In this document: piece by piece, positions 1 to 33,686 of the stretch
Numbering within the stretch: the stretch's first letter is position 1
Layout of the letters: each line of letters begins with the position of its first letter
Assembly: GCF_002993965.1 (NCBI RefSeq)
Contig: NZ_POST01000002.1
Location: 206,399-240,084, forward strand
Length of the DNA stretch: 33,686 nucleotides
Direction of reading: 5' to 3'
From: Apilactobacillus timberlakei
GTDB taxonomy: Bacteria; Bacillota; Bacilli; Lactobacillales; Lactobacillaceae
Translations under genes and position numbers: made by a program
The notes under the pieces: model-generated
Databases searched by the model: none
The model's input: only the letters and a program-made list of their open reading frames with translations
What the model was told of the DNA's origin: nothing

Positions 1-316
1 TTTTATTATAATATACACCAGACTTATAGTAAGAATCTTTCGTGTTTTGATGCAATGTATTACTTTCTAAAGCAAAGTTTTCATTGTCGGTTAAATGAAG
101 GGTTAAGTATGTCCCTTTATATTCATGAACTTCATTAATATATTTTTTAATAGTGTTTACATCTTTAAATGAACGTGCACAGTCTAAACTAATCCCGACT
201 TGTTTTTTAACAGCTTTTACATTTGTTAATTGTCGATAAAATATTATTGCTATAACAGCAAATACAATTGTTATAAGTAAAAATACAATTGTATAAAAAC
301 TTTTAGAAGATTTCAT
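1..316 (-). CDS. GH20 (beta-N-acetylhexosaminidase-like) membrane-anchored protein, N-terminal part
   Basis: The reading frame starts with ATG at 316 and runs off the window edge, so only the first 105 residues are visible. An SD-like AAGGGG lies 9 bases upstream. Residues about 7-27 form a hydrophobic signal anchor or signal peptide. After it comes a start of a TIM-barrel domain: GISLDCAR, then KKYINEV, then YLTLHLTDNENFALES. This matches the first beta strands of the GH20 catalytic domain, where the family has an HLxDxQ-type motif. The likely role is cell-surface hydrolysis of hexosamine-containing glycans. The catalytic Asp-Glu pair lies beyond the window and cannot be checked. It follows the glutathione peroxidase gene on the same strand with only 19 bases between. 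Confidence 0.7.
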   Translation of the reverse strand, partial: MKSSKSFYTIVFLLITIVFAVIAIIFYRQLTNVKAVKKQVGISLDCARSFKDVNTIKKYINEVHEYKGTYLTLHLTDNENFALESNTLHQNTKDSYYKSGVYYNK

Positions 317-335
317 ATATATCCCCTTACTTTAA

Positions 336-812
336 TTAACCATTATTTATTTCATTAATGATATCTTGCTCAAATTTTTTAGGGGCTTTAAAAGGAGAAT
401 ACCTTTTTACTAAGTTACCTTCACGACCAATTAGAAACTTAGTATAGTTAAATTTTATTCGTCCATGTTTTGATTGATCTTTTAAATATTTAAATAATGG
501 CAATTCATTTTTACCATTAACTCTTGCTTGTTTAGATATTGGAAAAGTAACTCCAAAATGTATTTGACAATATTCACTAGTTTTCTGATTAGATTTTAAC
601 TCCATATGAAATTGATTGGATGGTACTCCTATAACGATAAGCCCATCATCACTATATTTTTGATATAAATACTCAAGATCTTTCAACTGCCCCGCCAAGC
701 CACATTTACTGGCAGTATTAACAATCAATATAACCCTATCTCTAAAACGATTAAAATCAATTGTTTGTCCATTCATTTCAGTTAATTTAAAATCATATAT
801 ATTTTTAGCCAT
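336..812 (-). CDS. Glutathione peroxidase family protein (thiol peroxidase)
   Basis: This 158-residue protein has the usual length of a bacterial GPx. It reduces hydrogen peroxide or organic peroxides in the cytoplasm, in Gram-positives probably with thioredoxin as donor. Visible motifs are NTASKCGL with the peroxidatic Cys37, GVPSNQF with the active-site Gln67, a possible resolving Cys82 in EYCQIHFG, and the terminal block FNYTKFLIGREG. In that last block the catalytic Trp of the classical WNF motif is Phe, as far as can be judged by eye. The start ATG at 812 has the SD AGAAAGGA about 9 bases upstream. A terminator-like hairpin lies directly upstream, so expression may depend on readthrough or attenuation. 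Confidence 0.9.
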   Translation of the reverse strand: MAKNIYDFKLTEMNGQTIDFNRFRDRVILIVNTASKCGLAGQLKDLEYLYQKYSDDGLIVIGVPSNQFHMELKSNQKTSEYCQIHFGVTFPISKQARVNGKNELPLFKYLKDQSKHGRIKFNYTKFLIGREGNLVKRYSPFKAPKKFEQDIINEINNG

Positions 813-831
813 TGAATAAGATCCTTTCTAA

Positions 832-864
832 AGAAAAAAGATTATGAATCTTTATCATAATCTT
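832..864 (-). terminator. Rho-independent terminator of folT, or attenuator before gpx
   Basis: On the minus strand, AAGATTATGA and TCATAATCTT form a 10-bp stem with a 7-base loop, followed by a T-rich tail. It sits 34 bases after the folT stop and 20 bases before the glutathione peroxidase start. It therefore ends the folT transcript. If a promoter lies in the folT-gpx gap it would also act on the gpx leader. Confidence 0.75.
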
Positions 865-898
865 AATATTAATCATTATTATACAAAACAATTTTTAA

Positions 899-1441
899 CT
901 AGTTCCAATGATTCTTAATTAATTTTTGAACCGTTGGAATATTGAATAATCCAACCAAAACAATTAATTGAATTGGAACTAAAATCAATTCTTTAATTAA
1001 TCTAGAAATGATTATAACTTTCCAATCAATTCCATTATATAACGTCAACCAAAGCGTATTTAAGAAAATATGAATAACTAGGCTGATAATAATTTGAGCT
1101 GAAATTAAATTTCTTGTTTTAAATTGATAATCTTTAAACAAGAAGGATCCATATATAAATCCAGTTAATATAGCAGAAATAGTAAACCCAGGAATATATA
1201 ATCCACTTCCACCTATAAAAGTGAATAAAATATCCATTATCCCTAAAACCATTGCCATCCATATTGGTCCATATAGGTAACATAACAATACCGTAACAAT
1301 AAAAGTTGGCGTAATTACAATATATTGAGTATGTATTCCAACTTTGTTTAAAATAAAGCTTAAAGCCATCATTATAGCAATAATAGTAATATCGGACACT
1401 CTAAGCTTAGGTAAACTAAAAAATTTCTTCTTAATACTCAT
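899..1441 (-). CDS. folT: Folate ECF transporter S component
   Basis: This is the substrate-binding membrane subunit of an energy-coupling factor transporter that takes up folate, using the shared EcfA/A'/T module encoded elsewhere. The protein of 180 residues is mostly hydrophobic with five to six membrane segments. It has the FolT-like start KLRVSDITIIAIMMALSFILNK and a C-terminal run of charged residues. The frame is open further upstream to 1492, but that part overlaps the riboswitch expression platform. The ATG at 1441 has the SD TAGGAG six bases upstream and gives the standard N-terminus MSIKKKFF. A tetrahydrofolate riboswitch precedes it, which supports folate rather than another vitamin as substrate. 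Confidence 0.88.
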   Translation of the reverse strand: MSIKKKFFSLPKLRVSDITIIAIMMALSFILNKVGIHTQYIVITPTFIVTVLLCYLYGPIWMAMVLGIMDILFTFIGGSGLYIPGFTISAILTGFIYGSFLFKDYQFKTRNLISAQIIISLVIHIFLNTLWLTLYNGIDWKVIIISRLIKELILVPIQLIVLVGLFNIPTVQKLIKNHWN

Positions 1442-1448
1442 AAGACAT

Positions 1449-1461
1449 CTCCTAAATGGAG
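1449..1461 (-). promoter_or_regulatory. SD-sequestering hairpin of folT
   Basis: On the minus strand CTCC-ATTTA-GGAG is a short hairpin whose 3' arm is the folT Shine-Dalgarno sequence. The 5' arm CTCC could alternatively pair with a GGAG at the 5' edge of the upstream tetrahydrofolate aptamer. This fits a translational on/off switch. The switching model is inference from base complementarity. Confidence 0.55.
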
Positions 1462-1505
1462 CTGCCACGGACAAATTATAAAGTTGGCACACATAATATA
1501 ACTAT

Positions 1506-1602
1506 TGGTGGCGAATGCGGACAATATATCGCAAATTAAATTTTCGTCTAACGTTCACATTCCGTTCCGTTAGCACTTAACGCATAAAGTCCTACTCCTA
1601 AT
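1506..1602 (-). ncRNA. Tetrahydrofolate (THF) riboswitch upstream of folT
   Basis: Read on the minus strand, the segment has the conserved elements of the THF riboswitch in order: GGAG near the 5' end, then GCGTTAAGTG, a stem CTAACG/CGTTAG enclosing GGAATG, then ACGAA, and a closing segment GCG...GTCCGC. These line up with the known class (GCGUUAAGUG, GGGAUG, ACGAA, CAUCCGC). GGAC/GTCC can close a long-range helix. The outermost helix is weak by eye, so the exact ends are uncertain by a few bases. The class is known upstream of folate transport and synthesis genes in Firmicutes and lowers expression when folate is plentiful. The downstream gene is folT, in agreement. Confidence 0.85.
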
Positions 1603-1618
1603 ATTTGTTAGCAATTAA

Positions 1619-1647
1619 AATATATCATTAAAAATAATTCTTTACAA
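1619..1647 (-). promoter_or_regulatory. Predicted promoter of the folT riboswitch transcript
   Basis: On the minus strand TTGTAA and TATATT are separated by 17 bases, placing a transcript start about 10 bases before the aptamer. The -35 box begins directly after the degV stop codon. Assigned by eye from the sigma-A consensus. Confidence 0.6.
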
Positions 1648-1648
1648 T

Positions 1649-2512
1649 CTATTTATCTGAATCAATCATCCATCCCAAAGCTAAAGCTTTTTCGCCAAGA
1701 TGAGTCCCAATCACTGGACCAAAGTAACTTTGCTCAACTGTCATGTCAGGATACATTTCTTTAATCTTTTTGGCCCAAACATTCCCTGATTCGGGATCAT
1801 TAGCATTTATCACCATTGCTTTAATTGGGTAGTCAGCGTTGTTTACAGCTTCCTTAAATATTTCTTCAGTACGTTTTAAAGCCTTTTTACGGGATCTAAC
1901 TTTTTCGAAAGCTACGATTTCATTAGTTTTATCGTCAAATGTAAGCAGTGGCTTAATCTTTAATAAACTACCTAGAAAAGCAGAAGCATTAGATAATCTG
2001 CCACCTCGTACTAAATTCTGCAAATCATCTACTACAAAAACTTCATTGATGGTAGCTCTGATTTCATCCATTTTAGATACAATGTCATCAATATTTTGAT
2101 TGTCTTGTGCCATCTTTGCAGCTTCGATTGCTAGATTACCCATTAACTTAACAGTTAGCTTAGAATTGTAAGGAATTACCTTTATATTTTCAATAGTGGG
2201 TGCCAAAGATACTAATGAATTATAAAATCCAGAAATAGTACTTGCTAAATGAATACTAATAACGGCATCATAACCTTCATTGGCTAGTTTATTGTAAGTA
2301 TCAACCATTTCCCCCATAGGTGGTTGTGAAGTACTAGGAAAAGATTCTGAGTTACGTAGCTTATCATAGAATTCTTCTGTTGAAATATCTACCCCTTCGT
2401 TGTAACTCTTTCCATCAATAATTACTGGTATTGGTACTACATTTATATTATATTTTTCTTGTTCTTCTTTAGACAGATATGAAGTACTATCTGTAACAAT
2501 TGCAATTTTCAT
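1649..2512 (-). CDS. DegV family fatty-acid-binding protein
   Basis: This 287-residue protein belongs to the DegV/FakB family, which binds a fatty acid so that FakA kinase can phosphorylate its carboxylate. It therefore works in uptake of exogenous fatty acids. Motifs seen are the N-terminal KIAIVTDSTS, the STSQPP segment near residue 61, and HLASTISGFYNS near residue 92, which supply the lipid-binding hydroxyls. VRGGRLS and KPLLTFDD follow. The frame extends five codons upstream to a GTG at 2527, but that GTG lies inside the SD GGGTGA. The ATG at 2512 gives the family N-terminus MKIAIVTDS, so I chose it. The substrate fatty acid cannot be told from sequence. Confidence 0.93.
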   Translation of the reverse strand: MKIAIVTDSTSYLSKEEQEKYNINVVPIPVIIDGKSYNEGVDISTEEFYDKLRNSESFPSTSQPPMGEMVDTYNKLANEGYDAVISIHLASTISGFYNSLVSLAPTIENIKVIPYNSKLTVKLMGNLAIEAAKMAQDNQNIDDIVSKMDEIRATINEVFVVDDLQNLVRGGRLSNASAFLGSLLKIKPLLTFDDKTNEIVAFEKVRSRKKALKRTEEIFKEAVNNADYPIKAMVINANDPESGNVWAKKIKEMYPDMTVEQSYFGPVIGTHLGEKALALGWMIDSDK

Positions 2513-2574
2513 TATTAGTTTTTTCACCCTTTAATTCAAATTAATAATTACTTAAAAATTATATTTATTTATAA

Positions 2575-2604
2575 ATTATAACATTAAAATATCTATTACC
2601 GTAA
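2575..2604 (-). promoter_or_regulatory. Predicted promoter of degV
   Basis: On the minus strand TTACGG and TATAAT are 18 bases apart, upstream of the degV SD. The -10 box is perfect and the -35 box is weak. Confidence 0.5.
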
Positions 2605-2618
2605 GTGAGATTGGTTTT

Positions 2619-2647
2619 TTGATAATGATATATATAATATGTATACT
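2619..2647 (+). promoter_or_regulatory. Predicted promoter of rqcH
   Basis: TTGATA and TATACT with a 17-base spacer lie about 40 bases upstream of the rqcH start. This is close to the sigma-A consensus. Confidence 0.65.
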
Positions 2648-2689
2648 AATATTATGTGTCGATAAAAGTAACGAAAGTGAGATGATATT

Positions 2690-4417
2690 ATGTCATTTGA
2701 TGGATCATTCACTCATGCAATGACAAAAGAATTAAATAAAACTTTATCAAATGGTAGAGTATCAAAAATTAATCAACCATATGATAATGAAGTGATTATG
2801 GCAATTAGAGCTAATCATAAAAATTATCCTTTATTAATGTCTGCAAATCCTAACTATGCTAGAGTCCAAGTAACTAATGTTCCTTATAATAACCCTAGTG
2901 TACCTACTAATTTTACAATGACTTTGAGAAAACATCTAAATGGTTCTATATTGAGCAAAGTGTCACAAGTAGACAATGATAGAGTCATAAGATTTCATTT
3001 TATCACTAGAAACGAAATTGGTGATTTAAAAGAAATGTTGTTAATAGTAGAAATTATGGCTAGACATAGTAATGTTATTCTAGTTGATAAACAAGATGAT
3101 ATGCGAATTATAGATGCAGTTAAGCGTATCGGTGCGGATAAAAATAGATATCGTACTTTATTACCAGGCGATCAATACATTACCCCACCTAAGCAGAATA
3201 TGTTTAATCCATTTGAAGCTAGTGATTCAAATATTAGTAGCATTCAAGAATTAGAAAGCAAATATCCTAATCAAGAGATGCTAGCATCTAATATCCAACA
3301 CATTACTCAAGGACTGGGCAAAGACACTTCTTTATATTTAGCCAATTATTTACATCAAGATGGTAACGTCAAAACTTTATTCAATAGATTCTTTGAAAAA
3401 TTTAACCAACCAGTACCAACACTCTTATTTAATGAGAATAATAAAGAAGGTTTTAGTGTTTACCCGTTCATTAATAATAGTAAAAATATACAATTTAGTA
3501 GTCTGAGTGAATTATTGGATAAATATTACGCTAGTCGAGCTCAAAAAGATCGAGTTAAGGAACAAGGTGGTACTTTAATTCATATCGCTAAAAATGAATT
3601 GAAGAAGAATCGTAATAAGAAAAAGAAACTACAAAAAACATTAGATAATACTAAAAAAGCCGATGAATATAGAATTAAGGGTGAAATATTAACGACTTAT
3701 TTATATAAAATTGAAAGTGGGATGAAATCCATTGAATTACCTAACTTCTATGATGAAAATAAATTAGTAAAGATTAACTTGTCTAATCAATTATCCCCTT
3801 CTGAAAATGCTCAAAAATATTTTAAGCGTTATCAAAAATCTAAAAATGCGGTTATCTATGTTAATGAACAGTTAAAGAAAACCAATGAAGAAATTGAATA
3901 TTTTGAAAATGTATTATCTCAAATTGAATTAGCAAATCCAGCTGATCTAACTGATATTAAGACAGAATTTAAGGAAGAGGGTTATTTAAAGAAGAATCAT
4001 AATTCAAACGCATCTAAAAAGAATAAGCGTCAAAAGATTAGTAAACCTGAAGTCTTCACTTCCGATAATGGCATTCAAATTTTAGTTGGTAAAAACAACT
4101 TGCAAAATGATAAATTAACTTTAAAGGATGCCGATAAAAGAGATATTTGGTTGCATACACAAAAGATTCATGGATCTCATGTAATTATTAAATCATTTGA
4201 TCCTGATGAAAAAACAATTCAACAAGCTGCTGAATTAGCTGCATATTTTTCTAAAGCACGCGATTCCGCAACTGTTCCTGTTGATTATGTAAAAGTTAAA
4301 CATGTTAGAAAACCAAATGGTGCAAAACCAGGTTTAGTTATTTATGAAGGACAAAAGACAGCGTTTGTTACACCAAAGGAAAAAGATGTTAAGCATTTAA
4401 GAGAAAATAATAAATAG
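2690..4417 (+). CDS. rqcH: RqcH, ribosome quality control NFACT protein
   Basis: At 575 residues this is the bacterial homologue of eukaryotic Rqc2/NEMF, formerly annotated as fibronectin-binding protein A. It binds obstructed 50S subunits and recruits tRNA-Ala to add C-terminal alanine tails that mark stalled peptides for degradation. The NFACT-N domain spans about residues 1-270 and includes ARHSNVILVD. Residues Asp97-Arg98, needed for tailing in Bacillus subtilis RqcH, are present at the same numbers. A lysine-rich coiled coil follows at about 285-430, and the NFACT-R domain with DIWLHTQKIHGSHVIIK at about 485-500. The gene is monocistronic, with a promoter upstream and a strong terminator directly after the stop. 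Confidence 0.95.
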   Translation: MSFDGSFTHAMTKELNKTLSNGRVSKINQPYDNEVIMAIRANHKNYPLLMSANPNYARVQVTNVPYNNPSVPTNFTMTLRKHLNGSILSKVSQVDNDRVIRFHFITRNEIGDLKEMLLIVEIMARHSNVILVDKQDDMRIIDAVKRIGADKNRYRTLLPGDQYITPPKQNMFNPFEASDSNISSIQELESKYPNQEMLASNIQHITQGLGKDTSLYLANYLHQDGNVKTLFNRFFEKFNQPVPTLLFNENNKEGFSVYPFINNSKNIQFSSLSELLDKYYASRAQKDRVKEQGGTLIHIAKNELKKNRNKKKKLQKTLDNTKKADEYRIKGEILTTYLYKIESGMKSIELPNFYDENKLVKINLSNQLSPSENAQKYFKRYQKSKNAVIYVNEQLKKTNEEIEYFENVLSQIELANPADLTDIKTEFKEEGYLKKNHNSNASKKNKRQKISKPEVFTSDNGIQILVGKNNLQNDKLTLKDADKRDIWLHTQKIHGSHVIIKSFDPDEKTIQQAAELAAYFSKARDSATVPVDYVKVKHVRKPNGAKPGLVIYEGQKTAFVTPKEKDVKHLRENNK

Positions 4418-4423
4418 TTTATA

Positions 4424-4468
4424 AAAAAGATGCTCATTAGAACAATTATTTCTAATGAGCATCTTTTT
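4424..4468 (+). terminator. Strong rho-independent terminator of rqcH
   Basis: GATGCTCATTAGAA and its exact complement form a 14-bp stem with a 7-base loop. The stem is extended by an A-run on the left and a T-run on the right, starting 6 bases after the rqcH stop. The flanking A and T runs mean it could also act on the minus strand for carB readthrough. Confidence 0.9.
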
Positions 4469-4514
4469 GTATATTTAATTTTTAAGACAAGTTACCGATG
4501 CAAGATTAGCAGTA

Positions 4515-4568
4515 CTAAACAATAAAATCATGGGGTGCAAAAATAAGTAATAGTTTATTTTTAATCAT
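4515..4568 (-). CDS. Possible 17-residue peptide downstream of carB
   Basis: On the minus strand an ATG at 4568 follows GGAAAGGATGATAGTTT, which contains a good SD. It opens a 17-codon frame with a basic start and hydrophobic core (MIKNKLLLIF), then APHDFIV and stop. This could be a leader peptide, the start of a decayed secreted protein, or chance. The SD and start lie between and inside two inverted repeats. I do not recognise it. Confidence 0.2.
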   Translation of the reverse strand: MIKNKLLLIFAPHDFIV

Positions 4569-4575
4569 AAACTAT
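4550..4575. repeat. Short inverted repeat downstream of carB
   Basis: ATAGTTTAT and ATAAACTAT form a 9-bp stem with an 8-base loop. No T-run follows on either strand, so it is not a typical terminator. Confidence 0.5.
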
Positions 4576-4585
4576 CATCCTTTCC

Positions 4586-4631
4586 ATAATGAATTTGAAA
4601 AGAAGATTTAATATGTTTTCAAATTCATTAT
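4586..4631. repeat. Perfect 16-bp inverted repeat downstream of carB
   Basis: ATAATGAATTTGAAAA at 4586-4601 and its exact complement at 4616-4631 enclose a 14-base loop. It lies 42 bases after the carB stop. The absence of a T-run on either side argues against an ordinary rho-independent terminator. It could protect the 3' end of the long carB transcript or be a protein-binding site. Confidence 0.6.
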
Positions 4632-4672
4632 AGTCATATTCTTGGGATTTTATCTTTAAATTTTAAACTTTT

Positions 4673-7168
4673 CTATTCATTTAATCTGAATTTTAATTTA
4701 GCACCAATCTCTTGTGAACTATTACCATGATCAATGTGTATGTTTAATTGTTTAAACGGAAAGGTTGCACGCATAGTAGTAATTCGATTTTGATTAGTAT
4801 TTAATTTGTCAATAATTTTGCTATCAAACCTTTTAGTATAAAATTTAACGAGTTCACGAATCCAATTAATACCAGTTGCTTTACTTAAAAAGATTGTTTC
4901 AGTTAATCTTAATGGACGAATTCCTACATATTCTGATTCACCGTTATCTTTTTCGTTAAATAGTATCTGTACTAATCCAATCCAATTGGATTGATCAATG
5001 TGTGCAGATGCTTCTTTAATATTTTTTGTTAGTTGATAGTAATCAAGGCCTATATAAGGCATCTCATAATTAGTAACGTGATCCAAATCATTATTTAAAT
5101 TACTAATTAATTTTTCAGATGAAATAAAGTAGTTAGTATCATTAGTAACAAAGAAATTTAGTGCATAGCTTACATTTTTAGGTAAGATAACTCCTGTATC
5201 TTGATCAGGTGGTAATATTTGGACATTTAATTCAGTATATTTTTTTAACTGTTTCATTAAAAAGTGTCTATTACCAGGAACAAAAACACGGACAGGCTCT
5301 TCTAATTCAATAATATTTAAAATATCACCTAATTGGATAGGCTCAATGTATTGTTTATCACTAATTTGCGGTGACAATGATAAAGCATTAGGATTATTAT
5401 TCATTATTACTGTTTTATAACCTAATTTGTGTAATTGAATAAGCACTTCTGCTGTATAATAATCAGCTGCCGTATTAGGTCCTAATTTATTACCACCGCG
5501 ACCAATAACTAACGCAGTTTTTTGTGACTCTTTATGCGATTCATTTTCTTTTTCAAAACTACTATAAAAAGATTCTATATTTTGTTCTAATTCTCCAGCT
5601 GAAGATTCAATTGACTTATAGGTTGGATATTCATTATATTGATGATAAATATCACGTACCTTTTGGATAGGGATATTCCAAGTTTCAGCCATCATTCCAT
5701 CACCAAACCCAAATTGATGGGCATGCTCAATAGTATTTAGCTCCATAGGGTGATTAACAATTAACTTTTCAACATCCAATAATTTTTTTAATTTATAAAA
5801 ATAAAATTGATTTATTTTAGTTAACTCTTCTAAATCATCAACCTGGTATCCCCTTCTAATGGCTTCAATTAATACTAATAATCGATTTGATTGGGGATGA
5901 ATTAGTCTGTTAATTAGTTCATCATTATCGAGATTTTTCATGCTTGGGAGTACATCTCTAGGACTAAACTGAGAACTCCTTAGGGCTTTTAGCATAGCTT
6001 CCTCTACGGTTCTACCGACACCAATCGTTGATCCTACAGATTTCATTACGGTATTTAGTCTTTGACTAGCCTGTGGGATATTTTCAAATGGCCAAATAGG
6101 GATCTTAACTACTATATGGTCTAAGGACGGTTCCATAACGGCAGTTAAATGATTATACTTTTCCGGCAATTGAATTTCATTTAACTGTTTACCAAGCATT
6201 AAATTAGTACAAGTATAGACTAATGGATAACCAGTTGCTCTTGCAGAAAAAGCGGTACTTTGATTTACTAATGGATTAATCTTGGTTATAAAATATAGAT
6301 TATCTTTTGCACTTAAAGCAAATTGTAAGTGGCATACTCCTACAATATCAAGATTTTCCATAATTTTAAAAGTGGCCGTTCTTAAATTCTGATATTCAAT
6401 GTCAGTTAATGTCTGGATTGGAGATACAACAATTGAATCACCAGAATGTACACCAACAGCATCAACATTTTCTAATCCATTAACTAAAATCTTAGTACCA
6501 TTTTCATCCCTAATCCCTACCATTTCAATTTGTTTAAAACCCACAACACTTTTTTCAACTATACATTTTTTATTTTGTTCATCAAATGTATTTTCCAAAA
6601 AGTAAGATAATTCATCTGTATTTTTACATACTTTTCGTTTAACAGAATCTTTTTGATTAATTGGTTTAATTATAACGGGAAAACCAATTTGTCTAACTAC
6701 GTCAAATGCTTCAGATTCATTATTAACGATTTTAGATGGTATACATGGTTCATCCGATTGTTGAATTACTGTTTTCATTCGATTAGAATCATTAACTGTT
6801 TTTAATGCTGATTCTGATATCCCTAATACTTTAACATTCAAGTCTCTTAAGATACCTTGATTCATTAATTCCTGAGTAATATGAATGGCTCTTAAGCCAC
6901 CTACAGTGGGAATAATTGCATCTGGCTTTGATTTCTTAATTACTTCTAATACATTTTTCAAATTAATTTCTTTTACAAAAGTATTAGCAGATTGAATTTC
7001 AGTCATGGTTAAAGAGAATGGATTATTGTCCATAATTAAGGCTTTAATTCCATTTTTTTTAAGAGCAACCATCATTTGAAAAGCCGCAGAATCCAATTCA
7101 GTTTCATTGCCAATCGAAGATGGACCACTTCCAAGTATTAAGACTTTTTTTATTTCATTATTAAACAT
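4673..7168 (-). CDS. CarB-like protein, degenerate carbamoyl-phosphate synthetase large subunit
   Basis: The protein has 831 residues against about 1,060 for a working CarB. The order is recognisable: pre-ATP-grasp fold (7-120, GSGPSSIG), a first ATP-grasp (130-360), an oligomerisation-like part (to about 540), then a second pre-ATP-grasp fold (550-650, VIGRGGNKLGP). The first ATP-grasp has lost the glycine loop (usual TMGGSGGG; here 170-180 read INQKDSVKRKV). The metal ligand corresponding to E. coli Glu299 is Lys296, and Arg303 is Leu300; GVHSGDSI and Gln282 remain. The second ATP-grasp is shortened by roughly 100 residues, and its IEVNPR block reads VGIRPL. The C-terminal allosteric domain is reduced. 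It is a single open frame with a good SD formed by the last codons of carA. I infer no carbamoyl phosphate synthesis. A scaffold, sensor or regulator role is possible but unknown. Confidence 0.85.
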   Translation of the reverse strand: MFNNEIKKVLILGSGPSSIGNETELDSAAFQMMVALKKNGIKALIMDNNPFSLTMTEIQSANTFVKEINLKNVLEVIKKSKPDAIIPTVGGLRAIHITQELMNQGILRDLNVKVLGISESALKTVNDSNRMKTVIQQSDEPCIPSKIVNNESEAFDVVRQIGFPVIIKPINQKDSVKRKVCKNTDELSYFLENTFDEQNKKCIVEKSVVGFKQIEMVGIRDENGTKILVNGLENVDAVGVHSGDSIVVSPIQTLTDIEYQNLRTATFKIMENLDIVGVCHLQFALSAKDNLYFITKINPLVNQSTAFSARATGYPLVYTCTNLMLGKQLNEIQLPEKYNHLTAVMEPSLDHIVVKIPIWPFENIPQASQRLNTVMKSVGSTIGVGRTVEEAMLKALRSSQFSPRDVLPSMKNLDNDELINRLIHPQSNRLLVLIEAIRRGYQVDDLEELTKINQFYFYKLKKLLDVEKLIVNHPMELNTIEHAHQFGFGDGMMAETWNIPIQKVRDIYHQYNEYPTYKSIESSAGELEQNIESFYSSFEKENESHKESQKTALVIGRGGNKLGPNTAADYYTAEVLIQLHKLGYKTVIMNNNPNALSLSPQISDKQYIEPIQLGDILNIIELEEPVRVFVPGNRHFLMKQLKKYTELNVQILPPDQDTGVILPKNVSYALNFFVTNDTNYFISSEKLISNLNNDLDHVTNYEMPYIGLDYYQLTKNIKEASAHIDQSNWIGLVQILFNEKDNGESEYVGIRPLRLTETIFLSKATGINWIRELVKFYTKRFDSKIIDKLNTNQNRITTMRATFPFKQLNIHIDHGNSSQEIGAKLKFRLNE

Positions 7169-7173
7169 TTCAG

Positions 7174-8247
7174 TTATCTCCTTTGTGAGCTAACGTTTTC
7201 TAAAAATTCTTCAAATAAGTCAACAGTATCTTCAGGTCCGGGCCCACCATCTGGAGAAAATTGAACTGAAAATGAAGGGAAATCACGGTGTCTAATACCC
7301 TGGACAGTACCATTTACTAAATCAATAAAAGTTATTAATAATTGATCATGTTTAATTGATTTAGGATCGACTGCGTACCCTTGGCTTTGTGATGCATATA
7401 TAATTTGATTAGTGATAATTTGTCTAATGGGATGATTACTGCCATGATGCTCAACCTTTAATTTATAAGTTTCAGCACCGTTAGCTAACGCAAATAACTC
7501 GTGTCCCAACCCCATAGCAAACATTGGCAATTTTTCTTGGGTCTCTCTTATCATATTTAGTACTGACTCAGGTAAATCATTAGGCGAACCAGGACCGGTA
7601 GATAAAATTACTCCATCGGGATCTAAATCCATAATTTCCTTACTGCTTGTATTCCATGGCATTACAATAACGTTACAATCTAATTCAGCTAGACGGCGTA
7701 AGATGCCATATTTTAAGCCAAAGTCAATTAATATGATGTTATAGCCATCGCCTGTGTTAGGAAATGGTGCTTTGGTAGAAACCTGTTTTACCTGTTGATT
7801 AGTTAATACTGCTGCATTTAGTTGGTCAAAAGCATGTTCATCATTAACATCAACAATACTAGCCTTCATCGATTTATTTCTTCTAATACGGTGGGTTAAT
7901 TCTCTAGTATCAATCCCCGCAATGCCAGGGATGTTATGTTGTTTTAAAAAACGATCTAAAGTTAAATTGCCTAATCTATTTGTAGAAATATTAGAGTATT
8001 CACGCACAATGATTCCTTTTGCGTTGGTAATAATGGATTCAAAACTTTTATGGTTAATACCAGTATTCCCAATTGATGGCTGGGTAAAGGTAATAATTTG
8101 ATTATGATAAATTTGATTAGTAATAATTTCTTGATATCCTAACATATTTGAATTAACCACAATTTCACCTGTTGTAGTGGCTTGCGATCCAAATGCTTTA
8201 CCCTTGTAAGATGTCCCATCTTCTAATATTAAATAACGTGTTGCCAT
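7174..8247 (-). CDS. CarA-like protein, glutaminase-dead carbamoyl-phosphate synthetase small subunit
   Basis: This 357-residue protein has the standard CarA length and both domains: the small-subunit-specific N-terminal domain (GEIVVNSNMLGYQE, GIAGIDTRELT) and the class I glutamine amidotransferase domain (about 168-350, LSTGPGSP). The catalytic triad is gone. The nucleophile motif GICLGHQ reads AMGLGHE, with Gly246 for Cys. The QFHPEASPGP motif reads QFSPDGGPGP, with Ser331 for His and Asp333 for Glu. It therefore should not release ammonia from glutamine. It is followed after five bases by carB and preceded after 33 bases by pyrR, so it is cotranscribed with both. The surrounding fold residues are well kept, which argues for selection on structure rather than decay. 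Function unknown. Confidence 0.88.
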   Translation of the reverse strand: MATRYLILEDGTSYKGKAFGSQATTTGEIVVNSNMLGYQEIITNQIYHNQIITFTQPSIGNTGINHKSFESIITNAKGIIVREYSNISTNRLGNLTLDRFLKQHNIPGIAGIDTRELTHRIRRNKSMKASIVDVNDEHAFDQLNAAVLTNQQVKQVSTKAPFPNTGDGYNIILIDFGLKYGILRRLAELDCNVIVMPWNTSSKEIMDLDPDGVILSTGPGSPNDLPESVLNMIRETQEKLPMFAMGLGHELFALANGAETYKLKVEHHGSNHPIRQIITNQIIYASQSQGYAVDPKSIKHDQLLITFIDLVNGTVQGIRHRDFPSFSVQFSPDGGPGPEDTVDLFEEFLENVSSQRR

Positions 8248-8256
8248 AACATGCTC

Positions 8257-8274
8257 CTTAAATATATATTTAAG
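8257..8274. promoter_or_regulatory. Perfect palindrome overlapping the carA ribosome binding site
   Basis: CTTAAATATATATTTAAG is an exact 18-base palindrome in the pyrR-carA gap. On the minus strand its last bases are the start of the carA SD AAGGAG. It could form a weak hairpin that lowers carA translation relative to pyrR. It shows none of the conserved PyrR binding-loop sequence. Confidence 0.4.
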
Positions 8275-8280
8275 AATTAA

Positions 8281-8808
8281 TTACTTATCAATGATTTCTA
8301 CTGAATCTTTACCATCAATTTCATTAACTTGAACTTTAATTTTTTCAGTTCTAGATGTTGGAATATTTTTACCTACGAAATCTGCTCTAATTGGTAATTC
8401 ACGATGCCCACGGTCAATTAATACTGCTAAACGGATATTGTCAGGACGACCTAATTCTGAAATTGCAGAAAAAGCAGATTTAATAGTTCTACCTGTAAAT
8501 AAAACATCATCAACTAAGATTACATTTCTATTGTCTAAAGAAATTTTATCATCATCGGCAACTTTTGGATCATCAGCTGTATGTTTAACATCATCACGAT
8601 ATTTGGTTATATCTAGCTGCACTACTGGAACCTCTTTGTTTTCTAATTTTTGTAAACGATTAGCAATACGTTTTGCTAAGTAAACTCCACGGGTCTTAAT
8701 ACCTAAAATTACTAAGTTATTAACCCCTTTATTTTTTTCAATAATTTCATAAGTGATTCTAGTCAATGCACGTTGCATTGCCATTTTGTCTACTACAACT
8801 TTTGACAT
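8281..8808 (-). CDS. pyrR: PyrR, pyrimidine operon attenuator / uracil phosphoribosyltransferase
   Basis: The 175-residue protein is the usual PyrR length. PyrR binds UMP or UTP and then pyr mRNA to promote attenuation, and has weak uracil phosphoribosyltransferase activity. The family start [21 protein letters not shown] is present. The PRPP-binding loop [13 protein letters not shown] lies at residues 96-108, and [12 protein letters not shown] and [11 protein letters not shown], an RNA-contact region, are also there. It sits 17 bases after rluD and 33 before the carA-like gene, with no pyr biosynthetic genes next to it. No PyrR-responsive anti-antiterminator could be seen in its own leader or the pyrR-carA gap. 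A second PyrR may exist elsewhere in the genome; that cannot be judged here. Confidence 0.95.
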
Positions 8809-8825
8809 TAAATATATCCTCCTAA

Positions 8826-9734
8826 TTATTTTATACTATTTCTTAAATTATTAATTGTTTGTTTAAAAACTTTAGGCAGTGGTGCATCAAAAACCATTAA
8901 TTTACTAGTTTTAGGATGCTTAAATCCTAACTTAGCAGCGTGCAAAAATTGACCATTACCCTTAATTGTTTTTCTAGGCCCATATAATGGATCGCCAACT
9001 AAGGGATGTCCAATATATTTCATATGAACTCTAATTTGATGAGTGCGTCCAGTTTCTAACACGCATGATACTAATGTATATTCACCTAATCTTTCCAAGA
9101 CTTTAAAATGAGTTACAGCATGCTTACCATCATCTACAATAGCTTGCTTTTTTCGATCCTTTTTAGATCTTCCAATGGGCGCATCAATTTTACCTTTGTC
9201 TTCTTTAATATTTCCATGTACTAAAGCAACATATTCTCGAATATTACTCTTGGCTTTTAATTGTTCTGATAATGATTTGTGAGCATCATTATTTTTAGCA
9301 ATCATTAATAATCCTGATGTGTCTTTGTCAATTCGATGAACAATTCCTGGTCTAAAAGTACCATTAATATTGGACAAAGGGGTATGAAATAATAAAGCAT
9401 TTACTAAAGTATGATCAGGATGACCAGGTGAAGGGTGCACAACCATCCCTTGCGGTTTATTCACAACTAAGACGTCATTATCCTCATAAACGATATCTAA
9501 GGGAATATTTTCTGGCTCTAAATCTAATGTTTTAGGTTCTGGGATATTAATAACTACATTATCCCCTTGTTTTAAATCATATTTTGGCTTTTTTAATTCA
9601 TCATTCACCTTTACCATTTGTTCTTCAATTAAATTTTTTGCTCTTGAACGACTAATATCGTTAAAATGATTAGCAATTGATTTATCTAGTCTTTTATCGT
9701 TTTCGGTTGCACAAAATTCAAGTTTATTTTTAAT
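8826..9734 (-). CDS. rluD: RluD-type 23S rRNA pseudouridine synthase, apparent ATT start
   Basis: This enzyme isomerises uridine to pseudouridine in rRNA. The catalytic motif [16 protein letters not shown] holds the nucleophilic Asp, and [12 protein letters not shown] and VGDPLYG follow. From the first ATG (9617) the protein would be 263 residues and lack most of its S4 RNA-binding domain. The frame continues upstream without a stop and encodes a clear S4 domain ([24 protein letters not shown]). The upstream stop TAA is at 9737-9735. There is no ATG, GTG or TTG in between. The first codon after that stop, ATT at 9734, has GGTGA five bases upstream and overlaps the lspA stop as ATTAA. Using it gives 302 residues, the family length. 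The product is sure, the start inferred. Confidence 0.85.
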
Positions 9735-10182
9735 TTAAATCACCATCTCTTAATATTGCTATGAATAAAATTATAATTCCAATTGTAATGCATGAATCAG
9801 CAACATTAAAAACTGGAAAATTAATAAAGTCTAATTGGACCATATCCACGACATAGCCTTGAAATAATCGATCAATAAAGTTACCAATTATCCCTGATAA
9901 TAAAATTACAAAGCTTATTTCATATACTTTTTTGTTCCTTAATTTATACATAAAATAACCAATCACAAATATTGCAACAATGCTAATTAAGCTAAACAAC
10001 CATTGTTGTCCTTGTAAGATACTCCAAGCGGCACCATTATTATGCAAATTAGTAAACGATATTAAACCTGGAATTAAATTAGTAACATCATTTTCAGAAA
10101 TATGAGTCGCAATTAAATATTTAGTAATTTGATCAGCACTAATTAAAACAATCATACTCAATATAGCATAAAATATCGGCAT
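9730..10182 (-). CDS. lspA: Lipoprotein signal peptidase (signal peptidase II)
   Basis: The 150-residue membrane aspartyl protease cleaves the signal peptide of prolipoproteins after lipid attachment to the +1 Cys. Four hydrophobic segments are visible. The conserved blocks ADQITKYLI, FTNLHNNGAAWSIL, GIIGNFIDRL and FNVADSCI are present. The catalytic aspartates lie in GNFIDR and FNVADS. The ATG at 10182 has the SD AAAGGAG seven bases upstream. It lies 12 bases after fhs and its stop overlaps the inferred rluD start, the usual lspA-rluD pairing of Firmicutes. Confidence 0.97.
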   Translation of the reverse strand: MPIFYAILSMIVLISADQITKYLIATHISENDVTNLIPGLISFTNLHNNGAAWSILQGQQWLFSLISIVAIFVIGYFMYKLRNKKVYEISFVILLSGIIGNFIDRLFQGYVVDMVQLDFINFPVFNVADSCITIGIIILFIAILRDGDLN

Positions 10183-10194
10183 TATAATTCTCCT

Positions 10195-11850
10195 TTAAAA
10201 TAGTCCTTTAATTTTACCATCATTGTCGATGTCCATGTCTAATGCAGCAGGATGAGTAGGCAATCCTGGCATCGTAAGAACTTTACCAGTTAAAGCAACT
10301 ATAAAACCAGCTCCTAAGCGAGGTTGTAATTCTCTTACGTGAATAGTGAAATTCTCAGGCGCACCAAGTAATTTAGCACTATCGGTAAATGAATATTGTG
10401 TTTTTGCTATACATACAGGCATTTCATCCCAACCACGTTTTTTAATGGTCTTAAGTTGACTCTGAGCTTTAGAACTTAATTCAACATTGGAACCACCATA
10501 TATGTTTTTAACTACCTTATTAATTTTAGTTAATATATCATCATTTTTGTTATATAAAGGTTTAAAATTATGTTGCTCATCACAAGCTTCAACCAATTCA
10601 TTAGCCAAATCAATAGCACCTTTGCCACCTTTGGCCCACACATCGGTATTAATTGCTTTAACCCCTTGATTATTAATATATTGATCTAATGCTTTCATTT
10701 CATTAATAGTATCGCTAGTAAATTTATTAATTGCTACAACAACTGGTTTACCATATTGCTTCATATTTTTAATATGGCGTCCTAGGTTATCAGCGCCATT
10801 TAATAATGCTTCAACATTTTCATTATCTAAATCATTTTTGTTAACGCCACCATTAAGCTTTAATGCACGAATTGTGGCAACAATAACAATTGCATCCGGG
10901 TTTTTACCAATTTTAGGTGCAGTAATATCTAAAAATTTTTCTCCACCTAAATCAGCCCCAAATCCAGCCTCAGTAATGGCATAATCAGCAGAATTAATGG
11001 CTGCTTTTGTGGCTAAAATACTATTACAACCATGGGCAATGTTAGCAAATGGACCGCCATGAATAAATGCTGGGGTATGTTCTAACGTTTGTACTAAGTT
11101 TGGTTTAATGGCATCTTTTAATAATAAAGCAAGCGCTCCAGTAACACCTAAGTCGTTTACTGTTATTGGTTCTTTATCATAAGTATATGCAATTAAAATT
11201 TTTCCCAATTTATTTTTCAAGTCTTTTAAATCATTACTTAAACATAAAACAGCCATAATTTCGCTGGCCACTGTAATATCAAAACCATCTTCCCGTGGAA
11301 CGCCTGAAGTACGTCCACCTAATCCAACAATTGTGTGACGCAATTCACGGTCATTAATATCTACTACACGTTTCCATTCGACCTGTCTAGGATCAATATT
11401 TAATTGGTTGCCATGGTGAATATGATTATCAATTAATGCAGATAAAGTGTCATGAGCTTCGGTAATGGCTGGAAAGTCACCAGTGAAAAACAAATTAATA
11501 TCTTCCATCGGTGCTACTTGAGCATATCCACCACCAGTAGCACCACCTTTGATTCCCATAACTGGTCCTAATGATGGTTCTCTTAAAGCAATTGCACAAT
11601 TCTTATTGATTTGATTGAAAGCATCCCCTAAACCAATAGTTAGAGTAGTTTTTCCTTCTCCAGCAGCAGTTGGATTGATTGATGTTACTAAGATTAATTT
11701 ACCATCTTTTTGTTTGTTGATTGGTAAATTAATCTTTGCTTTGTAATCTCCATATTTTTCAATATCTTTTTCAGACAAACCTAACTTTTTTGCAATTAAG
11801 TTAATTTTTTCTAGTTTAGTTGATTGTGAAATTTCAATGTCTGTTTTCAT
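10195..11850 (-). CDS. fhs: Formate-tetrahydrofolate ligase
   Basis: This 551-residue cytoplasmic enzyme makes 10-formyl-THF from formate, THF and ATP, feeding purine synthesis and formyl-Met-tRNA. The P-loop [10 protein letters not shown] is at residues 60-69. The family blocks [22 protein letters not shown] and [24 protein letters not shown] are intact, and the length matches the family (about 550-560). The SD AAAGGAG lies 9 bases before the ATG. It sits between ebsA and lspA with gaps of 16 and 12 bases. Together with folT it is one of two folate-related genes in the window. Confidence 0.98.
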
Positions 11851-11866
11851 GGATTGTGCAACTCCT

Positions 11867-12256
11867 TTACCCTTTTTTGCTAATTATACTATTTAGTTCA
11901 ATAATTGAGTTAACTGGTAATAAAAATTCATGTTTCTTATTATTAATTATGATAATAGCACGATGCTTTGTGAATCTGTAATCATCAATATCATCGATGT
12001 TAACTTTAATCCATCTTGGGTTTAGTAATCTACCAATTGTTATTTGATTTTTTTCAATAGTTATTTTACGAAATGACAATTGAAAAATAGAAAATAATAA
12101 AAATATTATAAAGAAGAATAATGTTATTTGCTGAAAATGAGTTACTTCAAGCCAGAATATTATTCCCACAAACAGTAAGGCAAATGTCCAACTCCATGTA
12201 ATTATGGATGAAAGTATTCCAGGTTGATATAAAAATGTTCTTTTTTGAGTTATCAT
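11867..12256 (-). CDS. ebsA: EbsA-like small membrane protein
   Basis: The 129-residue protein has two hydrophobic segments at about residues 16-36 and 44-60. A PH-like beta-rich cytoplasmic tail follows, with [26 protein letters not shown] and [12 protein letters not shown]. The layout and the tail resemble the EbsA family first named for effects on enterococcal binding substance. The molecular role is not established. The SD AAGGTG is 7 bases before the ATG at 12256. It is the first gene of a seven-gene minus-strand block, and its start is only 33 bases from that of the divergent RNase HI-like gene. Confidence 0.65.
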
Positions 12257-12289
12257 AGAAAAACACCTTCTTATAGGAGAAATTATATT

Positions 12290-12679
12290 ATGTTTAAATT
12301 ATACACTGATGCAGCTACTATGAACAAATCTGGTGATAGTTCTGGTGGAATTCTTATAATTCACGATAAAAATCAAAGGCAAATTAAAACTAAGTTAAAT
12401 GCCAAAAACAATCATAGTGCAGAGTTTGAAGCATGTTTAATTGGTTTTAAAAAAATCAAAGAAATCGCAAAGCAAAATGAAACAATCATTTACTATACTG
12501 ATAGCAAGATAGTTTATGAAAGTTTAGAAAAACGTTATGCAAAACATTATCAGCCACAATTAGATAAAATTTTGTTATTACAAGACTCATTTTCGTTAGT
12601 AATAAATAATTGGATTTCTGATAAAAAAAATGAAGGTGCTCACAATTTAGCGCAGCAAGCCCTTCATTCTTTTTACTAA
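12290..12679 (+). CDS. RNase HI family protein
   Basis: This 129-residue RNase H fold protein probably cleaves RNA in RNA-DNA hybrids. The start is ATG at 12290 with the SD TAGGAG; the longer frame from 12245 overlaps ebsA and has no support. Acidic residues Asp7 (YTDAAT), Glu45 (HSAEFEA) and Asp71 (YYTDSKIV) fit the first three catalytic positions. The fourth, normally Asp in an ADxLA motif, is His118 (GAHNLAQQAL). The protein lacks the basic handle of E. coli RNase HI, as in Bacillus YpeP-type homologues. Its stop overlaps that of the convergent dadA-like gene by four bases. Whether it is active with His at the fourth position is unclear. Confidence 0.8.
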   Translation: MFKLYTDAATMNKSGDSSGGILIIHDKNQRQIKTKLNAKNNHSAEFEACLIGFKKIKEIAKQNETIIYYTDSKIVYESLEKRYAKHYQPQLDKILLLQDSFSLVINNWISDKKNEGAHNLAQQALHSFY

Positions 12680-13797
12680 TTAATTTTTTTAATGTAATTT
12701 GCAATTGGCTTGCGGTATTGGTCCAGATCAATATTGTTTTTATCTACAATACTATGAGCTAATAATTTACCAATTAATGGACCAGTTGTTAATCCAGATG
12801 ATCCAAGTCCACCGCCAACTAACATATTTTCATATTGTGGGATGTTGCCAAAAAATGGTGCAAAATCAGAAGTGTATGCTCTAGTACCTACTTTTATTTT
12901 AACCAAATTTTCTTGATTTAAACCATCTACTAATCGATTGGCACTAGCTAGCAAATCATCAATAACTTCACTTGTTGGTTGTAAATCAAAACCTTTGTCA
13001 TTTTCATGAGTAGCGCCAACAATTAATTTACCATTACTAAATGGAATGAAATCTCTTTCGCCCTCAGGCATTAACACTGGCATATCGGTATTTGAATGTA
13101 TACTATTTGTTGATAATTCGATTAATTGTCCTTTTTGTGCTCTTACGTCGACTTCTAATGGTAAATTAGATAAAGTGTTTTTCATCCATGCACCAGTTGC
13201 TATAATGATGTAATCATATTCAATGGAATCTTGTTCTAATTGAATTTTTCCTTCATCATTAATGGCAACTTTTTTATTTACAATTTTTAAATTATTTAAC
13301 TGAGCAAGATTTTTTAAATGTTTAGTAAACCTTCCACCATCAATTCTTGCTCCACCAGTTACCAATACTCCTGGTAAGACTTTAGTTAGTAAAGGAATTT
13401 TACTTTTAACCTCATTAGCATTTAACTTGTAAACATCACCAATAGTTTTTGTTTCTTTGGTTCTAACCAAAGCTTTTTGATATAGCTCATTTAGTTTATC
13501 TTGGTTATCCCTAGTAATAATTGTTCCACATTGATCATATATATCTTTAGACATATTAGTTTCTTTAGCAATATTAGATAGCAAAGTTGCTCCATCACGA
13601 GCAAGATTATACCATTTTTTATTTCTGCGCTTGGATAACCATGGTGAAATTATTCCAGCAGCCGCCTTAGTAGCCTGTCCTTTACCATCATCATACATAG
13701 TAACATTAAATTCATGTTTGTAATCTAACTTACTTAAATAATATGCAGCAGTGGATCCTACAATCCCCCCACCAATAATCGCAATATTCTTTTTCAA
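12676..13797 (-). CDS. FAD-dependent oxidoreductase, DadA / glycine oxidase-like
   Basis: The 373-residue protein has the N-terminal FAD-binding GGGIVGSTAAYYLS (GxGxxG), GQATKAAAGIISPW near residue 44, and a C-terminal FAD contact GGGLGSSGLTTGP. It belongs to the DAO superfamily, which oxidises D-amino acids, glycine or sarcosine, but the substrate cannot be told. The frame is open to a GTG at 13806 that lies within the SD AAAGGTGA. A TTG at 13797 follows that SD at normal spacing and gives the family start KKNIAIIGGG, so I chose it. It follows the THUMP methyltransferase gene with almost no gap. Confidence 0.82.
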   Translation of the reverse strand: MKKNIAIIGGGIVGSTAAYYLSKLDYKHEFNVTMYDDGKGQATKAAAGIISPWLSKRRNKKWYNLARDGATLLSNIAKETNMSKDIYDQCGTIITRDNQDKLNELYQKALVRTKETKTIGDVYKLNANEVKSKIPLLTKVLPGVLVTGGARIDGGRFTKHLKNLAQLNNLKIVNKKVAINDEGKIQLEQDSIEYDYIIIATGAWMKNTLSNLPLEVDVRAQKGQLIELSTNSIHSNTDMPVLMPEGERDFIPFSNGKLIVGATHENDKGFDLQPTSEVIDDLLASANRLVDGLNQENLVKIKVGTRAYTSDFAPFFGNIPQYENMLVGGGLGSSGLTTGPLIGKLLAHSIVDKNNIDLDQYRKPIANYIKKIN

Positions 13798-13809
13798 GTT
13801 TTTCACCTT

Positions 13810-14943
13810 TTACTTTCTAATTTTATGACCCCAAAATTGGAAATAATCGGTCCTCAATGATCCGTTATAAAGTTTTCTAGTTTTAGTGGCCTTTTGTCCA
13901 TATGATTTATCGAACTCTAAATCACTAGTTAAGAAGTATTTGGACCAACTATCCATAGGTCTAAATACTTTTCCTAAATCTTTATATAATTTTATTACAC
14001 TGGCTTTATCACTTAATCTTTCACCATATGGAGGGTTAGATACAACCACTCCATTAATTTTATCTGTTTTAAAATCTTGAACAGCAAGTTGTTTAAATTG
14101 AATATCATGTAGCAAGCCCACTTCTTGTGCATTAACTTTAGCGGCATCAATTAAATTTCCGTCCACATCTGATGCCATAATATCAATTTCTTTATCATAA
14201 TCGGCTTTACTATCTGCTTCATCACGGATTTTAGACACCATATCATTATCTACCCATTTCCATTTTTCACACGAGAAATCACGATTAAATCCGGGAGCAA
14301 TGTTTCTAGCCATTAATGCTGCTTCGATAGGGATGGTTCCAGAACCACACATAGGGTCCAAGAAAGGCATATCTGGATACCAATTAGTTAATAATATTAA
14401 TGCGGCTGCCATATTTTCTTTTAATGGAGCTGGCCCTTTAGCCACACGGTATCCACGTTTAAATAGGCTTTCTCCAGTAGTATCTAGAGTTACAATAACA
14501 TGATCTTTATTAATTCTAGTTTCTAAACTATAAAGTGCTCCAGTTTCTGGAAGACGTGTACGACGATGATAAGTTTCGCTTAATTTGTTTACCACCGCCT
14601 TTTTAGCGATTGATTGGACATCCGGAACACTATGTAATGTAGAATTATGTGAACGACCATTCATTGGGAATTGTGCATCCATTGGTAACAATTTATCCCA
14701 GGGTAATTGTTTGATATTTTGGAAAAGCTCCTCAAAAGTTTTAGCATTAAATTCACCTACAATGATTTCAATACGATCAGCTGTTCTAAGCCATAAATTA
14801 GCTTTAATAATATCTTCAATTGAACCTTCGAATCTTACACGACCGTTTTCAACTTTAGTTTCATATCCTAAGTCACGTAATTCTCTACCAACAAGGGCTT
14901 CAATCCCAGCTGCACAAGTTGCCATTAATTTAAATTTTTGCAT
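13810..14943 (-). CDS. THUMP-domain rRNA guanine-N2 methyltransferase (YpsC / RlmL type)
   Basis: At 377 residues the protein has an N-terminal ferredoxin-like and THUMP RNA-binding part (about 1-160). A Rossmann methyltransferase domain follows, with SAM-binding FLDPMCGSGTIPIEAALMA and the catalytic VVSNPPYGERL, typical of N2-guanine or N6-adenine methylation. It resembles the N-terminal half of E. coli RlmL, which methylates G2445 of 23S rRNA. The SD AAGAGG is 8 bases before the ATG. The position next to rnpB and gpsB matches ypsC in Bacillus. Confidence 0.93.
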   Translation of the reverse strand: MQKFKLMATCAAGIEALVGRELRDLGYETKVENGRVRFEGSIEDIIKANLWLRTADRIEIIVGEFNAKTFEELFQNIKQLPWDKLLPMDAQFPMNGRSHNSTLHSVPDVQSIAKKAVVNKLSETYHRRTRLPETGALYSLETRINKDHVIVTLDTTGESLFKRGYRVAKGPAPLKENMAAALILLTNWYPDMPFLDPMCGSGTIPIEAALMARNIAPGFNRDFSCEKWKWVDNDMVSKIRDEADSKADYDKEIDIMASDVDGNLIDAAKVNAQEVGLLHDIQFKQLAVQDFKTDKINGVVVSNPPYGERLSDKASVIKLYKDLGKVFRPMDSWSKYFLTSDLEFDKSYGQKATKTRKLYNGSLRTDYFQFWGHKIRK

Positions 14944-14980
14944 TTATATTACCTCTTATTAAAAATATAATTTTAAGTAT

Positions 14981-15009
14981 AAAAAAAGAGTGGAAGAAAA
15001 CTTCCACTC
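14981..15009 (-). terminator. Rho-independent terminator of rnpB
   Basis: On the minus strand GAGTGGAAG-TTTT-CTTCCACTC is followed by seven T residues, directly after the 3' end of the RNase P RNA. Confidence 0.93.
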
Positions 15010-15017
15010 GTCCTGAA

Positions 15018-15414
15018 TGGTGTACATCCCTGTAAGCCATGTTTTGTGCTTCAAAATTAAGTCAGGCCTTTAAAATTTTGAAGTAGTAATCATCTATCTC
15101 AGAAACATAAGTTTCTCCCCCACACTTGGTTCAATTTCCGTGTGTGAAGCTCCCCTACCAAAGTTTGGGTTTCCCGCTCGAGGGGTTTACCGCGTTCCAC
15201 CAATATTGTTTCCAATATTGTATCGTCACTGTGGCACTTTCAGAAGTACTAAAGCATAGATAAATCCTTAGCTTTTTTCTTCGCCATTACTACATAAGTA
15301 GTCCCCCGGCTTATTTTTTCACCGAGCACGAACACTACAAGCATCGCAGCTTGTGCGAGAGTGGACTTTCCTCAGCCAACTTAAGCTGGCCGCGATTACT
15401 CAGGACATACACCA
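15018..15414 (-). ncRNA. rnpB: RNase P RNA, Bacillus (B) type
   Basis: The minus strand carries the hallmark conserved blocks: GAGGAAAGTCC near the 5' end, GTAGTGTTCGTGC, GAAAGTGCCACAGTGACG, GTGGAACGCGGTAAACCCC, CGAGCGGGAAACCCAAA, AGATAGATGATTACT, and the 3' ACAAAACATGGCTTACAG. The outer helix P1 is formed by GGTGTATG at the 5' end and the complementary TACACC at the 3' end, which sets the ends to within a few bases. Length of about 397 nt and the block order match type B ribozymes. It matures tRNA 5' ends with RnpA. It lies 26 bases after gpsB, so it may be transcribed from gpsB or from a promoter inside it. Confidence 0.97.
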
Positions 15415-15439
15415 ATTCTATACAATTTTATATGGTTAA

Positions 15440-15793
15440 TTAGTTAGATCCAAAGACTCTCATTTCTAAGTTAGAAACTCGTTTTAATAAGTCCGCTTCA
15501 ACACTATTAACCTGCTCATGATTAGATGTTTGTGGATTGTTAGCAGCAAATTCTGCTGATCTTTGATTAAATTGATAACTACTTTGGTTATTAATTTGAC
15601 CTTCTAGGTCTTTAATTTCTTCTTTTAGTTTTTCATTTTCTTCTTTTAGATCATTAAAGTTTTTACCAAAGGCTTGATAATCTTTAATTACACTATCTAA
15701 AAATGTATCAACATCATTAGGATCATACCCACGCATTTTTTGCTTAAATTCTTTTTGCAAAATATCTTTAGGGGTATATTGAATATTATTCAT
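15440..15793 (-). CDS. gpsB: GpsB, cell division / elongation switch protein
   Basis: The 117-residue DivIVA-like protein guides class A PBPs between septum and side wall. The N-terminal motif YTPKDILQKEFKQKMRGYDPNDVDTFLD matches the DivIVA/GpsB membrane-binding domain. A coiled coil (about 35-70) and a Gln/Asn-rich linker follow, and then a short C-terminal helix (VEADLLKRVSNLEMRVFG). The SD GAGGTG precedes the ATG. In this lineage GpsB and PBP1a (ponA, 1.4 kb away) are known partners. Confidence 0.96.
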   Translation of the reverse strand: MNNIQYTPKDILQKEFKQKMRGYDPNDVDTFLDSVIKDYQAFGKNFNDLKEENEKLKEEIKDLEGQINNQSSYQFNQRSAEFAANNPQTSNHEQVNSVEADLLKRVSNLEMRVFGSN

Positions 15794-15863
15794 ATTTCAC
15801 ACCTCATATCTGAAATAATCACGAACAAATATTATCTTAACACATTATTTAATTATTTCAAAT

Positions 15864-16430
15864 CTATTCTTCAAAGTTTTTTCTATTATTCTTATATTCA
15901 ATTGCAGCTTCTTGTAAATCATCAAAGTCAATCATCTTTAAATCATAATCATTATGATCTGAATATTGTTTGATTTGATTGTAATCATATTTAGTTTTAC
16001 CCTCATGATCTAAATCATATATTAGCAATGCTTTATCTGTGTGCGTTAACATAAATTTTTGATATGCTTTTAATTGCATCGGTGATTTATATGGTTCATT
16101 AGAAACACTAGCTGAAAAATCAGAATTTTGGATACATCTTTGTAATGACATTTTATTATCATCATTCCATTGTTCACCAAATTTTTGAAATGGTAGCATA
16201 ACAGATGTTTTAAACTCATCTGGATATTCTGTTTTAAGTTGATTTGCTACTTCGACACTCCATTGCTCTATTCCTAATTGTCCGCCAGTAATTATCCAAT
16301 TAACACCATCCATAATTTCTTGTGATAAATTATCTTTAATCACTTTATCTATTACAGTTTTCTTTGGATCATTATTTTTGAAAATACCTAATTCATAACT
16401 TCGATATCCAGTTATCCATAATCTACTCAT
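15864..16430 (-). CDS. DUF1273 / YpsA family SLOG-fold protein
   Basis: The 188-residue protein begins with the typical SRLWITGYRSYELGIF and has the ligand-loop motif WIITGGQLGIEQWSVEVA. The family has a Rossmann-like SLOG fold that is predicted to bind a nucleotide-related ligand. The Bacillus homologue YpsA affects cell division. The exact role is unknown. The SD AGGAAGTG is about 6 bases before the ATG. It is divergent from recU with 99 bases between the starts, the same order as in Bacillus. Confidence 0.93.
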   Translation of the reverse strand: MSRLWITGYRSYELGIFKNNDPKKTVIDKVIKDNLSQEIMDGVNWIITGGQLGIEQWSVEVANQLKTEYPDEFKTSVMLPFQKFGEQWNDDNKMSLQRCIQNSDFSASVSNEPYKSPMQLKAYQKFMLTHTDKALLIYDLDHEGKTKYDYNQIKQYSDHNDYDLKMIDFDDLQEAAIEYKNNRKNFEE

Positions 16431-16467
16431 TTTTTCACTTCCTAGGTTATTAAGATTTTTGTACTAA

Positions 16468-16476
16468 TGGTATAAT
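16468..16476 (+). promoter_or_regulatory. Extended -10 promoter element of recU-ponA
   Basis: TGGTATAAT is a perfect extended -10 box about 54 bases before the recU start. No good -35 box is visible, as is common with the extended form. Confidence 0.6.
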
Positions 16477-16529
16477 GTTGTTAATTAAAATTTGAATTAT
16501 AATTATATATTAAATGAAAGGTGGTAATA

Positions 16530-17168
16530 ATGGCAATTCATTATCCTAATGGTTCATCTTATAAAGTTTCTACTAATAAATCTTTAAAGAAGAATCATAA
16601 TGATAAACATTCTCATCATAAACTAACTATTTATGGTGATCGTGGGATGACCCTTGAACAGGAAATTAATGACAGCAATAATTATTATCTTCATAAAAAT
16701 ATAGCTGTGATTCATAAGAAGCCCACTCCTGTTCAAATTGTTAAAGTTGATTATCCTAAGCGTAGTGCTGCTGTGATTAAGGAAGCTTATTTTAGAAAGG
16801 CTTCTACTACCGATTATAATGGGGTTTACCGTGGAAAATATATTGATTTTGATGCGAAAGAAACCAAAAATAAAATTTCTTTTCCATTAGCTAATTTTCA
16901 TAAACATCAAGTTGAACATATGCGACAATGTGTACAACAAGGTGGCCTTTGTTTTGCACTTATTAAATTCGTTCAAACAGATGAGCTATTTTTATTTAAG
17001 GCCACTGATTTATTTACATATTGGGACAATCAATTTAATGGTGGGAAAAAATCAATAAAAAAGGATATAATTAAAAAACTGGGTATTAATATTCAATATT
17101 CATTAAATCCTACTATTCCCTATTTAAAAGCAGTAGACAAGTTATTAAATAGTAAAGGAGAATCATAA
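16530..17168 (+). CDS. recU: Holliday junction resolvase RecU
   Basis: The 212-residue nuclease cleaves four-way junctions in recombination and chromosome segregation. The catalytic acidic/Lys cluster is visible in YIDFDAKETKNK near residue 110, with FRKASTTDYNGVYRGK before it and HQVEHMRQCVQQGG after it. The frame opens three codons earlier at a GTG that is part of the SD GAAAGGTGG; the ATG at 16530 gives normal spacing. The stop codon overlaps the ponA start (TAATG), so the two genes are translationally coupled. Confidence 0.95.
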   Translation: MAIHYPNGSSYKVSTNKSLKKNHNDKHSHHKLTIYGDRGMTLEQEINDSNNYYLHKNIAVIHKKPTPVQIVKVDYPKRSAAVIKEAYFRKASTTDYNGVYRGKYIDFDAKETKNKISFPLANFHKHQVEHMRQCVQQGGLCFALIKFVQTDELFLFKATDLFTYWDNQFNGGKKSIKKDIIKKLGINIQYSLNPTIPYLKAVDKLLNSKGES

Positions 17169-19240
17169 TGTCACAAAAGGATTCAAAAGATAATACGCGT
17201 GTACAGCGTAATCAGGGTAAGTATAAAAAGAGTCGTGCTGGTAAAATAATAAAAAGGACTATTTTAGGTGTTTTAGCCTTTGTTTCTTTAATGATTATTA
17301 TTGGAACTGGAGTATTTGCATATTATGCATCTAGTGCTCCCAAGATAACTTATAATTCTTTGTCCAGTGATAATTCAACGAAAATTTATGATAACTCTAA
17401 TCATGTAATTTATAGAATGGGAGCTCAAAATCGAGATTATGTTAAATCTAAAGATATCCCTAAAAGGTTAAAAGATGCTGTCGTTTCAATTGAAGATAGA
17501 CGCTTTTATAAGCATCATGGGGTTGATCCTATTAGAATTTTAGGAGCTGCACTATCTAATGTAATTTCTGGAAATGAAGGACAAGGTGGATCTACTTTAA
17601 CTCAACAATTGGTAAAGCTATCTGTTTTTTCAACCAATGCTAAAGATAGAACCAAGAAACGTAAATCTCAAGAAGCATGGTTAGCATTACAAGTAGAACG
17701 AAAATACTCTAAACAAAAAATATTAGAATTCTATATTAATAAAGTATATATGGGTGGCAATAACGCTAGTGTTTATGGTATGCAAACTGCTTCTGAATAT
17801 TATTATGGCAAGAGGTTAAATAAACTTTCATTGGCTCAAACTGCTATGTTAGCAGGAATGCCTCAAGCACCAGTATCTTACAATCCTTATAATTATCCAA
17901 AATTAGCTAAAGAAAGAAGAGATACTGTATTAGATGCAATGGCAAGTAATAACGCTATTACAGCTAAACAAGCCAATGCAGCTAAAAATGAAAGTATCAA
18001 GAATGGTTTAACTTACAATCATAAAACTAATGATTTAACTAATGTGAATGAAAAATATGTTGATTCATATGTTAGTAAAGTGTTACAAGAATTAAAATCA
18101 CGTGGTTATAATTCTCAATCAGGATTAAGTGTTCACACTAATTTAGATTTATCTGCACAAAAGAAATTGTATGATTTAGCTAATAACGATAATCGTGTAG
18201 GATTCCCTAATGATACTATGCAAGTTGGAGCAACTTTAGTGGATCCAAAAACTGGTGCTGTTAATGCAATGATTGGTAGTCGTAAAACTGATATTCAATT
18301 TGGATTAAATCGAGCTGTTCAAACAGACAGATCTAGTGGGTCTACTGCAAAGCCACTTATGGATTATGGCCCAGCACTTGAATATTTAAATTATCCAACC
18401 TATCAATTGGTCCATGATACTCCATACACTTATCCAGGAACTAACGTTCAATTGAAGGATTTTGATTACCGTTATCAAGGCACTATTACTATGCGTAAAG
18501 CTTTAGCTGAATCTAGAAATATTCCAGCTATTAGGACATTGCAAAATGTGGGCATTAATAACGCTACTAGATTCTTATCTTCATTGGGGATGAATTTTAA
18601 TAGTACTCTTAACCTACAAAATGGTATTGGTCTTTACATTTCTCCGGAACAAGAAGCTGCTGCTTATGCTGCATTTGCAAATAACGGTACTTATCACAAA
18701 CCTTACTTGATTAATCGAGTTGTTACTCCAGATAATGTATCTCATAATATTTCATCAAACGGAGTTCAGGCTATGTCACCTTCTACAGCATTTATGATGA
18801 ATTATATGCTTAAGGGTGTTATGAACTTGCCTTATGGTTCAGGAACTGAAGCTAAAGTTCCAGGACTATATGAAGCTGGGAAAACTGGTACTACTCAATA
18901 TCCTGAAGGATCATATCAAGGTTATTTACCTTCTTATGCAGCTATGGATTCATGGTTTACTGGATACACTCAAAATTATTCTTTATCTGTATGGACAGGA
19001 TATGATCATCAATTCCAAGCAGGTAATTATATAAATGCTGCGCAAACAGCAATTGCTCAAAAAATATACAAATACGAAATGCAGTATATTTCTCAGAATA
19101 AATCTAATGAGGATTGGGTTAAACCTAATGATGTTACATCTGTTAAATTAAATGGATTAAATGAATACTTTAAGAATGGTCATCAGTCTATTCAAAATGA
19201 TTCAACCACTAATAGTAAATTTAATACTTCATCCAGATAA
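17168..19240 (+). CDS. ponA: Class A penicillin-binding protein PBP1a
   Basis: This 690-residue bifunctional peptidoglycan synthase has a short basic cytoplasmic tail and a membrane anchor at about residues 31-54. The GT51 glycosyltransferase domain has SIEDRRFYKHHG (Glu109), GGSTLTQQLVKL, and ERKYSKQKILEFYINKVYMGG. The transpeptidase domain has STAK (Ser392), the SRN motif in AESRNIPA, and KTGTT near residue 575. All catalytic motifs are intact. The Asn/Ser-rich C-terminus is short. It is coupled to recU and ends at a strong shared terminator. Confidence 0.97.
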   Translation: MSQKDSKDNTRVQRNQGKYKKSRAGKIIKRTILGVLAFVSLMIIIGTGVFAYYASSAPKITYNSLSSDNSTKIYDNSNHVIYRMGAQNRDYVKSKDIPKRLKDAVVSIEDRRFYKHHGVDPIRILGAALSNVISGNEGQGGSTLTQQLVKLSVFSTNAKDRTKKRKSQEAWLALQVERKYSKQKILEFYINKVYMGGNNASVYGMQTASEYYYGKRLNKLSLAQTAMLAGMPQAPVSYNPYNYPKLAKERRDTVLDAMASNNAITAKQANAAKNESIKNGLTYNHKTNDLTNVNEKYVDSYVSKVLQELKSRGYNSQSGLSVHTNLDLSAQKKLYDLANNDNRVGFPNDTMQVGATLVDPKTGAVNAMIGSRKTDIQFGLNRAVQTDRSSGSTAKPLMDYGPALEYLNYPTYQLVHDTPYTYPGTNVQLKDFDYRYQGTITMRKALAESRNIPAIRTLQNVGINNATRFLSSLGMNFNSTLNLQNGIGLYISPEQEAAAYAAFANNGTYHKPYLINRVVTPDNVSHNISSNGVQAMSPSTAFMMNYMLKGVMNLPYGSGTEAKVPGLYEAGKTGTTQYPEGSYQGYLPSYAAMDSWFTGYTQNYSLSVWTGYDHQFQAGNYINAAQTAIAQKIYKYEMQYISQNKSNEDWVKPNDVTSVKLNGLNEYFKNGHQSIQNDSTTNSKFNTSSR

Positions 19241-19248
19241 ATAATAAA

Positions 19249-19294
19249 TAAAAGAATCCCGCACCTATTAAATAATAGGTGCGGGATTCTTTTA
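19249..19294. terminator. Bidirectional terminator between ponA and dnaD
   Basis: AAAAGAATCCCGCACCTATT and its complement form a long GC-containing stem with a 4-base loop. A-runs and T-runs flank both sides. It serves ponA on the plus strand and dnaD on the minus strand; the dnaD stop lies at its edge. Confidence 0.93.
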
Positions 19295-20020
19295 TTTATC
19301 TAACTTTATTATAGGTATTTTAAAGTCATCATTATTGTTTGATTTCTTATTGTTTAATTTATTATGACTTTCCCGCTTATTTCTCATATTTTCAACATCA
19401 GCAGGAGTTCTAATATTAGACTTATTCCAATTGATCAATATTCTATCAATATATTTTAAACTATAAACTTGATTTAATACAGCCTCTCTTAAGGCAAGTG
19501 AAATTAACTTAGTATCATATTTATCTTTATCTATCCAAGCGCTTATTTCTTCCAGTTCTATTGGAGAAAGTGGCCTACCAAATTCAGATTCAATTTGTTT
19601 AAATACATTTTTTCTTTCAGTTGCAGTCATATTATTTTCTTTATTAGTATTCTCTGCAACCTTATCTTTATGATTAATATCATCAGATACATCATTTAGT
19701 TGACTTAATTTGTCGTACATTAATTCAAAATCATATACATCAAATGAATTGCCATTTTTATTCTTTAATGTTTTAATTCGCATTATTTTTTTCTGAATTA
19801 GTTCATGCAATATTTCATATGCTTTATTTTTAGAGAATCCTGTAGCATTAATAATGATTTCTATATCTGGTAAATAATTCCCCATATCAATGTTTCTTTT
19901 AATTTGCAAATACATGATTATTTCGTCACTATTCATTCCTAACTTTGTATAATTTTTTAATAAATAGTTAGAAATACTAGTTTGTCCTGACTGTAACAAC
20001 AATTTTGCAAATCGATCCAT
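19292..20020 (-). CDS. dnaD: DnaD family replication initiation protein
   Basis: The 242-residue protein acts in helicase loading with DnaA, DnaB and DnaI at oriC and at restart sites. The N-terminal winged-helix part covers about 1-110 (IIINATGFSKNKAYEILHEL). An acidic/Asn-rich linker follows, then the C-terminal DnaD domain (about 130-210: FGRPLSPIELEEISAW and YSLKYIDRILINWNKSNI). The tail is Lys/Asn-rich. The SD AAGGTGATA is about 7 bases before the ATG. In related genomes dnaD is usually followed by nth, which is absent here. Confidence 0.93.
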   Translation of the reverse strand: MDRFAKLLLQSGQTSISNYLLKNYTKLGMNSDEIIMYLQIKRNIDMGNYLPDIEIIINATGFSKNKAYEILHELIQKKIMRIKTLKNKNGNSFDVYDFELMYDKLSQLNDVSDDINHKDKVAENTNKENNMTATERKNVFKQIESEFGRPLSPIELEEISAWIDKDKYDTKLISLALREAVLNQVYSLKYIDRILINWNKSNIRTPADVENMRNKRESHNKLNNKKSNNNDDFKIPIIKLDK

Positions 20021-20043
20021 AAATATATCACCTTATTTCATAA

Positions 20044-20547
20044 TTACACATTAGAAATTGATTGTATAACTTTTCCATTTTTTAAATCAATAGTTATATA
20101 GCACAATTTATTTTTATTATCAAAATAACTAACTAACCACGCAGGCTTATTGTTAAATAAAGTTGGTGCTGTACTAATAAGTTTGTTAATTTGAATTCTA
20201 CTATTAGCAATATTAGTTGCAGAATCTTGAGAAATAGTATTTTTTAGTGGAACAATATTGATATTGCCGGTTTTTTTATCGATAATTACATAATTTTCAT
20301 TTTGATATTTATCTTTACCTTGAATGGTATAGTAGGTTCTATTTAAATCAGACATAAAAAATTTATTGAATTTAACTATTTTAGCTTTTTTTTCAGCAAT
20401 GCCCTTAGCCTGGTTTTTTGCATTAGCTAAAGGTTGACGTGCCCATAAAAAGAAACCTATTATCATTAAAATAATAATAAATATTAAAAATATAATCCAT
20501 TTATAACTTTTCTTAATATATTTAACATTTACGGATGGTAATTTCAA
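20044..20547 (-). CDS. ypmB: YpmB-like membrane-anchored protein (DUF5590 / PepSY-like)
   Basis: This 167-residue protein has a single N-terminal membrane segment (about residues 17-36) and an extracellular part with two repeats of the PepSY-like beta-alpha fold. These include YYTIQGKDKYQNENYVIIDKKTGN and PAWLVSYFDNKNKLCYITIDLKNGK. Function is unknown in the family. The start is TTG at 20547, preceded at 8 bases by a strong SD, AGGAGG. Its position between dinG and dnaD matches ypmB in Bacillus. Confidence 0.85.
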   Translation of the reverse strand: MKLPSVNVKYIKKSYKWIIFLIFIIILMIIGFFLWARQPLANAKNQAKGIAEKKAKIVKFNKFFMSDLNRTYYTIQGKDKYQNENYVIIDKKTGNINIVPLKNTISQDSATNIANSRIQINKLISTAPTLFNNKPAWLVSYFDNKNKLCYITIDLKNGKVIQSISNV

Positions 20548-20559
20548 TTTGCTAACCTC

Positions 20560-23202
20560 CTAGAAATTATTAAATGTCCTTATTTCATTTTTACTATTTA
20601 TTTTAAACATTTTTATATGATTAGAGATCATATTTTTAATAGATTTCATACTACTTTCATTAATTAATGAAAAGTCATTTATTAAAATAACTCCCTTATT
20701 ATTTGATAGCTGGATAATATGTTTAATAGAATTTTTAATCATAAGATTATATAAATCCGTTAAGTTACCCTTGTCATTATACATATCACTAAAATTTATG
20801 CTTTGAACTATTAAACGATTTATTGATTTATTTATATTTCTTATAGCCATAAATAAATCATAATTACCAATAATTGTTGCACCTTTTGAATTGGTAAATT
20901 TTTTAATTATTTTATCTTTATTTCCATTAATTTTTTGACATAAAATTAATAAACTATCGTTTCCATTTTTCTTTATATTTTCATAAATTTCATCTATTTT
21001 TTCTTGAGTATTTGCCATAATAAATGTGTTGTTATTTTCAAGATCTAATGTATTTAAATCTATTTCTTTTTTGTTATTATTGTAAAAAATCTTATAATCA
21101 TTATTTAAATTAGTCTGATATGAACTTTTAATCATACTTGTATTATTATTATCTAACTCAAGCTTGTTTAAAATAAATTCTGATTTGTCTGATGAATAAA
21201 TTGCAGTATCCATGAACAAAATATTATTAAACAAAGTATAAATTTTGTTTTTTAATAAATCATCGTTTTTAATTAATCCACCTACTAAAGTACTATTATC
21301 AGCATTTTTATCTATATTTAAATAATTTTGAAAAGTTACTTTTTTATCCATATAAACAAGGTTTTTAATTAATAAAATATTATTATTAAAGAATTTATTA
21401 AGATTAAAAATACGGTCATTAAAAGTTGTTATAATAGCTTTTTCACTACTCTTTAAGCTGTCATTATTTTTAATAATATTTTTAGATAATGATCTTATTT
21501 GCTTAATTAATGAAGACTGTTTATCAATATATTCTTTATTGATTTTGATAAAATTAAAAAGCTCAATATTGTTAATTGGATTTTTAAAGCCTTTTTTTAA
21601 GGTAATAAAGTTTTGCTTATTTATAAATAATTCTTCAAAACTCTTTTGTAGTTTCAATGAATAATTTTCATATTCTTTAATTAATGAATCTATATTTTGT
21701 ACTAATTTTATGGTTGATTTATCATTCTGAAAAATATTATATAAGTTTTGATTATGAGTTTGATATAAAAGATATTGAGCATGACGAATTAAAATATTGT
21801 TTTGATTAATTTTAAAATTAACACGATAATGCTTTAATATTTGTTTATTAAAATTAACAGCATCTTTGATAACTAAGTATGGTTTATACTTTGCTAGCAT
21901 ATGACGATTATTATATAAATACTCATGTGAAATAACTACTACATTTGAATTATTAAAATCATTCTTTAATTTATTCATGTAGTACCCCTTATTGTTAGTA
22001 TTACCAATAGTTTTTAGGAACACATTTTGATCATTTTTCATATCCAAATTTAGCTCATGTAGATCACCAGTTTTAGTGAAAGTTAACCAAATTAAAATTT
22101 TACATTTTAAAAATTCGGTTCGTTTAGAATTACTTTTAATATTTAAGGCGTCTCTAAATTTATTTAGATCTATATAATCATCTATTGAATGTAAAACTAA
22201 ATTTTTAAAATTATTTTTTGTTATTTTATTGATTCTATTAATTGTTTTAGATAAGTCTTCATGAATTGAATGTTTATGAACTGCAACAACTATTTTATTT
22301 TCATTATTTAATAAATGGACTAAAGGAAATAAGAATCCTAAATTGTAATCTAACTCATTATTTTGTTCTACCAATAAATTTTTTGAATTATCACTATTTT
22401 TATAATTATCATAAATAGAATTCATAAGTTTACTTTCTTCAGAGTTCCATTTATATACCCCATTAAGTATATTTTTTTGTTGACCTTTACTTTCAGGATA
22501 ATTTATTTTCCTTATTTTCAATCTTTCTTGATATTGAATCTTTCTTATTTTTAGTCGATTAATATCCAATAATTTGTCATTAAACATATCTGTATTCTTT
22601 TTATATGCATATTTAAAAACATCGATTGTATTTTTAGGCAATGTTGGATTTATTGATATTAATTGCTTAATAGTTTTTTTAGGAATCTTTTCAATTTGAT
22701 TAAATAAAATTATTAATAATTTTGCTGTGGCAAAAGCATCACTACTAGAAGAATGAGGATGTTGATGTAAAATGTTTAAATTTTGACTTAGGTCAATTAG
22801 TCGATAACTTTTTTCTGTTGGTAATAATAATTGACTTAAAGTAACAGTATCAATTGCCATGTTATCCATCATCTTTTGTCCTACTCTATCCAATTCTTTA
22901 TTGATAAATGGAAAATCAAAATCTACATTATGAGCAACAAAAACAGTATCTTTTAGCAATGAAGAAATTTTACTTGCAAATTCATTAAAAGTAGGAGCAT
23001 TTTTAACTAATTCATTTGTTATTCCTGTTAACTTTGTTATGTCACTAGGTATATCCATTTCTGGATTTATAAATGAATTAAATGATCCAATAATATTTTT
23101 ATTTCTAACAAATGTACAACTAAATTGGATTATACGATTGTCGTTCGATTGACTAGTTCCAGTAGTTTCAATATCTACTACTGAAAAAATTGTACTACTC
23201 AT
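20560..23202 (-). CDS. dinG: DinG-like protein: DEDDh exonuclease with a degenerate helicase half
   Basis: The protein has 880 residues. The exonuclease domain (1-170) is intact: Asp10 and Glu12 in VVDIETTG, Asp94 in AHNVDFDF, and His150/Asp155 in HPHSSSSDA. The helicase half (about 235-880) keeps DinG length and secondary-structure landmarks but has lost its motifs. Walker A (usual EAGTGTGKT) reads EQNNELDYN at about 279-287. DEAH reads KDAV at 446-449. The C-terminal QxxGRxIR motif reads HIIQLSNNKG. Lys/Asn/Ile content is unusually high. The TTG at 23217 overlaps the SD GGTGG; ATG at 23202 is the better start. Staphylococcus aureus DinG is known to work as a nuclease rather than a helicase. 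Here the ATPase itself appears lost. Confidence 0.9.
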   Translation of the reverse strand: MSSTIFSVVDIETTGTSQSNDNRIIQFSCTFVRNKNIIGSFNSFINPEMDIPSDITKLTGITNELVKNAPTFNEFASKISSLLKDTVFVAHNVDFDFPFINKELDRVGQKMMDNMAIDTVTLSQLLLPTEKSYRLIDLSQNLNILHQHPHSSSSDAFATAKLLIILFNQIEKIPKKTIKQLISINPTLPKNTIDVFKYAYKKNTDMFNDKLLDINRLKIRKIQYQERLKIRKINYPESKGQQKNILNGVYKWNSEESKLMNSIYDNYKNSDNSKNLLVEQNNELDYNLGFLFPLVHLLNNENKIVVAVHKHSIHEDLSKTINRINKITKNNFKNLVLHSIDDYIDLNKFRDALNIKSNSKRTEFLKCKILIWLTFTKTGDLHELNLDMKNDQNVFLKTIGNTNNKGYYMNKLKNDFNNSNVVVISHEYLYNNRHMLAKYKPYLVIKDAVNFNKQILKHYRVNFKINQNNILIRHAQYLLYQTHNQNLYNIFQNDKSTIKLVQNIDSLIKEYENYSLKLQKSFEELFINKQNFITLKKGFKNPINNIELFNFIKINKEYIDKQSSLIKQIRSLSKNIIKNNDSLKSSEKAIITTFNDRIFNLNKFFNNNILLIKNLVYMDKKVTFQNYLNIDKNADNSTLVGGLIKNDDLLKNKIYTLFNNILFMDTAIYSSDKSEFILNKLELDNNNTSMIKSSYQTNLNNDYKIFYNNNKKEIDLNTLDLENNNTFIMANTQEKIDEIYENIKKNGNDSLLILCQKINGNKDKIIKKFTNSKGATIIGNYDLFMAIRNINKSINRLIVQSINFSDMYNDKGNLTDLYNLMIKNSIKHIIQLSNNKGVILINDFSLINESSMKSIKNMISNHIKMFKINSKNEIRTFNNF

Positions 23203-23362
23203 TATTGTATCCACCAATCTTTGCTTTAATCATTAATATTAATGATACTACATTTTACCAATTATTATCTATTTTTTGGGTAACTCAAATAAATAATTTA
23301 AGTCATTTTTATTATATTAATTATATGATAATATTATTATTAAGAGAAAGTGAGCGATAATA

Positions 23363-24292
23363 TTGACAAAACAAGCTTTTGGTAAAAGTCATGCCAAAAT
23401 AATTTTAATGGGTGAACATAGTGTGGTGTATAATCAACCAGCTATTGCTCTACCTATTCCTAAGATAGAATTAAAAATTAAAATTAATGAAATAGATGCT
23501 GGTCAATTATTAAATAGTAAATATTATATTGGTCCCATCCAAAGTGTTCCAAATGATTTATTAGGAATTAAAAATTTAGTTAACACTATTTTGACAAAAA
23601 TTAATAAAACAGATGAATCCTTTGAAATGACAATTGATAGCGAAATTCCTTCTGAAAGAGGAATGGGATCATCAGCGGCAACATCGATTGCAATTATAAG
23701 AGCTTTATATAATTACTTTGATACCAATATTAGTAAAGAAGAATTATTGAAGTTAAGTGATGTTGAAGAAACTATTACACACGGTAACCCTTCAGGATTA
23801 GACAGTGCCACTACTGGAGCTGATAATCCAGTATGGTTTATTAGAAACAACACATTAGAAGAAATCAATTTTAATTTAAATGCAACACTAGTAATTGCAG
23901 ATTCAGGTATTAAGGGTCGTACTGATATTGCAATTAATTATGTTAAACAGCAACTTATAAATGATAATAAAAGAACACAAAAATCAATAAATAAGATTGG
24001 TAATTTGGTAACAAAAGCCAGACAAGATATTGAAAAAAATAATCCAGAAGAATTAGGAATATTAATGTCTGAAAATCAAAAAGAATTAAAGAATTTAAAA
24101 ATAAGTAATTCTAAAATAGATGAGTTAGTTGAGATTGCTAATATAAATGGTTCATTAGGAACTAAATTAACTGGTAGTGGTCTTGGTGGATGTATTATAG
24201 CTTTGGCTAGAAATGATAATGAAGCAGAATCAATAGCTAATGCTTTAACTAAAGCCGGTGCTTTAGATACTTGGATTCAACCTTTTAAATAA
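23363..24292 (+). CDS. mvk: Mevalonate kinase
   Basis: This 309-residue GHMP kinase phosphorylates mevalonate to 5-phosphomevalonate, the first step of this cluster. The N-terminal AKIILMGEHSVVYNQPAIAL and the ATP-binding loop PSERGMGSSAAT (96-107) are present. So are HGNPSGLDSATT, with the catalytic Asp, and the C-terminal GSLGTKLTGSGLGGCII. The start is TTG with the SD AAGTGAG eight bases upstream; no ATG fits. It is the first of four genes on the plus strand with gaps of 13 to 24 bases. Confidence 0.96.
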   Translation: MTKQAFGKSHAKIILMGEHSVVYNQPAIALPIPKIELKIKINEIDAGQLLNSKYYIGPIQSVPNDLLGIKNLVNTILTKINKTDESFEMTIDSEIPSERGMGSSAATSIAIIRALYNYFDTNISKEELLKLSDVEETITHGNPSGLDSATTGADNPVWFIRNNTLEEINFNLNATLVIADSGIKGRTDIAINYVKQQLINDNKRTQKSINKIGNLVTKARQDIEKNNPEELGILMSENQKELKNLKISNSKIDELVEIANINGSLGTKLTGSGLGGCIIALARNDNEAESIANALTKAGALDTWIQPFK

Positions 24293-24316
24293 TTAATTCT
24301 ATGGAGAAATTAAAAT

Positions 24317-25294
24317 ATGTTATTAGATAATAACCCTATTACTGCAAGAGCACATACTAACATTGCTTTGGTTAAATATTGGGGAAAAAAAGATGAAAAA
24401 TTAATTATTCCCAATAATAGTAGTATTTCATTAACTTTAGACGAGTTTTATACTGAAACAACTGTGAATTTTGATGATAATTTACATCAAGATATCATGT
24501 ATTTAGATAATAAAAAAGTTGATAGTATAAAATCTATTACTAATTTTATGAATATAGTTAGAAACTTATCCAATATAAATAAGTTTGCTAAAATTATTTC
24601 TTATAATCATGTTCCTACTTCAGCAGGTCTAGCATCTTCAGCTTCTGGTTTTGCAGCTTTAGCTGCTGCTGCTAGTAAAGCGGCGGGATTAAATTTAGAT
24701 AATAAAGAGCTTTCTAAACTAGCAAGACGCGGTTCAGGTTCTGCCACTAGATCTATATATGGAGGATTTGCTGAATGGAAAAAAGGCACAAATGATGAAA
24801 ATTCATATGCTGTCAGTATCCAGAATCCTGTTAAAATGGATATAAATATGATTGCAATTATTTTAGATAATCAACCCAAAAAAATTAGTAGTAGAAAAGG
24901 AATGAAGATATCTGTTAATACTTCTCCTTACTATGATTCTTGGGAAAAACAAACCACAAAAGATCTTGAAACAGTTAAGAATGCAATTTATAATAATGAT
25001 TTTACTGTTCTAGGAAAAACAGCAGAATTAAATTCTATGCGTATGCATTCTTTGACTCTTAGTTCTGATCCCTCTTATCTCTATTTAAATAAAGATAGTC
25101 TTTTAGTTATAAATCATATAAAAGCACTAAGAGATAAAGGCATTGAATGCTATTACACCATGGATGCTGGTCCTAATGTTAAAATCATTTGTCAAAGTAA
25201 AAATATTAAAAAAATTAAGTCTGAATTACTTCAATCATTTGATGAAGAAAAAATAAAAATATCTAAGTCAGGTGAAGGCATTAAATATTTATAA
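24317..25294 (+). CDS. mvaD: Diphosphomevalonate decarboxylase
   Basis: At 325 residues this GHMP enzyme converts mevalonate 5-diphosphate to isopentenyl diphosphate with ATP. The start ARAHTNIALVKYWGKKD carries the family substrate-binding motif. The phosphate loop is PTSAGLASSASG (100-111), and RRGSGSATRSIYGGF and the catalytic Asp in YTMDAGPNVK follow. The SD TGGAGA precedes the ATG. It lies 24 bases after mvk. Confidence 0.97.
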   Translation: MLLDNNPITARAHTNIALVKYWGKKDEKLIIPNNSSISLTLDEFYTETTVNFDDNLHQDIMYLDNKKVDSIKSITNFMNIVRNLSNINKFAKIISYNHVPTSAGLASSASGFAALAAAASKAAGLNLDNKELSKLARRGSGSATRSIYGGFAEWKKGTNDENSYAVSIQNPVKMDINMIAIILDNQPKKISSRKGMKISVNTSPYYDSWEKQTTKDLETVKNAIYNNDFTVLGKTAELNSMRMHSLTLSSDPSYLYLNKDSLLVINHIKALRDKGIECYYTMDAGPNVKIICQSKNIKKIKSELLQSFDEEKIKISKSGEGIKYL

Positions 25295-25316
25295 TTGAAT
25301 TATTATTAGAAAGGAA

Positions 25317-26393
25317 ATGGTTGTTGTGATTTCTGTTAAAGCTCCTGGTAAATTATATATTGCTGGAGAATATGCAGTTGTAGAAAAAGGAATGCCATCT
25401 ATTGTTGTAGCACTTAATCAATTTATTACTGTAAATATAAATGAAACTAATAATGTTAACGGCAAGATTAGTTCAAAACAATATCCAAATAATATAATCA
25501 AATGGCATATTATAAATAATAAGTTTCAAATGATTAGCAATAATATTAATGATTTTGAATATGTTATTTCTGCAATAAAAATTACATTTAATTATATTAG
25601 TTCTTTGGGGTATAAATTGAATTGCTTTGACGTTAATATTGATAGTTCTTTAAATAGTTCAGATGGAAAAAAATATGGATTAGGATCATCTGCTGCAGTG
25701 ACGGTTGGAATTGTTAAGGCTATATTAAAGTATTATGATTTAAACACTAGCCTAGAAAAAGTTTTTAAATTATCATCAATTGCACATTTAGATGTACAAG
25801 GTAATGGTTCATTGGGAGATATTGCTGCTAGTGTTTATGGTGGATGGATAGCTTATAGTTCTTTCGATCGTGATTGGTTAAAGAAAAATAGAAATATTGG
25901 AGTAGAAGAATTAATTAATTTAACTTGGCCAGAACTAAGAATTGAACCCCTTACCCCACCAGCTAATTTGGAATTATTAATTGGCTGGACTGGAACTCCA
26001 GCTTCAACTTCCTCATTAGTCAATAAAGTTGAAAAAAATTATGATAAAAAAGATTACAATACATTCTTATCTGACAGTAAAAAATGTATAAACAGGATGA
26101 TAAGCGGTTTTCATAAAAAGAGTCTTAGATTAATTCAAAAAGAAATCTTAGTAAATCGATTACTTTTAACTAAATTAGGTAAATTTACTGGTATTAATAT
26201 TGAAACTCCTAAATTAAATAAATTATGTCAGATTGCTATTAAAAATCATGGTGCAGCTAAATCATCAGGAGCTGGTGGTGGTGATTGTGGTATTGTAATC
26301 ATTGATAAAAAGTCGTCTAAAAATAAAATTATAGACGAATGGAAAAATAATGATATTCAACGTTTAAATTTAAAAATTCATAAGAATTTATAA
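25317..26393 (+). CDS. Phosphomevalonate kinase
   Basis: The 358-residue GHMP kinase makes mevalonate 5-diphosphate. The N-terminal KAPGKLYIAGEYAVVEKG, the loop GLGSSAAVTVGI at 121-132 and the C-terminal KSSGAGGGDCGIVI are typical of bacterial mvaK2. The SD AAAGG lies only about 3 bases before the ATG at 25317 and 11 before an in-frame GTG at 25326. Either could be the true start, and the protein would differ by three residues. It follows mvaD by 22 bases. Confidence 0.96.
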   Translation: MVVVISVKAPGKLYIAGEYAVVEKGMPSIVVALNQFITVNINETNNVNGKISSKQYPNNIIKWHIINNKFQMISNNINDFEYVISAIKITFNYISSLGYKLNCFDVNIDSSLNSSDGKKYGLGSSAAVTVGIVKAILKYYDLNTSLEKVFKLSSIAHLDVQGNGSLGDIAASVYGGWIAYSSFDRDWLKKNRNIGVEELINLTWPELRIEPLTPPANLELLIGWTGTPASTSSLVNKVEKNYDKKDYNTFLSDSKKCINRMISGFHKKSLRLIQKEILVNRLLLTKLGKFTGINIETPKLNKLCQIAIKNHGAAKSSGAGGGDCGIVIIDKKSSKNKIIDEWKNNDIQRLNLKIHKNL

Positions 26394-26406
26394 AGAAGGT
26401 GTATAT

Positions 26407-27441
26407 ATGACTAGTCAACATTCTCAAAGAAAAAATGAACATGTATCTTTAGCAGAAAAATTTTTTGATAACCATAGTAAATCAGGATTTGATAATGTTA
26501 GATTTATACATCAAAGTTTACCTGAAATTAATTTAAATGAAATTGATTTATCAACTAACATTCAAGATTTAAAATTAGACTTCCCTTTTTATATTGAAGC
26601 CATGACTGGTGGAAGTGATTATACAAAAAAATTAAATGATAAGTTATCTAAAGTTGCTAAAGCTACTGGAATTGCTATGGCAACTGGTTCTCAAAGTATA
26701 GCATTAAAAGATAGCAGTACTGTTGAATCTTTTGCTGTCGCAAGGAAAAATTATGATGGCCCAATATTTGCAAATATTGGTGCTTCTCATAATTTATCCG
26801 ATGCTAAAAAAGTTATTAAAATGGTTAATGCTGATGCCCTAGAGATTCATATTAATGTTGCTCAAGAATTAATTATGCCTGAAGGAGAACGTAAATTTTA
26901 TTGGTTAGATAACATTCAAAATATTGTTAGCAATATTAATATACCTGTCATAGTTAAAGAAGTTGGCTTTGGTATGGCAAAAGAAACAATTCAGAAATTA
27001 AAAAGTATTGGTGTTAAAAATATTAATATTAGTGGCCGTGGTGGAACCAATTTCGCTACAATTGAAAACTTTCGAAGACATAATAAAGAGCTAAACTATT
27101 TGTCTACATGGGGTCAAACCACTGTAGAATCTTTACTTGAAGCTTATAGTTTTTCAAGTGATCTTTCTATAATTTCATCTGGAGGCATAAGAAATCCGTT
27201 AGATATTGCTAAATCTATTGCTTTGGGATCTAATGCTGTTGGAATGTCTGGTTTTATATTGAACAGTGTTATTAAAAATGGTATTGAAGAAACTATAAAT
27301 CAGATTAATGAATTTAAAAATGGTTTAAAAATTATAATGACTCTGCTTTCTTGTAGAACAATTTATGAATTACAGCAAAAAAAGCTTGTTTTAGATAGTA
27401 AATTGGTTGCATATTTACAACAGAGGAGTTTATCATATTGA
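26407..27441 (+). CDS. fni: Type 2 isopentenyl-diphosphate delta-isomerase
   Basis: The 344-residue FMN- and NADPH-dependent TIM-barrel enzyme interconverts IPP and DMAPP. Seen are the early RKNEH substrate motif, YIEAMTGGS, the EIHINVAQELIMPEGER block and the FMN phosphate site ISGRGGTNFATIENFRR. SSGGIRNPLDIAKSIALGSNAVGMSG also matches the family. It closes the mevalonate cluster, so the cell can make both C5 precursors from mevalonate. The HMG-CoA part of the pathway is not in the window. The SD AGAAGGTG precedes the ATG. Confidence 0.97.
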   Translation: MTSQHSQRKNEHVSLAEKFFDNHSKSGFDNVRFIHQSLPEINLNEIDLSTNIQDLKLDFPFYIEAMTGGSDYTKKLNDKLSKVAKATGIAMATGSQSIALKDSSTVESFAVARKNYDGPIFANIGASHNLSDAKKVIKMVNADALEIHINVAQELIMPEGERKFYWLDNIQNIVSNINIPVIVKEVGFGMAKETIQKLKSIGVKNINISGRGGTNFATIENFRRHNKELNYLSTWGQTTVESLLEAYSFSSDLSIISSGGIRNPLDIAKSIALGSNAVGMSGFILNSVIKNGIEETINQINEFKNGLKIIMTLLSCRTIYELQQKKLVLDSKLVAYLQQRSLSY

Positions 27442-27463
27442 TTTCTTTTTTGTTTTTTATTTT

Positions 27464-27486
27464 AAGTTAAAGTAACTTTTTATTTT
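27464..27486 (+). terminator. Probable weak terminator of the mevalonate cluster
   Basis: AAGTTA-AAG-TAACTT is followed by TTTATTTT on the plus strand, 22 bases after the fni stop. The stem is short and AT-rich, so efficiency is doubtful. Confidence 0.5.
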
Positions 27487-27497
27487 AGTGCTAAAAT

Positions 27498-27522
27498 AAA
27501 AAAAGGACTATCTTAGTCCAAA
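27498..27522 (-). terminator. Terminator of the rsmF-like gene
   Basis: On the minus strand GGACTA-AGA-TAGTCC is followed by seven T residues, a few bases after the stop codon. Confidence 0.8.
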
Positions 27523-27525
27523 TTT

Positions 27526-28869
27526 TTAAACCTTAAATCTTAATCCTTTAGGCATAAAATTTTTAACTATTCCATTCACAACTTTTCCAAAAGCAAATGG
27601 TTGATCATCACAAATCAAAAGATACCAGCCTTTTTCTAAGGATTTATCGCAACTAATCGTATCACCGTGTACATAATCTTCCCATTCTTCTTTTGAAACA
27701 TTCAATTTCTTATTAAATAAGTCTTTATGAATTGATAAAGCTAAAGCATAACTAGGTTCAAATCTTTTCTTTTTAAATGTACCTAAATGTAATCCAGGTC
27801 GCATAACTTTTAATCCTTCAAGTTCAGGAAGTCCCTTTTCAAAAGAATATAATTGTTCACCAAAAGTAATTAAATTTTTAGGTACAAAATTAGTCATATT
27901 TTGATTAATAAATTGTTTCCATAGTTTACTTTGTTCAGAACTTAAATTACCTTTTAATAATTTTTTTATTTTTTTAGGATTACCTTTTTCTGAATTTACT
28001 AATTTAGCAATAAAATGGCCTTCTCCTTTAAACTTATTAGGAAATAATCTAACGGTACTTTTTAGTTCTTCATTACCATCTGACCATTCAGGATGTCCGT
28101 ATGACATTCCAGAATATTTTTTTATCGGTTCAATATTCAAATCAAAATTATTAATCATCCATGAAACAATTTGTTCATCTTCTTCAGGAGCAAATGTACA
28201 AGTAGAATAAACTATTTTACCGCCCGGTTTAAGCATTTTAATTGCTTGCTTTAGTATATCTTTTTGTCTTTTTGCACACTCTATTGGATATTCTAAATTC
28301 CAATATTTAGTGGCATCGGGATTTTTCCTAAACATCCCCTCACCAGAACATGGAGCATCTATAAGAATAGTATCAAAGAACTTAGGGAAATGTTTGGCGA
28401 GATTATTAGGATTTTCATTCAAAACAATAGCATTCTGAATTCCAAATCGTTCTACGTTTTCAGCTAAAATTTTAGCTCTTTTATAATCTATCTCATTTGT
28501 AACTAAAATCCCCTCATTTTTCATATAACTAGCAATATGGGTAGTTTTTCCACCAGGAGCTGCACATAAATCTAAGATTTTTTCTCCAGGATGAACATCC
28601 GCCACTTCTCCAACATACATTGCACTGGGCTCTTGAGAATATATAGCACCACTTTGATGATCAACACTCTTTCCATTAATTTCTCCATAATAACCATATT
28701 GACAATATTCAATTGGATGAGTTAAATCTTCATTTTCTGGTAAATTCTCTTTTAATGGATTAATTCTAAAGCCAGGATTAGTTGATGATTCTAGACTATT
28801 AAAAAATGACTCAGCATCATTTCCTAACAATTTTTTATACTTTTTTTTAAAATCTAAAGGTAATTGCAA
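27526..28869 (-). CDS. rsmF: RsmF/YebU-type RNA (cytosine-C5) methyltransferase
   Basis: The 447-residue NOL1/NOP2/Sun family protein methylates cytosine in 16S rRNA. The SAM-binding loop is DLCAAPGGKT (100-109). The two motif cysteines are in DAPCSGEG (Cys174) and STCT (Cys224, the usual nucleophile). The C-terminal part from about 300 to 447 is the PUA/RRM-like RNA-binding region of the long RsmF class. The start is TTG at 28869 with the SD AAAGGAG eight bases upstream; no ATG is available. It is single-gene, divergent from the HAD phosphatase gene. The target base in this species is inferred only. Confidence 0.94.
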   Translation of the reverse strand: MQLPLDFKKKYKKLLGNDAESFFNSLESSTNPGFRINPLKENLPENEDLTHPIEYCQYGYYGEINGKSVDHQSGAIYSQEPSAMYVGEVADVHPGEKILDLCAAPGGKTTHIASYMKNEGILVTNEIDYKRAKILAENVERFGIQNAIVLNENPNNLAKHFPKFFDTILIDAPCSGEGMFRKNPDATKYWNLEYPIECAKRQKDILKQAIKMLKPGGKIVYSTCTFAPEEDEQIVSWMINNFDLNIEPIKKYSGMSYGHPEWSDGNEELKSTVRLFPNKFKGEGHFIAKLVNSEKGNPKKIKKLLKGNLSSEQSKLWKQFINQNMTNFVPKNLITFGEQLYSFEKGLPELEGLKVMRPGLHLGTFKKKRFEPSYALALSIHKDLFNKKLNVSKEEWEDYVHGDTISCDKSLEKGWYLLICDDQPFAFGKVVNGIVKNFMPKGLRFKV

Positions 28870-28891
28870 AATAAAACTCCTTTATAATTAA

Positions 28892-28920
28892 TTGACGATT
28901 AAATATTTTTTGGTTAATAT
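28892..28920 (+). promoter_or_regulatory. Predicted promoter of the Cof-type phosphatase gene
   Basis: TTGACG and TAATAT are separated by 17 bases, about 40 bases before the start codon, followed by the SD AGAGGTGA. Confidence 0.65.
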
Positions 28921-28958
28921 ATTAATATTACTGTATAAAGTAGAGGTGATTAAATATC

Positions 28959-29765
28959 ATGAATAAAAAATTAATTGCCATTGATTTAGATGGTACAACA
29001 TTAAACAATAATTCAGAAATTTCTCAAGAAACGATTAATGTTATTCAAAAAATTATTTCTAAAGGCAATATGGTAAATATTGTAACTGGTCGTCCTCCAA
29101 GATTAGTAGAACATCTATACAAACAATTAGGTTTTAATAACCCAATGATTACATTTAACGGTAGTTTAGGTTATAATCCAACATATGTTTGGTCTGAAGC
29201 TTACCAATACAATATAGATAAAAATATAGTATTTGAGTTATTAAATAAGAGTGAAGAAATTGGTATTAACCTTATGACTGTTGAGGGAAAAAATTTATTT
29301 TTAGCAAATAAATCTGCAGATGAGTCTGTTGGATTCTTTCCCACCAATTTATCAAAAGATGAAATCATATCTAAAGATACATTAACAGAAAATCCTATTT
29401 GCTTAACTCTTCATGTAGATAAACAAAAGAAAGAAACATTCATCAATTATGTTAAACAAAATTATAGTGATATATTAGAAGTATCTCCTTGGGGTGGAAA
29501 AGATCCAATTATTGAAGTAGCCACTAAAGGAGTCAGCAAAGTCACTGGGATTAAAAAATTAGTTAATTATTATGGAATTAAGCAAAATGATGTCATTGCT
29601 TTTGGTGATGAATTTAACGATGAATCTATGATTAAATATGCTGGATTAGGGGTTGCCATGAAAAATGGCCAACCTAAAATAAAAGAAATTGCCGATGACG
29701 TTACAAAATTTGATAATAATCATAATGGATTAGCAGAATACTTAAAAGAATATTTTAAAATTTAG
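28959..29765 (+). CDS. Cof-type HAD-superfamily phosphatase
   Basis: The 268-residue HAD hydrolase of the Cof subfamily (type IIB cap) dephosphorylates small phosphorylated metabolites such as sugar phosphates or flavin nucleotides. Motif I AIDLDGTTLNN holds the nucleophile Asp. Motif II is NIVTGRP, the Lys is in KGVSKVTGIKKL, and motif IV is FGDEFNDESMIKYAG. The substrate is not predictable from sequence. It is monocistronic, with its own promoter and terminator. Confidence 0.93.
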   Translation: MNKKLIAIDLDGTTLNNNSEISQETINVIQKIISKGNMVNIVTGRPPRLVEHLYKQLGFNNPMITFNGSLGYNPTYVWSEAYQYNIDKNIVFELLNKSEEIGINLMTVEGKNLFLANKSADESVGFFPTNLSKDEIISKDTLTENPICLTLHVDKQKKETFINYVKQNYSDILEVSPWGGKDPIIEVATKGVSKVTGIKKLVNYYGIKQNDVIAFGDEFNDESMIKYAGLGVAMKNGQPKIKEIADDVTKFDNNHNGLAEYLKEYFKI

Positions 29766-29798
29766 AAAGCTTTCATAGATTTTATGAAAGCTTTTTTA
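29766..29798. terminator. Terminator between the HAD phosphatase gene and glpK
   Basis: AAAGCTTTCATA and its exact complement form a 12-bp stem with a 5-base loop and a T-run on the plus strand. On the minus strand the hairpin directly follows the glpK stop but has only a short T-rich tail, so it may serve both genes unequally. Confidence 0.88.
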
Positions 29799-31310
29799 TT
29801 ATCTATTTTTAATTTTTCTAAATGTTTGAGTGGCTTTAACAGCTGCTTGCCATCCCTCATAATAATTATTAATCTTATCATCAGTAAATTGAGGCTTAAA
29901 ATCATCTGAAGATTTATGATTTTCTTTTATTTCATCAATATTAGACCAATAACCAACTGCTAACCCAGTTAAATAAGTTACTCCTAAAGCAGTAGTTTCA
30001 GCAATACTAGATCTTTCAATATCAACATTTAAAATATCTGATTGAAATTGCATAAGATAATCATTCTGTGCTGCTCCACCATCTACCTTAAGTTTATTTA
30101 AAGATAAACCAGTTTCTTTCGACATGGTATCAACAACATCTTTAGTTTGGTAAGCCAAAGAATCTAAAGTTGCTTTAACAAATTCTTCTCTTGTTGTCCC
30201 CCTAGTCAATCCAAAAACAGAACCTCTACTATCTTGATCCCAATATGGAGCACCTAATCCAGTAAAAGCAGGAACTACATAAATATCATGATCATTATTA
30301 GTATTTTTAGCCATTCTTTCAGTTTCACTAGCATTGTCAATGATGCGCATACCATCCCTCAACCATTGTATTGCTGAACCTGCAACAAAAATACTACCCT
30401 CTAGGGCATAATTAATCTTACCATCTAAACCATAAGCAATTGTGGTTAACAAGCCACAATTAGACAAAGTTGGTTTATTACCAGTATTCATAACAATGAA
30501 TGCACCAGTTCCATAAGTATTTTTAATATTACCAGTTTCTAAAGCCAATTGACCGAATAATGCCGCTTGCTGATCTCCTGCTATTCCAGCTATTGGGACT
30601 TGTACTCCAAGAAAATTATAGCCAGATGTATATCCATAAATTTCTGAAGAAGATTTCACTTTAGGCAACATTTGTTCAGGAATATCTAATAAATCTAATA
30701 TTTCTTTATCCCATTTTAAAGAATTGATATTAAATAGCATCGTTCGACTAGCATTAGAATAATCAGTCGCATGTACATGCCCACCTGTTAGTTTCCACAA
30801 TAACCAAGTATCAATTGTTCCAAAAAGTAAGTCACCTTGATTGGCTAGTTTTCTAGCATCTTTAACATTGTCTAAAATCCATTTTATTTTAGTAGCAGAA
30901 AAATATGAATCTATAACTAAACCTGTTTTTTGATGAATCATATCTGAATATCCGTCATTTTTTAATTCATTAGCAATATCACTGGTTTGCTTGGATTGCC
31001 AAACAATTGCATTATAAATAGGTTCTCCTGTAATTCTGTTCCATACAACGGTAGTTTCACGCTGGTTAGTAATTCCAATGCCACGAATCTTGTAAGGCGG
31101 AATTTCTGATTTAATAAGGGTTTCAGAAATAACAGATTGTACAGCACTCCATATTTCATTAGGATCATGCTCTACCCATCCTGATTTAGGAAAATATTGT
31201 TTAAATTCTTTTTGTGACTTGTTTACAATATTACCTTCATGATTAAACAAGATGGCACGAGCACTCGTAGTTCCCTCATCTATTGCCATTAAATATTGTT
31301 TGTCATTCAT
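29799..31310 (-). CDS. glpK: Glycerol kinase
   Basis: The 503-residue FGGY kinase phosphorylates glycerol to glycerol 3-phosphate. Visible are the ATP-site [15 protein letters not shown], the substrate block [10 protein letters not shown], and [13 protein letters not shown] with the catalytic Asp. NTYGTGAF and the C-terminal [18 protein letters not shown] also match. In many Firmicutes HPr activates GlpK by phosphorylating His232 in a YHFYG-type loop. Here that loop reads YNFLG with Asn at exactly residue 232, so PTS activation should not occur. No glpF or glpO is adjacent. It is cotranscribed with the upstream tautomerase gene, 17 bases away. The SD TGGAG precedes the ATG. Confidence 0.97.
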
Positions 31311-31327
31311 AGTATTACTCCATTAAT

Positions 31328-31516
31328 CTACTTTTCATCACTTTTTAGGTTTCCGCCAACACTATATCTATTCTTTTGCATTTCGTTTAAAACAATATGT
31401 ACATGTTCAGCAGGTGCCCCTGTGTTTTTTACAATTGCTTTTGTTACATCTGAAACTAATCCTCTAATTTGTTCTTCGTTTCTTCCTTCAATCAAATCAA
31501 TATGTACAATTGGCAT
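31328..31516 (-). CDS. 4-oxalocrotonate tautomerase family protein
   Basis: The 62-residue protein starts MPIVHIDLIEGRNEEQ, giving the catalytic N-terminal proline after Met removal. It has the length and HVHIVLNEMQKNRYSVGG block of the small tautomerase subunits, which form hexamers. The physiological substrate in lactic acid bacteria is unknown. The SD AGGAGCGA lies before the ATG. A good promoter is directly upstream, and glpK follows. Confidence 0.93.
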   Translation of the reverse strand: MPIVHIDLIEGRNEEQIRGLVSDVTKAIVKNTGAPAEHVHIVLNEMQKNRYSVGGNLKSDEK

Positions 31517-31549
31517 GTCTTATCGCTCCTAAAATTTAATAATAATTAA

Positions 31550-31578
31550 ATTATACTTGAAAAATATAACCAGTTCAA
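31550..31578 (-). promoter_or_regulatory. Predicted promoter of the tautomerase-glpK operon
   Basis: On the minus strand TTGAAC and a perfect TATAAT are separated by 17 bases, 34 bases before the tautomerase start. No clear cre (CcpA) site was recognised around it. Confidence 0.7.
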
Positions 31579-31642
31579 TTTTGGAATATATATAATAATT
31601 AATGATACAATAATCATAATTGTTTGAAAGGAAGCGATATAG

Positions 31643-33067
31643 TTGTCACAATATCAAAATTACTCTGCTTGTACTAGTATATTAATTGGTAAAAATGCCT
31701 CTATTGATGGTTCCACTATTATTGGTAGAAATGAAGATTGTAAGGCTACATGGCCTAAACATTTTATCGTCCATCAACATAAAGAATATCAAGATGTACA
31801 AGAATTTAAATCTAATGATAATAAGTTTAAAATTAAACTACCTAAAATTCAATATAAATACACTGCTACTCCTGAATGGACGGACAAATATGGAAAATTT
31901 GAGGAAGATGGCATTAACGAATATGGTGTAGCAATGAGTGCAACTGAAAGTGCATATGCTAATAGTCATGTATTGGGATACGATCCATTAGTAAAAGATG
32001 GTATTGGAGAGGAAGCAATGGTAACAGTTGTCTTGCCATACATTAAATCTGCCAGACAAGGTGTAACACGTTTAGGAGAAATTATTAGTAAATATGGTAC
32101 ATGCGAGTCTAACGGAATTTTATTTTCTGACAATAAAGAAGTATGGTATTTGGAAACCGGATCTGGTCATCACTGGGTTGCAATGAGAATTCCTGATGAT
32201 TGCTATGCAGTTGTCTCTAACCAAATATCTATCAGAAAAGTTAATTTTAATGATAAAAATAATTTTATGTGGTCCAAAGGCATTCAAGATTTTGTAAAAG
32301 ACAATCATCTAAATCCAGATTTGAATGGAGAATTTAATTTTAGACATATATTTGGCACTCATAACTTAACAGATGTTTATTATAATAATCCAAGAGTATG
32401 GTATGGACAAAAAATGTTTACTCCAGAAATTAAACAGCAACCAGAAAGCCATGATTTACCATTTATAAGAAAAGCATCAAGATTATTATCAATTGATGAT
32501 GCTAAGTCATTTTTATCATCACATTATCAAGGTACTCCTTATGATCCCATTGGTAATGGATCTAAAGAAGATAAAACTAAATATCGTCCTGTTAGTCTAG
32601 CCAAAACTCAAGAAGCTCACGTATTGCAAATAAGGCCTAAAATGCCTCATGAAATAGCAGGAATTCATTGGCTTGCCATGGGTGTTGCCGCACAAAGTGT
32701 TTTTGTCCCATTTTTTGCTGGAATTAATGATACTTTAAACGAATATAAAAAAGGAAAATTAGAATACAATCCTAAGTCAGCATATTGGATATTTAAACTT
32801 GTTGGAGTACTAGTAGATCCACATTATTTACAATTAAATGACCCTTTAAAGAATACTCAAGAAAAATTAAACATCAACATGAGACAATTTATATTAAAGG
32901 TAGATAGTGAATATAATCATCAAGAAGATTTATCCAAGTATTTAACCAAAATGTGTAATAAAAATGCAAAAAATGTACTTAAAGAATATCAAAGATTGGC
33001 ATACCAATTAATATCAATATCTACTGACTTTTCAAAATTAAATTATAAACAAGACTTAAATCTATAG
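31643..33067 (+). CDS. pepD: C69 family dipeptidase
   Basis: This 474-residue N-terminal-nucleophile peptidase cleaves dipeptides in the cytoplasm. Removal of a short propeptide would expose Cys10 in SACTSILIGKNASIDGSTIIGRNEDC, the family signature. Further family blocks are GINEYGVAMSATES, EEAMVTVVLPYIKSAR and LETGSGHHWVAMRIPDD. Length equals the usual 470-475. The start is TTG with the SD AAAGGA ten bases upstream; no ATG fits. It is monocistronic. Confidence 0.95.
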   Translation: MSQYQNYSACTSILIGKNASIDGSTIIGRNEDCKATWPKHFIVHQHKEYQDVQEFKSNDNKFKIKLPKIQYKYTATPEWTDKYGKFEEDGINEYGVAMSATESAYANSHVLGYDPLVKDGIGEEAMVTVVLPYIKSARQGVTRLGEIISKYGTCESNGILFSDNKEVWYLETGSGHHWVAMRIPDDCYAVVSNQISIRKVNFNDKNNFMWSKGIQDFVKDNHLNPDLNGEFNFRHIFGTHNLTDVYYNNPRVWYGQKMFTPEIKQQPESHDLPFIRKASRLLSIDDAKSFLSSHYQGTPYDPIGNGSKEDKTKYRPVSLAKTQEAHVLQIRPKMPHEIAGIHWLAMGVAAQSVFVPFFAGINDTLNEYKKGKLEYNPKSAYWIFKLVGVLVDPHYLQLNDPLKNTQEKLNINMRQFILKVDSEYNHQEDLSKYLTKMCNKNAKNVLKEYQRLAYQLISISTDFSKLNYKQDLNL

Positions 33068-33101
33068 AAAAAGCCTACAATCAATTGATTGTAGGCTTTT
33101 T
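33068..33101. terminator. Bidirectional terminator between pepD and rplS
   Basis: AAAAAGCCTACAATCAA is followed at once by its exact complement, giving a 34-base perfect palindrome with A-run and T-run ends. It starts right after the pepD stop and lies 18 bases from the rplS stop. Confidence 0.92.
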
Positions 33102-33119
33102 ATTAGTCGAAAATTAATA

Positions 33120-33476
33120 TTAACGACGACGTGCTTCTTTAATACGAGCTGATTTACCATGACGATCACGTAGGTAGTATAGCTTAGAACGACGTACAGC
33201 ACCGCGACGTGTAACTTCTAACTTAGCAACACGTGGTGAATGTAATGGGAAAATACGTTCAACACCAACACCTGAAGTAATCTTACGAACAGTGTATGTA
33301 GCTTGAATACCTGTTCCGTGACGTTTGATAACAACACCTTCGAATACTTGGATACGTTCATTAGTACCTTCAACAACTTTAACTGAAACCTTTACGTTGT
33401 CTCCAGCTCTAAATTCTGGAACATCACTCTTAAGTTGTTCCTTGTTAATTTTTGAAATTAATTCGTTTTGACGCAT
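33120..33476 (-). CDS. rplS: 50S ribosomal protein L19
   Basis: This is the 118-residue L19 of the 30S-50S interface. Typical blocks are [49 protein letters not shown] and [15 protein letters not shown]. The frame extends to 33503, but the ATG at 33476 gives the family start MRQNELI and has the SD AAGGATG nine bases upstream. Codon use is visibly different from its neighbours (more GT-rich Thr and Arg codons), as expected for a highly expressed gene. It follows trmD as in most bacteria. Confidence 0.98.
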
Positions 33477-33479
33477 AAA

Positions 33480-33555
33480 TAATAACATCCTTCCAACTAG
33501 CACTCATGCCAATTATTACGACAGCGGAATACCGTTTTATTTTGACTAATACAAT
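33480..33555 (-). promoter_or_regulatory. Probable L19 mRNA leader
   Basis: The stretch between the rplS promoter and its SD contains GGTATTCCGC, a small hairpin GGCA-TGAG-TGCT and then the SD GGAAGGATG. ATTCC can pair with GGAA of the SD. A leader of this kind (Rfam L19 leader class) is known upstream of rplS in Bacilli. I match it from position and partial motif only, and the boundaries are approximate. Confidence 0.45.
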
Positions 33556-33566
33556 AGCCAAATAGA

Positions 33567-33595
33567 ATATTAGCACAACAATAAAATATTGTAAA
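33567..33595 (-). promoter_or_regulatory. Predicted promoter of rplS
   Basis: On the minus strand TTTACA and TAATAT are separated by 17 bases. The -35 box begins one base after the trmD stop codon, so rplS can be transcribed independently of the upstream operon. Confidence 0.7.
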
Positions 33596-33596
33596 G

Positions 33597-33686
33597 CTAT
33601 TTTTCTTCTTCAATCCTAACATCAGCTAATAATTTTTTCTGAGTAGCTGTCAATTTGTTATGATCAATTAAATCTGGTCTTCTTAA
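33597..33686 (-). CDS. trmD: tRNA (guanine37-N1)-methyltransferase TrmD, C-terminal end
   Basis: The last 29 codons and the stop are visible. They read LRRPDLIDHNKLTATQKKLL and then ADVRIEEEK, which matches the conserved C-terminus of TrmD (RRPDLL and DEQKKLL blocks). The position directly upstream of rplS supports this. The SAM-binding knot and active site are outside the window. Confidence 0.9.
   Translation of the reverse strand, partial: LRRPDLIDHNKLTATQKKLLADVRIEEEK

Follow-up and report, generated by a model that had tools for sequence, protein, structure and literature searches.

A conserved pseudo-carbamoyl-phosphate synthetase beside pyrR in Lactobacillaceae, possibly a non-catalytic ligand sensor

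In Apilactobacillus timberlakei, the gene for the pyrimidine regulator PyrR is followed by genes for two carbamoyl-phosphate synthetase (CPSase) subunits, here CarA* and CarB*, whose catalytic sites have been lost while their reading frames have been retained. The reading that best accommodates the comparative evidence, to which we give a probability of about 0.4, is that CarA*-CarB* is a pseudo-CPSase that serves as a non-catalytic ligand sensor, probably together with a PyrR of the PyrR2 type; the ligand and the partner are putative. On the evidence of phylogeny and substitution rates, the main form of this pseudo-CPSase arose once within the Lactobacillaceae, and both of its genes are under strong purifying selection.

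The window, that is, the whole 33,686-nucleotide stretch that was analysed, contains the following features:

8826..9617, minus strand: rluD-like gene upstream of pyrR (label assigned here; the start may lie further upstream)
8818..8823, minus strand: Shine-Dalgarno-like AGGAGG of pyrR, read from the sequence
8281..8808, minus strand: pyrR, 175 aa, a PyrR of the PyrR2 side, based on NF003548, the tree and an LPIRADF signature
8254..8259, minus strand: Shine-Dalgarno-like AAGGAG of carA*, read from the sequence
7174..8247, minus strand: carA*, 357 aa, CarA fold with a dead glutaminase site
7178..7183, minus strand: Shine-Dalgarno-like AAGGAG of carB*, read from the sequence
4673..7168, minus strand: carB*, 831 aa, CarB fold to about E. 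coli residue 925
4424..4468, no strand assigned: terminator-like hairpin of 19 pairs, called on the plus strand but near-symmetric

The sequence-only reading had described a dead pair adjoining pyrR, with linked loss of function in two open subunit frames, and both observations are borne out: all three frames are open on the minus strand, with the coordinates originally assigned, and are separated by 33 bases (pyrR-carA*) and 5 bases (carA*-carB*), with 17 bases between rluD and pyrR. Each ATG is preceded by a Shine-Dalgarno-like AGGAGG or AAGGAG, and we infer from the spacing that the three genes are probably cotranscribed. The hairpin lies between carB* and a convergent fbpA/rqcH-like gene, although the number of such hairpins here, 3, is close to the 2.2 that shuffled sequences would give by chance.

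The loss of catalytic residues is extensive and nearly invariant. At the positions of E. coli CarA and CarB which we take to be catalytic, the window CarA* carries Cys269 to Gly, Gln273 to Glu and His353 to Ser, and the window CarB* carries R129S, R169K, E299K and R303L and lacks the glycine loop; its second ATP-grasp site is gutted and the MGS allosteric domain is absent. Among aligned CarA* sequences, C269G is found in 87/87, H353 is lost in 87/87 and Q273E occurs in 85/87. Among those of CarB*, E299K is found in 86/86 and E841G in 85/86, R129 and R303 are each lost in 86/86 (R129 is present in one far row of a wider alignment), and G175 and G176 of the glycine loop are each kept in only 2/86. 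Second-site columns are deleted or replaced, those of K954, T974 and T977 being absent in 86/86. A wider sample covering 21 genera gives the same picture (C269G in 35/35, E299K/R in 35/35, G179R in 34/35).

By homology, fold and the CarA tree, CarA* and CarB* belong to the CPSase superfamily. CarA* even exceeds the cut-off of TIGR01368, the model for glutamine-hydrolysing CarA (375.6 against 307.35), and its predicted structure (pLDDT 77) aligns to E. coli CarA with a TMq of 0.90. CarB* falls far below the TIGR01369 cut-off (547 against 1027 bits), aligns with just positions 4-647 of the 1052 in the model, and has a predicted structure that follows E. coli CarB as far as residue 925, retaining the CPSase fold and the oligomerisation domain. 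Compared with E. coli CarAB, the pair lacks the glutaminase Cys-His and the MGS domain, and neither its carboxyphosphate site nor its carbamoyl-phosphate site is intact. Human CPS1 is an ammonia-dependent CPSase that has naturally lost the glutaminase nucleophile and keeps both ATP-grasp sites working; in CarB* both are dead, which sets it apart from ammonia-dependent enzymes as well. The retained CPSase body, and the very strong conservation of both subunits and of their new residues, would also suit a pair that has acquired a new catalytic activity and would then be a novel enzyme, not a pseudoenzyme. We consider this improbable, given the universal loss of the glutaminase nucleophile and histidine, a first ATP-grasp site that has lost R129, the glycine loop and, with E299, its metal ligand, and a largely deleted second site. 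An unsystematic look at CarA* and CarB* recognised no other catalytic motif.

Whether sister species keep the pair had been set beforehand as the test of the idea, and they do: CarB* is present in 16/16 genomes of the genus, without an internal stop. A C-terminal CarB* profile found it in 93/397 family genomes and 8/40 genera, but a limit of eight genera is wrong because this profile, applied at E 1e-20, missed divergent CarB*; further genera emerged from the CarA* motif and from reading the PyrR neighbourhood. The CarA* of 21/40 sampled Lactobacillaceae genera form one clade (support 100/100, 30 rows), and the CarA* motif scan found none among 172 genomes from other Lactobacillales families. 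One motif scan, which required a Gly preceding [IM]GLGHE, could not detect CarA* of the type found in the window, which has Ala there; two of its matches, in G122 (genus g15) and G267 (g12), without car genes in their surroundings, were set aside as chance. Graded site losses occur in g15, g22, g23 and g33, and a single clade of the main CarA* together with the graded cases is neither established nor rejected (AU p 0.08). The spread of the module over much of the Lactobacillaceae was not apparent to the sequence-only reading.

Rates of substitution bear directly on the notion that carA* and carB* are decaying relics without function. The disappearance of all catalytic sites and the graded losses would fit decay, as would a locus in which no full CarB* frame was found (L215) and an interrupted CarB* frame in one L. 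fermentum record. Against this stand dN/dS values of 0.013-0.103 for carB* (16 of the 21 pairs computable) and 0.005-0.044 for carA* (19 of the 21), full CarB* frames at 78/79 named loci, fixed replacement residues and intact ribosome-binding sites in the window, so that relics are barely credible. Recent decay in particular is ruled out by conservation across the genus, the fixed replacements and the dN/dS range of 0.005-0.10. An internal TAA in the G131 CarB* match is probably the gene's own stop, a full 863-aa frame being present there.

A search of the same genome for a second, intact CPSase, as the sequence-only reading had proposed, was successful. An intact CarB (1508.9 bits) lies at C1:294629-297766 within a pyrB-pyrC-carA-carB-pyrD run (gene labels assigned here), and a second CarB match occurs in 14/16 of the genus genomes: in 13 of these the frame spans 1056-1070 aa, and in the other it is truncated by a contig end. 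Together with the retained oligomerisation domain and fold, this would allow the dead subunits to modulate a catalytic CPSase through mixed assembly. However, in 18 of the 19 PyrB-less carriers tested, a search at E 1e-100 brought up no CarB besides CarB*, and CarB* is also the only CarB found in the PyrB-positive G106. Mixed assembly, which had been put forward among the possible functions, therefore cannot be the general one, and is very improbable as the explanation of the pair; it could be a side role where both CPSases occur.

The association with PyrR is close but not universal. The window PyrR scores 256.6 bits against the NF003548 cut-off of 218 and is the only PyrR match in its own genome at E 1e-25. 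In the PyrR tree, 39 module-linked sequences are split from 13 others by a branch with support 95/83, and the window PyrR groups with the former, which include one of the two PyrRs, the second, of g38, a Lactiplantibacillus-like genus. Genomes of g38 (2.6-3.7 Mb) have two CPSases and two PyrRs that are 63-65% identical, the module-linked one adjoining CarA*-CarB*; we infer that g38 is Lactiplantibacillus and that this copy is L. plantarum PyrR2. The order lspA-rluD-pyrR-carA*-carB*, of which the rluD-like gene of the window is part, was found in 40/40 loci taken from the C-terminal profile matches.

The idea that the pair tunes PyrR is favoured by this constant order and by the separate PyrR branch. 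The same facts count against the possibility, which has to be taken seriously, that CarA*-CarB* is a functional non-catalytic pair independent of PyrR and shares its place only as a remnant of an ancestral pyr operon. In favour of independence, pyrR is absent beside the pair in g3, g6 and L. fermentum DR9, where the pair still follows lspA-rluD (the L. fermentum record names these counterparts signal peptidase II and RluA family). Three genomes, G017, G020 and G059, have a PyrR of the other type, located elsewhere. The pair can therefore do without PyrR linkage, and its location may be left over from an old pyr operon; ordinary pyr operons occupy the same genomic place in g13 and g23. In most of the genera read, however, the pair adjoins a PyrR of the PyrR2 side, including genomes for which neither PyrB nor another CarB was found. 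L. fermentum DR9 is also the only case among all fetched loci with a carbonic anhydrase neighbour.

The A. timberlakei genome has three matches to the PyrR RNA element model RF00515, two of them over the cut-off and none inside the window, and its PyrR RNA elements precede pyrB, pyrF and uraA. In 15/19 PyrB-less carriers, an element precedes uraA or a deoxyribosyltransferase-like/permease-like pair (labels assigned here), and in G048 the best element precedes another transporter-like gene. Three PyrB-less carriers that keep the module, and which again speak for a pair independent of PyrR, are without a credible element: the search gave none in G354 (88% complete), and G003 and G035 have one weak match each (E 0.0052 and 0.0046) with flanking genes on the opposite strand.

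If the pair is a sensor, as we tentatively favour, the CPSase body of the CarA*-CarB* complex would have been kept to serve as a non-catalytic receptor. Two additional, almost invariant basic residues occupy the former carboxyphosphate/ATP pocket, E299 to Lys/Arg and G179 to Arg, in place of the metal-binding acid and the glycine loop, respectively. Such a pocket would favour a metal-free ligand that is anionic or phosphorylated; bicarbonate, carbamoyl phosphate and nucleotides are candidates. PyrR would be informed of the ligand state and would then adjust pyrimidine gene expression and the uptake of uracil to the supply of inorganic carbon or nitrogen. CO2-dependent growth is known in L. plantarum. 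The link to inorganic carbon is suggested by the module-linked second PyrR of the Lactiplantibacillus-like genus, which is probably L. plantarum PyrR2; the latter is reported to respond to inorganic carbon (PMC3582564). A bolder proposal, which we regard as unlikely, is that PyrR2-CarA*-CarB* is the lactobacilli's sensor of inorganic carbon (or carbamoyl phosphate), informing an RNA-binding regulator about bicarbonate, and underlies the CO2-dependent growth of L. plantarum.

Pseudomonas aspartate transcarbamoylase offers a precedent from the same pathway, as its inactive dihydroorotase-like PyrC' is a structural part of the active enzyme. Like CarA*-CarB*, PyrC' is a conserved, catalytically dead paralogue; however, PyrC' serves an active enzyme, whereas CarA* and CarB* are both dead and often have no active partner that could be found. 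A J. Bacteriol. paper on PyrR2 reportedly uses the operon name pyrR1BCAa1Ab1DFE, which indicates that its authors were aware of second Aa/Ab genes; it may mention the adjacent genes, and the existence of the L. plantarum pair may thus already be in print. L. plantarum has both PyrR and PyrR2, and the window protein is likewise a PyrR, on the module-linked (PyrR2) side of the tree. In the accessible passages, PyrR2 is described as a regulator alone and an adjacent dead CPSase is given no role. Within the library covered, our literature search brought up no publication describing a dead CPSase next to PyrR, including the accessible parts of PMC3582564, PMC7911632, PMC3766115 and PMC10609543; in that of PMC3766115 the word carbamoyl is absent.

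About half of the genera sampled (21/40) in this family, which is important in food and in the gut, have kept a dead version of a central enzyme. In the L. fermentum DR9 record, the CarA* copy is named carbamoyl phosphate synthase small subunit; with this naming, and with CarA* passing TIGR01368, carriers can therefore look competent for a carbamoyl phosphate synthesis that they may lack. If the pair is indeed a sensor, it would show an entire two-subunit enzyme converted into a receptor, and would offer a concrete and testable explanation of pyrimidine control and CO2-dependent growth in lactobacilli.

In the window, pyrR, carA* and carB*, the last two encoding the subunits of a carbamoyl-phosphate synthetase (CPSase), are placed after lspA- and rluD-like genes and converge on an fbpA/rqcH-like gene. 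The short gaps from rluD through carB* (17, 33 and 5 bases) suggest a single transcript, and an RNA-family search found no PyrR-binding RNA element within the window.

Features of the window
4673-7168, minus strand: carB*, open frame with ribosome-binding site
7174-8247, minus strand: carA*, open frame with ribosome-binding site
8281-8808, minus strand: pyrR, open frame with ribosome-binding site
1509-1601, minus strand: THF riboswitch (RF01831), 67.5 bits
15028-15407, minus strand: RNase P RNA, class B (RF00011), 339.7 bits

The riboswitch lies upstream of an ECF S-component-like gene (899-1492), presumably a folate transporter. Elsewhere, an 885-aa protein (20560-23217, minus strand), encoded in a stretch of 19-23% GC, has an N-terminal RNase_T exonuclease domain. 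Ordinary DinG carries a helicase part; Pfam gave no helicase family at E 1e-5 for this protein, which is perhaps DinG-like with a degenerate helicase part.

The catalytic sites of CarA* and CarB* are dead. In E. coli CarAB site numbering, CarA* carries C269G, Q273E and H353S, and CarB* carries R129S, R169K, G175D, G176S, E299K and R303L, with a gutted second ATP-grasp half and no allosteric domain. The sequence-only reading that both subunits lost function while their frames stayed open is borne out; glutaminase and ATP-grasp residues alike are replaced. These changes are fixed or nearly so among 87 CarA* and 86 CarB* rows (the named loci account for 79 and 78 of them, the window for one of each and other genomes for seven; at least one row, L089, duplicates the named genome L198): C269G and loss of H353 in 87/87, Q273E in 85/87; loss of R129, E299K and loss of R303 in 86/86, R169K and E841G in 85/86, and R848T in 84/86. 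In a broader set of 35 pairs from 21 genera, C269G, loss of H353, E299 to K or R, and loss of R303 are universal, and loss of R129 and G179R occur in 34/35; R169 is retained in 9/18 far but 1/17 near CarB* rows.

The degenerate pair also proved to be conserved in sister genomes, with CarB* in all 16 of the genus (62-100% identity) and free of internal stops. A CarB* C-terminal profile matched 93/397 family genomes in 8/40 genera. A scan of named records kept 80 of 81 matches, giving 79 loci, all titled as Lactobacillaceae (Apilactobacillus, Lentilactobacillus, Levilactobacillus including L. brevis, Secundilactobacillus, Fructilactobacillus, Philodulcilactobacillus and others); CarA* with GLGH was present in 79/79, a full CarB* frame in 78 (none was found in L215) and a PyrR frame, detected by pattern, in 77. 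PyrR neighbourhoods and motif matches added genera g2, g3, g5, g6, g7, g8, g17, g19, g20, g24, g28, g38 and g39, bringing carriers to 21/40 genera and at least 169/397 genomes: 93 profile matches, 68 further motif matches (what remains of 87 once 2 chance hits and 17 overlaps are taken off; 11 of the 68 loci were read) and 8 read by hand. Among 198 genomes of the order, the CarA* motif occurred in 9/26 family members versus 0/172 others; such counts understate the spread because the motif skips true members such as G065.

The order lspA-rluD-pyrR-carA*-carB* was found in 40/40 loci (36 over seven other genera of the profile survey, four of the own genus). pyrR is missing from this place in L. 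fermentum DR9, in g3 (G017) and in g6 (G020, G059); the PyrR of the g3 and g6 genomes is encoded elsewhere. The DR9 record is filed as a 760-kb plasmid, yet has lspA- and rluD-like genes; its CarB* frame is broken (L303, 6300-9100), and an alpha-type carbonic anhydrase gene (PF00194; L303, 9084-9719, minus strand) lies immediately 3' of the CarB* region. tblastn found this gene in no other fetched locus.

The main form of the pair has a single origin: CarA* forms one clade apart from arginine-type CPSase (30 rows, 21 genera; support 100/100, the bootstrap not being fully settled), with which a 26-row CarA tree is concordant. In four further genera the CPSase in the same place is dead in part or entirely, with the order pyrR-uraA-carA-carB in g15, g22 and g23, and uraA-carA-carB in g33, where the contig ends before the position of pyrR; all five fetched loci (L298, L299, L300, L301, L302) adjoin uraA, and pyrR as well wherever it could be seen. 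In the tree, these rows fall in separate places; the data do not establish a single origin with the main CarA*, nor does the AU test reject one (p 0.08). The g33 enzyme retains C269. That of g22 might be a bicarbonate-dependent ATPase only, because its glutaminase and second half are dead and all tested first-half residues are intact.

Selection on the pair was gauged by Nei-Gojobori dN/dS over 21 chosen pairs, with dS frequently above 1. Values were 0.013-0.103 for carB* (16 computable pairs), 0.005-0.044 for carA* (19) and 0-0.110 for pyrR (19), and pairs including a genome without another CarB fell inside the carB* and carA* ranges. L. brevis CD0817 versus L. suantsaiihabitans gave 0.020 and 0.018 for carB* and carA*; G003 versus A. 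apinorum gave 0.082 and 0.037.

Mixed assembly with a catalytic CPSase encoded elsewhere had been offered as one role. Among 50 carriers picked across the genera then known, PyrB was above cut-off in 30; 19 of the 20 PyrB-less carriers were checked for another CarB (E 1e-100), G387 being excluded for a partial PyrB match. None was found in 18 of the 19, G071 having one above cut-off. Mixed assembly thus fails as a general role, CarB* being the only CarB found in these 18 genomes, and CarA*/CarB* is independent of another CarB. Completeness is below 90% for G011 and G354 and 99% for G003, G028 and G048, each of which is a single contig. G106, apparently Fructilactobacillus fructivorans, has PyrB, yet no CarB besides CarB* was found; its aspartate transcarbamoylase would depend on carbamoyl phosphate from another source. 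Among the 19 PyrB-less carriers (30 of 46 element matches read for context), a PyrR RNA element precedes uraA or a deoxyribosyltransferase-like/permease-like pair in 15 and a different transporter-like gene in G048; no credible element was found in G003, G035 or G354.

The PyrR of the module is of a distinct type. One branch (95/83; 96% of bootstraps) splits 39 module-linked PyrRs from 13 others in a tree excluding L138, L198 and L282, where no PyrR was picked up, and the signature LPIRADF (39/39) is set against LPIRPDF (11/13). In three genomes of g38, two PyrRs are 63-65% identical, one leading an ordinary pyr operon and the other sitting in lspA-rluD-pyrR-carA*-carB*; the two PyrRs and two CPSases would fit Lactiplantibacillus. 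PMC3582564 treats PyrR1 and PyrR2 of L. plantarum and reports PyrR2 to be responsive to inorganic carbon, and PMC7911632 gives pyrR2 as lp_1782.

A conserved non-catalytic function of CarA*/CarB* is the favoured reading, with a probability of about 0.8. The altered first CarB* pocket would bind a ligand without catalysis, and the ligand state of CarA*-CarB* would be signalled to PyrR, a tentative partner at slightly under even odds. The cue in these lactobacilli might be inorganic carbon, as in the proposed mechanism, or carbamoyl phosphate, an assignment that is rather doubtful.
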